From positions 16,849 through 80,848 of the forward strand of contig JAGMCT010000012.1 in assembly GCA_023129075.1 (NCBI GenBank): 64,000 bases of DNA, given 5' to 3'. Below, piece by piece: positions 1 to 64,000 of this stretch. The notes below the pieces were generated by a model. That model ran no database searches and was not told the DNA's origin. It saw only the letters and a list, made by a program, of their open reading frames with translations. The stretch comes from Microcaldota archaeon. GTDB lineage: Archaea; Micrarchaeota; Micrarchaeia; Anstonellales; Bilamarchaeaceae. Made by a program: the position numbers and the translations under genes. How positions within the stretch are numbered: position 1 is the first letter of the stretch; each line of letters starts with the position of its first letter.

Positions 1-425
1 AAATAGGCCTTGTAGTTCCCTTTAACAAATTTACTATTTTGGGAAGAAGAAAGAATTATGATAGAGACCCTGAAAGAAAAATAATCAATAATCAGTTTGA
101 GGATGTTGTTGTTTATAGGTGCGACCAGCCTCTTGAAGCCTACAGTCTCCAGGAAGAGGAGCTTGATGGCATTCTTAAATTGCCTCTCAAGGACTTTATC
201 TCTTTGATGTTGGGGAAGATTAGTGCTCTTTCAGATATTGAGGCCTTCCTTTTCAATCCCAAGAGAGAACTTGAAAAAACCAGAATAGAAGTAACACCAG
301 AAGATGTGAGACCTTCCTCTGATAATTACCATCTAAAAACAGCAATATTAATATCACGTATAATTCAGGAAAAGAGTACACCTGTAAATCCTTACAGTAT
401 GAGTATTCCAGAACTTTTGGACTAA
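1..425 (+). CDS. NUDIX hydrolase, C-terminal part (cut by window edge)
   Basis: The reading frame is open from base 3 and starts outside the window. It encodes the end of a NUDIX box (I-G-L after the lost Glu pair) followed by about 130 residues that align along their whole length with the C-terminal half of the next gene (440-1270). It is therefore the first member of a tandem duplicate of IPP-isomerase-like NUDIX hydrolases, which usually cleave nucleoside-diphosphate-linked substrates. The apparent TTG start at 39 is internal to the domain and should not be used. The next copy begins 14 nt after the stop, so the two are probably co-transcribed. The substrate cannot be told. Confidence 0.8.
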   Translation, partial: IGLVVPFNKFTILGRRKNYDRDPERKIINNQFEDVVVYRCDQPLEAYSLQEEELDGILKLPLKDFISLMLGKISALSDIEAFLFNPKRELEKTRIEVTPEDVRPSSDNYHLKTAILISRIIQEKSTPVNPYSMSIPELLD

Positions 426-439
426 AAAAGGATGATATT

Positions 440-1270
440 ATGAATATTAGAAAAAACCAGAAAGAAAAAAAATATGTGATTTTGGGGCCAAAGAATAAAG
501 TGTTCGGAAGGATACATTCTCCGGATGCAGAAACCCTGACTAGATATTATGAAAAAATCAAGCAGAGGTATGAGGGGAATCTGAAAAACGAGTTTTTTGA
601 AATTCTTGATAAGGATGGTAAAAAGACGGGTGAGCTCAAACTAAGAGACTTAATACATAAGGAAGGGGACCTGCATGGAGCATTCCATCTACATATCTAC
701 ACAATATCAAGAAAGGGTACTTATCTTCTTTTGCAGAAAAGAAAACACGATAAAGATATCTGCCCAAACAAGTTAGATACTGTTGTCGGTGGACACTATG
801 CCGTTGGGGAAGGTATTAAAGATGGAGTTAGGGAAGTCGAAGAAGAAATAGGCCTTGTGGTTCCCTTTAACAAATTTACTATTTTGGGAAGAAGAAAGAA
901 TTATGACCCCCAGCCGGAAAAGGATATATTCAACAACGAATTTCAAGATATTACCCTCTACAAGTGCAATCAACGGCTTGAAGATTACAAGCTACAGGAA
1001 AGCGAGTTGGCAGGTATCCTTAAGGTAAACCTAGAGAGTTTCATCAAATTAATGATGAGAAAAATAAACATTGTAGAGGGTATTGAGTCACTTTTTTTCA
1101 ATAATTTTGGAAATCTTGAGAAAGTAAAAACAAGCATAAAAAGAGAGGATGTCTGGTCTGCGCCATACGACAACTATTATCTGAAGACTGCACTTCTCAT
1201 ACATCAAATAATTAAAGGAAAAAAGATGCCTTCAAATCCATACCAGTTGGATGTTACATCTTTTTTTTGA
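440..1270 (+). CDS. NUDIX hydrolase (second tandem copy)
   Basis: 276 residues. A short N-terminal region leads into a D-x-D-G-K-x-T-G segment and a G-D-L-H-G-A-F-H-L-H segment typical of IPP-isomerase-like NUDIX proteins. The NUDIX box follows at about residues 117-138, ending R-E-V-E-E-E-I-G-L. The spacing between the box Glu and the R-E pair is six residues rather than the usual seven, a small departure from GX5EX7REUXEEXGU. The C-terminal half matches the truncated gene just upstream. It is a probable pyrophosphohydrolase of nucleotide-derived metabolites; substrate unknown. A GGATGAT stretch precedes the ATG. Confidence 0.85.
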   Translation: MNIRKNQKEKKYVILGPKNKVFGRIHSPDAETLTRYYEKIKQRYEGNLKNEFFEILDKDGKKTGELKLRDLIHKEGDLHGAFHLHIYTISRKGTYLLLQKRKHDKDICPNKLDTVVGGHYAVGEGIKDGVREVEEEIGLVVPFNKFTILGRRKNYDPQPEKDIFNNEFQDITLYKCNQRLEDYKLQESELAGILKVNLESFIKLMMRKINIVEGIESLFFNNFGNLEKVKTSIKREDVWSAPYDNYYLKTALLIHQIIKGKKMPSNPYQLDVTSFF

Positions 1271-1315
1271 TACGAACCAGAACAAAGTTCAAATAAAATT
1301 TTTTTTGGGATAGCT

Positions 1316-1323
1316 CTATAAAT
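1316..1323 (+). promoter_or_regulatory. TATA box of valS
   Basis: CTATAAAT is centred about 25 nt upstream of the valS ATG at 1345, the spacing expected when transcription starts at or next to the start codon (leaderless mRNA). No GGTGA-type site lies before this ATG, which agrees. Confidence 0.6.
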
Positions 1324-1344
1324 ATTTCAGTTAAAAACCATTTT

Positions 1345-3669
1345 ATGCTTGGAACTAGATATAATAATGAAATAGAAGAAAAGTGGCAGGATTACTGGCA
1401 GGAGCATCAAACCTATCAGTTTACAGAGCACGAAGGAAAACCGTATTATACAATAGATACTCCCCCTCCTTTCACAAGCGGGGAACTGCATATGGGCCAT
1501 GTTCTCAGCTATTCCTATTTTGATTTTGCAGCAAGGTACAAAAGAATGCGCGGTTATAATGTATATTATCCCCAGGGGTGGGACACCCAGGGTTTTCCAA
1601 CTGAGGTAAGAGTGGAAAAGAAATACGGAAGACTGCCGCCTGCAGAATTCAGACAGCGATGTGTAGAATGGACTGAAAAGATGATTGAATCCATGAAAGA
1701 TGCGATGGTGAAGATGGGTTTTTCCCCTGATTGGAATTACCAGTACCGGACAATGGATCCTTCTTATCATGAAAAGGTTCAGTTTTCTCTTATTGAAATG
1801 TATAAAAAGGACATGATTTACCGTGGAAAACATCCTGTTTACTGGTGTCCAAAATGCGGTTCAGCCCTTGCAAAAACAGATACGGATGATGTGGAAAGGG
1901 ATACATTTCTCAATTACATCTATTTTACAGATGAGGAAGGAATTAAATATGAAATCGCAACAACAAGACCCGAACTTATGCCTGCCTGCGTTGCGGTAAT
2001 ATATTATCCCGGAGATGAACGCTATAAGCATCTGGAAGGAAAACAGATAATTACTGCTTTGGGAAAAAAGGTTCCGGTATTTTCTGACAAGGATGTTCTC
2101 AAGGATTTTGGAACAGGTCTGCTGATGGTGTGCACTTTCGGCGACAAGCAGGACGTTATCTGGGTTAACAGGCACAACCTTCCTGTGATTGAGGTTATAG
2201 ATAAATACGGCAGAATGAAGAATACTCTTGATTTTGACGGTCTTAAACTAAGAGAGGCAAAAGAAAAAATCCTTGCACTTTTTGAGGAAAATGGAAAACT
2301 CGTAAAAAAGGAAAAACTCAGCCAGGTTGTAAAGGTTCACGATAGGTGCAAAACCCCCATAGAATTAATGACATCTATGCAGTGGTTTGCTAATGTAAAG
2401 GAGAACGCCCTGAAAATAAAAGAAAATGCAAAGAAAATAAAATGGATACCTGAATTTGGAATAAATTATCTCAATGATTGGGCGGATTCTGTTGAATGGG
2501 ATTGGGTTATTTCAAGGCAGAGGGTATTCGGAACACCGATTCCTTTTTATTACTGCGAAAAATGCGGCAAGATTGAGCCTGCGAAAAAACTTCCTTTTTA
2601 TCCTGAGAAAGCAGAGGAAAAGAGCTGTTCATGCGGAGAGAAGATGACTCCTGAGAGCTCTACCTGCGACTGCTGGGTTGATTCTTCCATCACTCCGTTG
2701 ATTGTTTCAGGCTGGCCGGATAAGGAAAAGATGAAGAATCTTTATCCAGCTACTTTAAGACCCCAGGGAGTTGAGATAATCCGCACCTGGGCATTCTATA
2801 CAATATACCGTTCCTATGCTCTTACTGGAGATATCCCCTTTAGGGAGGTGCTTCTGAATGGAAATGTGCTTGCTCCCGATGGGAAGAAGATGAGCAAATC
2901 AATAGGAAACGTAATCTCTCCGAAAGACCTTCTTAAGCAGTATCCCACAGATGCAATAAGGCAGTGGGCTGCGATGAGCGGTGCGATGGCAAAGGACCGG
3001 CCTTTTAGTTATGAGGACCTTAAATATTCCAAGTCTTTTCTTACAAAGGTATGGAATGCTTCCCGTTTTATAGAAATGAATAAAGGAGAGATTAAAAAAA
3101 GAAAACTCAGAAAAGTAGACCAGTGGATTCTGCAGGAAACCAACAATACTATAAAGGAGGTTACGGATTTTCTTGAGAGGTATGAATTCCATCATGCCAT
3201 AAGGAAACTGCAGTCCTTCTTCTGGAGCGATTTCTGTGATGATTATCTTGAGTATGTAAAATACAGGATATATGAAGGAAGTGAAGAAGAAAAAGCAGAT
3301 GTAAGATATGTTCTCTTTAAGGTTCTTGAGAATTTTATTAAGCTGATGGCCCCCATCACACCTCATCTTTCCGAAGAGTTGTGGAGTGTTCTTTTTGAAA
3401 AGAAAGAAAGCATAAATCTCTGTTCCTGGCCAATAGTTGAAGAAGAATATGAGGTAGATATGGGAATAGAATTCATGAGGCGGATAATAAAGCAGGTAAG
3501 GCAGTATAAAGCAGCAAATCAACTTCCGCAGAATGCACAGCTTCAGTTTCTTGAGGTTTTTTTGGAAGATTCAGTGGATGAAGAACTGCAGCAGGAAATA
3601 AAGAGAATCGCAAAGCTGGAAAGAATAGAATTAAAAAAAGGAGAGTTTCAAGTTAACTGTACACAATGA
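1345..3669 (+). CDS. valS: Valyl-tRNA synthetase
   Basis: 774 residues, class Ia aminoacyl-tRNA synthetase that charges tRNA-Val and edits mischarged threonine. The HIGH motif appears as H-M-G-H at residues 49-52, and the KMSKS loop starts at residue 515 with G-N after it. Cys pairs in Y-W-C-P-K-C-G and Y-Y-C-E-K-C-G plus a later C-S-C-G suggest zinc-binding insertions of the kind seen in archaeal ValRS. A helical anticodon-binding region follows. The C-terminal coiled coil of bacterial enzymes is absent, which suits an archaeal form. It starts a three-gene run with the DUF3467-like gene and ppa (gaps of 9 and 4 nt). Confidence 0.96.
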   Translation: MLGTRYNNEIEEKWQDYWQEHQTYQFTEHEGKPYYTIDTPPPFTSGELHMGHVLSYSYFDFAARYKRMRGYNVYYPQGWDTQGFPTEVRVEKKYGRLPPAEFRQRCVEWTEKMIESMKDAMVKMGFSPDWNYQYRTMDPSYHEKVQFSLIEMYKKDMIYRGKHPVYWCPKCGSALAKTDTDDVERDTFLNYIYFTDEEGIKYEIATTRPELMPACVAVIYYPGDERYKHLEGKQIITALGKKVPVFSDKDVLKDFGTGLLMVCTFGDKQDVIWVNRHNLPVIEVIDKYGRMKNTLDFDGLKLREAKEKILALFEENGKLVKKEKLSQVVKVHDRCKTPIELMTSMQWFANVKENALKIKENAKKIKWIPEFGINYLNDWADSVEWDWVISRQRVFGTPIPFYYCEKCGKIEPAKKLPFYPEKAEEKSCSCGEKMTPESSTCDCWVDSSITPLIVSGWPDKEKMKNLYPATLRPQGVEIIRTWAFYTIYRSYALTGDIPFREVLLNGNVLAPDGKKMSKSIGNVISPKDLLKQYPTDAIRQWAAMSGAMAKDRPFSYEDLKYSKSFLTKVWNASRFIEMNKGEIKKRKLRKVDQWILQETNNTIKEVTDFLERYEFHHAIRKLQSFFWSDFCDDYLEYVKYRIYEGSEEEKADVRYVLFKVLENFIKLMAPITPHLSEELWSVLFEKKESINLCSWPIVEEEYEVDMGIEFMRRIIKQVRQYKAANQLPQNAQLQFLEVFLEDSVDEELQQEIKRIAKLERIELKKGEFQVNCTQ

Positions 3670-3678
3670 GGGGATACT

Positions 3679-4047
3679 ATGGCGGAAAAACCCGAAGAAA
3701 AAAAATTAAAGAAACTATTGAAAAAATTAAAGGTTGAGCATACGCGGGATAAGGATTTTAAGGAGCTTTATGTAACCGGGGCAATGGGCGGTTTTGATTC
3801 GCAGGGTGCATTCCACATGATATTCTATTCACCGGCGGTTAAGCCAGAAACATTAAACAAAAAACCAAATGAACAGGTTATAGAAATAAAACACACTGTA
3901 AAGGTTATTATGACGCCGGCAACACTGAAACAACTGCAGTTATGGATTAACAAGAACATAACAGAGCTTGAGAAGAAATTAGGTCCTTTAAAAGCCAAGT
4001 ATTCCGAAGAGGCAGGCATGGCCGCCCCTGAAAGTATGTACGGGTGA
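3679..4047 (+). CDS. DUF3467-like small protein
   Basis: 122 residues with a Lys/Glu-rich N-terminus. The middle reads G-A-F-H-M-I-F-Y-S-P-A, then V-K-V-I-M-T-P-A-T-L-K-Q-L and N-I-T-E-L-E-K-K-L-G-P-L. The combination of a beta-rich start, an M-(S/T)-P-x-x-(A/L)-K-x-L turn and an E-K-x-x-G-x-(I/L) end resembles the DUF3467 family, small proteins of unknown function. It sits between valS and ppa with short gaps, so it is probably co-expressed with them. A GGGGATACT stretch precedes the ATG. The family call rests on pattern only. Confidence 0.6.
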   Translation: MAEKPEEKKLKKLLKKLKVEHTRDKDFKELYVTGAMGGFDSQGAFHMIFYSPAVKPETLNKKPNEQVIEIKHTVKVIMTPATLKQLQLWINKNITELEKKLGPLKAKYSEEAGMAAPESMYG

Positions 4048-4051
4048 AACA

Positions 4052-4588
4052 ATGGAAAAGAAAGGTTTATTTCATACGGTTTATCCAGGTACTGGGAGAT
4101 TCATTAATGTAATAGTGGAAATTCCAATGGGTTCAAGAAATAAATATGAATACAATAAGGAAAATGATGCAATAGTTCTTGATAGGGTGTTGTATAGCCC
4201 GTTTTTCTATCCTGTAGATTATGGTTTTCTTCCCCAAAGCTGGTATGATGATGATGACCCCTTGGATGTAATGGTATATACGAGATACCCTACTCTTCCA
4301 AGATGTATTGTTGAAGCAAGACCTATCGGTCTTTTGAGAATGAAGGACGAAAAAGGAACCGACGATAAGGTTCTTGCGGTTCCTACTTCGGACCCCCAAT
4401 TTAATCAGGTCGAAAAATTAACAGATTTGCCTTCATCCCTTCTGGATGAGATAAGCCACTTCTTCAAGAGGTATAAGGATTTGGAGAAAGGAAAATATGT
4501 GGAAGTAGTTGGATGGTTTGGACTGGATGAAACAACGGCAGCAATAAAGAAATCAATGGAGATGTATAAAGAAAAATTCAGTGATTAA
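4052..4588 (+). CDS. ppa: Inorganic pyrophosphatase (family I)
   Basis: 178 residues, the usual length of family I soluble pyrophosphatases, which hydrolyse PPi made by tRNA charging, nucleic acid synthesis and other ligations. Visible signatures are G-S-R-N-K-Y-E-Y near residue 27, the Y-P-V-D-Y-G-F motif, and the acidic metal-binding segment D-D-D-D-P-L-D-V-M-V. The protein ends with the helical segment H-F-F-K-R-Y-K-D-L-E-K-G-K. A GGTGAAAC site formed from the end of the upstream gene precedes the ATG. Its 3' end overlaps the convergent minus-strand gene by 4 nt. Confidence 0.96.
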   Translation: MEKKGLFHTVYPGTGRFINVIVEIPMGSRNKYEYNKENDAIVLDRVLYSPFFYPVDYGFLPQSWYDDDDPLDVMVYTRYPTLPRCIVEARPIGLLRMKDEKGTDDKVLAVPTSDPQFNQVEKLTDLPSSLLDEISHFFKRYKDLEKGKYVEVVGWFGLDETTAAIKKSMEMYKEKFSD

Positions 4589-5037
4589 TCCTGTTTTTTC
4601 ATTCTTCTTCCTTTTATTATCTTTCTCCTTCTTTCAGGTCTTTTTTCCCTCTTTTTTCCAATATTTATTGGGTAAGGCCCTTTTTTTCCTTCAATATCCA
4701 GGATAATCCATTTCTTTTTTGTTTCCAATTTCTTTGTAAGCACTGCCCAAGCAGTTCCCATATTCATTGAGCTGGCTGTTCTGGAGCTCATTATAATTAT
4801 TCTATAATTCATTTGAAGGGAATCCAAGTATATAATAGTATTGTAAAGGTCTTTTCCTCCTCCGAATTCAAACCTTGCCTCAGCCGTTTCTCCGCTTTCA
4901 ATGTAAAAACCTTTTTCCCTTTGCTGGAATTTTATTTTCCTTTTCTCAGCAAGTTCCTTTGCCTGTGCAATAAGTTTAGGTATAATAGGGGGGTTTTCAG
5001 GTTTTCTTAAGTTAGAAAGAAAAGAAAGAATATCCAT
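4585..5037 (-). CDS. Conserved-looking hypothetical protein, basic C-terminus
   Basis: 150 residues with no family I recognise. An N-terminal helix-rich part leads to a mixed alpha/beta core (F-E-F-G-G-G-K-D-L-Y-N-T-I-I-Y-L-D and I-I-I-M-S-S-R-T-A-S-S-M-N), and the last 25 residues are mostly Lys and Arg, suggesting nucleic-acid or ribosome contact. A TTTTTAAAA box at about 5058-5067, roughly 25 nt before the ATG, supports a leaderless start and hence a real gene. It overlaps ppa by 4 nt, tail to tail. Confidence 0.6.
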   Translation of the reverse strand: MDILSFLSNLRKPENPPIIPKLIAQAKELAEKRKIKFQQREKGFYIESGETAEARFEFGGGKDLYNTIIYLDSLQMNYRIIIMSSRTASSMNMGTAWAVLTKKLETKKKWIILDIEGKKGPYPINIGKKREKRPERRRKIIKGRRMKKQD

Positions 5038-5070
5038 ACATACTTTTCTTCCTTGCTTTTAAAAAAGTAA

Positions 5071-5790
5071 TCATTTTGCAAGCGGATATTTCTCCATATA
5101 AATATTTGTCTGGAAAACTATAAGGAACGGGAGCAGAATCAGGGAATTAAAAAATAGTACAAAGTAAGGCCCGAAGGGGTAAGGCAGTATGAACAGTACT
5201 ATCTCAGAAAGCAAAAGAAAAAAGAATCCAATCAAAAGCCATGCTGTTACCTCCATCGGCCTTTTAAATAATATATTTATGGAGGTGTTTATTGCCTTCC
5301 ATACTTTAAGGTCATCAATGACCATTGCAGGAGGAAAGAAAAGGAACGGCATAGTAACTGCAAATACAAGTATTGGGAATAATATTGATTGGGCGGGAAG
5401 CAGGTAGGTAAGCAGCTGAAGTGTAAATATCAGCAGTGAAAGAAATACATAGATAAGAAAAAGATTTACTGCGTATTTTCCCATTCCTCCTAGTATTTCT
5501 TGTGTAATCTTTGTTCTTGTTCTTCTTGTTTTTATTATAATATTTATATTTACTATCGTATCTGCTATTATGAACAACGAAATAAGATATGCAAAAAGAG
5601 TAATTGCCATATCAAAATAATTTATATCTGGAATGCTTCCGGTTCTTATGAAAACAGCTCCCATGGATAAATATGTTGGGGTTGAAGCGAATATTGGTAT
5701 CAAAAAGGCAAGTATAAAAGGAATTGAAAAGAGCAGAAGAAGAACATACTTTTCCTTTATGAATGAAATTGTATCCTGCAAAGCCTTCAT
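5071..5790 (-). CDS. Multi-pass membrane protein
   Basis: 239 residues with about six hydrophobic segments: residues 15-33, 60-83, 105-130, 133-155, 183-203 and 207-230. Short charged loops separate them, and a central K-T-R-R-T-R-T-K loop is probably cytoplasmic. The general look (a P-P-A-x-V-I-D-D segment before the fifth helix) recalls DUF4013/DUF7847-type archaeal membrane proteins of unknown function, but the match is weak. A TTTTTAAATA box at 5811-5820 lies about 25 nt before the ATG, so the gene has its own leaderless promoter. Confidence 0.65.
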   Translation of the reverse strand: MKALQDTISFIKEKYVLLLLFSIPFILAFLIPIFASTPTYLSMGAVFIRTGSIPDINYFDMAITLFAYLISLFIIADTIVNINIIIKTRRTRTKITQEILGGMGKYAVNLFLIYVFLSLLIFTLQLLTYLLPAQSILFPILVFAVTMPFLFFPPAMVIDDLKVWKAINTSINILFKRPMEVTAWLLIGFFFLLLSEIVLFILPYPFGPYFVLFFNSLILLPFLIVFQTNIYMEKYPLAK

Positions 5791-5823
5791 ATTATTTCTA
5801 CTATTTGGTAGTATTTAAAAACC

Positions 5824-6450
5824 TCACTTCTCAACCAATCTTGCATTTTTTATCTCCGCCGTCCCTCTTACGCCGTCCCATTCTATATTCCATCCTTCAA
5901 TCTCTATTCTTTTCTCAAAGAAAGGAGCATCCGCCACAAAGGTTTCTCCTTCTCCGCCCTCAAGAAAGGGATGTATATCTCCTTTCTGCAGTTCAAATCT
6001 TTTTCCCAATAGTTCTTTTCCCATTCCCTGTGCAGAAACCGCAGTGAAATAAGTCTCAAAATATTCCATTACTTCTGAATAAAGCCCCTCCCTTTTTCTC
6101 CACAAAGGATTGTAGGTTGGAAGCCCGAGATTTTCTCCTATCTGTTCTATTCTCTGCCTCTGGTATTCGCTGTCCAGCGCTCCCGCCACTATCCCGTCTA
6201 CATGCAGATTTCCTATTGTTTCCTCAAGAACTCTTAATTCATCTTTTCCCTTTGTTTCCATAAACACATGCGGAAGTCTCATTGCTTTTGCCTGCAGTTT
6301 GGTCCATTCTACATTAGGGTGGTGGAACATCATTGAATAAGGCTCAGGCTTTATTGTCACTAGTGTAGGGTCCCACCCTGAAAACATCGCCCAGAATGCT
6401 GAGAATACGCTGTCCTTTCCTCCTGAGAAGAGGCATGCAATCTTGAACAT
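5824..6450 (-). CDS. dph6: Diphthine--ammonia ligase (Dph6 family)
   Basis: 208 residues. The N-terminal S-G-G-K-D-S PP-loop (residues 9-14) binds ATP, and the middle motif [11 protein letters not shown] and the C-terminal [15 protein letters not shown] are hallmarks of the Dph6/MJ0570 family. The enzyme adenylates diphthine on elongation factor 2 and amidates it to diphthamide, the last step of that archaeal/eukaryotic modification. Only 12 nt separate its ATG from the divergent yjbQ gene. An ATTTTATATT box for it lies inside the first codons of that neighbour, so the two promoters must interpenetrate. Confidence 0.92.
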
Positions 6451-6462
6451 ATCCTAAAACTC

Positions 6463-6912
6463 ATGCAAAAAGAATATAAAATAATAACTGAATATGCTTT
6501 TATGAAATCCAAAACAGAATACCTGGTTTTTAACACAAAGGAAAAGGTTCAGTTCATTAATATAACCACAGATATTAGGAGAATAGTACAAAGTTCAGGG
6601 ATAAAGGAAGGCCTTGTGCTTGTGAATCCCATGCATATAACCTCTGCAGTTATTGTAAACGATGATGAGCAGGGGCTTATAAGGGATTTTAAGCGCATTT
6701 TAGAAAGGCTGGTTCCTTACAATGACCACTATGACCATAATGTTGGCGAGGACAACGGCGCCGCTCATATATGGCGTCAGTTCATGGGCCACCAGATTGT
6801 GATGCCGATTACTAAAGGAGAGCTTGATTTCGGCCCCTGGGAGCAGATTTTCTATGCGGAGTTTGACGGCATGAGAGAAAAAAGAGTTCTTGTAAAAATA
6901 ATAGGAGAATAA
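6463..6912 (+). CDS. YjbQ/UPF0047 family protein
   Basis: 149 residues covering the whole family domain. Typical motifs are [29 protein letters not shown], and the closing [18 protein letters not shown]. Family members form trimers, and some have weak thiamin-phosphate-synthase activity; the true role is unsettled. The gene is divergent from dph6 and is followed by truD after 3 nt, so it is probably co-transcribed with truD. Confidence 0.88.
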
Positions 6913-6915
6913 AAA

Positions 6916-8019
6916 ATGAATATTCTGGAAAAAATAAAAGAAAACCCGGAAAATTTTATAGTTGAGGAAATAACAAAACATGGGGAAATTCTTGAGCTGG
7001 ATAAAACAATAGAGAAAGAAGACAATGGAGGAGGGTTCACCTGGTTTGTTCTGCAAAAAAAGGATTGGAATACTGATGGCGCCGTAAGAAGGATAGCCAG
7101 AGCCCTCAGAATAAGCCAGCGAAGATTCAATTACGCAGGTACAAAGGACAAAAAAGCGCTAACCACCCAGCTTGTTTCAGTAATAGGAAACCTAAAAATT
7201 GAATTGTTGGAATTAAAACTACAGGACATTTCAATAAATGGAGCATGGCTTGAAAACAGGAAGATAGGTCTTGGGGAGCTTTTGGGGAATTGTTTTACTC
7301 TTAATCCTTCTTTTTCCTATTCTATAAATGAAATCTCAGAATTCCCTAACTTTTTTGGAGCCCAGAGGTTCGGATTCAGAAAAAACAATCATGTCGTAGG
7401 GAAGCACATCATAAAAACAGAATTGGAAAGCGCAGTAAAGGAATTTCTTCTCACCTCTTCCGAGAGGGAAAAATCAGAGGTAAGAGAAGCAAGGCAAAAA
7501 CTTAGTGAAGATTGGGACCCTTCAGCTGCATTAGCTTATTTTCCTGGTTTTATGCATATGGAAAGGGTTCTCCTGCATTCCTTAAAAGAAAACCCGGCTG
7601 ATTATGCCGGCGCCCTGAGAAAGCTTCCCAGAGGAAATCTTCTGATGTTTTTGCATTCCTATCAATCCTATCTTTTCAACATCCTGCTTGAGAAACACGG
7701 AAAGAAATTAATGGTTGCAACCTGCGGAAAGAATGAATTCGGCTTTCCTTCAGTTGAAAAGCAGGGAAAAGAGTTTTTTCTTGGAAATCTAATTGGCTAC
7801 GAAACAGAATTAATACAGGAAGAAAAAGAAATTCTTGAGAAAGAGGGAATCACTCAGGAGGATTTTATGGTGGGTTCAATGCCAGAATTAAACCTGAAAG
7901 GAGGAAAAAGACTGCTCTATGCACCTTTAATAAACAGAGAAAAATTAAGATTTTCTTTGCCTTCAGGATGTTATGCTTCTATTGCTGTTCAGCACCTTAT
8001 TCTTGAAAAGAAAGAATAG
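6916..8019 (+). CDS. truD: tRNA pseudouridine(13) synthase TruD
   Basis: 367 residues. The N-terminal N-F-I-V-E-E-I and the catalytic segment F-N-Y-A-G-T-K-D-K-K-A (nucleophilic Asp at residue 78) define TruD, which converts U13 of some tRNAs to pseudouridine. Later motifs N-F-F-G-A-Q-R-F-G and F-L-H-S-Y-Q-S-Y-L-F-N, and the insertion domain between them, are also present. The length is close to other archaeal TruD proteins. Its last 23 nt overlap the convergent NAC gene. Confidence 0.95.
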   Translation: MNILEKIKENPENFIVEEITKHGEILELDKTIEKEDNGGGFTWFVLQKKDWNTDGAVRRIARALRISQRRFNYAGTKDKKALTTQLVSVIGNLKIELLELKLQDISINGAWLENRKIGLGELLGNCFTLNPSFSYSINEISEFPNFFGAQRFGFRKNNHVVGKHIIKTELESAVKEFLLTSSEREKSEVREARQKLSEDWDPSAALAYFPGFMHMERVLLHSLKENPADYAGALRKLPRGNLLMFLHSYQSYLFNILLEKHGKKLMVATCGKNEFGFPSVEKQGKEFFLGNLIGYETELIQEEKEILEKEGITQEDFMVGSMPELNLKGGKRLLYAPLINREKLRFSLPSGCYASIAVQHLILEKKE

Positions 8020-8326
8020 TTTCTGCAATATCTCCGTTATGCTCTTTCAGTGCTTCAACCGCCTTTTCCCTGTTCACTCCTGCCTTCTCCATAACCATTA
8101 GTACATCCTGTTCGTTTATCTTTTCTCTTTTGCTTACTATTCCGCCAACCTGAAATGAGGTCTGCCCCTGCATGGTTATCTGCGTAACATTGGGATTATC
8201 TATATGTATCTCCTCTCCTTCGGTATAAATAACAACTTTTTCTGCATTTATCTCTTTGGAGTTGATTCCCATCTGCTTCATCATCTTTTCCATCTGTTTC
8301 GGATTCATATTTGGAAGCATATTCAC
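7997..8326 (-). CDS. nac: Nascent polypeptide-associated complex protein
   Basis: 109 residues, the size of archaeal NAC (homologue of the eukaryotic alpha subunit), which binds ribosomes and emerging polypeptides as a homodimer. The N-terminal N-P-K-Q-M-E-K-M-M-K-Q-M-G repeat, the NAC domain (V-V-I-Y through Q-V-G-G-I-V, about residues 30-65) and a C-terminal UBA domain (D-V-L-M-V-M-E-K-A-G-V to the end) are all visible. It is the last gene of the minus-strand operon that also carries two ribosomal proteins, which fits a translation role. It overlaps the preceding gene by 4 nt. Confidence 0.93.
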   Translation of the reverse strand: MNMLPNMNPKQMEKMMKQMGINSKEINAEKVVIYTEGEEIHIDNPNVTQITMQGQTSFQVGGIVSKREKINEQDVLMVMEKAGVNREKAVEALKEHNGDIAETILSFQE

Positions 8327-8994
8327 ACCTCAACAATAAGATTGTTTTCTATAATCCTGATAATCTTCTCTTCTATTTCCTTTAATATTTTTTCTCCCTC
8401 TTCCTTTGAGATATTCTCAACATTTCCAATATATCCGGAAGGAGTAAACAGTTTCTCAGGGGTAGGAATTACAACTCCAAGGTAATCCTTTCTCTCTTCC
8501 TGCACTGGTGTTTCCTTTAATTTTCCCCCAAGTGCAAGATAGAGTGCAGATTCCACCCTGTCCGCATGTCCTGCTTCAGCTTCTGTAAGCCTCCACCATT
8601 CAATTACATTTGCCCTGAAATCCCCTTTGAGTTCCTTAAGGGCGCTCTTTATTATGGATGTGTTTCCTCCATGTCCGCTCAGAATAAGAAATTTCCTGAA
8701 TCCGGATCTTAGAAGTTCTTTTACAATATCCTTCACTATATTATATAAGGTTCTTGAGGTAAGACTTATTGCTCCGGGATACTTTCTTAATGTATATACA
8801 TATCCAAAAGGAACAGTTGGAAAAACAACCACATCCTCTCTTTCCCCAAGCCTCTCAGCCATTTTTGTAGGGATATAACTGTCTATCTCAAGAGGAAGAT
8901 GTTTTCCATGGGGCTCCAAAGCCCCAAAAACTAATAGTGCAGTCTTATCCTTGTGTTTTTCAAATTCTTCCCAATTCAGTTTTTCAGCAAACAT
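8323..8994 (-). CDS. Creatininase-family amidohydrolase (ArfB-like)
   Basis: 223 residues. The metal-binding start G-A-L-E-P-H-G-K-H-L-P-L-E-I-D (Glu27, His29, Asp38) and the S-G-H-G-G-N turn are creatininase-family hallmarks. The usual H-A-G-E-x-E-T-S segment appears as H-A-D-R-V-E-S-A. In archaea without creatine metabolism this family includes ArfB, the formamide hydrolase of riboflavin and F420 precursor synthesis, so that is the best guess; the ribosomal-operon location gives no independent support. ATG-TGA overlap with NAC and a 2-nt gap from rps3ae point to one transcript. Confidence 0.78.
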   Translation of the reverse strand: MFAEKLNWEEFEKHKDKTALLVFGALEPHGKHLPLEIDSYIPTKMAERLGEREDVVVFPTVPFGYVYTLRKYPGAISLTSRTLYNIVKDIVKELLRSGFRKFLILSGHGGNTSIIKSALKELKGDFRANVIEWWRLTEAEAGHADRVESALYLALGGKLKETPVQEERKDYLGVVIPTPEKLFTPSGYIGNVENISKEEGEKILKEIEEKIIRIIENNLIVEV

Positions 8995-8996
8995 GA

Positions 8997-9587
8997 TTAT
9001 GCAAGCTCCTCAAATAATTCGGTTTTTTTGAATTCAACTCTTTTCATTGGTGTTACTGTCTTTAGTCTGTTGAATAGCCTTGTAGCCATCTTTCCATAAA
9101 TAATGTCATCCATAAGGGTTTTGTAATCTGCTTCTTTTGTTGCATTCATTACCTCTTCAAGCAGAGCAGTTTTCACATTCTTCTTCATGGTCTGGCTTAT
9201 CTTTTCCCTTGTTATTGCAACTATTTTCAATCTGACTTTTTTATCATCTTTTGTAGTTATATCCATAACACTGCTGAGAAGGCTTCTCCTTCTTCTTGCC
9301 AGTGTTTTTATGTAATTAGGTGAGAGTTCGTGCCCTATAAGAGAAGTGTATGCATTGTTTCCTTTTACTTCTTTTACCCTTAGTTTGAGTGTTGTGTAAA
9401 GATTTGCCTGGCTAAATTTTCCTGTTATGTCACAAAGGGATATCGGAACTATTCTGTTGATAAGAGCATCCTCATCCGTTCCTGTTATCTCTCCAAGTTC
9501 TTTTGATTCAAATGCTTCAGGAGCAATAACAGTATACCAGTGCTTTATCTTTTTCTTTTCAGTCTTTTTTCTTCTTTTTATTGCCAT
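8997..9587 (-). CDS. rps3ae: 30S ribosomal protein eS1 (S3Ae)
   Basis: 196 residues, the standard length of archaeal S3Ae, a small-subunit protein near the mRNA exit channel. The basic N-terminus, the segments W-Y-T-V-I-A-P and I-P-I-S-L-C-D-I-T, and Y-I-K-T-L-A-R-R-R-R-S are all typical. The family is found only in archaea and eukaryotes, which supports the archaeal assignment. It follows rps15 after 8 nt in the minus-strand operon. Confidence 0.94.
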   Translation of the reverse strand: MAIKRRKKTEKKKIKHWYTVIAPEAFESKELGEITGTDEDALINRIVPISLCDITGKFSQANLYTTLKLRVKEVKGNNAYTSLIGHELSPNYIKTLARRRRSLLSSVMDITTKDDKKVRLKIVAITREKISQTMKKNVKTALLEEVMNATKEADYKTLMDDIIYGKMATRLFNRLKTVTPMKRVEFKKTELFEELA

Positions 9588-9595
9588 TAATTCAC

Positions 9596-10051
9596 CTATT
9601 TAATGAGTAATGCTGCCGTCTCTGGGTCATATTTCCAGCCGGTTGGAATCTTCCCTTCTTTTTTGTAATACTTTGCAGACCTGTGTATCTTTGATTCAAC
9701 ATGTTTTAGCTTCACCTTGTTGCTCAAATCCGGTTTGTTGGTTTTCAGGTGCGCCCTCATTTTTATTGCTTTTTTAATAAGACTAAGCAAATCATCAGGG
9801 AATTTTGGGAGAAGATTCTCCTCTTCAAGGAATTTTGAGATGCTCTTCTTAAGAACAATTTCTGCAAGCGGAATTGCATATTCATCTCTGAGCATGTGCC
9901 CTATTCTTGTAGGACCAAATCCTTCAGTTGCAAGTTTTCTTATGATGTCTTTTATCTCTTCCTCTTTATAGTTGACTCCTTCAGGTATTGAAAGTACCTT
10001 TGGTTTTCGTGAGCCAGCCTTACCTTTTTTCTTTGAATGTAACTTTGCCAT
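9596..10051 (-). CDS. rps15: 30S ribosomal protein uS15
   Basis: 151 residues from the ATG at 10051, giving the archaeal/eukaryotic long form that begins M-A-K-L-H-S-K-K-K-G. An upstream in-frame ATG would add 41 residues unrelated to the family, so it is rejected. The S15 core (K-M-R-A-H-L-K-T-N and K-L-K-H-V-E-S-K-I-H-R, then Y-Y-K-K-E-G-K-I-P-x-x-W-K-Y) binds 16S rRNA. A GGTGTAG stretch precedes the chosen ATG. The first 32 nt overlap the end of the ITPase gene in another frame. Confidence 0.94.
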   Translation of the reverse strand: MAKLHSKKKGKAGSRKPKVLSIPEGVNYKEEEIKDIIRKLATEGFGPTRIGHMLRDEYAIPLAEIVLKKSISKFLEEENLLPKFPDDLLSLIKKAIKMRAHLKTNKPDLSNKVKLKHVESKIHRSAKYYKKEGKIPTGWKYDPETAALLIK

Positions 10052-10589
10052 TTCTACACCAACTAACAAAATTTTTGAATGCTCTCTTTCTATGTGACAT
10101 AAGGTTTTTAAATACTGCGTCTTCTGAAAATGTTTTTTTCCTTCCTTCTGGTATGAATATTGGGTCATACCCAAATCCCTGCTTTCCTTTCTCTTTTTTT
10201 GCTATTTTTCCTTTTACAATTCCTGAGAAAAGTTTTACCCCTCTTCCGTTTGTATATGCTATTACTGATTTGAAATATGCTTTTCTATTTTTTTCCACAA
10301 GCCTTAGAATTCCTTTATTTCCGAGCTTTTTGAAAACCCATGCAGAATAAGGTCCTGGGAAGCCTTCTAACCCTTCAATAAAAAGCCCGGCATCTTCTAC
10401 TATCAACGGTTTCCCAACCTTCTTATACGCCTTTAAGGCGGAATCTTTAGCTATTTCCTCAAGGTTCTCAGCCCTTTTTTCCTCTATATTCAGCTTTCTT
10501 CCCTTTACTTTTATGCCTGCCTCTTTAAGTATCTCTTTTGCTTCCTTAAGTTTTCCTTTATTAGAGGTTACAAAGATTATTTCCTTCAT
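10020..10589 (-). CDS. rdgB: XTP/dITP pyrophosphatase (HAM1/RdgB family)
   Basis: 189 residues. The start F-V-T-S-N-K-G-K-L-K-E-A, the middle V-E-D-A-G-L-F-I, G-P-Y-S-A-W-V and F-G-Y-D-P-I-F-I-P-E-G, and the end S-H-R-K-R-A-F are the complete family signature. The enzyme removes non-canonical purine nucleotides (XTP, dITP) from the nucleotide pool. It follows the GMP synthase amidotransferase by 4 nt, a pairing consistent with purine metabolism. Its last 32 nt overlap the start of rps15, so the two are translationally linked. Confidence 0.93.
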   Translation of the reverse strand: MKEIIFVTSNKGKLKEAKEILKEAGIKVKGRKLNIEEKRAENLEEIAKDSALKAYKKVGKPLIVEDAGLFIEGLEGFPGPYSAWVFKKLGNKGILRLVEKNRKAYFKSVIAYTNGRGVKLFSGIVKGKIAKKEKGKQGFGYDPIFIPEGRKKTFSEDAVFKNLMSHRKRAFKNFVSWCRNGKVTFKEKR

Positions 10590-10593
10590 AAAT

Positions 10594-11166
10594 TCACTTC
10601 ACAAGAGAAACAAAATTCTTGTACATTTCTTCCCCATGCTCGGTATGCCATACCTCAGGATGAAACTGCACCCCAAAAATATTCTTTTCTTTATGTTTCA
10701 TTGCTTCTACAGGGCATTTTTCAGAATGTGCAAGCGAAACAAATCCCTCCGGCAGACCCTTTACCTCATCAAAATGAGATGTCCATACCTGGAGTTCTCC
10801 TTTAATTCCCTTAAAAAGAAGGTCTTCCTCGTCTATAAATACCTTTCCAAGCCCATATTCTGCACTTGGGCCCTTTCCTACCTTTCCACCGAGTACATGC
10901 GCAATTAATTGGTGCCCGTAGCATATTCCGAGCAAAGGGATGTTCCATCCTTTATAAACCTCTTTTATAATCCTGCTTCCAAGAGAATTCTCATCCTTGA
11001 ATACTGAGGAAGGGCCTCCGCTCAGGATAATTGCACAGGGATTTTTTTCCTTTATCTCTTTAAAAGAAATAGTGTTGCTAATAATCTCAACCTTGATATC
11101 CAATTCCCTTATGGTTCTCTTTATGAGATGTGTATATTGCGAACCGTTGTCAATTATTATTATCAA
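10594..11166 (-). CDS. guaAA: GMP synthase, glutamine amidotransferase subunit
   Basis: 190 residues, a stand-alone class I glutamine amidotransferase as in most archaea, where the ATP-pyrophosphatase half is a separate gene (not in this window). The nucleophile lies in G-I-C-Y-G-H-Q (Cys82), with the His/Glu pair in F-H-P-E (His169, Glu171). The S-G-G-P-S-S-V oxyanion-side loop and D-N-G-S-Q-Y-T start identify the GuaA-type subunit that supplies ammonia to amidate XMP. It is the first gene of the six-gene minus-strand operon ending with NAC. Confidence 0.93.
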   Translation of the reverse strand: MIIIIDNGSQYTHLIKRTIRELDIKVEIISNTISFKEIKEKNPCAIILSGGPSSVFKDENSLGSRIIKEVYKGWNIPLLGICYGHQLIAHVLGGKVGKGPSAEYGLGKVFIDEEDLLFKGIKGELQVWTSHFDEVKGLPEGFVSLAHSEKCPVEAMKHKEKNIFGVQFHPEVWHTEHGEEMYKNFVSLVK

Positions 11167-11280
11167 AGAATCAACCTTGAAAATCTATAAGGGATATCTT
11201 TTTAATAGCTTTCAGGAAAATACATTTAAGGTGATTAAATAACACAAACGTTTATAAACTATAACATTCATAATATTATC

Positions 11281-11802
11281 ATGAGAAAAATAAGAAATAC
11301 TCAAAAAAGGGCTGTTCCGATTCACAAAAAGGGAATAATTCCTAAATTAGGAGAGAAATATAGATATGACTGCGATAGACCAAAGCCTTTTGTTGTTGAT
11401 GATAACGGCAATCCTTTAACTCCCATTCCCGTAATAAAGAAAGAAGAAGCAAGAAAGCCAAAAGTTATTATAGACCCTAACATTATTATAGAATACGAAA
11501 GAGAAAAGAAGAAAAGAAAAGAAGAAGAGAAAAGACCAAGAAAACATATTCATGAAGAAGAACCGAATAAGAATACTACTTCTTTAAAAGATATGGAAAA
11601 ATTGGGATGTGGTTCCTCTTATTATCCAGGCACGGAGATAATAGACCAGGAAACAGGCATAGGTCCAACCGATTCAATTTTGGATATAGATGAAGGGGAA
11701 AATGATGATGAAGATATGGGCTTCCCGGTTATAGAAGATAGAAAAGAGTCAGGGGACGAAAAAAGAAGGAGAAAAAAAGAAAGAGAAACCCCAAAATTGT
11801 GA
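11281..11802 (+). CDS. Hypothetical protein, highly charged and low complexity
   Basis: 173 residues with no recognisable domain. The first 60 residues are basic with a few Pro and Tyr. Residues 75-95 are a Lys/Glu/Arg run, followed by a patch with Gly-Cys-Gly-Ser-Ser-Tyr-Tyr-Pro-Gly, then an acidic stretch and a basic tail. The composition suggests a largely disordered protein. The steady frame, purine-rich codons and an isolated position with its own upstream AT-rich region favour a real gene, but the evidence is weak. Confidence 0.45.
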   Translation: MRKIRNTQKRAVPIHKKGIIPKLGEKYRYDCDRPKPFVVDDNGNPLTPIPVIKKEEARKPKVIIDPNIIIEYEREKKKRKEEEKRPRKHIHEEEPNKNTTSLKDMEKLGCGSSYYPGTEIIDQETGIGPTDSILDIDEGENDDEDMGFPVIEDRKESGDEKRRRKKERETPKL

Positions 11803-11881
11803 AGTTTCCTTACTATTCCTTTAATTGTTCAATCAATAAAACAAATTCCTTTTTTAATTCTTCTTTTCATCTTGAAAACAA

Positions 11882-13270
11882 ATGATAAGGAAAAGGTATG
11901 GGAAAAGCAAAAAATATTCCATCGTAGATGGTGCTTCTTATTCTGCAATGTCAGGACTTGTAGATACTTATATTCCTGCATTTCTTGTTGAACTTGGAAG
12001 CAGTAATTTTTTGATAGGCGCCCTTTCTGCTCTTCCTCAATTTGCAAGCGCCCTATCTCAATTTTTTATAATTCCAATAATGAAAAGATTTAATACAAGA
12101 AAGGGGTTGAATGTGCTTTTTGCATTATTCCAGGCGCTGACAATCCTTATCATAGCTTTGCTTGCCCTCTCCAATCTCAACCCAAATTTCATTGCCGTAA
12201 CTACCGTAATCATCTATTCCTTTTACTTCATGTTTGTTACCTTTCCACATCCTGCATGGGGGAGCTGGATGAATGACCTTGTTCCTCAAAAGGAAAGGGC
12301 GGAGTTCTTTTCAGTAAGGCAGAAATTCAGCAACACAACCCTGTTTCTTTCCACTGCAATAGGAGGGCTTGCGCTTGAATTCTTTGCAGGCTTTAACATG
12401 TTTCTTGGATTTGGGATAATATTTCTTGCAGGCCTTTTGTTTAGACTGGTTTCCACCCTTTCTCTTTCCAGAATGAAGGAGCCCTCTAGAGATATGAAGA
12501 AGATTAAGGAGCTCAACCTTTCCTATATTCTTAAGGAAGACCCTGCAAAACTCAATCTGCTCATTTACCTTGGCCTTAGTATGTTTGCAGTAAAGTTAGC
12601 AGCTCCTTTCTTTGTTGTTTTTTCTCTTGAAATTCTTAATTTTACTCTTTTGGATTATGGTCTGCTTATGACAGCTTCCATCATAACAAGGGTTTTCACC
12701 CTTTCTTACTGGGCAAAGATAATAGACAGGTTCGGAAATAAAACCTGCCTTTATGCAACAGGCCTTATGATATCATTAGCGCCGATACTCTGGATACTTT
12801 TCCCAAATTTCATAGCACTTCTCTTTGTTCAGATATTTACTGGTTTTGTATGGGGCGGGTTTGAACTGGTTTCACTTAACTATGTTCTTTCTTCAGAAAA
12901 GGCAGATAAAGAACCCTCTTTTGTTGCACTTTACAATACAATGAACGGTTTTTTCCTCGGTCTTGGTTCAATTACAGGAGGTTTGTTTCTTACTGTTTTT
13001 TCCTCATTCACCTTCTTCGGTTTGACAAGCATCTCCCTTTTGTTCATTCTTTCAGGAATCCTTAGATTCATACCTGCATTTATTATGATTCCAAGGATGA
13101 AGGAGGCTATGCACATAAAACCTTTCAACCACCGTAATATTCTCCGGAGGATTATTGTATTCTATCCTGCACAGGGCATAATCAGCAAATTAACCCATGC
13201 TTTTAATTTCATAGAAACAGAAGGAAAAAAGACGGAAAAAGACCTGAAAAAGACATCATCCCTTATGTAA
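11882..13270 (+). CDS. MFS-type membrane transporter
   Basis: 462 residues with about eleven to twelve hydrophobic segments in two halves, the pattern of the major facilitator superfamily. An N-terminal basic stretch precedes the first helix (S-A-M-S-G-L-V-D-T-Y). The loop after helix 4 has P-Q-K-E-R-A-E-F-F-S-V-R, resembling the cytoplasmic loop of MFS proteins with a P-x-x-x-R pattern. The substrate cannot be inferred. A TTTTTTAAT box about 27 nt upstream fits a leaderless start. The 3' end overlaps the convergent maf gene by 15 nt. Confidence 0.8.
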   Translation: MIRKRYGKSKKYSIVDGASYSAMSGLVDTYIPAFLVELGSSNFLIGALSALPQFASALSQFFIIPIMKRFNTRKGLNVLFALFQALTILIIALLALSNLNPNFIAVTTVIIYSFYFMFVTFPHPAWGSWMNDLVPQKERAEFFSVRQKFSNTTLFLSTAIGGLALEFFAGFNMFLGFGIIFLAGLLFRLVSTLSLSRMKEPSRDMKKIKELNLSYILKEDPAKLNLLIYLGLSMFAVKLAAPFFVVFSLEILNFTLLDYGLLMTASIITRVFTLSYWAKIIDRFGNKTCLYATGLMISLAPILWILFPNFIALLFVQIFTGFVWGGFELVSLNYVLSSEKADKEPSFVALYNTMNGFFLGLGSITGGLFLTVFSSFTFFGLTSISLLFILSGILRFIPAFIMIPRMKEAMHIKPFNHRNILRRIIVFYPAQGIISKLTHAFNFIETEGKKTEKDLKKTSSLM

Positions 13271-13783
13271 AAGTTTCTTTAATACTCTAGTGCTCATTCC
13301 GAGTACATTTTCCCAGTCCCCTACATACAGCTCAACCATTTTCCATTTCTTATCTGCAATAGTATAAGCCCCTGCCTTGTCATACGGCAGGTCTGTATTT
13401 ATATATTCCTCAATCTCTTCATCGCTTATCTCCCTTATTTTTACAAGAGTAGTAGTTATCTCGTTTTCAATCCTTCCATTTTTTCTTACCGCAATACAAC
13501 TCACTACCATATGCCATCTGTTTCTAATCCTTTTGAGGATTTCTTCTGCCTCCTTTTTATTCTTCGGTTTTCCAAGCACTTTCCCATCCATATATACGAT
13601 GGTATCTCCTGCAATTGCATCCCCTTCCACAGCCTCAAGCTTCCTTAGTGCGTTCTCTTTTACTACCTCTTCTGGAAGTCCCTCTTTCACTTCCTCAACC
13701 CCCATAGGCATTACTATAAATTCAATCCCAAGTTTTTTCATTAATTCGGCTCTTCTTTTTGATGCAGAAGCAAGTATTATCAT
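13256..13783 (-). CDS. maf: Maf-family nucleotide pyrophosphatase
   Basis: 175 residues. The start I-L-A-S-A-S-K-R-R-A-E-L-M-K-K-L-G is the Maf signature, followed by K-E-N-A-L-R-K-L-E-A, A-G-D-T-I-V-Y-M-D-G-K-V-L-G-K-P and D-K-A-G-A-Y-T-I. Maf proteins hydrolyse nucleoside triphosphates such as dTTP, UTP or modified forms, and act in nucleotide-pool cleaning or division control. The E-P/E-x-x before the D-K-A-G motif is T-D-L-P here, a small variation. It starts from a TATA box shared with the divergent gene at 13836. Confidence 0.9.
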   Translation of the reverse strand: MIILASASKRRAELMKKLGIEFIVMPMGVEEVKEGLPEEVVKENALRKLEAVEGDAIAGDTIVYMDGKVLGKPKNKKEAEEILKRIRNRWHMVVSCIAVRKNGRIENEITTTLVKIREISDEEIEEYINTDLPYDKAGAYTIADKKWKMVELYVGDWENVLGMSTRVLKKLLHKG

Positions 13784-13803
13784 ATCAGCAAGAATACCTT
13801 AAG

Positions 13804-13814
13804 GATTTATATCT
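13804..13814. promoter_or_regulatory. Shared bidirectional TATA box (maf and the 13836 gene)
   Basis: The nearly symmetrical box GGATTTATATC reads as a TATA box on both strands. Its centre is 26 nt from the maf ATG (13783, minus strand) and 27 nt from the ATG at 13836 (plus strand), the leaderless spacing for both. Only 52 bp separate the two start codons and no second candidate box is visible. Confidence 0.5.
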
Positions 13815-13835
13815 TTTACTCTTTGAACATTAATT

Positions 13836-14228
13836 ATGGAATACAAAAAATATCCTGAGAGAACTCTTAGGCATTGGATTTCGGCGCCGTTCATCTATGG
13901 TTTGATGTTCCCTATGCTTTTGTGGGACATCTCGCTTGAAATCTACCACCAGATTTGTTTCAGGCTTTACCGAATTCCTTTGGTTCCGCGGGAATTCTAT
14001 ATACAGATAGACAGACAAAGATTAAGCTACCTCCCTTGGTACGAAAAGATAACCTGCGCCTACTGCGGTTATGCAAACGGCCTTGCTAGCTACTCAATGC
14101 GAATCGCAGGGGAAACCGAGAAATACTGGTGTTCAATAAAACACAAGAAAAAGAAGGGCTTTTTTGAGCCAGAGCACCACAAGGATTTCATAGAATACGG
14201 GGATGACGAGGCGTACAAGAAACTTTAA
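13836..14228 (+). CDS. Conserved hypothetical protein with W-Y-E-K-x-x-C-x-Y-C-G-Y-A-N motif
   Basis: 130 residues. An N-terminal hydrophobic stretch (about residues 15-35) is followed by a basic segment and the strongly patterned W-Y-E-K-I-T-C-A-Y-C-G-Y-A-N-G, then Y-W-C-S-I-K-H. Three Cys and a His in this arrangement could bind a metal or iron-sulfur centre. The motif is familiar from short uncharacterised bacterial membrane-associated proteins, where the equivalent is W-(W/Y)-E-K-x-N-C-x-Y-C-G-Y-A-N. Function unknown; transfer from bacteria is possible. Confidence 0.7.
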   Translation: MEYKKYPERTLRHWISAPFIYGLMFPMLLWDISLEIYHQICFRLYRIPLVPREFYIQIDRQRLSYLPWYEKITCAYCGYANGLASYSMRIAGETEKYWCSIKHKKKKGFFEPEHHKDFIEYGDDEAYKKL

Positions 14229-14252
14229 AGTTTTCCTTCTATGGATTAACCA

Positions 14253-15323
14253 ATGAAATCCAAAAAGGCCAAATTCCCGTTTCTTGCGGTTTCGTTTATT
14301 TTCTTTATTATACTAACCTTTGGAATATTCATTTTTCAATTTTTCAGCATAGAGACTCTGAAGAACGAGCTTGCAGATGCAAATGAACAGCTCAGCACAC
14401 TGCAGGAGACTGCTGCACTCCAAAATACGCATTTCTCCGAATTGGAAAAAGAGCAGGAGAATACAAAGCAAGAATTGGATTCAAGGATTAATTCCCTTTC
14501 TGCAGAATTGAACAATACAAGGAATATGTTGGAATACCTGCAGGCTAATTTCACCTCCTTTGAGGAGGAATATATAAGTTTGCAGGAAGATTATGAAAAC
14601 CTACAGGTGAATTATGCGGAGAAAGAACAGGAATACGTTGCTCTTATGGGTGAGATAGAAGACTTTGAGCAGACGCTTGAGGAAAAGATGTTCTGGTATA
14701 CTGCAAATTCAGATTTTGATAATTCAGGAGAGAGGTTTCTTAGAAAAGTGAGAATAAATTGTATTGATGGAAGCAGTCTGAATATGCCCTGCCTTTATAC
14801 AATGCTTGAAGACCTGGATTATGAATATATAAGTGAAAAGGGGGACATGATAAAATCACTTGAGCAATTTGAGAAGGCTAAAGGCGGAGACTGCGAGGAT
14901 TGGGCTCTTTTTGTAAAAGCCATGGTAAACCATTTTGAAAATGAAGAGGGGGTGAAAAAACTCCGCATCATGAATCGTGAAGAAGAGGGCCACTTCACTA
15001 TATATATAAAAGACAATGTAGAATATTTTTATCCCTATGATTCAATGATTGTGGATATAGAAGACTTGAGAGTTGCGTGTTTTTCTATTTCTGAATATGA
15101 AGGCCACTGCGTTCTTGTCTCTGACAACATCTTATTTGAGCCCAGAGGGGGCTATTTCCTAAATGAGGTTCAGATGGAAGGAAATGAGTATATAATTGAT
15201 GAAGGGGGTTACATAGACGTCTTGATAAACAATGAAGATATATATGTAGCAACAGAAGAAGGGTGGATTTCATATGCCTTTTTTATAGAAAAATTACAGA
15301 GCATTACAGGGAATTCTGAGTAG
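14253..15323 (+). CDS. Membrane-anchored coiled coil with transglutaminase-like domain
   Basis: 356 residues. One N-terminal membrane helix (about residues 8-28) is followed by a long heptad-patterned coiled coil (about 30-140) and a C-terminal papain-fold domain. The catalytic region is G-G-D-C-E-D-W-A-L (Cys214), then G-H-F-T-I-Y-I (His247) and F-Y-P-Y-D-S supplying an acidic residue, the order seen in transglutaminase-like proteases. The topology puts the enzyme outside the membrane, suggesting action on cell-surface proteins or peptides. An archaeal cell-envelope role is inferred. Confidence 0.75.
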   Translation: MKSKKAKFPFLAVSFIFFIILTFGIFIFQFFSIETLKNELADANEQLSTLQETAALQNTHFSELEKEQENTKQELDSRINSLSAELNNTRNMLEYLQANFTSFEEEYISLQEDYENLQVNYAEKEQEYVALMGEIEDFEQTLEEKMFWYTANSDFDNSGERFLRKVRINCIDGSSLNMPCLYTMLEDLDYEYISEKGDMIKSLEQFEKAKGGDCEDWALFVKAMVNHFENEEGVKKLRIMNREEEGHFTIYIKDNVEYFYPYDSMIVDIEDLRVACFSISEYEGHCVLVSDNILFEPRGGYFLNEVQMEGNEYIIDEGGYIDVLINNEDIYVATEEGWISYAFFIEKLQSITGNSE

Positions 15324-15367
15324 AAACCCAGCAAAAGATATTTAAACCTCCTTTGAGAAATTATTCT

Positions 15368-15790
15368 ATGGCAGATTTCAGCTATATTCCTTTCAAGAAA
15401 AAGAAGAACGAGGCGGTTATTGAGCTTAAAGAGAAAAGCGAGGTTGTGGTTGAGCTTATCAAGAAAGAGGAAAAGGAACCTGCATATATAATAATCATGA
15501 AAATGACAGGGAAGCAGTGGAAGGAATTGCAGAAGAAGGGAGGAATAAAAGACATTTTCCATCTTGCAAAGGTTCTTGATGATGCCAGATACGAAAAAAG
15601 TTTTGATTTTGAGATAAGAAAAATCCTTTCAGAAACTGAGTATGCCTTTGAAAATTTCAAAAGCTTCACAAATTATCTTACAAAGTTCGGGGAGCATTTC
15701 AAATATAATTATGACCTTAAGGTTACTGCACATCCCGAAGAGAAGGTTAAGCAGAAGGAGAAAAAGAAACCTGTGCTTGCAAAAAGGTAG
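15368..15790 (+). CDS. Hypothetical basic protein
   Basis: 140 residues from the ATG at 15368, chosen because a TATTTAAAC box at about 15339-15347 lies 25 nt upstream; an in-frame start five codons earlier would fall before the expected transcription start. No known domain. It has a short beta-rich N-terminus, a helical middle (K-Q-W-K-E-L-Q-K-K-G-G) and a Lys-rich tail ending K-K-K-P-V-L-A-K-R. The basic tail suggests nucleic-acid contact; nothing more can be said. Confidence 0.55.
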   Translation: MADFSYIPFKKKKNEAVIELKEKSEVVVELIKKEEKEPAYIIIMKMTGKQWKELQKKGGIKDIFHLAKVLDDARYEKSFDFEIRKILSETEYAFENFKSFTNYLTKFGEHFKYNYDLKVTAHPEEKVKQKEKKKPVLAKR

Positions 15791-15813
15791 AATTCTTCCA
15801 GAATATCTCACAA

Positions 15814-15866
15814 ATGTTTAAAAAGCTAATCAGTTTTATCCCTACAGAGCTTAAGGAGGAAAGAAA
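15814..15866 (+). promoter_or_regulatory. metK promoter and Shine-Dalgarno leader
   Basis: A TGTTTAAAAA box at about 15814-15823 is followed by a leader of roughly 25 nt that carries a strong AAGGAGG site (about 15852-15858), six to eight nt before the metK ATG. Most neighbouring genes are leaderless or use GGTGA, so metK has a more bacterial-looking leader. No riboswitch-like structure is apparent in so short a leader. Confidence 0.5.
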
Positions 15867-17027
15867 ATGTCTTCTAAAAACTATCTATTCTCATCAGAGT
15901 CTGTAACAGAAGGACACCCAGATAAGATTTGCGACCAGATTTCAGATGCAATCCTGGATGAATTGATAAAAAAGGACCCAAATTCAAGGGTTGCGATTGA
16001 AACCGCAGTTACTACAGGCCTTGTTGTAATAATGGGGGAGGTTTCTACAAAAGGATATGTAGAATTTCAGGAGATTGCAAGGGGAGTAATCAAGGATATA
16101 GGTTACACCAATCCTGAATATCAGTTTGATTACAAATCCTGCGGGGTTCTTTCTGCTGTTCATGCGCAGTCCCCTGAGATTGCACAAGGAGTAAATTCAA
16201 CTGGAGAGCACGAGCAGGGTGCCGGAGACCAGGGAATAATGTTCGGTTTTGCGTGCAGGGAAACCCCTGAGCTTATGCCCCTCCCTATAATGCTTGCACA
16301 CAAGCTTGCTATGCGCCTTGCAGAGGTAAGAAAGAATAAAACCCTTTCATATCTTAGGCCTGACGGCAAAACCCAGATTACTGTTGAATATAATGACCAT
16401 AAGCCCAAAAGGGTTCATACGGTTGTTATGGCAGCACAGCACGATGAGGACGTTACCCTTGAAAAGCTTAAGGAAGACCTTGTTGAGCATGTAATAAAAC
16501 CAGTGTGCGGTTCCTATTTTGATGAGAATACCATTCTGCACATTAATGGAACCGGGAAGTTCGTTATCGGAGGTCCGCACGGGGATTCAGGTTTAACAGG
16601 AAGAAAAATCATTATAGATACTTATGGAGGAATGGGCCACCACGGAGGAGGCTGTTTCTCAGGAAAAGACCCGTCAAAGGTTGACCGTTCAGGAGCTTAT
16701 ATGGCAAGGTATGTTGCAAAGAATATCGTTGCTGCCGGCCTTGCGGACCAATGCGAGGTTCAGATTGCCTTTGTAATAGGCTACCATAAACCTCTCTCTG
16801 TATTCGTAGACACTAGAGGCACTAACAGGATTCCTGTAGAAAAGATAGAAGAGCTTGTAAAAAAACACTTTTCTTTCAAGCCTGCAGACATGATAAAAAA
16901 GCTTGATTTGCTCAGGCCAATATACAGGAAAACCTCTGTTTACGGCCATTATGGAAGGGAAGACCCTGAATTTACCTGGGAGAAAATAGATATGGCTGAA
17001 ACCCTTAGAAAAGATGCAGGCCTTTGA
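15867..17027 (+). CDS. metK: S-adenosylmethionine synthetase, bacterial type
   Basis: 386 residues. The start [18 protein letters not shown] and the later [10 protein letters not shown] and [16 protein letters not shown] are the diagnostic MetK motifs. The enzyme makes SAM from methionine and ATP. Archaea normally use a distinct, highly diverged MAT family (COG1812); this protein is the bacterial/eukaryotic class (COG0192). The usual Ala in G-G-G-A-F-S is Cys here. The strong AAGGAGG leader adds to the bacterial flavour, and horizontal acquisition is likely. Confidence 0.96.
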
Positions 17028-17036
17028 TTTTTTTTT
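17028..17036 (+). terminator. Oligo-T terminator after metK
   Basis: Nine consecutive T residues begin directly at the metK stop codon. Archaeal RNA polymerase terminates at such T-runs without needing a hairpin, and none is seen here. Confidence 0.5.
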
Positions 17037-17109
17037 CGTGGACTGAGTTTGAACCATAATCTGCACCAGAAGCACCCCTTTTTAAACATTTCTAAACACT
17101 ATTTAACAT

Positions 17110-18279
17110 ATGGCTATTAATCTGCGGAAGCTCCATAGAAAGGCTCTGCTCTCCGCACCCACCAACGAGCAGACACTCAAAAATTTCAGAAAATGGCATC
17201 CAAATTCTGATGAAAGAGAACTCGTCAAGCTTGTTAATGCCCAGATTATAAGGGAAAAGGCCCACCACTCCCAAAAAAGACAGGATGGAACACCATATGG
17301 GTTCCACCCTAAAAGGACGGCCTATCTTGCTTCTGTAATCGGCGCCAGCCTTCACGAGGTTGCAGCAGCCGAGCTTCATGATGTTCTTGAGGACACTATT
17401 ATCCCCTACCATTACCTTGTGCCTGCAGTAGGTTTCAAAATAGCCAATATTGTATTTTACCTTACTGCTCCCAAGCTTGTTGAAGGGAAATGGATATATG
17501 CAAACCATCCCCGCTATGCAGAAAGTAAAAGCGAGCATACCAAAGAAACAAAACCAATGAGAAAAAAACTCCAGAAGGAACTTATCTACAAAAGCGGCAG
17601 TATTTCAGTGCTTATTGTGAAGTTACTGGACAGGCTTGATAATATACTTACCCTTCAGAATATTTCAGCGGAGAAGAAGAACAGCACTCTTGAGAAGATA
17701 GTGGAGAACACACTTGACCTGGCAAGGGTCATAGACAACCAGCTTTATCATATAATGGCAAACATAATCTCAGAGTCAGGATTAAAGGTTCCCAAAGCAA
17801 AAACAACAGATGCAAACATCCTGGTTCTTCCCCCGAGAAAGGCAATAATGCAGATGGGCAGGTACAATGTTCTTCCCCCGGCTCTCCAAAGCCATATCTC
17901 TATTTACATCGGAGCAAATCTTCCTCTGAATAAATATGAGGTTGCCTTTCCAAAAGGATGGGTTAGGAAAAAAGAGCTTTCAAAGCTTCTTGGAAAATCC
18001 CTAAAGAAAGGTAAAAGTTTCCTTCCAAAGGCGCTCAGCGGTTCGGAAGAGATTTTTATTCTTGAAACAGAACTCCAAACCAAGGATGAAGTCAAAAGAG
18101 AAAAGGAAAAACTGCTGAATATTCTGAATAGGAATTTTTTTGACAGCAAAGGAAAAACACATGAATTTTCATTTGAATATAAAAATGGGAATAATATAGA
18201 TGATCCTACCCTTCCTTCTTTTGATTTTGATACTCCTGCAGCATCCATGGATTTGCTTGGTTATATTCCTGTGGGCTGA
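17110..18279 (+). CDS. HD-domain hydrolase resembling the SpoT/RelA hydrolase domain
   Basis: 389 residues. The N-terminal half matches the ppGpp-hydrolase layout: H-P-K-R-T-A-Y-L-A (His66), A-A-A-E-L-H-D-V-L-E-D-T (His90, Asp91, Glu94, Asp95), then K-L-L-D-R-L-D-N-I-L-T-L in place of K-L-A-D-R-L-H-N-M-R-T-L. These are the manganese ligands and base-binding residues of SpoT-type enzymes. No synthetase domain is apparent; the second half (about 210-389) has no assigned fold. It could hydrolyse ppGpp or a related nucleotide. A TTTTTAAAC box about 27 nt upstream supports the start. Confidence 0.75.
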   Translation: MAINLRKLHRKALLSAPTNEQTLKNFRKWHPNSDERELVKLVNAQIIREKAHHSQKRQDGTPYGFHPKRTAYLASVIGASLHEVAAAELHDVLEDTIIPYHYLVPAVGFKIANIVFYLTAPKLVEGKWIYANHPRYAESKSEHTKETKPMRKKLQKELIYKSGSISVLIVKLLDRLDNILTLQNISAEKKNSTLEKIVENTLDLARVIDNQLYHIMANIISESGLKVPKAKTTDANILVLPPRKAIMQMGRYNVLPPALQSHISIYIGANLPLNKYEVAFPKGWVRKKELSKLLGKSLKKGKSFLPKALSGSEEIFILETELQTKDEVKREKEKLLNILNRNFFDSKGKTHEFSFEYKNGNNIDDPTLPSFDFDTPAASMDLLGYIPVG

Positions 18280-18376
18280 AAAGGATAGCTTTTTCTCTCT
18301 CGTGTTCCAACCAGTTCCATCTTGTTCCGGCAAACCTATTTAAATACCCAAAAGGGAGTCCATGCAGGTGATATAT

Positions 18377-19480
18377 ATGAAGATATTGCAGATATTTGGG
18401 ATTTTCCTGCTTTTTGCAGGAATGGTTTGTGCAGCAGGTGCAAATGAGAATATGACAGCAGTAAATGCAGTGGGTGCAGAGGCTGAGAATACAGCAACAA
18501 CAACTGCAGTAGTTTCAGCAGTAAATGTAGCGGTTGTGGGGGCTGACAGCACAGTAATGATAGATACAGATGCTTCGACCGAGAGTGAGGATGGTTCTAC
18601 AGCTAATGCGGAAAAAGAACGTGAAAATGAGAATATAGAACCTTTAATAGAATATATAGATTACAGCAGGGAATTCTCTATAGTTCTAAATCCAAAGAGC
18701 ATTGTTGTTGACATGTATTATGGAACTAGAATTTATGACCCATGCGGGATACAATTGCTTTATGACGATTCAACAGAAAAGGCAGAATGCAACGCTGAGG
18801 GCTATGTTCAAATAATATACTCCATTGGAGAACAGCCCAAAGTAATAAAGCTGGGAGAGTCCAGCAGGGAAGCAGAAGAGACAACAACAAGCACGGGATA
18901 TGCTGGGATAGAAGAGACAACTGCAAGCACAGGAGGATATGGTGAAGAAAAAGAGGATAAGCCAAGCCAAGCTTATGCAGAGGTCATGACCTCAGAAAAA
19001 TCAACCCAAACGGTTGAATTGGTAAAGGTTGAGGTAGGAGAGATACATGGAATTGAGGTTACCCAGGAAGTAGCAGTAAGCGCTGTTTCAGTGGCTATTT
19101 CAACTACTACAGGAACTTCTGCAATGGAGGTAACAACAGCAAACGGAAAGGTTGTTCTCAGCACTGATACGACTTCTGTAGAAACCAACGAGAAAATAGT
19201 TGTGGATGAGGAAAAGAACCTTCTTTATATAGAATCAGAAGGAAGCAACTATCAGATATATCTTAATCCTGAGGATGCAATGGAGATTGTGGAGGAAAAG
19301 GGATATGAACCTTCAGTTGGTGCAGAACTTGTTATGAGCAACAATATACCGGTATATAAAATAAATGCAAAGAAGCCGGTAAAGTTCCTGTGGTTCACTA
19401 TTTCTGAAGAAGAGGTAGTGCTCTCTGTTGACCAGACAGGAAAGGTTGTTGAAGAGGTTTCAATTGACTCAGCAAAATAA
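18377..19480 (+). CDS. Secreted Thr/Val/Glu-rich surface protein
   Basis: 367 residues from the ATG at 18377, chosen because AGGTGAT lies 5 nt upstream; the ATG at 18362 lacks such a site. The signal peptide is M-K-I-L-Q-I-F-G-I-F-L-L-F-A-G-M-V-C-A-A. The mature part is poor in Cys and rich in Thr, Val, Ala and Glu, with repeated E-E-T-T-A/T-S-T-G segments near residues 170-190, a composition common in O-glycosylated archaeal surface proteins. No C-terminal anchor is obvious. Function unknown. Confidence 0.6.
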   Translation: MKILQIFGIFLLFAGMVCAAGANENMTAVNAVGAEAENTATTTAVVSAVNVAVVGADSTVMIDTDASTESEDGSTANAEKERENENIEPLIEYIDYSREFSIVLNPKSIVVDMYYGTRIYDPCGIQLLYDDSTEKAECNAEGYVQIIYSIGEQPKVIKLGESSREAEETTTSTGYAGIEETTASTGGYGEEKEDKPSQAYAEVMTSEKSTQTVELVKVEVGEIHGIEVTQEVAVSAVSVAISTTTGTSAMEVTTANGKVVLSTDTTSVETNEKIVVDEEKNLLYIESEGSNYQIYLNPEDAMEIVEEKGYEPSVGAELVMSNNIPVYKINAKKPVKFLWFTISEEEVVLSVDQTGKVVEEVSIDSAK

Positions 19481-19516
19481 CCTCTCTTTTTATTTTTTTT
19501 CTTTTTTTATTTCTAT
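19481..19516 (+). terminator. T-rich terminator, also upstream region of the next gene
   Basis: A run of short T-tracts (five, nine and seven T) separated by single other bases follows the stop at 19480. It is probably the terminator of the secreted-protein gene. The next ATG is at 19518, so that gene either reads through or uses a promoter inside the upstream coding region. Confidence 0.45.
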
Positions 19517-19517
19517 T

Positions 19518-20291
19518 ATGCAAAAACCAATGCTGATATTTCTTTTTTGCCTGCTTCTTATTTCATTATCCAATTCCATTTCCACAGAATTATTTTTGAA
19601 TTATGACGGTTCGTGCGATGTGCACTACTATGATATTCCTCCTGCACTTTCTGTAGAACTGCCCGAGGATGCAGTAGATGTTTTTATGGAGAACTCTTCC
19701 TCAGATTATTCCCTTTCCTTTAGAACACAGTCGCTTACAAGAAAGCAGGGCCTTTTATGGAGTGTTGATTATGTTTCCCCTTTTGATGCAGAGCTTACCG
19801 TAATCCTTCCTGCTGGTGCAAGGCTTACACAGGGAATTGGAGAGGTCTCAACCAAAAACGGACTCATATATCTGCAGAAAGAGATTCTTTCAGGGGAAGC
19901 TCTTGATGTGGAGTATTCCCTTTATGCTGAAAAGGATGAGTTTCCTTTTTCCTATATTCTTCTTGTTCTCCTTTTTGCAGTAATATTTCTTATTTATTAT
20001 TTCTATTCCAGAAAACCATATTTAAAATTAGAGCAAAGGGTTTCTGCAGATGAAAAGAAACTTGAATTTTTCCCTGAAACAGAAAAAAAGATAATAAAAT
20101 TTCTTCTTTCCAATAATGGGGTTACCCAGAAAAAGCTTGAAGCAGGAACCTCCCTGCCAAAGAGCACACTTTCCAGGGTTCTTTCTTCTCTTGAGGTAAA
20201 AGGTTTTGTGGAAAGGAAAAAAGTAGGGCTTTCAAAGAAGATATTCCTTTCCCAGTCTTTTATAGAGCAGATAAAAAAGGAGAGTACTTGA
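19518..20291 (+). CDS. Membrane-anchored winged-helix regulator
   Basis: 257 residues from the ATG at 19518; the longer frame starts inside the upstream gene and lacks a signal peptide at its end. A signal peptide (residues 1-18) leads to an extracellular beta-rich domain (about 20-145), one membrane helix (about 150-172), a basic stop-transfer, and a cytoplasmic winged helix (about 190-257) with V-T-Q-K-K-L-E and L-P-K-S-T-L-S-R-V-L-S-S-L-E-V-K-G-F-V-E-R. This layout is known in archaeal transmembrane transcription factors that sense the envelope. It may respond to the secreted protein encoded upstream. Confidence 0.75.
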   Translation: MQKPMLIFLFCLLLISLSNSISTELFLNYDGSCDVHYYDIPPALSVELPEDAVDVFMENSSSDYSLSFRTQSLTRKQGLLWSVDYVSPFDAELTVILPAGARLTQGIGEVSTKNGLIYLQKEILSGEALDVEYSLYAEKDEFPFSYILLVLLFAVIFLIYYFYSRKPYLKLEQRVSADEKKLEFFPETEKKIIKFLLSNNGVTQKKLEAGTSLPKSTLSRVLSSLEVKGFVERKKVGLSKKIFLSQSFIEQIKKEST

Positions 20292-20327
20292 AACCCTTTT
20301 AAATATTTTAGTTCAATTCTCTTATTC

Positions 20328-20759
20328 ATGAGAGTATATCTTGTTCAGCACGGAAAGGCCGTTCCAAAGGAAGAAAACCCGGAAAAGCCCCTCAGCAAAG
20401 AAGGAAAAAAGGAAACCCAAAAGATAGCCGAATTTCTCAAGAAAAAAATCTCAATCTCAAAAATATACAGCTCAAAAAAGCCAAGAGCCGTCCAAACCGC
20501 AGAGATTTTTGCACAAACCTTTAGTGCAGAAAAAGAGGAAGTAGATTTCCTTAACCCTCTTGACTATCCTTTGAATGCTGTAAAAATCTTTGAAGAGGAT
20601 GTAATGATTGTTGGGCACCTGCCCTTTCTTGCTAAATTATGCTCCCTTCTTCTGAAAGCAAAGAATGAACCTGTGAATTTTGAAAATTCCGGAGTGGTCT
20701 GCCTGTTGAAAGAAGAGAATTGGAAACTGGATTTTATAATTAAGGAAAAGATGATTTGA
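20328..20759 (+). CDS. sixA: SixA-type phosphohistidine phosphatase
   Basis: 143 residues. The phosphatase start V-Y-L-V-Q-H-G-K-A (catalytic His8) with Gln instead of the usual Arg is typical of SixA, as is R-A-V-Q-T-A and the second catalytic site I-V-G-H-L-P-F-L. SixA removes phosphate from His residues of signalling or phosphotransfer proteins. A TTTTAAATATT box 27 nt upstream supports a leaderless start at 20328. It precedes the repeat-caspase gene in the same direction. Confidence 0.87.
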   Translation: MRVYLVQHGKAVPKEENPEKPLSKEGKKETQKIAEFLKKKISISKIYSSKKPRAVQTAEIFAQTFSAEKEEVDFLNPLDYPLNAVKIFEEDVMIVGHLPFLAKLCSLLLKAKNEPVNFENSGVVCLLKEENWKLDFIIKEKMI

Positions 20760-20804
20760 CCAGAAAACAAAGTATTTTAAATTAAAAATGACATATATTT
20801 ACTC

Positions 20805-22991
20805 ATGGCAGTAAAGTTGGCCGGGGAAAAGAAAAAGCCTCAGCCAAAAAAACTAAAGCAAATTCCATTTTTAAAGATTGATAAATTCCTTAAGCAAAAA
20901 ATGAATCAAATTCCGGAATGGGCGCAGGAGAAGATTCAGCAGAACAGGGAATTCAAGAGTGCGGTTTTTGAACTTATGCAGAGCACCCTTGAAAAGGGTG
21001 AAGGAAAGGGATATTCTTTAAAAGAAAGGGAGATTGCATTTGATGCACTCAAAGCCCTCGTCTCCAATAAAAAATTTAAAGAGAATTGGCTTAAAAAATA
21101 TTGGATTCCAATCCTGAAAACCCTTCCTCCTGCCTCAAAGGGCAATAAAGAAACACAAAGAATGAGGGCATTCTCCTTTCTTGAATTAACCCAGGTATTT
21201 TCAACGACACCCCCCATAAGAGTTCTGGACCAGAAATCAATGCTAATTGAATTGGTCCCTCCAAAGGAGCTCAATGAAAAAACCCTTGATGCGCTTGTGA
21301 ACACCCTAAAGAAGGTTGATGTAAATGATGTGGATAAAGTTATTCATGTATTTTGCAGTTTTATCAGAAGCAGAAATTTTAAAGAAGACTGGTTTGATAA
21401 GTATTGGAACCCCTCTTTACAAAAGATGAGGAAACCCATACTTTTTCTTCTTTTTGGAAAAAAGAAAGCCTCAGGAGAATACCTCAGGGCATTCTCCAAC
21501 CTTATAAGTACAAGAGATTTTAAGGGAGAATGGATTGAAAAATACTGGATTCCAATACTTGAAAATCTCAATAAGAATGATTCCCTAAAAGAGAACATCA
21601 AATCCTTTTCTGTTTTCCTTCGTGTACACTACAGTACTGTTAATGAAAAAACCCTTTCCATTGTCCTGGATTGCTCTAAAAAATTATCCGATGAATCTAT
21701 CGGCGATTCAATAGAGGCCTTTGACAGTCTTTTATTCAATCCAAACTTCAAGGAAAAATGGATTGAGAAATACTGGAACCCCATATTCACTGAACTTTCA
21801 AGGGACCCAATTACTGCATCTGGTTTTTTTGCTTTGTCAAACCTGATTAGAGATACTTCTCCTGATGAAAAGACTATAGGGCTTGTTCTTGATATCTCCC
21901 ATAATATGATTGGAGAATCAATTAGAGATTCAATAAATGCCCTGAGAAGTATTCTTTTGGATAAAGGATTCAAAAAGGAATATCTCTCAGTGGTTTCAGA
22001 TATCATCAGGGGTACGGCAGAGCATGAAACCTCGGGAGCATTAAGGGCTTTCCGCAGGCTTTTCAAGAACCCGAAATTCAGGAAGAGCTGGATTGCAGAT
22101 TACTGGGACCCATTATTTATGGATATTATAAAAAGGCAGGGAGGTTTTAGGAGCGGAGGAGTTTTCCATGCGCTTGCCTGGGTTCTTAAGAAACCGGAAT
22201 TCAAAATTGAATGGCTCAATCCCAAAAGCAATGAATATATAATTCCAAAATTAATCCAAAGAAATAGAAAATTCTTTAAAGAAATATTTCATAAACACAA
22301 AGCAAGATTGAGAGATGTCGGTTCAGCAATTGCATTTAATCTTTTTCATCCTTCTGAATTCCCTATTCTCTGGAATAAGTGCAGTATAAGATTTTTTGCA
22401 AGGTATCCTGAAAAGACCCTTATTGAGGTTTCAAGAAATATTTCAGATTCTTCATACAAAAAGGACCAGAAGCTTATGCTGGCCCTGCTTAACCAGAATG
22501 ACCCCAATAGGGCTTTCCACACACATTCTGATCTATATTCTGATGCAGTTGATAATAAGAATAAATTGATAATAATTGAAGTGAATGGTGAGCAGGCCTT
22601 TTTTGATTCCATTGTTGAAACAGCCTCAAACCAGGGAAGGTTGTTTGATTCGCTTATTATAGGGGGGCATGGAACAGCAGACAGTGTTACTTTAGGAAGA
22701 GGTAAAGGAGAGGAAAAACAGCTTGACTTGACAGATAAGGATATCTTAGGGGCAATAAACCAGTATTTCAATAATGATTCCTCTATTGTTTTTATTGCCT
22801 GCAGTACAGGAAAGGATGAGAAAGCGATAGCTGCTGAGTTCTCCCGTGCTTTTGGGGATAAAAAGGTAACTATTTATGCTCCAAAGGTGCCAACCAATGC
22901 ACCTAAGATTGAATATGGTAAGGATGGAGGAATACTATCCGTGGAATACGAGGAAAAGGGAGAAACCGCAACATTCACCAGCGGAAGATAA
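20805..22991 (+). CDS. Large repeat protein with C-terminal caspase-like His/Cys dyad
   Basis: 728 residues, no signal peptide, so cytoplasmic. Residues 80-470 contain about six degenerate copies of an alpha-helical repeat whose core is F-K-x-x-W-(I/L/F)-x-K-Y-W-x-P-(I/S)-(L/F), starting near residues 91, 192, 239, 316, 426 and 467, with A-F/L-x-x-L-I before each core. A different C-terminal domain has L-I-I-G-G-H-G-T-A (His622) and I-F-I-A-C-S-T-G (Cys666), each after a hydrophobic strand, the arrangement of clan CD cysteine peptidases. A scaffold-plus-protease build is inferred; the exact family is not recognised. Confidence 0.65.
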   Translation: MAVKLAGEKKKPQPKKLKQIPFLKIDKFLKQKMNQIPEWAQEKIQQNREFKSAVFELMQSTLEKGEGKGYSLKEREIAFDALKALVSNKKFKENWLKKYWIPILKTLPPASKGNKETQRMRAFSFLELTQVFSTTPPIRVLDQKSMLIELVPPKELNEKTLDALVNTLKKVDVNDVDKVIHVFCSFIRSRNFKEDWFDKYWNPSLQKMRKPILFLLFGKKKASGEYLRAFSNLISTRDFKGEWIEKYWIPILENLNKNDSLKENIKSFSVFLRVHYSTVNEKTLSIVLDCSKKLSDESIGDSIEAFDSLLFNPNFKEKWIEKYWNPIFTELSRDPITASGFFALSNLIRDTSPDEKTIGLVLDISHNMIGESIRDSINALRSILLDKGFKKEYLSVVSDIIRGTAEHETSGALRAFRRLFKNPKFRKSWIADYWDPLFMDIIKRQGGFRSGGVFHALAWVLKKPEFKIEWLNPKSNEYIIPKLIQRNRKFFKEIFHKHKARLRDVGSAIAFNLFHPSEFPILWNKCSIRFFARYPEKTLIEVSRNISDSSYKKDQKLMLALLNQNDPNRAFHTHSDLYSDAVDNKNKLIIIEVNGEQAFFDSIVETASNQGRLFDSLIIGGHGTADSVTLGRGKGEEKQLDLTDKDILGAINQYFNNDSSIVFIACSTGKDEKAIAAEFSRAFGDKKVTIYAPKVPTNAPKIEYGKDGGILSVEYEEKGETATFTSGR

Positions 22992-23025
22992 AAACATTTA
23001 ATAGGATTCCTATTGTAAGCAAGAT

Positions 23026-23418
23026 ATGAAGCTGAAACATTTTCTTCTTGGTTTCCTTCTGGCCTTTTTTTTATTTGGATGCATCAAACCAGTAGAGAAT
23101 ATAGTTGACATTTCTTTTCTTAACCAAAACCTGGATTCTTATCTTGGGGAAAAGGTAACTGTTGAGGGTTATTTAGGGCACAAGGCTTACCACGGCTCCG
23201 CAGGTTTTCATATTCTTATCAAGGATTACAATGAATTCTTCATAAGAGAGCCTCTTCCTGAATACACTTATTTGCTTGTGGACGATGGAGATGCTCCCCT
23301 TTCAACGGATTTTGAAGGCATGAAACTAAAGATAACAGGAACCATAAATGAATACGACGGCTATTCTATTACAAGGGTCGCGGTTATAACCGTAGAAGAG
23401 CTTGAGGTTATAGGGTGA
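23026..23418 (+). CDS. Small lipoprotein, OB-fold-like
   Basis: 130 residues. The N-terminus is a lipoprotein signal with lipobox F-L-F-G-C (Cys about residue 19). The mature part starts with I-S-F-L-N-Q-N-L-D-S-Y-L-G-E-K-V-T-V-E-G and alternates beta strands (V-T-V-E-G-Y-L, L-K-I-T-G-T-I), consistent with a small nucleic-acid- or ligand-binding OB-like barrel. A CATTTAATAG box lies about 28 nt before the ATG. Its stop overlaps a GGGTGAT site for the next gene, so the pair is probably translated together. Confidence 0.6.
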   Translation: MKLKHFLLGFLLAFFLFGCIKPVENIVDISFLNQNLDSYLGEKVTVEGYLGHKAYHGSAGFHILIKDYNEFFIREPLPEYTYLLVDDGDAPLSTDFEGMKLKITGTINEYDGYSITRVAVITVEELEVIG

Positions 23419-23423
23419 TTACA

Positions 23424-25715
23424 ATGAATAAACTATTTCTCTTATTTCTTCTGTTTGTTTCGCTTTCCTTTTCAACATGGACAGATGCAGACTGCAAGTC
23501 TGCCTGTTCTGCAGAAGGGATGAAATTTACTGTATGGGTTATAGATGCAGACCCTGAACCCTGCGATGATGTGCAAAGAGCAGGCCCCAACTCTAACGGC
23601 CTTGTAACATTCTCATGCGCAGGTTCGGATGGAACCCTTGTATTTAAGTGCGGATGCTATACCCAGTGTGCGGACGGACTGGACAATGACGGCGGTGGAA
23701 AAACAGACCTTGAAGACCCCGGCTGTGAAGATAAGAAGGACAATGATGAAACCTCTGAATGCCAGGATGGAATAGATAATGATGGAGGAGGAAAGATAGA
23801 TATGGAAGACCCAGGATGTTCAGACCCTGAGGATAATAATGAGATTTCCCAGTGCCAGGATGGAATAGATAATGATAATGGAGGAAAGATAGATATGGCC
23901 GATGCAGGGTGCACCGGTCCAGAAGATAATGATGAAATAGGGGAATGCCAAGACGGAAAGGATAATGACCTTGGAGGAAAGATAGATATGGATGACCCTG
24001 GTTGTTCTGACCCTGAAACCGATGCTGATGAAACCTCGGAATGCCAGGACGGTCTTGACAATGATAAGGACGGCAAGATAGACCTGGAGGATAACGGGTG
24101 CATGAATGAGGAAGATAATAGAGAAGAGCAGAAAATATGCAGGTTTTCAATCCTTATTACAGGAGGAATAGATGACATCAATAATGACCCTTTCTTTTGG
24201 AGAGAAACAGAAAAGAAATACGAAATTATTACAAAAAACTGGGGAACCTCTTCTGCAGATACCTACCTCCTTTATTTTAATGGAAGCATAAATAAAACCC
24301 ATAATGATGCAAGGATAGACGGCCCTGCAACCCTTGCACAGATAGAAAAGGTATTTGAGGAGATTGCAAAAAAGGCAAAGGAATGCACAGACAGGTGCGA
24401 CCATGTTGAGATAACTATTTTTGGAGGAAACCATGGAGCCGAAGACGGCATGCATTTATTCGGAGCTGAAAAGCTCTCCCCTGCAAAACTCAGGGAATTG
24501 ATACAAAAAATACAGAATACTGCGAATAAGGATAAGGCTTCTGTATGGCTTGATATGTCCCATTGTTATTCCGGCCTGTTTACTGAACTTTCTGATGTTG
24601 CGGATGGGGTTGCCGCTGCAGTAAGGCATAATGAAACCGCAGGCTACAATTCTACTCTGGAGATGTCTTTTCAATGGGAGTTTTCTGATGCTATGGCAAA
24701 GAACTTGACTTGGAAGGAATGCTTTGACCATGCAAAGAAAAAGATACATGATTGGGGATGGGATGATGAAACCGTTTATGTATGGAATGAAACCGAGCAT
24801 CCTCAGTACAACGGTACAGACCCTGTATGCGGAGACGGAAAGATATCCAAATCTGTTTTCTTTGGAAATAAAAGCGAGGAATGCGACCCTGGAGATGCTT
24901 CTAAGAATATTATCCCTAAAAACTGCCCTGAACACCTTCTCTGCCATGAGTGCAAGTGTGTTCCTATTCACCATTATTTGGACTGTGTAAATGGAACCTG
25001 CATTATGAAGACCTCTCCTGCGCCCACTGAGAACCATCCTTTATGCACAGAAGAAGGTGCAAACTGCATCCCTATTGAGGAGCTTTTGGATACTGATAAG
25101 GATGGAATACCAAATTCCGAGGATAACTGTCCTGAAATAACAAACCCTTCCCAATCCGACCTAGATGAGGACGGCATTGGGGATGTATGCGACCCCTGCC
25201 CCCATGATTTCTTCAATGATATAGATGGGGATGGGGTATGCGGTGATGTGGATAACTGCCCCTATATAAGCAATGAAAACCAAAAAGATGAGGATGGGGA
25301 TGGCTTTGGAGATGTCTGTGATATGTGCCCTGAGGATGTAATGAATGATATGGATTATGACAGCTACTGTGAAAGCGAGGACAACTGCCCGTATACATAC
25401 AATCCTTCCCAGTCTGACCTTGATGATGATGGTATAGGGGACCACTGCGACCTTATTCCTGTGGATTGCGAATTATTCTGCTATGAGGAAGGCTACCCTG
25501 AGGTTCTTGGAGAAGGGGTGTCAGAATACGAATGCATGGCTCTTGGAGAGGAATACGAATCCGTGGAATGCCATACTACCTGCATATACATTTACTATAA
25601 GCCCTGGCAATGGACCTCAAATTCCTACAGCTGCTGCTGCAGAAATATAGAATATTATGCTTGTGAAGACTGCCCAGGGGAGAATCCTATATGCCCGGAA
25701 TGCCCTGAAAAATAA
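23424..25715 (+). CDS. Secreted protein: calcium-binding repeats around a caspase-like domain
   Basis: 763 residues from the ATG at 23424 (GGGTGAT six nt upstream); the GTG at 23415 only adds three residues. A signal peptide (1-17) and a Cys-rich start are followed by about six C-x-D-G-x-D-N-D-x-G-G-K-x-D repeats (about 75-230). A caspase-like domain follows, with F-G-G-N-H-G-A-E-D-G (His337) and L-D-M-S-H-C-Y-S-G (Cys381). The end has thrombospondin type-3-like calcium repeats D-x-D-x-D-G-(I/F)-x-D-x-C-D. Cys residues are abundant, so the protein is expected to be disulfide-bonded outside the cell. Confidence 0.72.
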   Translation: MNKLFLLFLLFVSLSFSTWTDADCKSACSAEGMKFTVWVIDADPEPCDDVQRAGPNSNGLVTFSCAGSDGTLVFKCGCYTQCADGLDNDGGGKTDLEDPGCEDKKDNDETSECQDGIDNDGGGKIDMEDPGCSDPEDNNEISQCQDGIDNDNGGKIDMADAGCTGPEDNDEIGECQDGKDNDLGGKIDMDDPGCSDPETDADETSECQDGLDNDKDGKIDLEDNGCMNEEDNREEQKICRFSILITGGIDDINNDPFFWRETEKKYEIITKNWGTSSADTYLLYFNGSINKTHNDARIDGPATLAQIEKVFEEIAKKAKECTDRCDHVEITIFGGNHGAEDGMHLFGAEKLSPAKLRELIQKIQNTANKDKASVWLDMSHCYSGLFTELSDVADGVAAAVRHNETAGYNSTLEMSFQWEFSDAMAKNLTWKECFDHAKKKIHDWGWDDETVYVWNETEHPQYNGTDPVCGDGKISKSVFFGNKSEECDPGDASKNIIPKNCPEHLLCHECKCVPIHHYLDCVNGTCIMKTSPAPTENHPLCTEEGANCIPIEELLDTDKDGIPNSEDNCPEITNPSQSDLDEDGIGDVCDPCPHDFFNDIDGDGVCGDVDNCPYISNENQKDEDGDGFGDVCDMCPEDVMNDMDYDSYCESEDNCPYTYNPSQSDLDDDGIGDHCDLIPVDCELFCYEEGYPEVLGEGVSEYECMALGEEYESVECHTTCIYIYYKPWQWTSNSYSCCCRNIEYYACEDCPGENPICPECPEK

Positions 25716-25880
25716 TTCTATTTTATTTTATTTCTTTTTGCAAATTCTTCTATTTCTTTTCCTTTTCCATAATAAATTTAATGTATTTTCATTTAAATAT
25801 TTATGTTAGGCACCTGGTTTTCCAAGGAGATTGGAGCAAGTTTTTGAACTTAATGGAAAGATTTTTTAAAAGATTCAATT
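25716..25880 (+). promoter_or_regulatory. Intergenic T-rich terminator and promoter region
   Basis: The first part is T-rich (TTTTATTTTATTTC and similar) and probably ends transcription of the preceding gene. A CATTTAAATATT box near 25790-25801 and a TTTTTTAAAAG tract near 25862 could both serve the following gene, but neither sits cleanly 25 nt from its ATG at 25881, so a short leader from the first box is more likely. Confidence 0.4.
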
Positions 25881-26843
25881 ATGAATTCAATTAGTGGTTT
25901 TATGGTAACAGTCGCTACAAATGATTTTGGGTTGTTGTGTCTTGGGATTTTTGTTTTTGCGATTATTATTCTTTTCCTCTACAGCAAATTCCAGGGAGAA
26001 CAAAGGAAAAAACTATTAAAGTCAATAAAAGCAGGGGGAGAAGCATCCAAAAGCGAAGGTTCCCCGGTTCTTTTACTGGGAGAAACCGCAGACCCTGTGT
26101 ACGAACTTCCCTCTACAGGTGAAAAATGCGCATTCTATGCTGTTCGTATTCTCTCAAAGAAAACAGGAGTTAAAAAAGACTACTCATTTAGTGTAGGAAC
26201 CAGTGTCGCTGGAATTCCCATCGGAAAGAGATTCCAGAAGGGAATGTTGAAAGGTTTTGAAACCTCAAAGATTAGCGGAAACTTCACTATTCTTTCCCCT
26301 GAAAGAAACAAATACCTTGTTGATGTTGAGGGTTATTTCGATTCAATGCTTACAGGAATGAAAGCATTTGTTGAGCCTGCCGTTGACATTGCCACAAAAT
26401 ACACAATGGAAGATATAAAGAATGTTGATAAATCAGCAGAAATGGGAAAAATCAGCAAGGTCACCAAATCCCTGCTTGGTGCAGTTTTCGGCAACCGGGT
26501 TTCAAAATCAGTCTCAAAAAGAAGAAGCAAGATTCTGATAAAAAGCGAAAGCACAACCACCATTGCTGGAATTAATGCCTCAAGCAATGTAGACATCAAG
26601 GTGAGTGAATATATCGTTGGGCAGAACACCCCTGATGGAATTATGAAAATGCTGGAAGAAAAAGGAATCCTGAATGTTCTTGCAGAAACAGGAGATGAGA
26701 TTTATGTGCTGGAAACCTATATTCCTCTGCATAAAAAGGTTTATGTTGCAGGAACCTACACAGTAAAAGATGGAAAGGAAACTATAGCCATGAAAGACTC
26801 CAAGGTTCTTCTTTCTGTTTCCTATAATGATCCAAGTGTGTAA
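25881..26843 (+). CDS. Membrane protein with GIDE/MUL1-like domain
   Basis: 320 residues. One N-terminal membrane helix (about 15-37) is followed by a basic stretch and a soluble domain. Features are L-L-L-G-E-T-A-D-P-V-Y-E-L-P-S-T-G-E-K-C near the start and E-T-Y-I-P-L-H-K-K-V-Y-V-A-G-T-Y-T-V near the end, resembling the GIDE (E3 ubiquitin-ligase-associated) domain of mitochondrial MUL1 and bacterial homologues, which remodel membrane proteins. No RING finger is present. An archaeal role is unknown; a 130-residue insertion between the two motifs is unlike typical members. Confidence 0.55.
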   Translation: MNSISGFMVTVATNDFGLLCLGIFVFAIIILFLYSKFQGEQRKKLLKSIKAGGEASKSEGSPVLLLGETADPVYELPSTGEKCAFYAVRILSKKTGVKKDYSFSVGTSVAGIPIGKRFQKGMLKGFETSKISGNFTILSPERNKYLVDVEGYFDSMLTGMKAFVEPAVDIATKYTMEDIKNVDKSAEMGKISKVTKSLLGAVFGNRVSKSVSKRRSKILIKSESTTTIAGINASSNVDIKVSEYIVGQNTPDGIMKMLEEKGILNVLAETGDEIYVLETYIPLHKKVYVAGTYTVKDGKETIAMKDSKVLLSVSYNDPSV

Positions 26844-26918
26844 TCTCTCTTATGCTGAATCTTTCTCTTCAGCAAAACCGAGCAAGGTTTTTAATGATTA
26901 GTAATTAAGGTGTATAAT

Positions 26919-27305
26919 ATGGTAGACATATTGGGGTGGAATGACCCTTTAATTCAGGTCTCAGAGAAAAAATATGAACGTATTTCAGGGGTCCTGTGGA
27001 AGATATCCAATATTTCATTAAGGTTTTTCTGGATATTCTTAGCGGTTTCATTTTTGGTGCTGTCTGCAGCTATTCTTCTCTGGTTATTGATACCTGGAAT
27101 CCCCCCTATAGTTGGAAACCTGTTTACCCTGCCCTTATTCGGCTCTCTTTCTATTGCTTTCCTTTGTTTTGGCATATACAACCTTTCAATGGTTATATTT
27201 GCAATAGCAGCAAAGGATTATCTCTGGGCTGTAGGGATTTTCATATTCTCCCTTTCATGGCTGTATAAGTTTATTAAAGGAGGAAAACTGAAAAAAGAGA
27301 CTTAA
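26919..27305 (+). CDS. Small integral membrane protein
   Basis: 128 residues from the ATG at 26919, which has AAGGTG six nt upstream; the GTG at 26910 overlaps that site and is less likely. A polar N-terminus of about 32 residues (start M-V-D-I-L-G-W-N-D) is followed by three membrane helices (about 35-65, 68-95, 98-118) and a basic tail ending K-G-G-K-L-K-K-E-T, which suggests a cytoplasmic C-terminus. No family recognised. Confidence 0.55.
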   Translation: MVDILGWNDPLIQVSEKKYERISGVLWKISNISLRFFWIFLAVSFLVLSAAILLWLLIPGIPPIVGNLFTLPLFGSLSIAFLCFGIYNLSMVIFAIAAKDYLWAVGIFIFSLSWLYKFIKGGKLKKET

Positions 27306-27382
27306 TTTATTTGTTTTTTATACACATGCATCTGCTCAAGATAAGAAAAGGATTTTAAATTCTCTCTATTCTATTTATTTTT

Positions 27383-27766
27383 ATGCTTCCAATAAAACCA
27401 AACTTCTTTCTTTTTGATCCTAAAGGCAGGAAAATAAACACCGAATTAGAATATACTCCTGAATCCCTTAAGAATAAGATGCAGAAGTATTCCTTTGCAG
27501 GGATGATGGAGAAATCAGTTGCTTTTTGTTGCGCCTCTGTCCACACCGACAGCGACCCCAAAGAGAAAACCCTTAAGATTAGGGAAGAACTCTCCCCAAT
27601 TATAGGCATGAAAGCCTATTCTCCCCCTATAAATAATCTTGGAGAAATAGCACCCAAAAAAGAAACCCTTCATTTTGAAAACAAAAATTTACCCGGCTTT
27701 ATGATTACCGCTATTGATAAAAGGGATAAAGAGATATTCAAAAGGATGACTGAAAACCTGCGTTAA
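27383..27766 (+). CDS. Hypothetical small protein
   Basis: 127 residues, soluble. It begins M-L-P-I-K-P-N-F-F-L-F-D-P-K-G and includes F-A-G-M-M-E-K-S-V-A-F-C-C-A-S-V-H-T-D. No match to a known family. An ATTTTAAAT box at about 27353-27361 lies 25 nt before the ATG and supports expression as a leaderless single gene. Confidence 0.5.
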   Translation: MLPIKPNFFLFDPKGRKINTELEYTPESLKNKMQKYSFAGMMEKSVAFCCASVHTDSDPKEKTLKIREELSPIIGMKAYSPPINNLGEIAPKKETLHFENKNLPGFMITAIDKRDKEIFKRMTENLR

Positions 27767-27930
27767 TCAATATTCCATCTGCTTATTCCACAATTCTCAG
27801 GTGATTACATTTCCAATATTTTGTAGTCACCTTGTTATGATACATTTAGTTCAACACTCTGAACGAAATGCAACTCTCATTCAACCCAAAAAATAGAAAG
27901 CATTATAAAAATAGGTTATTCAATAAAATC

Positions 27931-29841
27931 ATGAAAAAATTATTCTTTATATTTCTGGTTTTTCTTTTAGTTTCTGCTGTTTCTGCAACTGCTCTTGAAC
28001 TGGCCGAATGCTATGTTCAGTGCCAGGAAGAATATGATTCGTATGTTTCTGAGGCTGAAAGAATGGCCTCTCAGGGACTATACACTGAACATCTGACTTA
28101 CGGCGGTACATGTCCAAGGGTAAGTACGTATGGAGGTTCCGGCCCATACAGCAACATTGCTAAATGTGTTGCTGTTCAGCAAATCTGTATTGCTGAGGGC
28201 TCAGCAGACTGCCAGGCGTTACTGCAAACCTGCTGTCTTGAGGAAGCAAAACTCACTGCAAGCAAGACGTTCAGCAACTGTAATGCTAATTGTGATTACA
28301 ATTACCCAGGGGATGTTCCTGATACTGTCCCTGAAGAAGATCTCTATGAAGGTTTCTGTAAAAATTGCTGTATAGGTGATACATACTATTATAATGGAGA
28401 ATATAGTCCTGAGGTGGGGATGTGTGCATACTCCGGCACCCAGCAGTGCCAGTATGGATGCAGTGATGAACTAGGCTGTTTAGAAGAAGCACCCGCAAGT
28501 GATAAGTGCGAAGCTGTTTACTGCCCTGAATATTATTGTGAATACAGCACCTATTATTATGACGGCTATTGTGATTCCAGTGATGGACAGTGTTATTATT
28601 ACTCCTTTGAGTGTGATTATGGCTGTGACCCTGCAACAAACCAGTGCAAACAGCCAGAGGTTAATACCCTTGCTCCTAATGTTGAGGTAAGTATTTCTCC
28701 TTCATCGGTTGTTCTTAAAGACGGTCTTAATGCTGCAGATATTCTTATTACTGTTATTGGTTCAGATGGGCCTGTTTCCGGGGCAAAGGTCCACATAAGG
28801 GTAACTGACCCTGAATTTACAGGAGTTTTGGGAAGCTGGGGTTTTGTTGATGTTGTAAGATATACTGATGCTTCAGGAACCACAAGCGGAAAACTTACAC
28901 TTCCTGAAATAACTAAGATAAAAAGCATCTATTGGGATGAATTCCCCTGCACTCTTGAAATCCAGGTTACTGTTTCAAAGCATGACGAACTGGAGGACTG
29001 GAGTGTGCAGGAATCCTCAAGCTTGGGAGTGAGTTCTCCTGCTCCAAAAATAACTGATGTAAGGATAGAACCAAGCCCTGCTTTAGCATTCTATACACAC
29101 AACGTTTTCATAACCATTGAGGATATGGATTCCACAGAATTTACTTATTTAGTAAGGAATTACGGGGGCAAATGGAAAGCCCATTCCAATGCTCTTGCAG
29201 GTGTAAACGAAAAGGTTTATGCCTTTAGTTCTACTCAACTAAATGAACTTATTCAATGGGAAAGCCCTGCAAGAGGCCTTTCCGAGGATGAGGTTATTAT
29301 GGCAAGGGCAATGGCTGGAAATTTAGAAGGGCTTGCAATAAACCTTGCTCTTACAGGAACTGAAGAAGCTTCCAAGAAGCTTGCTTTGAAATATGCAGGA
29401 AAAACCTTTGGAAAATACGCAGGAAACTTTGTTCCTATTGTTAATACAGGAAAATCCCTTTACGGCTTATATGGAAATGTAAAAAACCTTGGAGATGATG
29501 TTCTTGGAATAACTGAATCCCAGAGCTTTAAGGAGGGTGCATACAAAAGCATGGATTTTGTTTTGGAAGGGGGCAAAACCACTATTGGAGTGGTAACCCT
29601 TGCAGGCAAGCAGGTTCCTATTATAGGGGGGCTGGCAGGGCTTACACAGGACATGATTGATGCCCTTGTTGGAACCATGCAGGCAAAACTGAATGATTTA
29701 GCAGGAAGCGAAAGAATAAGGAATGCTGAAGCGCTTACTGCAGATTATGCTTTCAGCATTGTTGTAAAGGATTCGGATGGATTCCGTGATGAGTATTTCT
29801 ATGAATACCAGATGGAATATCTGGGCTTTAAGGAGGGTTAA
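27931..29841 (+). CDS. Secreted Cys- and Tyr-rich protein with Ig-like domain
   Basis: 636 residues from the ATG at 27931; an ATTATAAAAAT box at 27902-27912 lies about 25 nt upstream and the signal peptide M-K-K-L-F-F-I-F-L-V-F begins there, so the longer frame is rejected. The first 240 residues are Cys-rich with C-x-Y-x-C-x and Y-Y-Y clusters, suggesting many disulfides. A beta-rich Ig-like domain follows (about 245-360, V-S-I-S-P-S-S-V-V-L-K-D-G), and the C-terminal third is helical and Ala/Gly-rich. The next gene starts one base after its stop. Confidence 0.65.
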   Translation: MKKLFFIFLVFLLVSAVSATALELAECYVQCQEEYDSYVSEAERMASQGLYTEHLTYGGTCPRVSTYGGSGPYSNIAKCVAVQQICIAEGSADCQALLQTCCLEEAKLTASKTFSNCNANCDYNYPGDVPDTVPEEDLYEGFCKNCCIGDTYYYNGEYSPEVGMCAYSGTQQCQYGCSDELGCLEEAPASDKCEAVYCPEYYCEYSTYYYDGYCDSSDGQCYYYSFECDYGCDPATNQCKQPEVNTLAPNVEVSISPSSVVLKDGLNAADILITVIGSDGPVSGAKVHIRVTDPEFTGVLGSWGFVDVVRYTDASGTTSGKLTLPEITKIKSIYWDEFPCTLEIQVTVSKHDELEDWSVQESSSLGVSSPAPKITDVRIEPSPALAFYTHNVFITIEDMDSTEFTYLVRNYGGKWKAHSNALAGVNEKVYAFSSTQLNELIQWESPARGLSEDEVIMARAMAGNLEGLAINLALTGTEEASKKLALKYAGKTFGKYAGNFVPIVNTGKSLYGLYGNVKNLGDDVLGITESQSFKEGAYKSMDFVLEGGKTTIGVVTLAGKQVPIIGGLAGLTQDMIDALVGTMQAKLNDLAGSERIRNAEALTADYAFSIVVKDSDGFRDEYFYEYQMEYLGFKEG

Positions 29842-29842
29842 C

Positions 29843-30550
29843 ATGAAAAGAATGATTTTTGTTTTACTGCTGTTTGGTTTCTTTTTTGCAAATACTGTTG
29901 GTGATACGGTTAACGGCTATTACCTGGCCTCATATAATGAGGATATAGATGTATATATGGGTTATATGGATGTTTTGGATTTAACTGATGAAGAGGTCCA
30001 GACAACAAGAGAATTAACCCTTGGAATCTTCTCTGCTTATAATACTGAAGAATATATGGTGACTGATTTGGAGCATGTAGTTGACGGGAAGTATGCCCTT
30101 GCCCAGTATGAATTATATGCAAAGATTTCAGGAGCAGAGAGTGTAGAATATACCCTTGATTATGTAATGCTTCTGCACAACATTATGGGAGACTGGAAGA
30201 TAGTTTTTGTAATGCCTTTGGATGACTACCTTGAATCCTCCAACCAGATACAGATTATGGCTATTGCAGATGATATGCTTGAGACCGAGCATGAAGCCTA
30301 TCAGGAAGAACCTTCTGAAGACCCAGTTGTTTACTTTGATGATGAGCCCATGAGCGACTTAGAGTATGAGCTTGATGACAGCTTATATTCCTGCACCACG
30401 GATGCTTACTGCCAGAAGAACAACCTTGGAAATGTTTGTGCAGCAGGCACCTGCGCCTTTGCCCAGCTTCCTGATGATAGATTTTCTGGCTGCTGCGGTT
30501 CTATATTTATATTATTGGGGGTCCTGGTTTTTGCTGTCCTAAAGAACTAG
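29843..30550 (+). CDS. Secreted or membrane-anchored acidic protein
   Basis: 235 residues from the ATG at 29843, which has AAGGAGGG upstream and starts one base after the preceding stop; a longer frame inside the upstream gene is rejected. A signal peptide (1-19) leads to an acidic domain rich in Asp, Glu and Tyr, then a Cys cluster (C-T-T-D-A-Y-C-Q-K-N-N and V-C-A-A-G-T-C) and a C-terminal hydrophobic anchor I-F-I-L-L-G-V-L-V-F-A-V. It forms an obvious pair with the large Cys-rich protein. Its tail arrangement recalls the small gene at 31945. Confidence 0.6.
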   Translation: MKRMIFVLLLFGFFFANTVGDTVNGYYLASYNEDIDVYMGYMDVLDLTDEEVQTTRELTLGIFSAYNTEEYMVTDLEHVVDGKYALAQYELYAKISGAESVEYTLDYVMLLHNIMGDWKIVFVMPLDDYLESSNQIQIMAIADDMLETEHEAYQEEPSEDPVVYFDDEPMSDLEYELDDSLYSCTTDAYCQKNNLGNVCAAGTCAFAQLPDDRFSGCCGSIFILLGVLVFAVLKN

Positions 30551-30584
30551 GTTTATATCCCTTTCTTTATTATACCTTATTTCT

Positions 30585-31463
30585 ATGTTTATTGCTGTTC
30601 TTTCAGATAAACCTGATTCAAGAAAAGACCTTTGCAGAGCTATTGGAAAGAAAACCGGGGAGGGAGATATTAGCTTTTATTCCTCTAATTTCCAGGGGGT
30701 TATCCGCACCCTTGTTGAACCCTCTCTTTATCCAGATAAACTCCAGCCTCTGTTATATACACTCTCTATTGCAGACTATGTTATTCTTATTGTTGAAGAG
30801 CTTAATCCTTATATTGGAGAGATAATCGTTGCACTTGACTCCTTAAAAAAAGAAAATGGAGCTATTCTTTCCCAGATTGAACTGCCTGTTAAAGGAACAG
30901 TATTGGAAAATTACAAAAGAATCTCATCTTCTGAAGAAGCAAAACAGGAGGTCCTTTCTCTTCAGGATTCTTTGGATGAAGAGAAAACAATTGCACTTGT
31001 AGATGGAGCATTCCAGGTAAAGAGTGTAGGAAATGTAGCATTGGGTGCAGTAAAATCCGGTGTTATAAAGAAACATGATAAATTGATGTTTTTTCCTTTA
31101 AATTCAGAGATAGAGATAAAGACCATCCAATTAAATGACAAGGACGTAAATGAGGTTTCTGCCGGAGGAAGATTTGGAATATGCTATAAGGGGGACCCCA
31201 TTGAACGCGGAATCCTTTCTTCTTTATCCTTTCTTCTGGCTGATAAGATACCAGGAACCTTTTCCAAATCACAATTCTATACTAATGAGATTCCAAAGAA
31301 GATTCATGTTTATTCCAATTTTCAATTTGTAGGAGGAGATATTTCTAGTTCAGTTCTTTCTTTGGAAAAACCCCTTGCTTATACTGTAGATGATAGGATA
31401 TTGATTCTGGACCCTGGCAATAAAAAATTAAGGATTTGCGGTGTTTTTTTCCCAAAAACCTAA
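30585..31463 (+). CDS. EF-Tu/SelB-like protein with degenerate GTPase domain
   Basis: 292 residues. Residues about 137-215 match domain 2 of translation GTPases (V-D-G-A-F-Q-V-K-S-V-G-N-V-A-L-G-A-V-K-S-G and G-D-P-I-E-R-G), and a domain-3-like beta region follows. The N-terminal 120 residues have the size and strand pattern of the G domain (A-D-Y-V-I-L-I-V fits strand beta-4), but there is no P-loop G-x-x-x-x-G-K-S/T and no D-x-x-G, so GTP binding is doubtful. Related pseudo-GTPases are often labelled SelB in archaea. Role unknown, perhaps ribosome-associated. Confidence 0.65.
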   Translation: MFIAVLSDKPDSRKDLCRAIGKKTGEGDISFYSSNFQGVIRTLVEPSLYPDKLQPLLYTLSIADYVILIVEELNPYIGEIIVALDSLKKENGAILSQIELPVKGTVLENYKRISSSEEAKQEVLSLQDSLDEEKTIALVDGAFQVKSVGNVALGAVKSGVIKKHDKLMFFPLNSEIEIKTIQLNDKDVNEVSAGGRFGICYKGDPIERGILSSLSFLLADKIPGTFSKSQFYTNEIPKKIHVYSNFQFVGGDISSSVLSLEKPLAYTVDDRILILDPGNKKLRICGVFFPKT

Positions 31464-31480
31464 TTTCTGAAAAAAGAAAG

Positions 31481-31528
31481 ATATAAAAAAGTATATGGAG
31501 TATTACTAGATTATTAATTGGTGAAAAA
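31481..31528 (+). promoter_or_regulatory. Promoter and leader of cold-shock gene 1
   Basis: ATATAAAAAA at 31481-31490 is followed by a leader with the GGTGA site at 31520-31524 and the ATG at 31529. The same arrangement, with closely similar sequence, precedes the second copy (32281-32329), so the leader was duplicated with the gene and may be part of its control. Confidence 0.55.
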
Positions 31529-31723
31529 ATGACAGAAGGAACAGTAAAATTTTATAACGACATGAAAAAATTCGGTTTTATTGCCGGAGACGACGGAAAA
31601 GAGTATTTCGTACACGAGACTGGACTCAAGGAGGGAACATCCCTTGCTGAGGGTGACAAGGTTAAATTTGAAGTCGTAGAAGGAGACAAAGGACCAAAAG
31701 CAGAACAAGTTGAAAAAATCTGA
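31529..31723 (+). CDS. Cold-shock domain protein (copy 1)
   Basis: 64 residues, a single cold-shock domain. The RNA-binding motifs K-K-F-G-F-I (RNP1) and Y-F-V-H (RNP2) are present in the usual order after M-T-E-G-T-V-K-F-Y. Such proteins bind single-stranded RNA or DNA and act as RNA chaperones. They are common in bacteria and patchy in archaea. A near-identical copy lies 800 bp downstream, with only four substitutions (K14H, T31S, L39I, A40G). Confidence 0.93.
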   Translation: MTEGTVKFYNDMKKFGFIAGDDGKEYFVHETGLKEGTSLAEGDKVKFEVVEGDKGPKAEQVEKI

Positions 31724-31790
31724 TTTTTTTATGATTTTTTAATTTATTCTTTCTTTTTCTTTTTTTCTATTTTTTATAATTTTCTTATAA
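31724..31790 (+). terminator. T-rich terminator after cold-shock gene 1
   Basis: Repeated T-tracts of five to seven bases begin directly after the stop. The same sequence follows the second copy (32525 onward), so about 60 bp downstream of the gene was included in the duplication. Confidence 0.5.
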
Positions 31791-31793
31791 TCT

Positions 31794-31877
31794 TTCCTTT
31801 TCTAAAGGAAGCTTTTTCAACATTCTTTCCTTTTCTAAAGGAAGCTTTTTCAACATTCTTTCCTTTTCTAAAGGAAA
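31794..31877. repeat. Tandem 33-bp repeats, each with a 7-bp hairpin
   Basis: Two full and one partial copy start at 31794, 31827 and 31860 with a period of exactly 33 bp. Each contains TTCCTTT, a three-base TCT loop and AAAGGAA, which can pair as a 7-bp stem. The spacer after the first two copies is identical. They lie between the two cold-shock genes, just before the gene at 31945. Confidence 0.8.
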
Positions 31878-31944
31878 CTAAGAGATACCTTTATCAGAGA
31901 GCACAAACCCCAGACCTTAAAAACATTACATTTGAAGATTCATC

Positions 31945-32256
31945 ATGAAAAAATATCTTATCTTATTTCTGCTTCTGAGCGCGCCTTTATTTGCGGTTAC
32001 CTTAGAACAATGTGAAACAGAGTATATCTCCTGTATAAAGCAGTGCTGTCCTCTTGTAGATGGGGAATGGGATGAAAGTATACCGGACTGCGCTTATGAT
32101 GCCAACAAATATTCTGATGCTGATTTGCAGGAAATATGCGGACACTGTTTTGACAGCCACGATGCATGCCTGGAGCAGGCCCAGTCAGGGGAATGCTGTT
32201 TACCTATATCCATACTTGGATTTATTGGCCTTGGTTTATTTGTATTAAAAGGTTAG
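31945..32256 (+). CDS. Small secreted Cys-rich protein with C-terminal anchor
   Basis: 103 residues. A signal peptide (1-16) is followed by a compact Cys-rich core with C-x-x-x-Y-I-S-C-I-K-Q-C-C and C-G-H-C-F, then E-C-C and a C-terminal hydrophobic helix of about 17 residues ending with a single Lys. The order (Cys cluster, then short anchor) parallels the protein ending at 30550. It is inserted between the duplicated cold-shock genes. Function unknown. Confidence 0.6.
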   Translation: MKKYLILFLLLSAPLFAVTLEQCETEYISCIKQCCPLVDGEWDESIPDCAYDANKYSDADLQEICGHCFDSHDACLEQAQSGECCLPISILGFIGLGLFVLKG

Positions 32257-32329
32257 ATTCTGGTTTGGATGCAATAGAAAGATATAAAAAAACATAGGGA
32301 GTATAAAAGGATTATTAATTGGTGAAAAA

Positions 32330-32524
32330 ATGACAGAAGGAACAGTAAAATTTTATAACGACATGAAACACTTCGGTTTTATTGCCGGAGACGACGGAAA
32401 AGAGTATTTCGTACACGAGAGCGGACTCAAAGAAGGAACATCCATCGGCGAAGGTGACAAAGTTAAATTTGAAGTTGTAGAAGGAGACAAAGGACCAAAA
32501 GCAGAACAAGTTGAAAAAATCTGA
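32330..32524 (+). CDS. Cold-shock domain protein (copy 2)
   Basis: 64 residues, differing from copy 1 at four positions, including His for Lys in the RNP1 region (K-H-F-G-F-I). RNP1 and RNP2 are intact, so it should still bind single-stranded nucleic acid. Promoter, GGTGA leader and T-rich tail are shared with copy 1, so a segment of about 310 bp was duplicated with its control elements. Confidence 0.93.
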   Translation: MTEGTVKFYNDMKHFGFIAGDDGKEYFVHESGLKEGTSIGEGDKVKFEVVEGDKGPKAEQVEKI

Positions 32525-32669
32525 TTTTTTTATGATTTTTTAATTTATTCTTTCTTTTTTTATTCTTTTTTTCTATTTTTTATAATTTCTTCTTCTGAAT
32601 GTGTGGGGAAGGGAAAATTCATTGGTTATTGCCGAAAAGCTTAAATACCAAAATGCACTTTATAAGATA

Positions 32670-33182
32670 ATGACCTATGATAAGAACAAATTAGCGAACG
32701 TTCTGCATTATATTATTTCTGAAATTGGAGGCAAGTCCAATGTTGGAAAAACCGTTTTATACAAACTGCTTTACTTTGCTGATTTTGATTATTATGAACA
32801 TTATGAAGAAAAATTAACAGGAGAGCAATATAGAAAAATTGATAATGGTCCTGCTCCATCTCACTTTGATAAGATAATTGAACAACTAGAAAAAAAGGGA
32901 AAGATAGTAGAAGAAAAAATAGATCGTCCTGGTTTTACTCGATTTAGATATCTCTCATTCAAAAAACCAGATCTAAACAATTTAACTGCAAGGGAGATAA
33001 AAGTAATAGATGGAGTTATACAAAGACTAGGGGGGATGAATGCAAATAAAATAAGCGAATACTCCCATAGTGACATACCTTGGAAAGCTACAAAAGAGAA
33101 AGATATAATTGATTATGAACTCGTTTTTTACAGAGATGCTGCTTATTCAGTGAGGGAAGATGAAGGTGGAAATTCAGATTGA
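32670..33182 (+). CDS. Panacea-domain (DUF4065/SocA-like) antitoxin
   Basis: 170 residues from the ATG at 32670, supported by a GCTTAAATAC box at about 32639-32648; the longer frame begins upstream of that box. The Panacea signature is visible as K-T-V-L-Y-K-L-L-Y-F-A-D-F-D-Y-Y-E, L-T-G-E-Q-Y-R-K and G-P-A-P. Panacea proteins (SocA family) neutralise unrelated toxins in toxin-antitoxin systems. The next gene overlaps it by 23 nt and looks like a RelE-type toxin, so this is probably the antitoxin of that pair. Confidence 0.8.
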   Translation: MTYDKNKLANVLHYIISEIGGKSNVGKTVLYKLLYFADFDYYEHYEEKLTGEQYRKIDNGPAPSHFDKIIEQLEKKGKIVEEKIDRPGFTRFRYLSFKKPDLNNLTAREIKVIDGVIQRLGGMNANKISEYSHSDIPWKATKEKDIIDYELVFYRDAAYSVREDEGGNSD

Positions 33183-33522
33183 TGATTTAGGGGTCTCAGA
33201 ATTTCAAAAGGACCTCAAAAAACTTTGTAAAAAGTATAGAAATCTTCAAAAAGACTTTGAGCGTTTGAAGAGTGTTTTAAGAGTCGAACCAACTAACAAA
33301 GCAAATCGAGTAGATGAATTAGGAAAAAGCGTTGAAGTTCCAATATACAAAGTAAAAAAATTTCGTTCTACTGATTTTAAAGGAAAAGGAAATAAAAGCG
33401 GTTTTCGGGTTATTTATGCATATGGTGAAGAGCAGGGGAAGATAATAATGATTCAAATTTACCATAAAAATAAAACCAAGGATTTAGATAGAGAAAGAGT
33501 ATATACATATTTTAAACGATAA
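33160..33522 (+). CDS. RelE/HigB-like toxin
   Basis: 120 residues. It has the RelE/ParE-superfamily layout: an N-terminal strand (V-E-I-Q-I-D-D), a helical hairpin with L-K-K-L-C-K-K-Y, and a beta core with a basic finish, I-Y-K-V-K-K-F-R-S-T-D-F, G-F-R-V-I-Y-A-Y and M-I-Q-I-Y-H-K. Members cut ribosome-bound mRNA or bind gyrase. The ATG lies inside the Panacea gene (23-nt overlap), so the proteins are made together. Catalytic residues cannot be assigned with certainty in this diverse family. Confidence 0.72.
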   Translation: MKVEIQIDDLGVSEFQKDLKKLCKKYRNLQKDFERLKSVLRVEPTNKANRVDELGKSVEVPIYKVKKFRSTDFKGKGNKSGFRVIYAYGEEQGKIIMIQIYHKNKTKDLDRERVYTYFKR

Positions 33523-33582
33523 AACCACGCTTTCTATTGCCATATGTGTCACATTTTTAAATAGCCTCGACCTTATCCAATT

Positions 33583-34257
33583 ATGCCTCTTAAAGCAATC
33601 CTCTTTGACCTGGATAATACCCTTATAGATTTCATGAAATTCAAAAAAGAAACCTCAAAAGCAGCTGCAAAAGCCATGATTTTTCACGGCCTTCCTTCTG
33701 ATGAAAAGACCATTTACAAGAGAATCTTCCAGATTTACGACGAATACGGCATAGAATACCAGAAAACCTTTTTCCGGGTAATAACACCCTTTAAATTAGA
33801 GATAAACAAGGCAGAGAGAATACAACAAGCAGCCATTCTTGCCTACTTAAAGAAGAAGTTCTCTGTGCTTAAGCCGTATGCCTCTGTAAAACCTATTTTA
33901 AGGCGTTTAAGGAAAAAATACAAATTAGCCATAGTTACTGATGCCCCAAGGAATAAAGCATGGCAGAGGCTTGTTTTATGCGGTCTGGAGGATTATTTTG
34001 ACCTTGTTATAACCTATAATGATACTAAGGAGAAGAAACCTTCCTCGAAACCATTCAAAAAGGCCCTTTCCTCTCTGAAATTAAAGCCCTCTGAGATTCT
34101 TTTCATCGGAGATAATCCCGGAAGAGACGTAAAAGGGGCAAAATCCCTTGGAATGAAAACAGCTCTTGCTTTTTACGGCTTAACAAGAGGTAAATCCAGG
34201 GTAAAACCTGATTATATTTTAAAGAGGTTTGAGGATATTCTGAAGGTGGTCAAATAA
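33583..34257 (+). CDS. HAD-superfamily hydrolase
   Basis: 224 residues. Motif I is F-D-L-D-N-T-L-I-D, motif II I-V-T-D-A-P-R, and motifs III/IV are K-K-P-S and F-I-G-D-N-P-G-R-D-V-K-G-A, the complete HAD phosphatase set, with a helical cap between motifs I and II. The substrate is unknown; small-molecule phosphate ester hydrolysis is likely. A TTTTTAAATA box lies about 25 nt before the ATG. Confidence 0.88.
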   Translation: MPLKAILFDLDNTLIDFMKFKKETSKAAAKAMIFHGLPSDEKTIYKRIFQIYDEYGIEYQKTFFRVITPFKLEINKAERIQQAAILAYLKKKFSVLKPYASVKPILRRLRKKYKLAIVTDAPRNKAWQRLVLCGLEDYFDLVITYNDTKEKKPSSKPFKKALSSLKLKPSEILFIGDNPGRDVKGAKSLGMKTALAFYGLTRGKSRVKPDYILKRFEDILKVVK

Positions 34258-34333
34258 GCAACCTTCCCGGCTTTCTTTGTGTCTGTATTTCATTATAAAT
34301 AAATCTTTCTTGATTAAGCTGGGTTCCAAAAAG

Positions 34334-35905
34334 CTATTTTTTAGAATATAATACTACAGAAGGGTCTCCAAGTAAAATATTCCACCCTGAACCTCCTGTT
34401 TTCTTCATATCATAATTTTTATAATATGATTCTCCAACCGTATGTGAGTCAAATAAAAGTTCATAAAACACTTTAGAATCTGCAGGAGTTGCAACTATGA
34501 CCGGGCCTTTCTCTGATTTGATTAGATGTTCAGAAAATGAATCTTCATCCCTTTCAAAAAAACTTCCTACCATACAGGCCTTTACTTCAAAAAGAGGTAT
34601 TATTTCCTTAAAAACCATGTCCTCCTTACATATTGGTCCCCTGGGGAATATACAATTATAGCTTCCATGGGAATGTGCAATAACAAATCTTTTTTTAGAA
34701 ATCAATTCTTCAAGTATATCTTCCCTATCAGTACCATCACCATATTGAACAAAATCAAAATTAGAAGGTATTTCATCTTTTCTGTCATCAATCTCTTCTT
34801 CGCTCAAACCCTCCGTGTTTTCCATATATGTTACATGGATATCTGAGGGTACTGACGGAAACATATAATAGGTACCACAATTACAAGACCAACGCTCTTC
34901 AGGTAAATTAAGAGTTCTACAAGGTCTAGCAGAGGATGCAATTATTAACATTTCTTTAACAATTTCAAGGTTTTTTGTTTTTTCAATAATCTTTAAAAGT
35001 TCTTCATTGGTCCTCACCGGCCACCTTCCCAAATAGATTTCTAATCCTTTTTTATCTTTTATTACTTCATCCTCTTCATAAAACCCATTACCATTTGTAT
35101 CCCATTCATCTAAATCCGCATAGAATATGTCCAAGCCAGAAGAAAAGTAAACTGGATATTCATATGTTTTACCTTCTATGCTACCACTTGGCTCTATTTT
35201 CCTTAGATAATAACCTGTAGGCACATTCCAGCTGTTATCTAGGTTATAACTGTCCAGAAATCGTTTTATTGCTTTTTCAGGTGTATCTTCAACTACAATA
35301 GCATATGTAAATGGTTCTGAAAGTGGTTCTACTTTAGTGTCTCCTATAAGTAAAACATATTTGATTCCGTTTTTATTATAATAATTTCTTAGAGCACCCT
35401 TTATTTTTTCAGCCAAATGTTCTCCCTCATAATTCTCTGCAATATATTCCAATGTTAAAACCCCCACCTCAAAACCGAATTCATTTTTTTTCCATTGAAT
35501 AAATTCTTGCAAAGAGCCTAAAAATAGAGGTCTGGTAACAATAATAAAATCCAGTTTTTCATTATAACATTCTTCATTCAAACAAGAAGACAGTTCTCGA
35601 AAACAAGTGTTATTTGTACATACGTAGCCTTCATCACAAGGAGGATTATTATATTCACATCCTGATCTTAGAATACACATATTATTAAGGCACCGATAAT
35701 TTTCAGCGCAAGAAGGGTTACTATAAGCACAACCAATTTCCTCTTCTTCAATATTGATTTCATTATCTTCAACTGAAGGATATTCAGAAAGGTTGCTTAC
35801 GATTGTTTCATTAGAATACTCATACTCCTCTAATGGTCGTTGGATACAACCACTAAAGACTAACAGTACAATAAATAATCCAAAATATAACCTGTATTTT
35901 ATCAC
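34334..35905 (-). CDS. Gingipain-like (C25) peptidase lipoprotein
   Basis: About 523 residues from the GTG at 35905; a TATA-like AGTATTTAATTG at 35927-35938 fits this start, and the TTG at 35923 would lie too close. The N-terminus has a lipoprotein signal with lipobox V-F-S-G-C. Two C-x-x-x-Y-x-C modules (about residues 60-95) follow, then the C25 domain: V-L-L-I-G-D, I-A-H-S-H-G-S (His413), V-K-A-C-M-V-G (Cys444) and the closing L-L-G-D-P-S-V-V-L-Y. Gingipain relatives are secreted cysteine peptidases, so this one probably degrades protein outside the cell. Confidence 0.85.
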   Translation of the reverse strand: MIKYRLYFGLFIVLLVFSGCIQRPLEEYEYSNETIVSNLSEYPSVEDNEINIEEEEIGCAYSNPSCAENYRCLNNMCILRSGCEYNNPPCDEGYVCTNNTCFRELSSCLNEECYNEKLDFIIVTRPLFLGSLQEFIQWKKNEFGFEVGVLTLEYIAENYEGEHLAEKIKGALRNYYNKNGIKYVLLIGDTKVEPLSEPFTYAIVVEDTPEKAIKRFLDSYNLDNSWNVPTGYYLRKIEPSGSIEGKTYEYPVYFSSGLDIFYADLDEWDTNGNGFYEEDEVIKDKKGLEIYLGRWPVRTNEELLKIIEKTKNLEIVKEMLIIASSARPCRTLNLPEERWSCNCGTYYMFPSVPSDIHVTYMENTEGLSEEEIDDRKDEIPSNFDFVQYGDGTDREDILEELISKKRFVIAHSHGSYNCIFPRGPICKEDMVFKEIIPLFEVKACMVGSFFERDEDSFSEHLIKSEKGPVIVATPADSKVFYELLFDSHTVGESYYKNYDMKKTGGSGWNILLGDPSVVLYSKK

Positions 35906-35967
35906 GTTTTTATTTTCAAACAAAACAATTAAATACTTTAATAGTACAATAAATTTGGTGAAATAGA

Positions 35968-36129
35968 ATGGCTAAACCTATTAGGGCTACCCCTACCTTA
36001 CGGGGGGAAGATGCCATAAAATTTGTAAAGGAGACGATTAAAGAAGAAGAAACCCCTTCTAAAAATAGGGTAAGGACCATTCTAAGAGCTAGAAGAAACT
36101 TTTCTTATTTTGAGCAATTCATTTCATAA
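35968..36129 (+). CDS. Small antitoxin-like protein (53 aa)
   Basis: 53 residues, starting M-A-K-P-I-R-A-T-P-T-L-R-G-E-D-A-I-K-F-V-K and ending with an Arg-rich helix. A GGTGA site lies upstream. The opening P-I-x-x-T-P-x-L-x-G-x-x-A-x-x-F is familiar from very short archaeal and bacterial proteins that precede toxins or acetyltransferases, so an antitoxin or DNA-binding role is suggested. No obvious toxin follows within the same unit; the next gene is a DUF4143 ATPase with its own promoter. Confidence 0.6.
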   Translation: MAKPIRATPTLRGEDAIKFVKETIKEEETPSKNRVRTILRARRNFSYFEQFIS

Positions 36130-36186
36130 TTGAGGATATTGCCCAATTTCTAGGATAATACTCAAAAATAGAACAAAATTGAGTAC

Positions 36187-36238
36187 TCCATTCCCCAAAA
36201 ATGTAACAGTTTTGTGTATTCCATTCCCCAAAAATGTA
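36187..36238 (+). repeat. Two direct 19-bp repeats upstream of the ATPase gene
   Basis: An identical 19-bp sequence, T-CCATTCCCCAAAAATGTA, occurs at 36187-36205 and 36220-36238, 33 bp apart (about three helical turns). The second copy touches the GTATTTAAAAAT promoter box (about 36238-36249) of the DUF4143 ATPase. Position and spacing suggest an operator for a dimeric regulator, possibly the ATPase system itself or the 53-residue protein encoded just upstream. Confidence 0.7.
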
Positions 36239-36271
36239 GTATTTAAAAATATTACTGATAATAAAAACATC

Positions 36272-37585
36272 ATGGCAGAGATAAGCGAACTTATGGAAAT
36301 GTTCAATCCATGGTGGAAAACTAAGGAATATTCTACAGAACTTAAAAAAAGAGAAATTTTGAAAACACTGAATGAATACATTAAGGAAAAGCAGGTAATA
36401 ACCCTTAACGGCATGAGGAGAGCAGGAAAAACAAGTATAATGCGTCTTCTTATAGAAAAATTGGTAAAGGAAGAACCCCCTCAGAACATTCTTTTCTTCT
36501 CTTTTGACGGCTTAAAAAGAGACAGCACATACCTTGAGGAGGTTATAAAAGAATATGAACGGCTGGTTGCTCCTAAAGGAAAAAAATATATATTTCTTGA
36601 TGAAATACAATTTATAGATGGGTGGGAGTGGATAATAAAGAGATTTTATGATTCAGGAGACTATAAATTCATTCTTTCAGGTTCTTCCTCATTTTCCATT
36701 CTTAAAAGTGCAGGAAAGGCGCTTGTTGGAAGAACCTTTGATTTTCATGTAACCCCTCTTAAATTATCAGAACTCTTCTATTTTAAGAATAAAAAGATAC
36801 CAACAATAACCCTTGATGAAATAATAAGCGAAAGCATTTCCAATCTGGAGAAAAGATTCTTTATTTATAGAAAAGCGGCAGAAACAGAAACTGCAGAATA
36901 TCTTATGAATGGCGGACTGCCCGAAATAATATCCATTGAACATGAAAAAGCGGTTAGGTATGTAAGAGACAGCGTAGTTGATAAGGTTATTTTCAGAGAT
37001 ATAACAGAAACATTTGAGGTTGTTGAACCAACCAAGATAAAGGAATTGTTTTATTCGCTTTTAGAACACCCTGGAGCCCTAATTGAAAGCAACACCTTTC
37101 TTTCAAAGTTGGACATATCCAGAAAAACCCTATCAAAATACTTGGAATACCTAAAACTTTCATATCTTATAAAAGAGGTTCATAATTATACAGGAAGAGA
37201 ATCCAAATCTTTAAGAAAAACAAAGAGATATTATGTTGAGGATAATTCTCTTTTGATGTATCTGAAAAAGCCCCCCGAAATAGGAAGATTTGCTGAGAAT
37301 GCAGCAGTCCTAGCGTGTGATGCAAAATATTTCTGGAGAGAAAGGAATAAAGAAGTAGATATTATTCTTCAATCCAATGGAAATATTCTTCCTGCTGAAG
37401 TAAAATATACAAATAACATATCCAATAAGGACTTACAGGGATTATTCTCATTTGCTTCCAGGTTCAATATAAACAATGCTCTTGTGGTAACAAAAGATAT
37501 CTTATCTGATGAAGAAAGAGAATACTACGGCCAGAAACTCAAAATAAGGTTTATTCCTTTATGGATGTTTTTGTTGCAGAGTTGA
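36272..37585 (+). CDS. AAA-type ATPase with DUF4143 domain
   Basis: 437 residues from the ATG at 36272, 27 nt after the TTTAAAAAT box; the longer frame reads through the promoter and repeats. Walker A is G-M-R-R-A-G-K-T (residues 47-54), Walker B Y-I-F-L-D-E (Asp110, Glu111), with S-G-S-S-S-F after it. The C-terminal half has R-E-R-N-K-E-V-D-I-I-L and I-L-P-A-E-V-K-Y, a PD-(D/E)xK-like fold seen in the DUF4143 family. Many archaea carry many copies; they are suspected mobile or regulatory ATPases. It is followed after 4 nt by the MBL nuclease. Confidence 0.85.
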   Translation: MAEISELMEMFNPWWKTKEYSTELKKREILKTLNEYIKEKQVITLNGMRRAGKTSIMRLLIEKLVKEEPPQNILFFSFDGLKRDSTYLEEVIKEYERLVAPKGKKYIFLDEIQFIDGWEWIIKRFYDSGDYKFILSGSSSFSILKSAGKALVGRTFDFHVTPLKLSELFYFKNKKIPTITLDEIISESISNLEKRFFIYRKAAETETAEYLMNGGLPEIISIEHEKAVRYVRDSVVDKVIFRDITETFEVVEPTKIKELFYSLLEHPGALIESNTFLSKLDISRKTLSKYLEYLKLSYLIKEVHNYTGRESKSLRKTKRYYVEDNSLLMYLKKPPEIGRFAENAAVLACDAKYFWRERNKEVDIILQSNGNILPAEVKYTNNISNKDLQGLFSFASRFNINNALVVTKDILSDEEREYYGQKLKIRFIPLWMFLLQS

Positions 37586-37589
37586 TAAT

Positions 37590-38948
37590 ATGATTTCTAT
37601 TACACTTTACGGAGGAGCAAACGAGATAGGGGGAAGCAAAATCCTTCTGGAAGACAAGGATGCAAAAATTTATCTGGATTTTGGAGAGCCGTTTGGTTTT
37701 GGAGAGGATTACTTCTATGACTGGCTGAAACCAAGAAAGGTAAATGGACTTGAGGTTTATTTTGAACTAGGTTTAATGCCTAAAATAAAAAAAATATACA
37801 ATGAAAAACACCTGGAACTTACTGACTTAAAATATGAAAAGCCGGATATTGATGCGGTTTTTATTTCTCATTCCCACTCAGACCATACTGGACACCTAAA
37901 ATTTCTTGATGAAATAATCCCTGTCTATTTGGGCCATGGAACAAAGGCTGTCATGGACGCCTATAAACATCTTTATCCTCAATTTACTGACCATGGAAAA
38001 CATGAGGCTATCCATACATTCAAATCAGGAGACAAAATAAAGGTAAAGCACCTGACTATTGAACCAATCCATGTAGAGCATTCAGTTCCAGGAGCTTACG
38101 GCTTTATTATTCATACTTCCAAAGGCCCCCTTGTTTATACAGGGGACTTTAGAATGCACGGTCCAAAGGCCTCGATGACAAAGGAGTTTATAGAGAAGGC
38201 TTCTTTATGCAACCCTTATGCTATGCTCTGTGAAGGAACCAGAATGACTCCTGATGCTGAACATAATTATACAGAAAAGGAGGTGGAAGAAAGAGCATCT
38301 TCAATTATTAAGGATTCAAAAGGCCTTGTTCTTGCTTATTTTGCAATGACAAATGTTGACAGGTTTATGAGCTTTTACCATGCTGCTGTAAAAAATAACA
38401 GGATTTTGGTTGTTGATACTCGGTTGGCCTATATTCTAGACTGCTTTAAAGAGAAGATTTCTGCTCTTCCTGATGTTTTTTCTGATGAAAATATAAGAGT
38501 TTACTATAGATTATCTAAAAGCTGTACCTTTTGTGATAAGGATTATTATCCGTGGGAAAGAGAATATTTTTCTAAGAAAATTACATATGAAGAGATTAAT
38601 AAGAATCCTCTGAAGTATGTGATTCATTCGGGTTTTAATAAACTAATGGAATTGATTTATCTCAAACCAGAGAATGCTGATTTTATCTATTCTTCTTCAG
38701 AGCATTTCCTTGAAGGGGAGGATAATGAAGAGATGAGAACAGTTTTGGAGAACTGGATGGGGCATTTTAATATTAAATTTCATAAAACTCATTGTTCAGG
38801 GCATGCTTCTAAAAATGATTTAGTTGGGGCAATTAAGAAGATAAATCCCAATATTTTGATTCCTGTTCATACACAGAATTCTGAAGAGTTTAAGAAACAT
38901 CATTCTAATGTAATTATTCCGGAGAAAGGGAAAAGAATTGAGATTTAG
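37590..38948 (+). CDS. Metallo-beta-lactamase-fold RNase/exonuclease
   Basis: 452 residues. The metal site is S-H-S-H-S-D-H (His94, His96, Asp98, His99), followed by V-E-H-S-V-P-G-A-Y-G and T-G-D-F-R, then C-S-G-H-A-S and I-P-V-H-T-Q at the C-terminus. This order (MBL, then RNA-specific RMMBL motif) fits the RNase J/CPSF nuclease family. The C-terminal part differs from RNase J (Cys-rich segment C-T-F-C-D-K-D), so the exact subtype is unclear. Its position between an ATPase and a restriction enzyme suggests possible involvement in genome or RNA defence. Confidence 0.8.
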   Translation: MISITLYGGANEIGGSKILLEDKDAKIYLDFGEPFGFGEDYFYDWLKPRKVNGLEVYFELGLMPKIKKIYNEKHLELTDLKYEKPDIDAVFISHSHSDHTGHLKFLDEIIPVYLGHGTKAVMDAYKHLYPQFTDHGKHEAIHTFKSGDKIKVKHLTIEPIHVEHSVPGAYGFIIHTSKGPLVYTGDFRMHGPKASMTKEFIEKASLCNPYAMLCEGTRMTPDAEHNYTEKEVEERASSIIKDSKGLVLAYFAMTNVDRFMSFYHAAVKNNRILVVDTRLAYILDCFKEKISALPDVFSDENIRVYYRLSKSCTFCDKDYYPWEREYFSKKITYEEINKNPLKYVIHSGFNKLMELIYLKPENADFIYSSSEHFLEGEDNEEMRTVLENWMGHFNIKFHKTHCSGHASKNDLVGAIKKINPNILIPVHTQNSEEFKKHHSNVIIPEKGKRIEI

Positions 38949-39010
38949 GCGGAAATGATGAAAATAGGTTCCTATAAAGCTTTTTAAAGGATTTCTTATA
39001 AATTGATTCC

Positions 39011-41716
39011 ATGGCTATTTCTAAAGAAGAGGGGAAGGAAAGAATTGCTAAATTAGTAGAACAGTTTAGGAAAGATTTAGAATCCGGCAAGGCAAAAAGA
39101 TATAAGGAAGAAGAAACAAAAACCCGTTACATACAACCTTTTTTTGAAGCCCTTGGTTGGGATTTCAGTGCTGCTTCTGATGAATTCACAATGGAAGAGA
39201 ACATATCTAAAAAAAGAGTAGATTATGGTTTCAGAATCAATGGGATTCCTAAGTTTTTTGTTGAAGCTAAGAGAGTTAAAGAAAATCTGAATAATCGCAA
39301 ATTTATTGAACAGGCATTAGATTATTCCTGGCATAAAGGATGTACCTGGGCGGTTCTTACTGATTTTGAAGGTTTAAAGGTCTTTAATGCAGAATATAAA
39401 TCAAAAAACATCTTTCAAAATCTATTCTTTGGGCTTTCTTGGGAGAATTATCTGAATCCAGATTCTTTTGACAGGATATGGATGCTCAGTAGAGAAAGTA
39501 TGGAAAAAGGAATTATGGATAAAGAAGCTGAAAAATGGGGCAAGAAGATAAAGAAGGGAGCAGTCAAGAAAAAACCTGTAATGAAGCAACTTTTGGATGA
39601 TTTACTTTATTGGAGAAAAAAATTAAGGAACAACATAAAGAAGAATAACAAAAATCTCAGTGAATATGAACTCGGAGAAACAATTCAGAGAATAATAGAC
39701 AGGCTTATTTTCATAAAAACCTGTGAAGATAGGGGAATTGAATCCAATAGGCTTGTTGAATTGTATAGAACCTTTGATTCCAAGAGAAGAATTAATGTAA
39801 AAAGAGAGTTGAATAAGATATATGAATATTACAACGCAACTTATAACAGCAAGTTATTTGCAAGGCATTTGTGCGAGGATGTTAAGATTGATGATAAGGT
39901 TGTTGTAGAAGTTATTAAGGGATTAGATAAAACAAGAGATAATTCTATTAACTATGATTTTTCTGCTATAGATGCTGACGTTCTTGGAAGTATTTATGAA
40001 CAATATTTGGGGCATGTTATCTCTAAGAAAGGAGATTCTAAGGGGAAGAGAAAACAACAGGGAATTTATTACACTCCTTCTTATATCGTAGATTATATTG
40101 TTAAGAATACGGTTGGAGAGTATATTAAAGGGAAAAGAAAGGACACTGTCAAGAATATTAAGATTCTGGACCCTGCATGCGGTTCTGGCTCATTTTTACT
40201 TCGTGCTTTTGATGAATTAGATGGATATTGGAAGAGAAATTTAAAGGATGCTTATAAACAGACAAAATTAGGGGGGGAAACTCCAATTACTAAAAAGATT
40301 GAGATTCTTAAGAATAATATTTATGGGGTGGACTTGGATGAAAAGGCAACTGAAATTGCTCGTTTGAATTTACTTTTGAAAGCTGCTGAGAAGAGGCATT
40401 TGTTGCCTGCTTTGGATAAAAATATTAGAATTGGGAATTCTCTGATTGATTCTGAGGAAGTTGCCGGGGAAAGGGCATTTAATTGGGAAGAAAAGTTTCC
40501 AGATATAATCCAATATGACAAAACTGGAAACCTGAAAAAAGATTATGGTTTTGATATTGTTATTGGAAATCCTCCTTATGTTAGGCCACATAATTTAGAT
40601 GAAGATACTAAGAGGCATCTGTGGAAAAGAAGTAAAGTTATGAAAGCAAAGGGAGATTTATATGCTGCCTTTATTGAAAAGGGGATTGAATTATTGCAAG
40701 AAAAAGGAATTATCTCATTTATTGTGCCACACACTTGGTTATTTTTGGAGAGTTTTGAAGATTTAAGAGAATACGTTTTAGATACTACCAAGATTAAATC
40801 AATAACTCTAGCGCCACGTAAAGTATTCCAAGATGCAACGGTTGAAACATTAGTTTTTGTTTTTGAGAAATGTGATTCAGAGAATCTAAGAAAAAAGAAC
40901 GATATAAAAATAAGGAGAATAACAGATACTAGAAAAATAGAAGATATCGGGAAAAAGAAGCAAGAAGATTATTATTCAAATAGGATATTTGAGATTAATG
41001 TTGGGGAAGACAGCAAAGTATTATCTAAAATAGAGCAGAATACTAAAAAGCTAAAAGAGAATGTGGAATTCTTCTACGGATTAAAAACTGCTGACGATAA
41101 AAAATTTCTTACCTTTGACCCAAAAAATAAAATAGAATATAAAAAACTGTTGAGAAGAAGAAATATCGATCGATATTCTACTAATTTCAAAGGAGAGTAT
41201 GTGTATTACCGGCCCGATTTAATGAAAAAAAACAAAAAGACAGCAAGACCAGGAGAACCAAGTAGATTTGAAGGTGCAAAAATTGTGATTATGGATATTG
41301 CCAAAAAATTAGTTTGTACCTACGATGATGAAAACTATTTCATAAAAGATGCCCTGATTCTGAAAGAAAAAAATGAAAATGTCGACTTAAAGTATCTAGT
41401 AACTTTAATCAATTCTCGTCTCTTAAATTACTATTATAAACAGAAATACAAAGTTCTAAGTGTTGCAAAGAACGCATTCTTGGAGCTACCAATAAAAATA
41501 GTGCCTAGATCTCAGCAAGAATCATTTATCTCTCTTGTAAACAAAATGCTTTCTCTCAACAGACACATTAACAAAATTGAAGGTAAACAAACAGATGAAA
41601 AAATAAGATTAGAAAAAGAAATAGAAAAAACAGATAAACAGATTGACGAGCTTGTCTATAAAATTTACAGAATAACAGAAAAAGAGAAAAAAATAATTGA
41701 GGAGAGTTTGAAATGA
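39011..41716 (+). CDS. Type IIG restriction-modification enzyme (single chain)
   Basis: 901 residues. An N-terminal PD-(D/E)xK nuclease (V-D-Y-G-F-R-I-N-G-I-P-K-F-F-V-E-A-K, Asp71, Glu85, Lys87) is joined through a helical region to an adenine methyltransferase with D-P-A-C-G-S-G-S-F (residues 387-395) and I-G-N-P-P-Y (Asn520). A C-terminal target-recognition region follows with coiled-coil ends. The enzyme would cut and methylate one sequence. No separate specificity subunit lies nearby. A CTTTTTAAAGG box 25-30 nt upstream supports the start. Confidence 0.9.
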   Translation: MAISKEEGKERIAKLVEQFRKDLESGKAKRYKEEETKTRYIQPFFEALGWDFSAASDEFTMEENISKKRVDYGFRINGIPKFFVEAKRVKENLNNRKFIEQALDYSWHKGCTWAVLTDFEGLKVFNAEYKSKNIFQNLFFGLSWENYLNPDSFDRIWMLSRESMEKGIMDKEAEKWGKKIKKGAVKKKPVMKQLLDDLLYWRKKLRNNIKKNNKNLSEYELGETIQRIIDRLIFIKTCEDRGIESNRLVELYRTFDSKRRINVKRELNKIYEYYNATYNSKLFARHLCEDVKIDDKVVVEVIKGLDKTRDNSINYDFSAIDADVLGSIYEQYLGHVISKKGDSKGKRKQQGIYYTPSYIVDYIVKNTVGEYIKGKRKDTVKNIKILDPACGSGSFLLRAFDELDGYWKRNLKDAYKQTKLGGETPITKKIEILKNNIYGVDLDEKATEIARLNLLLKAAEKRHLLPALDKNIRIGNSLIDSEEVAGERAFNWEEKFPDIIQYDKTGNLKKDYGFDIVIGNPPYVRPHNLDEDTKRHLWKRSKVMKAKGDLYAAFIEKGIELLQEKGIISFIVPHTWLFLESFEDLREYVLDTTKIKSITLAPRKVFQDATVETLVFVFEKCDSENLRKKNDIKIRRITDTRKIEDIGKKKQEDYYSNRIFEINVGEDSKVLSKIEQNTKKLKENVEFFYGLKTADDKKFLTFDPKNKIEYKKLLRRRNIDRYSTNFKGEYVYYRPDLMKKNKKTARPGEPSRFEGAKIVIMDIAKKLVCTYDDENYFIKDALILKEKNENVDLKYLVTLINSRLLNYYYKQKYKVLSVAKNAFLELPIKIVPRSQQESFISLVNKMLSLNRHINKIEGKQTDEKIRLEKEIEKTDKQIDELVYKIYRITEKEKKIIEESLK

Positions 41717-41726
41717 GGTGCATATT

Positions 41727-43208
41727 TTGCGTGTAATCTTCGATACGAATATATTAATTGATGTTGAAGACCATAAAGAATTGAACCCCACTTTAGCGGA
41801 ATTATTAACTTTACTCGAGGAACATGAACATACAATACTTGTACATCCCGCTTCTATGGTTGACTTGGAAAAGGACAAGAATACTATAAGAAAAAAAATC
41901 GTCTTATCCAAAATTAAAGGTTATCCAATTTTGAAATCCGCCCCCACTCCAAATCTGGAATTTCTAAAAAATATTGGAAATTCAAAAAAATTAAACAACG
42001 TTGTAGATAATAGAATACTATATGCCGTTTATAGTAATAGTGTTCATTTTTTGATAACCCAAGACCGTGGACTCCATAAAAAAGCAATGAAAATGGGTAT
42101 AAATGATAGGGTTTTTGATATCTTATCTGCTTACGATTATTTCCGTAACCTTCATTTTAGGAGATGTTCAGATCACACTTTATTAAAAAAAGAACCTATG
42201 AGTAAACTGGATATTAATGATCCTTTTTTTGATTACTTCAAAAGGATATATCCTGGATTTAAAAAATGGTTCAAGGAAAGAGCTCAAGAAGGAAGAGAAT
42301 GTCGGGTTTATTATTTTAATGGTAGGATTGGGGCACTTATGATTATAAAAGAGGAGGATGAACAGATTAATGTGAATCCCCCCCTCCCAAAGAAAAAGAG
42401 ATTAAAGATATGCACTTTAAAATCTGCTGTTCATGGATCTAAATTAGGCGAATTGTTCTTAAAAATAGCCTTCAAATTCTGTCTAGATAACCATATCTCA
42501 GAAGTATATTTAACCCATTTTCCCGAAGAAGAGGAGGGAGAGGATCCATTAGTTTCTCTTTTGAATGGATATGGTTTCAAGGAGATTGGAAAAAAGATAG
42601 ATAATGGGGAATCGGTCTATCTAAAAAATTTCGACGACCAGGAAAATCTACACAGTACATGTCCTTTGAAAAGCTATCCTTTTTACAAAGAAGATGAAAG
42701 CAAGAAGAGGTTCCTAGTTCCGGTTAGTCCACAGTACCACAATCGACTTTTTCCAGATTATCAAAAAAGACAACAAACAATTACAGAATATATACATATA
42801 AATATTGTTGGGAATGCAATCAAAAAGGCATATTTGTGTCATTCAAAAATAAAAAAGATAAAAAAAGGAGACATTTTGCTTTTTTATAGATCACAAGACC
42901 AAAAAAGGATTACTTCTGTTGGTATTGTTGAGAATACTTTTAGGACACAGAACCCCAATACGATAATGGCCAAAATCGGAAGTAGAACGGTTTATTCTGA
43001 AACAGAGATAAAAGAAATGGCGAAGAAACCAGTTTTGATCTTACTCTTTGTCCACAATTTCAACCTTCCAGAACCAGTATCTTTAGTTTATCTCAAACAA
43101 GAAAACATCCTAAAAGGGTTCTTACAGTCTATACGTGAGGTTAGTTATGACGATTATAAAAAAGTAACAAGAAAAGGTGGTTTATATGGATTTGATATTA
43201 TCAATTAG
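41727..43208 (+). CDS. PIN-GNAT-PUA-like fusion protein
   Basis: 493 residues from the TTG at 41727 (M-R-V-I-F-D-T-N), which has GAGGTG six nt before it; the GTG at 41718 overlaps that site. A PIN nuclease domain (residues 1-135) with D-T-N (Asp6), T-Q-D-R and the expected acidic residues is followed by a GNAT-like acetyltransferase region (about 160-290: L-K-S-A-V-H-G-S-K-L-G-E-L-F-L-K and the Y-G-F-K-E-I-G-K-K-I end), then an EVE/ASCH-like domain with I-K-K-G-D-I-L-L-F-Y and V-G-I-V-E. It begins 10 nt after the RM gene and overlaps the ASCH gene. Confidence 0.7.
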   Translation: MRVIFDTNILIDVEDHKELNPTLAELLTLLEEHEHTILVHPASMVDLEKDKNTIRKKIVLSKIKGYPILKSAPTPNLEFLKNIGNSKKLNNVVDNRILYAVYSNSVHFLITQDRGLHKKAMKMGINDRVFDILSAYDYFRNLHFRRCSDHTLLKKEPMSKLDINDPFFDYFKRIYPGFKKWFKERAQEGRECRVYYFNGRIGALMIIKEEDEQINVNPPLPKKKRLKICTLKSAVHGSKLGELFLKIAFKFCLDNHISEVYLTHFPEEEEGEDPLVSLLNGYGFKEIGKKIDNGESVYLKNFDDQENLHSTCPLKSYPFYKEDESKKRFLVPVSPQYHNRLFPDYQKRQQTITEYIHINIVGNAIKKAYLCHSKIKKIKKGDILLFYRSQDQKRITSVGIVENTFRTQNPNTIMAKIGSRTVYSETEIKEMAKKPVLILLFVHNFNLPEPVSLVYLKQENILKGFLQSIREVSYDDYKKVTRKGGLYGFDIIN

Positions 43209-43620
43209 ACCAAAATATGCAAGCTCGATATTTGAGGGTACTAAAAAGTACGAGTTCAGAAAATTCTTTCCTGTTAACCGGAGAATAAATAAAGTGTACA
43301 TTTATGTAACTTCTCCAGTTAAAAAGATAACTGGATTCTTCGTTATTGAAAAAATAATTAAGGATGAACCAAAGGAAATATGGAAAAGGTTCAGAAAGTA
43401 TTCAGGTTTGGATAAGAGAACATTCTTTGAATATTTCAACCGTTATGAAATTGGTTATGCGATCAAAATAAAAGAAGTTTATAAATGTACTGATGTAATT
43501 AATCCGTTTATTTCTTTTGAAAATTTTAACCCCCCTCAATCTTTCTGTTATATCGATCCTAAAATGAAGGGTTGTTTGGTAAATAAACCTTCGGAAATCA
43601 AAAACTTTTGTAGGTGTTAA
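43186..43620 (+). CDS. ASCH-domain protein
   Basis: 144 residues from the ATG at 43186, which has AGGTGG six nt upstream; the GTG at 43177 is less favoured. It begins L-I-L-S-I-R-P-K-Y-A-S-S-I-F-E-G-T-K-K-Y-E-F-R-K, the ASCH signature, and continues with V-Y-I-Y-V-T-S-P-V and G-Y-A-I-K-I. ASCH domains are PUA-like folds that bind RNA or modified nucleic acid. Its start overlaps the end of the PIN-GNAT gene by 23 nt, so the two are likely functional partners. Confidence 0.78.
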   Translation: MDLILSIRPKYASSIFEGTKKYEFRKFFPVNRRINKVYIYVTSPVKKITGFFVIEKIIKDEPKEIWKRFRKYSGLDKRTFFEYFNRYEIGYAIKIKEVYKCTDVINPFISFENFNPPQSFCYIDPKMKGCLVNKPSEIKNFCRC

Positions 43621-43697
43621 GATGGAAGTAACCTATCAAAACGAAAAACAGTTTTTTCTGGAAGATAACTGGATACTTCTCAAACTGAGGTAATACA

Positions 43698-44747
43698 ATG
43701 GTAGAATATAAAAATCAACACTATGTCCCTCAATTTTACTTTAGATTATTTTCAAAAGACAATAGAACAATTAATTTATTTAATCTAAAAAACAAGAAAA
43801 TAATTCAAAATGCAAAAATTTCAAATTTATGTTCAAAAGATTATTTTTATTCATATGATGGTGAATTGGAGGGTATTTTTTCTGGATTGGAAGGTCAATT
43901 TTCTAGTGCATTAAATAAATTAGTTCAAAAAATCGATTATACTAACTTGAGTTCTGATAAGAAACATTTTGTTCTTTCTTTCCTTTGTTTTCAACATAGA
44001 CGCACTTTGCAGGAGAGAGAAAAGATGGTCGGACTATGTGAAAACTTAATAAAAATTGTCTTAGAAAAATACCTTAAAACTAAGGGTTACACTAAAGAGT
44101 ATGCCCCCACCCCAGTTGTTGATGAGAGAAATCTCCACACGTTTCAAATGTTAGTTAGTCTCTTCGAACCAATTTTGATAGGAGACTTGGCTCCGTTGTT
44201 TCTATTAAACAAAACAGAGAATAAGTTTATTTTTAGTGATGCTCCAGTAATCTTCCACAATACCTTTTTTAATAAGTTAAAAAATATGGGGACCTGTGGT
44301 TGTGCGAATAAAGGATTGCAAATCTTTTGTCCTGTTGATCCAAATATTATGCTGGTTTTATATGACCCAAATCTATACAAAATGCAAAATAGTTACATAA
44401 GTACAATAGAAATTTTCAATTCCAGAGACATTGATTCTCTAAATTCTTTACAAATGTTATCTTGTTTGGATAATGTTTTTTTCTCGAATAACTCCCTAGA
44501 CTACATTAAAGATTTGTTTGAATATAATAAAAATAACATAATCAAAAAAGAATATCAGTATAGAGAAATCAAAGCAAATACAAGGTCTGGTCGTAAGGAG
44601 GTAATACATCATTTTCAACCAAATATCCCTTATAATCTAAAATTATCTTTTTTAAAAATTAACCCAATTAAAGAAACACCAGACATAAGAGATAAAAAAC
44701 GAATGGCATTTTTTGGTAAATTAATAAATAATAAAATTAATTTGTAG
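43698..44747 (+). CDS. DUF4238 protein
   Basis: 349 residues. It starts N-Q-H-Y-V-P-Q-F-Y-F-R-L-F-S, the DUF4238 signature, with L-C-S-K-D-Y-F-Y, Q-H-R-R-T and F-I-F-S-D-A-P-V-I-F following. The family is enriched near restriction and other defence genes but its biochemistry is not established. The AT content and codon usage (frequent AAA, AAT, TTA) look slightly higher than in core genes. It follows the ASCH gene by about 77 bp, which contain only a GAGGT site for this gene. Confidence 0.72.
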   Translation: MVEYKNQHYVPQFYFRLFSKDNRTINLFNLKNKKIIQNAKISNLCSKDYFYSYDGELEGIFSGLEGQFSSALNKLVQKIDYTNLSSDKKHFVLSFLCFQHRRTLQEREKMVGLCENLIKIVLEKYLKTKGYTKEYAPTPVVDERNLHTFQMLVSLFEPILIGDLAPLFLLNKTENKFIFSDAPVIFHNTFFNKLKNMGTCGCANKGLQIFCPVDPNIMLVLYDPNLYKMQNSYISTIEIFNSRDIDSLNSLQMLSCLDNVFFSNNSLDYIKDLFEYNKNNIIKKEYQYREIKANTRSGRKEVIHHFQPNIPYNLKLSFLKINPIKETPDIRDKKRMAFFGKLINNKINL

Positions 44748-44873
44748 TTTTTTAAGGAATCTAAATCATTATTGGAAAATCTTAGAATTTTGTAGATGAT
44801 AAGAAGTTGGTATAATAATTCGTTGAATTGGAACGTATAAACCTTTTAATAGCTTACCTTGTATATTATTCCA

Positions 44874-45791
44874 ATGAAGGTAAGGGATGATGCTCCCACC
44901 CTATCTAAAAACTTGATAAAAATGAAAAGGGACAAAGATTCACACCAAAGGATACATATTCTTGAACTTCTTAAAGAAAACTATTTGGAAAATCCCTTTA
45001 ATTATGTGACAAGTAAAAGTATTAGCGAAGAATTGGGCAATCCACCAAAATTTGATAGTTATGTAAAATATCTAGAAGAAAAAGGATATATAAACGCAAT
45101 GAGATCTCTTGGTACTACAAGTTGCATGATGCAAATTAATGCCTACGGAATAGATTTTCTCGAGAAGGAAGTTAGCAGAAAAGGTAAAGATCAAGAACCA
45201 TTAGAAATAAAGAAGAGTTATTCCATAGATATAGAAAAATATCTTCTTGATATATCTGAAAAAAAAGCAGTTATGGCGGGGGTAATCATAGCAATCCTTC
45301 TTACGTTATTTCTCACAGACTCAACTAGACAGTTTCTGTTTACCACTTTGGTAATACAACTTGTGGGAATTCCAATTATGTTAAATCTTGGCCTTATCTT
45401 AATAGTGTTTGCGTTTTATTTGGGCATATACATAATTCTTTACTGTTATGAAATTTCAACATTTGTTGATGAAAGAACATTTGTAGGTGCATATAGGGAT
45501 TCGATATTTTTTACAAGCATAATTTTTTTGTTATTAACTGCCATGATTTTCATAATAATTCTTATCTTATCACTAGAAGCTATAAAAGAGATGTTTATGA
45601 TTTTCATTGGGATGTTAATCTTATTGCCAGTAATTTTCCTATTGAACTCAACAAGATTTGGTAAAGAGTTCTTGGTAGGAACAATAACAGTTATTTTAGA
45701 TCCTATTAAGAGGGCTAAAAAATTACTTAATATTCTGTGCTCTTGGCTTGAAGAAATGAAAGGTGGTGCTAATGAAAAAAAGAAATCTTGA
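44874..45791 (+). CDS. Winged-helix protein with C-terminal membrane segments
   Basis: 305 residues from the ATG at 44874, set by a CTTTTAATA box at about 44841-44849; the longer frame has no signal. The N-terminal region is a winged helix (S-K-S-I-S-E-E-L-G-N, V-K-Y-L-E-E-K-G-Y-I), followed by a linker and four or five membrane helices (about 135-160, 170-195, 215-240, 242-262). The topology is the reverse of the regulator at 19518. It ends with K-K-K-S and overlaps a 34-residue ORF. A role in sensing the membrane is inferred. Confidence 0.65.
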   Translation: MKVRDDAPTLSKNLIKMKRDKDSHQRIHILELLKENYLENPFNYVTSKSISEELGNPPKFDSYVKYLEEKGYINAMRSLGTTSCMMQINAYGIDFLEKEVSRKGKDQEPLEIKKSYSIDIEKYLLDISEKKAVMAGVIIAILLTLFLTDSTRQFLFTTLVIQLVGIPIMLNLGLILIVFAFYLGIYIILYCYEISTFVDERTFVGAYRDSIFFTSIIFLLLTAMIFIIILILSLEAIKEMFMIFIGMLILLPVIFLLNSTRFGKEFLVGTITVILDPIKRAKKLLNILCSWLEEMKGGANEKKKS

Positions 45792-45876
45792 GGCGTTAGT
45801 TACTCTAGCATATACGATCATAGGTATAACATTATTGTTGTTTATTTTAAGTCTCATACTTTCTTTAATAACATGA
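45772..45876 (+). CDS. Mini membrane protein (34 aa)
   Basis: 34 residues: a short basic start M-K-K-R-N-L-E, then one hydrophobic helix (V-T-L-A-Y-T-I-I-G-I-T and onward) to the end. AGGTGGTG lies about 6 nt before the ATG and the frame overlaps the end of the winged-helix gene by 20 nt. The layout (tiny membrane peptide coupled to a membrane regulator) suggests a partner, toxin-like or otherwise. Too short for certainty. Confidence 0.5.
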   Translation: MKKRNLEALVTLAYTIIGITLLLFILSLILSLIT

Positions 45877-46446
45877 TGTGTCCTTCTTAATACCTTCTCA
45901 GTAAACCAATCTCTCCAAATATACCCTTACAGTAAACCATTTCCCCAATTCCAGGCCATTTTCTCATCTTTTTACCTATTTCCAACCCAGAACCATGCTT
46001 AAGTTTTCGACTTTCCCCAAATCACATCATATCAGTAAACCAACTTGCAAAAAACCATAAACCAAAAAATAAATGAGTTTACCATAACAGTAACCAAACC
46101 ATGTTCCAGTTTACTATAATGGTATATTCTAATACTCTTTTGGATATTCCAGAAAAATTTTAAGAAAAATTTAGCATAAAAATAAAGCCTGGAAGTAGGG
46201 TTATGGGAAGAGAATATATCAAAAAATAAGAATTCAGACGTAAGGAAAGGGCAGTCTTATGTCTATTCTAAATATCTATTAGAAAATATAGAAAAATATA
46301 AGAAAAAATAAAAACAAAGAAAAAATTAGAAAAATTTAAACAAAGACAATTGAAATCCTAAAATAATAAAATTGGAAAAAAACAATAGAATATAGTAATT
46401 CTAAATATTTGTTGGAAAATATAAAAGAATAAAAGAAATAAAAAAA
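45877..46446. other. 570-bp non-coding stretch with a repeated CAGTAAACCA motif
   Basis: No plausible gene. Three direct copies of CAGTAAACCA occur at 45899-45908, 45930-45939 and 46033-46042, a degenerate fourth near 46088 (CAGTAACCA), and inverted forms GTTTACCAT at 46077 and AGTTTACTAT at 46108. The second half is extremely A-rich, with a roughly 40-bp direct repeat beginning ATTCTAAATAT at 46265 and 46398. It separates plus-strand from minus-strand genes at their 3' ends, so a promoter role is unlikely. A replication-, partition- or regulator-binding region, or decayed DNA, is possible. Confidence 0.5.
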
Positions 46447-46971
46447 CTAAAGTCTTTTTCTTCTTTTATTTTCTTCTTTCAATGCTATTTTGTATTCATT
46501 GCTATTTTTGCCGAACATTTCCTTAATCTTTTCAAGTTTTTTTTCCTGAGCTCTTGAAATAATTCCTTTTTTACTTAAATCTGGTTTTTTTATTTTAACT
46601 GGAACAACCTCGCTTGCTTGTATCTTTCTTCCTTCCATAAATTCACTCAGGGGATCTTCCCCCATAAGAGCCGTTCTTGCTTTTGGTGAAATCTTTATCA
46701 ATGCCCGTTCTATTTCATCAAATTTTGTAGTTCCCTGATCAATTGCTGCCTGAGAAATTGCAGCAGTAAGGACCGTTTTGGCAATTTCAACTTCGCTTTT
46801 GGCAGAATCATTAAAAAATTTTCCAAAACCCGCCCAACTATTGTTTGCTTTTGCCAGCTCCTTTTTTGCATTAACAGCAAAATCAAGTGCATATTGAACA
46901 TCTGGATTCTTTAGAATAGTTTCTGCTATTTTGGTTGCTTCATTTTGTCCTTTTTTGAGTTTTTCGACCAT
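46447..46971 (-). CDS. Hypothetical helical protein
   Basis: 174 residues, almost entirely alpha-helical by composition, with A-x-x-V-L-T-A-A-I-S-Q-A-A and a basic tail ending E-N-K-R-R-K-R-L. No signal peptide and no family recognised. It follows the membrane zincin gene with a 2-nt gap and is probably translated with it; it may be the partner or substrate of that protease. Confidence 0.5.
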   Translation of the reverse strand: MVEKLKKGQNEATKIAETILKNPDVQYALDFAVNAKKELAKANNSWAGFGKFFNDSAKSEVEIAKTVLTAAISQAAIDQGTTKFDEIERALIKISPKARTALMGEDPLSEFMEGRKIQASEVVPVKIKKPDLSKKGIISRAQEKKLEKIKEMFGKNSNEYKIALKEENKRRKRL

Positions 46972-46973
46972 AA

Positions 46974-47762
46974 TTACATCCTCCCATCATATATTTTTTC
47001 AATATTATTTAAATCTATCGGAACTGAGGTCTGCTCAATAACTGAATTATTTACAATATCTGAGTAAATGTATTCTAATCCTTTTGGGATTCCAAGTCCC
47101 TCAACAGTTGGGAGAGATGCATATATCTCTGAAGCGATATTTTCTTCAAAACGCTCCTTAGATTTGCTACTAAGTGTCCATTCAAATCCACCTGTTGCTA
47201 GAATAAGAGTGCCCAGGAAATCAGTAACATCCTGCCCAAAGAGTTCAATCTTTTTATCGTAAGGAATCTGGGTTATTTTATGAAGTTTAAGAAGTCTCTT
47301 CTTTACCTCTTCTTTATTTTTGATATGGTCAAATGCCTTGTGCAGAACCTCATGGAGAACTATTGTTCTGCATGCTGAGGGGTAAAGTTTGATGTTTCCT
47401 GTTGAAGCATCGTATTGTCCTATCATCTCTGCACTCCTAAAAGGAAAGATTATGAAATTGGAATCCTCAAGGGCGCTTATGAATTTCCTATTACTCATAT
47501 TCAAATAGCCTGAAAGGGAGGCTATTGCTTTTGCAGTCTGGAGTGTTCCATCCTTTTCCCAATGAGAAACCATTCCTGACCTTTCTGAATAAGAATAAAT
47601 ACCTGCTTCCCAGAAGGGGAAATTTCTGCTGCAGTAGTAATAAGAGAGAGCGGAGATGGTTATAGCTGCTACCGTTGCAATAAAAGGCTTTTTTCTCTGG
47701 AAGAAACCTTTTTTCTTTTTAGGTGTTTCCTTTCTTGCAGAGGAATAAGCTAATTTCTTCAT
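46974..47762 (-). CDS. Membrane-anchored zinc metallopeptidase candidate
   Basis: 262 residues. A basic N-terminus (K-K-K-K-G-F-F-Q-R-K-K) is followed by one membrane helix (about 27-45) and an extracellular part with I-V-L-H-E-V-L-H-K-A-F-D-H (H-E-x-x-H at residues 137-141), the zinc motif of the gluzincin/metzincin type. A possible third ligand is the Asp/His just after. No standard family is recognised, but an envelope protease is the best inference. It leads a two-gene unit with the hypothetical helical protein. Confidence 0.6.
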   Translation of the reverse strand: MKKLAYSSARKETPKKKKGFFQRKKPFIATVAAITISALSYYYCSRNFPFWEAGIYSYSERSGMVSHWEKDGTLQTAKAIASLSGYLNMSNRKFISALEDSNFIIFPFRSAEMIGQYDASTGNIKLYPSACRTIVLHEVLHKAFDHIKNKEEVKKRLLKLHKITQIPYDKKIELFGQDVTDFLGTLILATGGFEWTLSSKSKERFEENIASEIYASLPTVEGLGIPKGLEYIYSDIVNNSVIEQTSVPIDLNNIEKIYDGRM

Positions 47763-47956
47763 AGTAATATAGTGTATATAAATGTTTTTAAATATATGTA
47801 TTTATGGTAATGTGTGGAAATAGTATATATCTATTCTTAATGAATATTAGATATTCTTATAATATATTAGAATAATGAATTCCGACCGACTGAAAGCGAT
47901 TTTTAAAGAAAGCTTTTTAAGAATGTTACTGTACTCTATTCTCCAGGGTGCGTTAA

Positions 47957-49249
47957 ATGTATGTTCCTATAAAGGAGATTCTTGAAGGAAAACACGACGG
48001 AAAAGAGGTCCAGGTAAGGGGCTGGGTTTACAGGCAGAGAACAAGCGGAAACCTTAATTTTGTAATTATAAGGGATTCTACAGGAGTATTGCAGACCGCC
48101 ATAAAGAAGGATAAGGTGGATGAAAGGAGCTGGGAGGATGCTTCAGAAGTATACATAGAGAGTTCTGTGGAGCTGAAAGGAACCGTGAAGGACGACCCAA
48201 GGGCCCCTGGAGGCAAGGAGATAGCTGTAACAGGGTTTAAGACAGTATGCAGAGGAGAACCATATAAAATTCAGAAGGACCTCAGCGAAGAGTTTTTACT
48301 GGATGTAAGGCATCTTTGGCTCAGAAGCAGGAAAATGACAAGGATAATGCAGGGAAGGCACCATATATTAAGGTATTTAAGGGATTTCTTTGAAAAGGAA
48401 GGATTTTATGAAATGACCCCGCCGATAATTACCAAATCTGCATGTGAAGGAGGTTCTACATTATTTGAGTTTGATTATTTTAAAGATAAGGCATATCTAT
48501 CACAGAGCGGGCAATTATATGCAGAGAGCTTTGTATTCTCTTTGGAAAAAGTGTATGTGCTCGCACCATCATTCAGGGCCGAGAAATCAAGGACTATAAG
48601 GCATCTAGCTGAATACTGGCATCTTGAACCTGAGATGGCATGGTATTCACAAAAGCAGAATATGGAATTACAGGAAAAAATGGTAGAATATGTGGCCCAA
48701 AAACTGGTTAAGGAAAATAGTGAACTGCTTGAAGAAATGGGCAGGGACGTAGAAGAATTGAAAAGAGTAAAGGGGCCGTTTCCGAGGATGGATTATGAGG
48801 ATGCAGTGGCAAAGGTAAATGACTTGGGAGGAAAAATGGAAACTGGGGAGGATTTCGGAGCAGATGAAGAAGCACTTCTTATGAAAGAATATGAACTGCC
48901 GTTATTCGTGCATAACTTTCCAAAGAAAATAAAGGCATTCTATATGAGGGAAAACCCGGATAAACCAGGAACCGTGCTGGCCAATGATTTAATTGCGCCG
49001 AAAAGGCATGGAGAGTTAATAGGGGGAAGCGAAAGGATTTGGAAACTGGATGAATTGCTTGGAAGATTGAAGGAAGAGAAATTGGATCCAAAAGACTACG
49101 AATGGTATGTTGATTTGAGAAGGTATGGTTCGGTTCCTCATTCAGGGTTTGGGCTTGGAATAGAAAGGCTGGTGAAATGGATGTTTGATTTAGACCATAT
49201 AAGGGATACAATTCCTTATCCAAGAACCATTAAAAGATGTTATCCGTGA
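47957..49249 (+). CDS. asnS: Asparaginyl-tRNA synthetase
   Basis: 430 residues, class IIb synthetase. The N-terminal OB-fold (V-Q-V-R-G-W-V-Y-R-Q-R) binds the anticodon. The catalytic part has A-C-E-G-G-S-T-L-F and F-R-A-E-K-S-R-T-I-R-H-L-A-E (motif 2), and G-F-G-L-G-I-E-R (motif 3). E-G-G-S rather than E-G-G-(T/A)-E points to AsnRS rather than archaeal AspRS, as does the C-terminal R-T-I-K-R-C-Y-P. It is followed after 4 nt by the GNAT gene. Presence of AsnRS suggests direct asparagine charging in place of the amidotransferase route. Confidence 0.92.
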   Translation: MYVPIKEILEGKHDGKEVQVRGWVYRQRTSGNLNFVIIRDSTGVLQTAIKKDKVDERSWEDASEVYIESSVELKGTVKDDPRAPGGKEIAVTGFKTVCRGEPYKIQKDLSEEFLLDVRHLWLRSRKMTRIMQGRHHILRYLRDFFEKEGFYEMTPPIITKSACEGGSTLFEFDYFKDKAYLSQSGQLYAESFVFSLEKVYVLAPSFRAEKSRTIRHLAEYWHLEPEMAWYSQKQNMELQEKMVEYVAQKLVKENSELLEEMGRDVEELKRVKGPFPRMDYEDAVAKVNDLGGKMETGEDFGADEEALLMKEYELPLFVHNFPKKIKAFYMRENPDKPGTVLANDLIAPKRHGELIGGSERIWKLDELLGRLKEEKLDPKDYEWYVDLRRYGSVPHSGFGLGIERLVKWMFDLDHIRDTIPYPRTIKRCYP

Positions 49250-49253
49250 GAAA

Positions 49254-49781
49254 ATGAAGATTGAGCTAAAGGATGGAAAGGAGGTTGAGATAGTTCAACT
49301 CTCCAGTGAAATTCCTGTGATAAACTTATGTGAATACATAAATACTCTTGTAGAAGAAGATATATTTATTCGTACGGACAGGCCTTTTTGTTTTGAGGAA
49401 GAAGAAAGGTATATATTTGATGTACTGGAGGGAATGAGAAAAAACGAGCAGGATTACCTTGCTGTTCTTTATGGAAAAAAGGTTGTAGGGGGAATCACAG
49501 CAAGAAGAGGGATTGGAAAAGAAAGAAACAATGTTGAGATGGGAATTGGTATTCTCAAGGAATTTAGGGGAATTGGGCTTGGGGAAATACTCCTGAAAGA
49601 GATGGTAAAAAGAGTAAGGGAAAAAATGAATCCTGAAAATATTTATCTTCATACAGCTTCAGGGAATAAGCCTGCAATATGTTTGTATGAAAAGATGGGT
49701 TTTAGAAAGATTGCAACCCTTCCAAAATGGATGAAACATAAGGGAGAATATTATGACATGTATTGGATGGTTTTAGTATGA
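49254..49781 (+). CDS. GNAT-family N-acetyltransferase
   Basis: 175 residues. The acetyl-CoA-binding segment is V-E-M-G-I-G-I-L-K-E-F-R-G-I-G-L-G, followed by N-I-Y-L-H-T-A-S-G-N-K-P-A-I-C-L-Y-E-K-M-G-F. This is the ordinary GNAT fold; substrate unknown. It sits 4 nt after asnS, and the next gene starts in its stop codon region (ATGA overlap). Confidence 0.88.
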   Translation: MKIELKDGKEVEIVQLSSEIPVINLCEYINTLVEEDIFIRTDRPFCFEEEERYIFDVLEGMRKNEQDYLAVLYGKKVVGGITARRGIGKERNNVEMGIGILKEFRGIGLGEILLKEMVKRVREKMNPENIYLHTASGNKPAICLYEKMGFRKIATLPKWMKHKGEYYDMYWMVLV

Positions 49782-50257
49782 TTTTGGTGATATTTGGACT
49801 TCCGGGAGCAGGAAAAACAACACTCGCAAAAGCGGTGGCTGAAAGGCTGGACTGGAAGCACATAAATACAGATATAATAAGGAATGAATTTATCAAGGAA
49901 AAAACATATTCCGAAGAAGAAAAACAGAAAGTGTATGATTTGCTTTTTGAGCAGGCAGGGAAATGGGCGGAAAAAGGAGTTGTGCTGGACGGCACCTTTT
50001 ATATGAAAGAATTAAGAGAGAAAATAAGGGATAAAGGGGATGTTGTTTTTATCAAATGCACTGCTCCGGAAGAGATTGTAAGAAAAAGAATGGAAGATAG
50101 AGGCTTGAGTACTGAAAGCGATGCGGATTTTGTAGTTTATTTAAAGATAAAAGAGGTTTTTGAAGAAGGAGAAGGGGAAGAGGTTGATACAACCCTGCCT
50201 TTGGAAGAACAGATTAAAAAGATTCTTGGAATTCTGAAGAATGTTGGAACTCTATAA
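49778..50257 (+). CDS. P-loop kinase (AAA_33/COG0645 type)
   Basis: 159 residues from the ATG at 49778, overlapping the GNAT stop in an ATGA; five codons of upstream frame are rejected. Walker A is F-G-L-P-G-A-G-K-T-T near residue 10, followed by H-I-N-T-D-I-I-R-N-E (substrate-side Asp) and V-V-L-D-G-T-F-Y. It is a small-molecule or zeta-like kinase; in bacteria the same domain is commonly fused to the APH-like protein represented here by the gene at 50936. Confidence 0.8.
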   Translation: MILVIFGLPGAGKTTLAKAVAERLDWKHINTDIIRNEFIKEKTYSEEEKQKVYDLLFEQAGKWAEKGVVLDGTFYMKELREKIRDKGDVVFIKCTAPEEIVRKRMEDRGLSTESDADFVVYLKIKEVFEEGEGEEVDTTLPLEEQIKKILGILKNVGTL

Positions 50258-50267
50258 GTTATCCGGT

Positions 50268-50816
50268 TTATGTATTTTTGTTTTCGTTTTTATTCTCCTT
50301 ATTTTCCTCTTTACCTCCGAACAGCAATCCTGTTATGCCAGCTTCGATTAACCATCCTGTTATGCCAGCTCCGATTACGCTTCCTACAAACAAGGCAAGA
50401 AATAGTGCCATTTTTCTGTCATTCTGTTTCCGTTTCTCTTCCAGTCTCTTCGCTTCTGCCTTTATTTCTTCGTTACGTTTGCGCTCTGCGTCAATCAGAG
50501 CCTGCGGTTCATTGACCTTTTTTCTCACTTCCCTATTAAGCTCGTCCATTCCTATGATTAAATTGCCGTCCTTGTCTTGTAAACCTTTGTTTGAAATAGA
50601 ATATGCTCCACCCTTATTCCCCTTTTCCTCTGCTTCCCTGTCTCCAGGCCCCTGTTTTTGTACATCTACCTTCTGATCTGTTTGGGCGGTCTGTGCATGC
50701 ACCATCGGAGCGGTAAGCATTAGTGTTTCAGTAAGAAGAACGATATGAGCGAATTTCCTGAGTCTATTTCCCTTCCTCTTATTTGCCTTGGTTTGGGATT
50801 TGGATGATGTTTTCAT
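50268..50816 (-). CDS. Predicted exported or membrane protein, charged
   Basis: 182 residues. A strongly basic N-terminus leads into a signal or anchor helix (about 22-40, ending M-V-H-A-Q). The mature region is Lys/Glu/Arg-rich and probably coiled coil (I-K-A-E-A-K-R-L-E-E-K-R-K-Q), and a Gly-rich hydrophobic stretch (about 138-165, L-F-V-G-S-V-I-G-A-G-I-T-G-W) follows before an Asn/Lys/Glu tail. No family recognised. It sits on the opposite strand between the kinase and APH genes. Confidence 0.55.
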   Translation of the reverse strand: MKTSSKSQTKANKRKGNRLRKFAHIVLLTETLMLTAPMVHAQTAQTDQKVDVQKQGPGDREAEEKGNKGGAYSISNKGLQDKDGNLIIGMDELNREVRKKVNEPQALIDAERKRNEEIKAEAKRLEEKRKQNDRKMALFLALFVGSVIGAGITGWLIEAGITGLLFGGKEENKENKNENKNT

Positions 50817-50935
50817 GTTTTATATTGTGTTTGTTAACATTTATAAACTTTTGTGTATTTTCTGGAAGTGCCAGGGGAGGATAAAAAGGTGAAGAAAACA
50901 GATAATTATTAAAAGCTGAATGGTGAGGGAATTCT

Positions 50936-51883
50936 ATGAGCAAACCACTTAATCTAGAAAGTAAAGGTTTTGAGTTAATAGAAACACATATCTCGTGGGT
51001 TCTTTTGAAGGATAAACACGCCTACAAGATAAAAAAACCTGTTAAATTCTCTTTTCTGGATTTTTCTACTCCTGAAAAAAGAAAATACTATGCTGAAAAG
51101 GAGGTAGAATTAAACAGAAGACTCTGCCCGGATATGTATGAAGGAGTAGTTGAAGTAAAAAAAAATAAAGATAATATCTCATTTGGAGGCGGAGAACCAA
51201 CCGGGGAGTATGCAGTAAAAATGAAAAGACTCCCCCAGGAGAAGATAATGGCCAATCTTTTGAAGGAAAATAAGATAACTGAAGAAGAGATAAAGGAGCT
51301 TGCAGGCATAATTGTAAACTTCCATTCATCTGTTGAGGACAGCGAGGAATATAATTCTGCAAAACTCATAAAAGAACAGTATGATGATATTGGTTCTTTT
51401 TCAAAAACCATAAAAGAGGCTGCAGAAAAGGACGTAAAACACCTGCTTGAGATGGTTGATAGATTCATAGAGAAAAACCAGGGCCTTATAGAGAAGAGAA
51501 GGATGAGGGGAAAGGTAAAAAACTGCCATGGAGACCTTCATTCTGGAAACATATTCATAGACGATGGAATAAAGATATTTGACTGTATAGAATTCAATGA
51601 AGATTTCAGGTATGTTGATGTCGTAAGCGAAATTGCATTCCTTTCAATGGACTTGGAATACCAAGGAAAAGAGGAATTTGCAATGATTCTTGAAAATGAA
51701 TATGTGGAAAAAAGCATGGATGATGAATTCTCTTTATTGATTGATTTCTATAAATCTTACAGAGCAAGTGTAAGGGCGAAGGTTGCCGCAATCTCCTATT
51801 CGCAAAATCCTTCGGAAGAGGAAGGAGAAAAAATAAAGAGATATCTTAATCTTGCCGAAAAATACATTAAGAGGGTAGCATGA
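50936..51883 (+). CDS. APH-like kinase (COG2187)
   Basis: 315 residues. An N-terminal region with W-V-L-L-K-D-K-H-A-Y-K-I-K-K-P-V-K-F-S-F-L-D-F-S precedes the kinase core, and the catalytic loop is C-H-G-D-L-H-S-G-N-I-F with the metal-binding I-F-D-C-I-E-F-N after it, the aminoglycoside-phosphotransferase pattern. The family is a predicted aminoglycoside-like kinase whose bacterial members are usually fused to an AAA_33 kinase. The real substrate is unknown. It overlaps the VTT gene by 4 nt. Confidence 0.82.
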   Translation: MSKPLNLESKGFELIETHISWVLLKDKHAYKIKKPVKFSFLDFSTPEKRKYYAEKEVELNRRLCPDMYEGVVEVKKNKDNISFGGGEPTGEYAVKMKRLPQEKIMANLLKENKITEEEIKELAGIIVNFHSSVEDSEEYNSAKLIKEQYDDIGSFSKTIKEAAEKDVKHLLEMVDRFIEKNQGLIEKRRMRGKVKNCHGDLHSGNIFIDDGIKIFDCIEFNEDFRYVDVVSEIAFLSMDLEYQGKEEFAMILENEYVEKSMDDEFSLLIDFYKSYRASVRAKVAAISYSQNPSEEEGEKIKRYLNLAEKYIKRVA

Positions 51884-52395
51884 ACAAAAGAGGGATTCTT
51901 GAGATTTTTTTAAGTATTCTTATCGTTGCTCTGATTATTTTTCTCTGGAACTATGCAAAGGAATTGGGAGCCTATGGGTATCTTGGGATATTTATAATAA
52001 GTATTTTGAGTTCTGCAACAATTTTTATTCCTGCTCCTGGGTGGCTTAGTGTTATAGCCCTTGCTAATTCACACAATCCTCTATTACTTGGGGTTATTGC
52101 AGGAGCTGGTTCTGCATTAGGCGAGCTTACCGGTTATTTAGGAGGGCACGGGATAGGAAAACTCATTGGAATTGAAAAAAAAGAATTTAAAAAATATCTG
52201 GAGTGGATAAAGAAAAATGATGCATTGGGGATAATATTCTTGTCTTTCTTTCCTAACCCTCTATTTGATGTGGCTGGAATTGCTGCAGGAGTTGCCAAGG
52301 TTCCTTTATGGAGGTATCTCTTGTTCTGCAGTATCGGAAGAATAATAAGATATATGTTGGTTGCTTATGGATTTTCTTTGACAGTACTAATATAG
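51880..52395 (+). CDS. VTT (SNARE-associated/DedA-like) membrane protein
   Basis: 171 residues with four to five membrane segments. The VTT features are the F-I-P-A-P-G-W helical hairpin, G-A-G-S-A-L-G-E-L-T-G-Y-L-G-G and a later F-P-N-P-L-F-D, A-A-G-V-A-K. These proteins handle phospholipids or membrane potential, and a scramblase role has been shown for relatives. The ATG overlaps the previous stop (ATGA). Confidence 0.82.
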   Translation: MNKRGILEIFLSILIVALIIFLWNYAKELGAYGYLGIFIISILSSATIFIPAPGWLSVIALANSHNPLLLGVIAGAGSALGELTGYLGGHGIGKLIGIEKKEFKKYLEWIKKNDALGIIFLSFFPNPLFDVAGIAAGVAKVPLWRYLLFCSIGRIIRYMLVAYGFSLTVLI

Positions 52396-52397
52396 AA

Positions 52398-53399
52398 TTA
52401 AATGAGATTTATTTCAATAACCTTATTCTTGAACCTCTTTTTTATTGAATCAGTAAATACATCAAATACCCTTCTTAAGTCTGTATTAGGGAGAACTATA
52501 AATTTCACGATAAATTGGGTTTCTCCTTTTTTAACTCCGGAATAGTAAACCTTTGGTTTATAATCGTTGAAAACTTCCTCAAGGTCAAGGGCGGTTTTTC
52601 CGCAGACCAGTGCAAGTTCTTCCTTGGTTTTTTCAGATGAATTGGAAAGGACAACCTTCATAGTAATCAAATTTCCTTCAGAGAAATAAGCGTTCCTGAA
52701 GATATTATCTATAAAATCTGTATTTGGTACTACCATACTTGTACCGTCAATATCTCTTATAAATGTGTGCTGGTCAAGGATTTTTTCAACAAATCCTTTT
52801 TTTCCTCCAATCTCTACATAATCTCCTTCCTGGATTCTATCATCCATAAGCTGCAGTCCTGCAAGCGTATTCTTTATCTGTTTATAAAAGATTATGAAAA
52901 AGAAAATCAACAGCACAACGGTGATTATAAGTATTACTGAACCAACTTCATAGCTAAGATAGCTTATTATAACCAGTGCTGCAAGACTGGAGAGGGAAAT
53001 GCCTACTGCCCTTTTTAACAACTGCACCAACTTGGGTAAAAAATCAGCTTTCTTTGATTTTCCATAATAAGCATCTATTATATTTAATATTATTCTTGCG
53101 ATTATGTTACTTATGGAAATTATGAGGAGGATACCCCATATCTTCAGGAATGGGTCTACAAGGAAGGCCTTATCGTAAAAGGATATTCCAAAATATAAAC
53201 TTACCAAAAGAAAAACAACGATTATGGAGGTTTTTATTTCTCTGAGAATAGTTGAAATGAAATGAAATTTTGATTTGGAAAAAAGAGAGGTCATTGCCCT
53301 TACAAATACCTCCCAGACCATGGAAAGAAATATAAAAGAGACTATGAAGGCTAGCATTCCATATACTGCCGAATCAATCGGAATACCAAGAAATTGCAT
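52398..53399 (-). CDS. MscS-family mechanosensitive channel
   Basis: 333 residues with about four to five N-terminal helices and then the MscS pore and beta domain: L-A-G-L-Q-L-M-D-D-R-I-Q-E-G-D-Y-V-E-I-G, I-R-D-I-D-G-T-S-M-V-V-P-N-T-D-F-I-D-N, and a C-terminal alpha/beta domain. Such channels release solutes on osmotic downshock. A CTTTATATATT box at about 53421-53431 lies 25 nt before the ATG, next to the divergent gene at 53436. Confidence 0.9.
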   Translation of the reverse strand: MQFLGIPIDSAVYGMLAFIVSFIFLSMVWEVFVRAMTSLFSKSKFHFISTILREIKTSIIVVFLLVSLYFGISFYDKAFLVDPFLKIWGILLIISISNIIARIILNIIDAYYGKSKKADFLPKLVQLLKRAVGISLSSLAALVIISYLSYEVGSVILIITVVLLIFFFIIFYKQIKNTLAGLQLMDDRIQEGDYVEIGGKKGFVEKILDQHTFIRDIDGTSMVVPNTDFIDNIFRNAYFSEGNLITMKVVLSNSSEKTKEELALVCGKTALDLEEVFNDYKPKVYYSGVKKGETQFIVKFIVLPNTDLRRVFDVFTDSIKKRFKNKVIEINLI

Positions 53400-53435
53400 A
53401 TATCCCTTTTCTTAATTCAAAAAATATATAAAGCT

Positions 53436-54767
53436 ATGGCGAGTTTGAAAGATATGGTTGTAAGAAAGAACGCACTCGTCGGAATTGAATCTGAATTTTT
53501 CACAGTTAATAAGGAAGGGGAGCTGCTGAACAAAGCTGATAGGATACTGGATTTATTGAAGAATACAAAGGTCGCCGGGTTTATTCAGGAAGAAATTGGC
53601 CATTCAATGCTGGAAATCAACAGCAAACCAGAAAAAAATATTAGTATGCTTGCGGTAAATTACTTGAAACAGCTCAGGAGCGTGATTGAAACTGCAAGGA
53701 AAGAAGAGATATTCCTTCTTCCGCTTGGTTGTTATCCGGCAAAATCCAAACCCAAAATAAGAAAAAGGAGTTGGTATAGTAATCAAACTGCAGTATTCGG
53801 AAAAGAAAATATTCATTATGTATCAAAGATATGCGGACTGCATTTCCACTACACACTTCCAAAGGGAATCGTTGGAAGAGAGAGTAGAGGTATAAAATCA
53901 TTAAGAAAATCTTATGCAAAAGACATTTTTCTAAACCAATATAATTTTGTGATAGCTGCAGACCCTGCCTGCACCACATTTGCCCAATCATCTCCTTTTG
54001 TAGATGGAAAATACATTGCAAAGGACTCCAGAACCCTGATATATAGAGATATGTCGATTAAGAATGGAATACATGGATTATATTCAACACATCCAATACT
54101 TGGAGGTCTGCCGAATTATGAATTCACTCTAGAAGACTTAAGACATCTAGCTTCAAAAAGAAAGAATCTTTACCTGGATATATTACATGAAAGGGGCATC
54201 TCAGTAAAGGACACCATACTTTATCCTGAACTCAAATTCATGTGGGGTCCTCTGAGAATCAACAAGATAGGAACCCTGGAATATAGAGGATTAGATATGA
54301 ATCTTCCTAGTTATATATTTGCACTCACTGCACTGCTAAGAAGTGCGCTCAGGGGGATTATGGAGCTTAACCTGCAGGTCCTGCCATCGGATATCGGAGA
54401 GAAAGAACCCTTTAAGATAGAGGACCAAATAGTTTACCTGCCTCCTTTCTCCATTGTAAAGTCCACAGAATTTCTTTCTACCGTATATGGATTTGAGAAT
54501 TCTTCTGTTTATTCGTATTGTGAAGCCCTTCTCCGTTTTGTTTCAAAGATATCGGAAAAGGAGGAAACAGAACAGTTTTCATTTATAAAGGATATGCTTA
54601 AGAAAAAGAAAACACTTTCTGATGAAATTCTTGGGCTTGTGAAAAAGAACGGCTATTCTCCGGATGATGTTCCTGATGAGTTTTTGCAATATATTGCAAT
54701 TTATTATGCAAGGCTTCTTGAGAAAGATATAGACAAAACTATTGAATTTTTTGAGTCTAAGCAATAG
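53436..54767 (+). CDS. GCS2-family carboxylate-amine ligase
   Basis: 443 residues from the ATG at 53436; the upstream frame crosses the MscS promoter and is rejected. The family motifs are V-G-I-E-S-E-F-F, S-M-L-E-I-N-S-K-P-E, C-G-L-H-F-H-Y-T-L-P and G-T-L-E-Y-R-G-L-D-M-N-L-P. GCS2 enzymes form gamma-glutamyl or other amide bonds from ATP, glutamate-like acids and amines. It is followed after 12 nt by a glutamine amidotransferase, which suggests an amide-ligase pair making a peptide-like or amidated product. Confidence 0.87.
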   Translation: MASLKDMVVRKNALVGIESEFFTVNKEGELLNKADRILDLLKNTKVAGFIQEEIGHSMLEINSKPEKNISMLAVNYLKQLRSVIETARKEEIFLLPLGCYPAKSKPKIRKRSWYSNQTAVFGKENIHYVSKICGLHFHYTLPKGIVGRESRGIKSLRKSYAKDIFLNQYNFVIAADPACTTFAQSSPFVDGKYIAKDSRTLIYRDMSIKNGIHGLYSTHPILGGLPNYEFTLEDLRHLASKRKNLYLDILHERGISVKDTILYPELKFMWGPLRINKIGTLEYRGLDMNLPSYIFALTALLRSALRGIMELNLQVLPSDIGEKEPFKIEDQIVYLPPFSIVKSTEFLSTVYGFENSSVYSYCEALLRFVSKISEKEETEQFSFIKDMLKKKKTLSDEILGLVKKNGYSPDDVPDEFLQYIAIYYARLLEKDIDKTIEFFESKQ

Positions 54768-54779
54768 AATGGTGGCATA

Positions 54780-55604
54780 ATGAGCATCAAAATGATTTTT
54801 ATGAACAAAAAGAAGAACAAAACAAGTGCAAATTCACCTAAAAAGTCATTACCCAAGAAATCCTTTTCCAAAATCGGAATCCTTAACTGCTACGACAAAC
54901 TTGAGTTACGAACATATGAATTTAACGGAAAGAAGGTTAATGAGGTGGAGCTTCTTTCCTCAAGGATTGAATCATTTTCCGGTGTTTCTACCCAAATATT
55001 CAATATCTGTTTTGAGGAATTTCCTGAAACAGATTGTGATGCGTATATAATATCTGGTTCTTTATATAATCCGGACAGAAAAACAATCTCAGAGAATAAA
55101 TGGATAAGAGATTTGCTTTCTTTCATAAGAAAAACACACGAGAAGAGAATACCTCAATTAGGGATATGTTTTGGGCACCAGATGATTGCTGTAGCGTTTG
55201 GGGGCAGGCCCTTTAAGCTTCATGAATGGGAGATAGGTTTCCGAAAGATTGTGCTGAAAGAAGCAGGAAAAAAAGAGTCTCTTTTTCATTCTGTTAATGA
55301 AATCTTCTGGGGGATATTTATTCATGGGTGGGGAATCTACAGAACCTCTCTTCCTTTTGGAAGCAGGCTCCTTGCACTGAGCCCTGAGATTCCAGAGCAG
55401 GCTGCTGCATTCTCTATTGGTGAAACGACTTATGCACTGCAATTTCATCCTGAACGGACTGCAGAAGATATAACGATTATGGCTGAGTTGTATAAGGATA
55501 AAATCTCTAAAGATGTAGAAATAGATGATGAGAAATCATCTGATGATAATGTAAAAATTCTTGAGAATTTTGTGAATATTGTAAAGAAAAGAAAACCTAG
55601 ATAA
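54780..55604 (+). CDS. Type 1 glutamine amidotransferase
   Basis: 274 residues with GGTGG five nt before the ATG. A basic N-terminal extension of about 30 residues precedes the amidotransferase domain, with nucleophile Cys130 in L-G-I-C-F-G-H-Q and the His/Glu pair in Q-F-H-P-E. It differs from GuaA-type by lacking the S-G-G-P loop (S-G-S-L-Y instead). Context pairs it with the GCS2 ligase just upstream; it probably supplies ammonia or acts on a gamma-glutamyl intermediate. Confidence 0.85.
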   Translation: MSIKMIFMNKKKNKTSANSPKKSLPKKSFSKIGILNCYDKLELRTYEFNGKKVNEVELLSSRIESFSGVSTQIFNICFEEFPETDCDAYIISGSLYNPDRKTISENKWIRDLLSFIRKTHEKRIPQLGICFGHQMIAVAFGGRPFKLHEWEIGFRKIVLKEAGKKESLFHSVNEIFWGIFIHGWGIYRTSLPFGSRLLALSPEIPEQAAAFSIGETTYALQFHPERTAEDITIMAELYKDKISKDVEIDDEKSSDDNVKILENFVNIVKKRKPR

Positions 55605-56454
55605 CTAGAATAGAAGAAACCATCTCTACTTCCTCTGGTTTAACTCCGATACTTTTTCTTTCATTTAATGAATAACCTCTTTCAAAAACACTTACATGCG
55701 AGGAGAGAAATCCATCCGTTGAATAATAAGAAGAATGCATCCTATGGCCTCTATTTATCATGAGTTCCTCTTTTGAAGGAATTTCAATAAACTTTATATT
55801 CTTTTTATATGGTTTGAGTTGTTTGTAAATCTCCCTGAATTCATCAATACTTTCATCAAGTTCAAAATTCGCTAGGCTTGCGATAATTCTTGCATTTCCT
55901 ATCTCTTCTTCTCCAAGTCGTTCAAAAAAATCAAAAAGCTCTTTTTTCATGTTTTCCAAAGGTTGGAGTTGTACTAATATCTTTGTATTCTTAATCCTTC
56001 TAAAACCCCAATCAAAAAAGAAATCATCTTCTCCTTTATCAATCATGGAATGTAATTCCACGGCAAGAATTTTCTCCTTATCAGCATCTTGCAGAACTGT
56101 TCTTAATGTTTTTACTCTAATGAGGTAATCCTGCAAAGTTAGAACGAGGGTAACTGCATCGCTAGCTTTTGGGATATCTGAATTTAGATGGTCGGCGAGC
56201 TGAAATCGTATTAATTTCTCTCTTAATCTCCAGCATCTTTCAATTAAATTATCAATAGTTATTTTTTCAATTTCCTTGCCCTTTTTCGTCAGTTTTTCTG
56301 AAAGTGCTTTTTGGAAGGGAAAAACCGCAGGGTGTTCATTGGTATGGGGCATTATAAAAACTACTTTGCTCGGTTCTTTTCCCTTTCTCCTTCTGTATGT
56401 TTTTACATCTCCAAATGTTGGGGGTCTTATTGATAAACGTAAACCTAACTTCAT
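55597..56454 (-). CDS. Predicted zinc hydrolase, weakly like N-formylglutamate/AstE amidohydrolases
   Basis: 285 residues. P-H-T-N-E-H-P (near residue 36) and L-A-V-E-L-H-S (near 130) are spaced like the H-x-x-E and H of zinc carboxypeptidase-fold hydrolases (N-formylglutamate amidohydrolase, AstE/AspA), but the flanking sequence is diverged and the family call is tentative. Its 3' end overlaps the amidotransferase gene by 8 nt tail to tail. It may act on the product of the GCS2/amidotransferase pair. Confidence 0.4.
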   Translation of the reverse strand: MKLGLRLSIRPPTFGDVKTYRRRKGKEPSKVVFIMPHTNEHPAVFPFQKALSEKLTKKGKEIEKITIDNLIERCWRLREKLIRFQLADHLNSDIPKASDAVTLVLTLQDYLIRVKTLRTVLQDADKEKILAVELHSMIDKGEDDFFFDWGFRRIKNTKILVQLQPLENMKKELFDFFERLGEEEIGNARIIASLANFELDESIDEFREIYKQLKPYKKNIKFIEIPSKEELMINRGHRMHSSYYSTDGFLSSHVSVFERGYSLNERKSIGVKPEEVEMVSSILVI

Positions 56455-56586
56455 AATTATATTGTGTCCAAAAGTATTTATAAATGTTTGTAAAAATAGG
56501 ATTAGAAAAAATTTTGTGTTAAAAAATAATACTGAAATTTAAATCACCCAAGAGGATGATAAAACCTCAGCGTTCACTACGTTTAC

Positions 56587-56817
56587 GCCAAGGAGGTTGA
56601 ATAACCTGCGGTTATAGCCCTCCATGACTCATTTTATTCGCCAAGGAGGAGATTTGAACTCCTAAGCCCCGAAGGGCACCAGATGTCTGCCATGCTTCAT
56701 CTCCATACATCGGAGCTGTTGCATGCCTCAAGTCTGGCGCGTTACCGGATTCCGCCACCTTGGCATGAGTGTAACGAATGCCGAGGGCTATCACCAAAAA
56801 GGTGATTCAACCTTGGC
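56587..56817. repeat. Paired flanks around tRNA-Ser, able to fold as a four-way junction
   Basis: The two flanks of tRNA-Ser pair contiguously. Outer stem 56587-56602 with 56805-56817 (13 bp, three-base bulge GAG), hairpin 56603-56613 (AACC, three-base loop, GGTT) on one side and hairpin 56792-56804 (CACC, five A, GGTG) on the other, inner stem 56614-56622 with 56783-56791 (9 bp), a further 6-bp stem 56627-56632 with 56765-56770, then the tRNA acceptor stem. The outer ends also repeat the first bases of the tRNA acceptor stem and its leader (CCTTGGCATGA), so they may come from duplication of tRNA ends. Confidence 0.75.
56639..56764 (-). tRNA. tRNA-Ser (UGA) with intron
   Basis: Acceptor stem G-C-C-A-A-G-G pairs with C-C-U-U-G-G-C, discriminator G73 (as expected for Ser), D-stem of three pairs, anticodon stem CCAGA/UCUGG with loop C-U-UGA-G, long variable arm (type II tRNA), and the T-loop UUCAAAU. 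The anticodon UGA reads UCA. A 42-nt intron lies after position 37, with the stem CATGC/GCATG beside the expected splice bulges; the central helix of the BHB is weak. The mature tRNA is about 84 nt. It is divergent from the ribosomal operon. Confidence 0.88.
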
Positions 56818-56844
56818 ATGAATGCAACAATTCTCTCCGTAATG

Positions 56845-56852
56845 TATATAAA
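56845..56852. promoter_or_regulatory. Shared bidirectional TATA box (tRNA-Ser and rpl18e)
   Basis: TATATAAA reads TTTATATA on the other strand. On the minus strand its centre is about 25 nt from 56823, so the tRNA-Ser transcript would begin just before the outer stem of its flanks (56817). On the plus strand the expected start is about 56873, giving a leader of about 50 nt before the eL18 ATG. Confidence 0.45.
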
Positions 56853-56922
56853 CGTTTCTCCTCATAAAGTAGAAAACTTACTTAAGTCCGTTAGGGGCAA
56901 GCCGTAGGGCGAAGGTGTTGAG

Positions 56923-57270
56923 ATGAAAAGAATACCCGAAAATAAAAGATTACTCTCTCTTATAGAAATGTTAAAGAAAGAGAAAAAGCCGTTCTGGAAG
57001 AAGATTGCACAGGAACTTTCCAAACCAACGAGAAGAAGACCTGCAGTAAACGTTAGTAAGATAGATAGATATGTAAAGGAAAACTCTTTGGTAGTGATTC
57101 CAGGGAAGGTTCTTGCTTCAGGAAACCTCTCAAAGAAGGTTAAGGTTGCTGCATTCAGTTTCAGCGAGGCTGCAAAGGATATCATAACGAAGAGAGGAGG
57201 CGAAACCATCTCAATAGAAGATGCGCTTAAAAGCGACCCAGAAGCAAAGACTTCAATCCTTTTGATATAG
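56923..57270 (+). CDS. rpl18e: 50S ribosomal protein eL18
   Basis: 115 residues, the length of archaeal L18e. Typical segments are R-L-L-S-L-I-E-M-L-K-K, R-P-A-V-N-V-S-K-I-D-R and V-I-P-G-K-V-L-A-S-G, with the end I-S-I-E-D-A. It belongs to the large subunit and starts the operon eL18-uL13-uS9-RpoN. A leader of about 45 nt with a small stem-loop (GCC...GGC) and AAGGTG site precedes it, a plausible place for autoregulation. Confidence 0.94.
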   Translation: MKRIPENKRLLSLIEMLKKEKKPFWKKIAQELSKPTRRRPAVNVSKIDRYVKENSLVVIPGKVLASGNLSKKVKVAAFSFSEAAKDIITKRGGETISIEDALKSDPEAKTSILLI

Positions 57271-57280
57271 AGGTAAAAAA

Positions 57281-57700
57281 ATGATAATAATTGATGCTGA
57301 AAACGCAAGAATAGGAAGGGTCGGTACCTTTGCTGCAAAGGAACTCCTCAAAGGAGAAGAAGTTCACATAATAAATGCAGAAAGGGCAATCATTTCAGGA
57401 AATAAAAAAGAGATAATAGAGAAATACAAACTGAGAAGGTCCTTCAAGAACAAAGGAAATCCTGAAAGGTCGCCAACCTGGTCCAAAGTGCCTTATATGT
57501 TTGTAAAAAGGCTGATAAGAGGAATGCTGCCCAGAGAAACCAAAACAGGAAGGGATGCTTTCAAAAGACTTAAAACCCACATGGGCAGACCGGCAACACT
57601 GAAGGGCGATTCAATAAGGGTGAAGGGCTCTGATAGGGGAAACCTTATGAAATACATTTCCATAAATGAGTTGTGCTCCAACTTGGGTTATAATGGGTGA
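57281..57700 (+). CDS. rpl13: 50S ribosomal protein uL13
   Basis: 139 residues, the archaeal length. It has I-D-A-E-N-A-R-I-G-R-V-G-T, I-I-N-A-E-R-A-I-I-S-G and the typical R-G-M-L-P-R-E-T-K-T-G, G-Y-N-G end. It follows eL18 by 10 nt with a GAGGT site in between. Confidence 0.95.
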   Translation: MIIIDAENARIGRVGTFAAKELLKGEEVHIINAERAIISGNKKEIIEKYKLRRSFKNKGNPERSPTWSKVPYMFVKRLIRGMLPRETKTGRDAFKRLKTHMGRPATLKGDSIRVKGSDRGNLMKYISINELCSNLGYNG

Positions 57701-57705
57701 TATTT

Positions 57706-58152
57706 ATGGCGAAAAAAACAAAAACCACAAAAACAAAAAGGAAGGTAAAAAAGAAAACAGAAGTTAAACATGTAAGAGGAAAAAGAAAAGAGGCCATTGC
57801 AAGAGCAACCATAAAGGAAGGCTCTGGAAAGGTAAGAATAAACTCAAAACTTCTGGAAGCTTTTGAGGATGAATTCATAAAAGAGATTATAAGGGAGCCT
57901 GTTGCAATAGCAGGAGCAGATGCTGTTAAGGTTGATATTGAGGTAAATGTCAAAGGTGGAGGAATATTTGGACAAGCTCAAGCATCCAGAACAGCCATTG
58001 CAAAGGCACTTTCAGAATACTTTGGTGAATCCCTTACAAAGAGATATGAAGAGATAGATAAATACCTCCTTGCAGAGGACTCAAGAAGGGTTGAATCCAA
58101 AAAGTATGCAGGGCCCAAGGCAAGGGCGCGCTACCAAAAATCCTACAGGTGA
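57706..58152 (+). CDS. rps9: 30S ribosomal protein uS9
   Basis: 148 residues from the ATG at 57706, which follows a GGGTGAT site formed by the end of rpl13. The basic archaeal N-terminal extension precedes the S9 core: R-G-K-R-K-E-A-I-A-R-A-T-I, V-K-G-G-G-I-F-G-Q-A-Q-A-S-R and the functional C-terminal tail R-Y-Q-K-S-Y-R, which contacts the tRNA in the P site. Confidence 0.95.
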   Translation: MAKKTKTTKTKRKVKKKTEVKHVRGKRKEAIARATIKEGSGKVRINSKLLEAFEDEFIKEIIREPVAIAGADAVKVDIEVNVKGGGIFGQAQASRTAIAKALSEYFGESLTKRYEEIDKYLLAEDSRRVESKKYAGPKARARYQKSYR

Positions 58153-58156
58153 ACAT

Positions 58157-58351
58157 ATGGAATTTCCAGTAAGATGTTTTACATGCGGTTCTGTTATAGG
58201 CCATAGGTATGAAGAATACAAAGAAAAAGCAAAGAATACAAGCCAAAAGGAAGCTTTGGATTCTATGAACATAACAAGATATTGCTGCAGGAGAATGTTC
58301 TTGACTCATGTGGAATTGATTGATTTAGTAAAAAAATATGGAAAAATATGA
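58157..58351 (+). CDS. rpoN: DNA-directed RNA polymerase subunit N (RpoN)
   Basis: 64 residues from the ATG at 58157; the longer frame extends into rps9 and is rejected. The zinc site is C-F-T-C-G (Cys7, Cys10) and R-Y-C-C-R-R (Cys43, Cys44), the full Rpb10/RpoN signature of archaeal and eukaryotic polymerases. AGGTGA lies just before the start. It is followed by tRNA-Pro after 7 nt, not by rpoK, which often follows it in related operons. Confidence 0.96.
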   Translation: MEFPVRCFTCGSVIGHRYEEYKEKAKNTSQKEALDSMNITRYCCRRMFLTHVELIDLVKKYGKI

Positions 58352-58358
58352 ATAAAAA

Positions 58359-58472
58359 GGGGCCGTAAGGTAACCTGGCATCCTGCAAGCTTGGGGTGCT
58401 TGTTATCCGAGTTCAAAGGCGCCTTTTTCGTTGAAAATCAGCAAAAAAGGGCTGAAAATCTCGGCGGCCCCA
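58359..58472 (+). tRNA. tRNA-Pro (GGG) with T-loop intron
   Basis: Acceptor GGGGCCG/CGGCCCC with discriminator A73, anticodon stem CAAGC/GCUUG and loop U-U-GGG-G-U, T-stem CCGAG/CUCGG. A 41-nt intron (58418-58458) interrupts the T-loop, and removal gives UUCAAAU. The junction has a textbook bulge-helix-bulge: 4-bp helix UUCA/UGAA (58412-58415 with 58453-58456), 3-nt bulges AAG (58416-58418) and AAU (58457-58459), and a long intron helix. It lies in the ribosomal operon between rpoN and rps2. Confidence 0.9.
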
Positions 58473-58490
58473 ATATATTAAGGTGAAAGA

Positions 58491-59336
58491 ATGGAGGAAA
58501 AAGTTGAGGAAAAAAAAGAATCTATGCTGCTGCCGCAGGAAAGATATCTTGAGGCAGGAATACACATCGGTACGAGAATGAAAACCATAGATATGAAGAA
58601 TTTTATTTTCAAAAAAAGAGATGATGGCCTTTATATACTGGATCTCAGAAAGATAGATAAAAGAATAAGGCTTGCAGCAAAGCTTCTGAAGAAGTATAAA
58701 CCTGAGGATATAGTTATTGTAGCTTCAAGAACATATTCTGCAAACGCTGCAACTAAGTTTTCAAAGCTTACTGGCGTACCTGTTCTTAAGGGAAGATTCA
58801 GGCCAGGCCTGTTTACAAATACCTCTTTGAAAGGATTTATGGAACCAAAAATAGTATTTGTATGCGACCCAAAGGGAGAAGCAAATGCAGTAAGGGAAGC
58901 ATCCAGGGTAGGTACACCAGTAATTGCCCTTTGTGATACGGATAATCTCACAAAATTCATTGATTTCGTAATTCCAGTGAACAACAAAGGAAGAAAGGCT
59001 CTTGCAACCATTTTCTATCTGCTTACAAGGGAGCTGATGCTTGCACAGGGTAAGATAAAATCCTATGATGAATTTGAATATAGGATAGGTTACTTTGAAA
59101 AATTTGAGATTGCAACAGAAGAAAAGAAAGAAGAGCCAAAAGAAGAGCCCGTTATAGAAGAAGAGCCTAAGGAAAAACCAGCTAAAAAACAAGAAGAAAA
59201 GGAAAAGGAAGTTATTGAAGAATTAAAGCAGGAAAAAGAGAAAAAGCAGAAAAAGAAAACCACCAGGAAAAAAACAACAAAGAAACCAGCAAAGAAAACA
59301 GAGAAAAAAACAACAAAAAAGAAGTCATCTTCTTAA
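58491..59336 (+). CDS. rps2: 30S ribosomal protein uS2
   Basis: 281 residues. The archaeal S2 core runs to about residue 205, with A-G-I-H-I-G-T-R, Y-I-L-D-L-R-K-I-D-K-R, F-R-P-G-L-F-T-N-T and D-T-D-N-L-T-K-F-I-D. The remaining 75 residues are a Lys/Glu/Pro-rich repeat tail (E-E-P-K-E-K-P-A and K-K-K-T-T-R-K-K-T) that is longer than in most archaea. AAGGTG lies upstream. Its 3' end overlaps the convergent ecfT gene by 12 nt. Confidence 0.94.
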   Translation: MEEKVEEKKESMLLPQERYLEAGIHIGTRMKTIDMKNFIFKKRDDGLYILDLRKIDKRIRLAAKLLKKYKPEDIVIVASRTYSANAATKFSKLTGVPVLKGRFRPGLFTNTSLKGFMEPKIVFVCDPKGEANAVREASRVGTPVIALCDTDNLTKFIDFVIPVNNKGRKALATIFYLLTRELMLAQGKIKSYDEFEYRIGYFEKFEIATEEKKEEPKEEPVIEEEPKEKPAKKQEEKEKEVIEELKQEKEKKQKKKTTRKKTTKKPAKKTEKKTTKKKSSS

Positions 59337-59819
59337 CCCCCTTATCTCCATTGAATAAGCAAGGGTTTCTGCTTTCCTGAATAAGGAATGCAAAAACGGA
59401 ATTAGGCCTTCAATCCTTTTTCCCCCTCTCATTTTTCTTGCATTTTCTATTCTTTTTATTTTTTTCATAGCCAGAATTTTATATGGAAATATCACCTTCA
59501 CCATCAATATAATATCTTTAGGAAAACCCATTTTCCTCATTTCTTCCCCTATTTCTTCAACATGTTTCCTACCTATATAAATAAACGGAGGAAACACAAG
59601 AAGAGAAGCGTGTATAGTTCTGCTCAAAACAGTTTCCATAGAGCTTTGTTCTATAAAAGAGGAAATAAAAAAGATAATGCCCATTCCTGCAAGCAGGGGA
59701 AGCAGAGGCCCAATTTTTTCCAGTGAATAAGCAGTGTAGGCAATGAATAGAAGTACTGAAAATGGATAAGGCAGAACGGCCCCCACAATTATCAGAAAAA
59801 ACATCACTTTAATATCCAT
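59325..59819 (-). CDS. ECF transporter transmembrane subunit (EcfT/CbiQ-like)
   Basis: 164 residues, short for the family. Membrane helices lie at about 5-22, 38-56, 66-86. The two coupling motifs are visible as N-A-R-K-M-R-G-G-K-R and A-Y-S-M-E-I-R-G-L-R-R, both A-x-x-x-R-G type, which contact the ATPase. It is the third gene of the minus-strand unit S component-ATPase-EcfT and overlaps the ATPase gene by 16 nt. Confidence 0.82.
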   Translation of the reverse strand: MDIKVMFFLIIVGAVLPYPFSVLLFIAYTAYSLEKIGPLLPLLAGMGIIFFISSFIEQSSMETVLSRTIHASLLVFPPFIYIGRKHVEEIGEEMRKMGFPKDIILMVKVIFPYKILAMKKIKRIENARKMRGGKRIEGLIPFLHSLFRKAETLAYSMEIRGLRR

Positions 59820-60520
59820 GGAATCTTCACCCCAGCCTTTTTCATAATGGATTTCTTTAGAACCTCTTTTGAAGGGCCATCATCAAGTTTTTTTCCTTCG
59901 TATATGAGAATTGTTCTTTCTATATTTTCTATAATTTTATCTGTATCATGTTCAACAATAATTATTGTTTTTCCTTCTTCATGCAATTCCTTTACAAGCA
60001 AGTAAATCTCCTCGCTGGTTTTGTAATCCAAATTAGATGATGGTTCATCAAGAAGGATTATCTCTCTTTCAAGAGCAACCATTGAAGCCAGCATCACCTT
60101 CTGCTTCTGTCCTTCCGAAAGGTCAAATGGACATTTATCCTTAAAATTTTCCAGTCCAAGCCTCTTTAGTGCATTTCCAACTCTCTCCTCAACTCCCTTT
60201 GCATTCTCATTCTTCAATCCGAATGCAATTTCTTCCTTTACAGTATTACAGAACAACTGCTCATCTGGATTCTGAAAAAGATGGAAAACCTCTTTGTTCA
60301 TTATTCTATCCACCTTTTTGCCGTTCAATAGAACCTCTCCCTCTCTTTCAAAATTTTTCCCATATGGTATTATCCCTGAAATCGTCTGTAATAAGGTGCT
60401 TTTTCCGCTTCCTATTCCCCCTACAAGGGCAACACACTCCCCTTTTTTGATATTAAGATTTATCTTTTTAAGAATAGGTTTTTTTTCCGAGAGTATACTC
60501 AATTTGTTTATCCTTATCAT
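59804..60520 (-). CDS. ECF transporter ATPase (EcfA)
   Basis: 238 residues. Walker A G-G-I-G-S-G-K-S-T (34-42), Q-loop F-Q-N-P-D-E-Q, signature L-S-E-G-Q-K-Q-K-V, Walker B I-I-L-L-D-E-P-S and H-loop V-E-H-D. F-Q-N-P-D-x-Q is typical of cobalt/vitamin ECF ATPases. Only one ATPase gene is present, so the two nucleotide-binding sites must come from a homodimer. It overlaps the S component by 4 nt. Confidence 0.92.
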   Translation of the reverse strand: MIRINKLSILSEKKPILKKINLNIKKGECVALVGGIGSGKSTLLQTISGIIPYGKNFEREGEVLLNGKKVDRIMNKEVFHLFQNPDEQLFCNTVKEEIAFGLKNENAKGVEERVGNALKRLGLENFKDKCPFDLSEGQKQKVMLASMVALEREIILLDEPSSNLDYKTSEEIYLLVKELHEEGKTIIIVEHDTDKIIENIERTILIYEGKKLDDGPSKEVLKKSIMKKAGVKIPWILK

Positions 60521-61239
60521 CCATATCTCTCTGCAAATCCATATTTGTATGCAAGAATCCAGGCTATTCCAAATTCAATAGTCCCCTGCACAACATTCCA
60601 TATGAATATTAAGTATGCTCCCCATCCAGCGCCGAGTCCAATGAAATCTACTGAATCCAGAAATCCCATAAATTCATCAGGAGTTAGGTTAAAGAAAAGA
60701 GGTCCTGCAAAATAAAGATTTACGATTATCATGAATATGCCCCTTAATGCTACTGCTATAACCAATGCAAAAAGGGCCGTCGTTGTGTTACTTAAATCTA
60801 TTTTCCGGATTTTCTTAAGCATATATCCAACAAAAACTAATCCTGCAACAGTAATTAATCCGCTCATATAAGAAAGATAAGATGAGTACTGTATTGCTAC
60901 AACAGGTATCAACAAAAGTATTATCAGAGAACTCAAAGTAAGCAAATCTCTTCTTTTCATTATCACCGGGACAATAAGCATTGGAAGTGTTGCTGCAATC
61001 TTCATAATTGCTCCTATGTATCCAGTAGGGGATGTAAAAAGAATGAACAATCCAACCAATCCAAGAGAATAAAGGGCAGCTTCGTAACCAAGCACAAAAA
61101 ATGCAAGCAGAATGGGAACTGCAACCAAATCTACAGTCATTCCAAACCCAGTGGGGATTCCCAATATGCCATTTCCAATTTGAAAAATAAAGGCAAGAGC
61201 AGCAAGCATCGCAGCAGCTATTAGTGTTTTCGTTTTCAT
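60517..61239 (-). CDS. ECF transporter substrate-binding S component
   Basis: 240 residues from the ATG at 61239; an ATTTAAAT box at about 61263-61270 sits 28 nt upstream, so the longer frame is rejected. Six to seven membrane helices with the S-component pattern A-A-A-M-L-A-A-L-A-F at the start, S-P-T-G-Y-I-G-A-I-M-K and W-N-V-V-Q-G-T-I-E-F-G at the end. The look resembles vitamin S components of the RibU/COG3601 type, but the substrate (riboflavin, thiamin or another) cannot be determined here. Confidence 0.72.
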   Translation of the reverse strand: MKTKTLIAAAMLAALAFIFQIGNGILGIPTGFGMTVDLVAVPILLAFFVLGYEAALYSLGLVGLFILFTSPTGYIGAIMKIAATLPMLIVPVIMKRRDLLTLSSLIILLLIPVVAIQYSSYLSYMSGLITVAGLVFVGYMLKKIRKIDLSNTTTALFALVIAVALRGIFMIIVNLYFAGPLFFNLTPDEFMGFLDSVDFIGLGAGWGAYLIFIWNVVQGTIEFGIAWILAYKYGFAERYG

Positions 61240-61285
61240 ACTTCCCCATTCTATTGTTACCATTTAAATTGTTTTCACTAATTTA

Positions 61286-62413
61286 TTAGTTAAATTTATT
61301 GTGGCAGGTGCTCTTTGCACTCTCACTCTCTATATAATTGCAGATGAGTGGGTCATTTTCCCTTTCAGCAAGAATAGTATAACACTTATTTTTCCAATCA
61401 GGAGGAATTATTCCAGAACATTTTGCCAGATTGAGGCCGTTCTCTACAAATAGGGTTTGGGAATAACAATTTATCCCAAGATTTCCGCTTATTGCATATA
61501 CCTCATTGCATATCCTTGGGTCATTAAGCAATACTGCCAGCTCATTATAGCATTTCACTTTTGATGCTGATGCAAGGTCATCTATCTTATCGCATCCGCC
61601 TACATCCAGGGTTTCAATTGCGTAATCCGTATAGCAGTCCCATCTCTGCAGTACAAACAGGCCTTCGCAATAATTGGGTTTTGATTCCCTTATTGCAAAA
61701 TAGGTAAAGCATTCCAGTGCTATGGTGCTCTCAAAATCCATCTTATAACAATAAGAAGCCGATTTTTTTTCTTCTGCAACCAGCCAATAGCAGTAATCCC
61801 TGTTACTTTCTTCCAATCCTGAACAATTATTTTTGTCAAGCACAATAGTAAGACAGGCGCTCATCCTTGGAAGCTCCTCTATTTTTTCACAACTTTCTGC
61901 ATTGCTGTTTTCTATTGCATACCTAAAAAAGCAGTCGTCTTCTATACAAGAAGAATCATTTCCGTATAATTCTGCAAGGCAGAGTTGTTTCTCAAGGCTT
62001 CCATTTACCAATGTACACGGTGGAAGCAGTTCCTCAAGGCACTCATTCTTATCTTCTGTGCTCATAAGGTCGCATATCGTCTGGTCCTTTAGAGTATATG
62101 CATGATAAAATAAACATTCTCTCTTGTATTCGTACCCTTCAAGCATAAGGCAGTTTTCAAGACTTATATTTGAAAGAGGAAGAATGCACTCATCCCTATT
62201 TTCCTTTTCCAATTTAAGGCAGAAGGAAGGGTTATTCTGCTCCAATGCTTCTTTGGCCCAATCTATTTCTATTGTTTCATTTTCTTCATCTTCTACTGGA
62301 ACTTCAGGAGTGTCTATCGTTACATTTGAGGTCTGGCCATCATCCACAGGAGGTTTTACACAACCTGAAAAAAATAGCATTCCGGCCAGGAGGATAAATA
62401 TGAATCTCTTCAT
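61286..62413 (-). CDS. Lipoprotein with Cys-pair helical repeats
   Basis: 375 residues. The lipobox is F-F-S-G-C (about residue 18). A short acidic linker rich in Pro, Val and Glu leads into about ten repeats of roughly 25-35 residues in which a C-x(2)-(I/L)-x... segment is followed 12-20 residues later by C-Y/F-x-x-x-A. Cys recurs near-regularly (about 30 in all), suggesting paired disulfides in a helical solenoid on the outer membrane face. Function unknown. Confidence 0.65.
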   Translation of the reverse strand: MKRFIFILLAGMLFFSGCVKPPVDDGQTSNVTIDTPEVPVEDEENETIEIDWAKEALEQNNPSFCLKLEKENRDECILPLSNISLENCLMLEGYEYKRECLFYHAYTLKDQTICDLMSTEDKNECLEELLPPCTLVNGSLEKQLCLAELYGNDSSCIEDDCFFRYAIENSNAESCEKIEELPRMSACLTIVLDKNNCSGLEESNRDYCYWLVAEEKKSASYCYKMDFESTIALECFTYFAIRESKPNYCEGLFVLQRWDCYTDYAIETLDVGGCDKIDDLASASKVKCYNELAVLLNDPRICNEVYAISGNLGINCYSQTLFVENGLNLAKCSGIIPPDWKNKCYTILAERENDPLICNYIESESAKSTCHNKFN

Positions 62414-62471
62414 ACAAGTATTTTCTTAGTAATCCTTTAAAAACCTTTTACTGAAGAATAATCTTACTTCA

Positions 62472-62593
62472 GCAGGGGTGGCGGAGCGGTCAAACGCGCC
62501 AGACTCAAGAGAAACCTTCTTTAGGGTTGCCAAAAGAAATTTTGAGAAATCTGGTGACTTAGAGTCTACGAGGGTTCGAATCCCTTCCCCTGC
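62472..62593 (+). tRNA. tRNA-Leu (CAA) with intron
   Basis: Acceptor GCAGGGG/CCCCUGC with discriminator A, anticodon stem CCAGA/UCUGG with loop C-U-CAA-G, long variable arm and GGGUUCGAAUCCC T-arm. Anticodon CAA reads UUG. A 39-nt intron (62510-62548) lies after position 37; the BHB central helix CUCA/UGAG and 3-nt bulges AGA and AAA are well formed. Mature length about 83 nt. Confidence 0.92.
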
Positions 62594-62646
62594 ACTTTCT
62601 TTTCCTTTCTTTTAGAAAATCAGAGAAACCTCAGATGGCTCGTTAG

Positions 62647-63282
62647 TTATTTCCTTCTCATCAAGTAATACTTTTCAGGGCTGACAGTTATACCATATTC
62701 CCCAGCTGTCCCATCTCCATATTTGTCACTATCTAACCGCCTTGATATCTTTCTTATTTTAAACCCTATTTCCTCTGCCATCTCTTTGGTGAACATCAAT
62801 GGTCGGAGATATACTTGGAAAATACATTGACCTGCTTCATCCAATAGCTCATTAATTCTTTTCAACATTTTCAAAGGTGGATTTTTCTTCTTCATTTCTT
62901 TATGAAAATCATCCCTCCTAAGACCTGCCGGCGAATAAATAGCACAATTTTCAAACACCCCAAACGCAAAGATAAAATCATACGGTCCTTTGAGAGGCAC
63001 ACTCATAAAATCCCCTTTTATTATCCCCTCGACCATGGGTTCACGAAACAGATCTACTCCAGTAACATCAGCGCCAGAATTTCTGAATAGTTGTACCATC
63101 CCTCCTCCTCCGCTTCCAATTTCCAAAACGCGTTTATTTTGAATATCCTCTTCAAGTGTTGGGAAAAGCAAAAACAAGTTTGACTTCATATCTCTTCCCG
63201 TTCTATCAGCATTCCTCCACTCTCTACAATATGCATGGGTGAATTTTTTGGAATTCCTTACTTCTAGGGCCTTTTTTCTCAT
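62647..63282 (-). CDS. SAM-dependent class I methyltransferase
   Basis: 211 residues. Motif I is V-L-E-I-G-S-G-G-G-G-M, followed by D-V-T-G-V-D-L-F (post-I acidic Asp) and Y-D-F-I-F-A-F-G-V-F-E-N (motif IV). The N-terminus is basic and helical. Substrate unknown; small-molecule or lipid methylation is plausible. It is adjacent to tRNA-Leu but on the opposite strand. Confidence 0.85.
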   Translation of the reverse strand: MRKKALEVRNSKKFTHAYCREWRNADRTGRDMKSNLFLLFPTLEEDIQNKRVLEIGSGGGGMVQLFRNSGADVTGVDLFREPMVEGIIKGDFMSVPLKGPYDFIFAFGVFENCAIYSPAGLRRDDFHKEMKKKNPPLKMLKRINELLDEAGQCIFQVYLRPLMFTKEMAEEIGFKIRKISRRLDSDKYGDGTAGEYGITVSPEKYYLMRRK

Positions 63283-63465
63283 ATGTTTATTATATCCAAA
63301 CCCATATTTAAAGGTTTGCTAACACTAATTCCCAATAATTTTCCATATCAAAAACAGTCTATTTTTCGATACTGCTCCACACATCTCAATAGATACAATG
63401 TAGTTTCTGAGCTCCCTGAATTTTCAACATAAAATTTCAAGATTAAAAAATTTGTAGAGTGAGGT

Positions 63466-64000
63466 TCAGCGCTTATATGGAAACTCCCCTAACATTTCGT
63501 TTGCTCTGTTTTTTGCATCATCATATTCTGATTCTTCAGAAATCTTAAAAAATATCAATTTATATATTCCTGCGTGTCTATCCCTTTGCGCAAGGAAGGT
63601 CAAACGGTCTAAAGCAGCTATCCTAATCTCGGAATTTTCATTATATTTGGCTTTTTCCTCTAATTTATCCAAATCCTTGCTCTCTTTTATTAATTCCACT
63701 TCAGCTAAAATTTCTTTTTGTTTTATCCGCTCCAATTTTGAAGGTTTTGAAATTGCAAAAATTGGCCTGTATTTATTGTACCATTTTTCCTTATCCAGAC
63801 GGACATTCACCAATCCTATCTGGAGTCCTTTTGACCTTTTGGAATTCTCTACAACCGTTATAGGTGCAATTATAACCCCTCTTAATTCCTTTACACGGAT
63901 GAATAGACCTACTGCGAATCCCTTAAGCCGTTCCTTTACTACAGAAACAGCTGAGAGCATTCCACCTGCAACATTCTCAGCAGCATTGTATAACCCTGCT
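63466..64000 (-). CDS. Surface-repeat-like protein (LA_2272 type), 5' end cut by window edge
   Basis: The frame is open past the window end (no stop between 63960 and 64000), so the apparent ATG at 63960 is probably internal. The upstream frame reads L-Y-N-A-A-E-N-V-A-G-G, and inside is G-L-Q-I-G-L-V-N-V, a repeat unit known from LA_2272-type surface-repeat proteins, followed by a helical HEAT-like segment (E-L-I-K-E-S-K-D-L-D-K-L-E-E-K-A). A surface or peripheral role is inferred; only about 178 residues can be seen. Confidence 0.5.
   Translation of the reverse strand, partial: AGLYNAAENVAGGMLSAVSVVKERLKGFAVGLFIRVKELRGVIIAPITVVENSKRSKGLQIGLVNVRLDKEKWYNKYRPIFAISKPSKLERIKQKEILAEVELIKESKDLDKLEEKAKYNENSEIRIAALDRLTFLAQRDRHAGIYKLIFFKISEESEYDDAKNRANEMLGEFPYKR

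Follow-up and report, generated by a model that had tools for sequence, protein, structure and literature searches.

Three consecutive genes in the genome of a Micrarchaeon, encoding a type IIG restriction-modification (RM) enzyme, a PIN-GNAT-EVE protein and an ASCH protein, appear to form a single operon, and we consider it rather likely that the last two constitute an RM-coupled, RNA-directed toxin-antitoxin module. This reading draws on homology, domain folds, motifs, strict pairing of the two genes, a fixed overlap between them, enrichment of RM genes nearby and a variant in which the toxin is truncated and ASCH is kept; from these we infer transcription as one operon, toxicity, the RNA target, antitoxin action and the trigger. 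The arrangement is of a described kind, found here with a type IIG partner in a Micrarchaeon. The genes next to it are part of another defence hot spot, just as patchy.

The window, the whole 64,000-nucleotide stretch of DNA analysed, comes from a genome of 0.99 Mb in 25 contigs. Its nearest named relatives belong to Candidatus Micrarchaeota: L080, which is of the same family as the window and on the same contig as G242:C8, and L082, Candidatus Fermentimicrarchaeum limneticum. Between 36.2 and 45.9 kb, the open reading frame (ORF) list and a reading of the sequence gave a run of eight plus-strand ORFs, seven of them from the list and the last, of 34 amino acids, from the sequence itself (Table 1). 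An earlier note on this DNA had described eight genes in one direction, which agrees with what we find, the 34-residue ORF being doubtful as a gene. Pfam and PADLOC matches bear out its naming of an ATPase, a metallo-beta-lactamase-fold (MBL) protein, a type IIG RM enzyme, PIN-GNAT, ASCH and DUF4238 proteins. The domain it called PUA is more exactly EVE, and the regulator role it gave to the membrane protein has no family match behind it: this gene had no match in Pfam, PADLOC or NCBIfam.

Table 1 Features of the locus (positions in the window).
Feature	Position	Strand	Basis
HAD phosphatase, conserved upstream partner of the MBL gene	33583..34257	+	HAD_2 4.1e-31; outside the part covered by the earlier note
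33-nt tandem direct repeat (79%), upstream of the ATPase start; possible operator	36163..36228		Sequence
AAA_14-DUF4143 ATPase (PDC-S01), cargo of the HAD-MBL unit	36273..37585	+	Pfam 1.4e-30 / 4.9e-20; PADLOC PDC-S01 4.4e-66
RNase J-like metallo-beta-lactamase-fold hydrolase with RMMBL, HAD partner in Micrarchaeota	37590..38948	+	Family matches, HxHxDH motif
Type IIG restriction-modification protein, 901 aa	39011..41716	+	Pfam, PADLOC REase_MTase_IIG 2.4e-114, motifs
PIN-GNAT-EVE protein, predicted toxin	41727..43208	+	PDC-M11A 1.8e-149, alignment, AF2 model, Foldseek
ASCH protein, predicted antitoxin	43186..43620	+	PDC-M11B 1.7e-43, 41% identity to GevA, nearest PDB ZmASCH
DUF4238 protein, passenger	43698..44747	+	Pfam 1.2e-36
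Predicted multi-pass membrane protein, passenger, no family	44859..45791	+	Sequence
34-aa hydrophobic ORF overlapping the membrane gene; gene status doubtful	45773..45876	+	Sequence

The ATPase gene probably begins at ATG 36273 and ends 4 nt ahead of the MBL gene. For PIN-GNAT-EVE the likely start is TTG 41727 (first ORF start, GTG 41718) and for ASCH it is ATG 43186 (first ORF start, GTG 43177), so the two genes overlap by 23 nt. Searching genome contigs with the single protein returned no relative, and a multiple-alignment query recovered them. In all 39 archaeal PIN-GNAT-EVE loci examined, an ASCH gene lies immediately 3′ on the same strand; in some alphaproteobacterial and viral loci ASCH is upstream instead, there sometimes as a longer protein. 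The stop of the upstream gene falls at the identical nucleotide relative to the ASCH S-I-K-P motif in 45 loci, which span this Micrarchaeon, the archaeal virus psiM100 and Escherichia phages (GevT/GevA). Because the same stop position recurs so often, the overlap is far beyond chance; counted from the ATG, it is 23 nt in the window, GevT/GevA and psiM100 alike. Homologous pairs are found in Micrarchaeota, Methanoperedens, haloarchaeal plasmids, proteobacterial and actinobacterial plasmids and Paenibacillus, as well as in the psiM100 provirus and Escherichia phages. The long PIN-GNAT-EVE protein was present in 34 of 345 genomes sampled from the Methanoperedens phylum.

The RM gene is intact, and its product has the parts of a type IIG enzyme, as judged from family matches and motifs: a predicted nuclease, an N6-adenine methyltransferase and a specificity domain in one chain. 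Pfam matches were to Eco57I (3.5e-41), TaqI_C (2.6e-15) and HSDR_N (1.7e-7). A PD-(D/E)XK-like nuclease stands at the N-terminus (VDYGF...VEAK, residues about 70–87), followed by the methyltransferase motifs DPACGSG (387) and NPPY (520) and a TaqI-like specificity domain. About 10 nt separate its stop from the likely PIN-GNAT-EVE start. With a few hand-made profiles, an RM gene was detected within 6 kb of PIN-GNAT-EVE in 19 of 39 archaeal loci, about half having none detected nearby, and in none of 20 control regions searched with the same profiles. For the Methanoperedens phylum alone, a count that leaves out Micrarchaeota and L081, the figures were 14/32 loci against 0/20 control regions (Fisher p = 3e-4). 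The partners are of several kinds (IIG, D12-type and type I). L021 has a 1031-aa IIG enzyme upstream of the pair and L022 an IIG fragment downstream; in L023 the pair accompanies a D12 methyltransferase and a 183-aa gene, and in L081 it stands between hsdM/DUF1016 on one side and hsdS on the other. The link to RM is thus frequent, not obligatory. The earlier note had remarked on the overlap of the two genes directly behind the RM gene; this overlap, with its 45 loci of identical stop, is real and ancient, and it is associated with RM genes.

The toxin-antitoxin reading takes its names from the homologues in Escherichia phage PhiR47_2 (PV340567), which carry the annotations “GevT toxin” and “GevA antitoxin” and are flanked by cI and kil, where lambda has its rex exclusion genes. 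A literature search on PDC-M11, GevT and GevAT/GevTA found no relevant paper, so the label is that of the record annotation only. All 16 phage-collection records with GNAT-EVE also had ASCH, and at least 12 of the 28 with ASCH were without a GNAT-EVE match. psiM2 carries an ASCH protein 96% identical to that of psiM100, adjoined by a 43-aa stub (100% identical) that corresponds to the end of the PIN-GNAT-EVE toxin. The psiM100 record labels its extra region as an inserted fragment, so we infer the direction of the change; in a toxin-antitoxin pair it is the toxin that can be lost with its partner kept, and the psiM2 variant fits this. Counts of broken toxin against broken ASCH genes were set aside as evidence, being too few and length-biased.

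In the predicted toxin the PIN acids (D9, D97 and D116) are intact, the GxKxGE loop of the GNAT domain is kept, and the AF2 model is fairly confident (pLDDT 84.7), with Foldseek matches to GNATs and to ZmASCH. A well-modelled GNAT fold, whose loop G240-x-K-x-G244-E245 is invariant in the alignment, would also suit a modification device with no toxin, in which GNAT-EVE adds an acetyl group, as a protective or toxic mark, to a base or to a group bound to nucleic acid and ASCH reads that mark, as put forward by Iyer et al. 2013 according to Bell et al. (PMC7641849). With the nuclease acids in place and the phage homologue annotated as a toxin, we regard this as quite improbable.

The ASCH protein reached its nearest PDB entry, ZmASCH, by profile search only (E 2e-31). 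ZmASCH binds and cuts single-stranded RNA in vitro with the involvement of Y47, K53 and S128 (PMC5615036), and these are conserved here as Y43, K49 and S122 (numbering of the GTG-started ORF). That the nearest characterised relative acts on RNA, with its key residues retained, counts against a further idea, that EVE and ASCH work as a type IV-like reader: they would detect a modified base in the DNA or RNA of a virus, PIN and GNAT would attack the marked nucleic acid, and viruses whose modified genomes evade the RM enzyme would be covered. Modified-base readers do occur within the EVE/ASCH superfamily, and the role was proposed for RM-linked EVE/ASCH by Bell et al. (PMC7641849). In five archaeal loci, moreover, ASCH is found within a protein of 608–714 aa encoded near hsdM, where it is probably fused to HsdS, which suggests a role in reading DNA; such joining is described for Methanohalophilus in the same paper. 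Sensing of modified nucleic acid by EVE/ASCH, as the earlier note had it, is possible, and instead of a toxin the pair may act as a regulator or as a reader of modifications. However, the fixed overlap and psiM2, with ASCH kept and toxin truncated, better fit a toxin-antitoxin pair, and we rate the reader as rather unlikely.

In the toxin-antitoxin scheme, the RM enzyme would be the first line of defence and the GevTA-like pair the second. The fixed 23-nt overlap would couple translation of ASCH to that of the toxin, and ASCH would silence the toxin either through direct binding or as a competitor for its RNA ligand, the latter being conceivable because EVE and ASCH are sister folds. Were infection to stop host expression, or the RM enzyme to be defeated, the balance would tip toward the toxin; EVE would dock it on RNA, and acyl transfer by GNAT and/or cleavage of RNA by PIN would halt translation and block propagation of the virus.

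The two genes ahead of the RM gene belong to another locus. The MBL gene follows a same-strand HAD gene within 7 kb in the window and in at least 17 other loci of the same and sister Micrarchaeota families. The two adjoin directly in L056, L057, L100 and L103; in L022, L055 and L062 there is cargo between them, sometimes with a 4-nt overlap at the HAD stop. This cargo is of various kinds (PD-(D/E)XK-like protein, EEP nuclease, AbiEii-type nucleotidyltransferase, Mrr/DUF4268/RNA-ligase proteins), and in the window it is the ATPase, a match to PDC-S01. A CARF-wHTH gene lies upstream on the opposite strand in seven HAD-MBL loci. Of 10 genes just behind MBL, 3 had a match (to Shedu, to a TIR-APAZ short-Argonaute partner and to PDC-S27), and none of 10 control genes did; the sample is small and was partly picked after some matches were known. 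RM enrichment at the MBL locus was not significant (5/40 vs 0/20). Tandem MBL tail fragments are present in L051 and L053, with an ATPase homologue amid those of L051. We conclude that the ATPase and MBL genes are part of a separate HAD-cargo-MBL locus, distinct from the RM/pair core, and this unit looks undescribed so far.

The MBL protein itself has MBL and RMMBL domains and HxHxDH. Identity as RNase J proper was rejected at 96.7 bits against a curated cut-off of 400, the MBL/RMMBL core alone being shared. We likewise rejected a nuclease-protease pair (PMC12799240), as the neighbouring genes include no fusion of a trypsin-like protease with a defence enzyme. A C25 protease nearby is encoded on the opposite strand and bears a lipoprotein-like signal. 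Contig breaks within MBL genes were rejected as a sign of an active hot spot: at about 200 contig ends per 1.1 Mb, chance alone would by our estimate break roughly one in four genes of 1.4 kb. A HAD gene, a swappable and often nuclease-like cargo and MBL, in some loci with a divergent Csa3-like CARF-wHTH regulator, might tentatively be seen as a defence system or cassette platform of Micrarchaeota that has yet to be described. In that case the cargo endonucleases would cut, the HAD phosphatase trim the ends and the RNase J-like MBL protein degrade, and in the window the RM/toxin-antitoxin island would be stacked behind a HAD-ATPase-MBL locus.

This division bears on the suggestion in the earlier note that all eight genes are one extended defence system. 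The genes share a strand and are closely spaced, the G+C content across the island (30–34%) is below that of most of the flanks (34–42%), and in L022 HAD/MBL adjoins RM/PIN-GNAT-EVE/ASCH. Yet the DUF4238, membrane and ATPase genes were absent from all other archaeal PIN-GNAT-EVE loci examined, and MBL was near such a locus only in L022, a carrier of both units, where it has the opposite orientation. DUF4238 (above the Pfam cut-off) and the membrane gene were each found in one of 196 genomes of the phylum; both are passengers. The co-occurrence search that the note had proposed for the ordered set thus yields no conserved set, lack of linkage in other genomes is what the note had named as refuting its proposal, and a single eight-gene system is very improbable: what holds of the proposal is the linkage of RM, PIN-GNAT-EVE and ASCH, and membership of the ATPase, MBL, DUF4238 and membrane genes does not.

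The locus would seem to be a compact archaeal case of a restriction enzyme and a probable toxin-antitoxin pair in one operon. The 23-nt overlap and the psiM2 variant lead to a clear, testable prediction about modules of a role unsettled since 2013–2020, and the ASCH genes that phages carry without the toxin may encode counter-defence antitoxins. Less expected is the HAD-cargo-MBL locus, which merits separate study and offers a new anchor for defence-gene discovery in DPANN archaea, a group with few known systems.

Among the closest known systems are the modules of Bell et al. 2020 (PMC7641849), the PADLOC candidate PDC-M11A/B, which share the domain architecture, the two-gene order and the proximity to RM genes: the window has PIN, GNAT and EVE in one protein, an adjacent ASCH gene and an RM gene nearby. 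As far as the consulted parts of that paper go, the RM partners described are of type I and Micrarchaeota are not named, whereas the Micrarchaeon here has a type IIG enzyme encoded by a single gene, which ends about 10 nt ahead of the pair. GevT/GevA of PhiR47_2 is homologous to the pair, with the same order and overlap (31% identity for GNAT-EVE, 41% for ASCH), but GevT is without the N-terminal PIN domain, and its genes lie in a prophage immunity region with no adjoining RM enzyme. ORFD/ORF5 of psiM100, a Methanothermobacter provirus, is a PIN-GNAT-EVE/ASCH pair (36%/42% identity) with the same overlap; it is provirus-borne, and the related psiM2 has ASCH and the toxin stub only. ZmASCH (PDB 5GUQ/5GUS) is the nearest solved relative of the ASCH protein. 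Finally, the MBL protein aligns over its full length with RNase J / EF2904 (PDB 2AZ4; 9e-29) but falls far short of the curated RNase J score (97 vs 400 bits), and in Micrarchaeota it is tied to HAD and defence genes.

The metallo-beta-lactamase-fold (MBL) gene, which is RNase J-like, is part of a recurrent Micrarchaeota gene order, HAD phosphatase-[variable cargo]-MBL, found in the window and at the compared loci L022, L055, L056, L057, L062, L063, L093, L100 and L103. The cargo is in many cases nuclease-like, and seven MBL loci additionally carry a divergent Csa3-like CARF-wHTH gene. A C25 (gingipain-like) protease gene is interposed between the HAD and ATPase genes of the window on the opposite strand. 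At two further loci (L051, 553-6738; L053, 6533-10974), 3′-end pieces of the MBL gene lie in tandem, interspersed with HAD and AAA_14 ATPase genes, and every piece reaches the stop codon or nearly so. These pieces are the traces of repeated cassette turnover.

Short direct repeats at either end of the island are possible operators. Outside it, a Panacea (SocA-like) antitoxin gene overlaps a RelE/HigB-type-toxin-like gene (weak Gp49 match) by 23 nt, probably forming a second toxin-antitoxin pair. Two 123-126-nt Rfam matches, at which ARAGORN reported no tRNA, are probably intron-containing tRNA genes.

Features of the window
Feature	Position	Strand	Remark
Cold-shock-like proteins, two	31529-31723; 32330-32524		64 aa, near-identical, 0.8 kb apart
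Panacea/RelE-HigB-like genes	32601-33522
HAD-cargo-MBL	33583-38948
C25 protease	34334-35923	-	Lipoprotein-like signal
33-nt repeats, tandem pair	36163-36228		One island end
Direct repeat CAGTAAACCA, three copies	45890-46042		Other island end
tRNA matches	56639-56764; 62472-62594

A Methanothermobacter tenebrarum plasmid, pRMAS01 (L190), carries a NERD-like nuclease, an OGG-like glycosylase and an MBL together, and a comparable trio may lie upstream of the MBL in L061. Behind that MBL lie a TIR-APAZ gene and, next after it, a 498-aa gene, possibly a short Argonaute. ASCH genes like gevA, a gene annotated as an antitoxin in an Escherichia phage, occur without a GNAT-EVE partner in phages (H87-H91, H106-H109; psiM2, Oenococcus and Streptococcus phages), where they could serve as counter-defence antitoxins.
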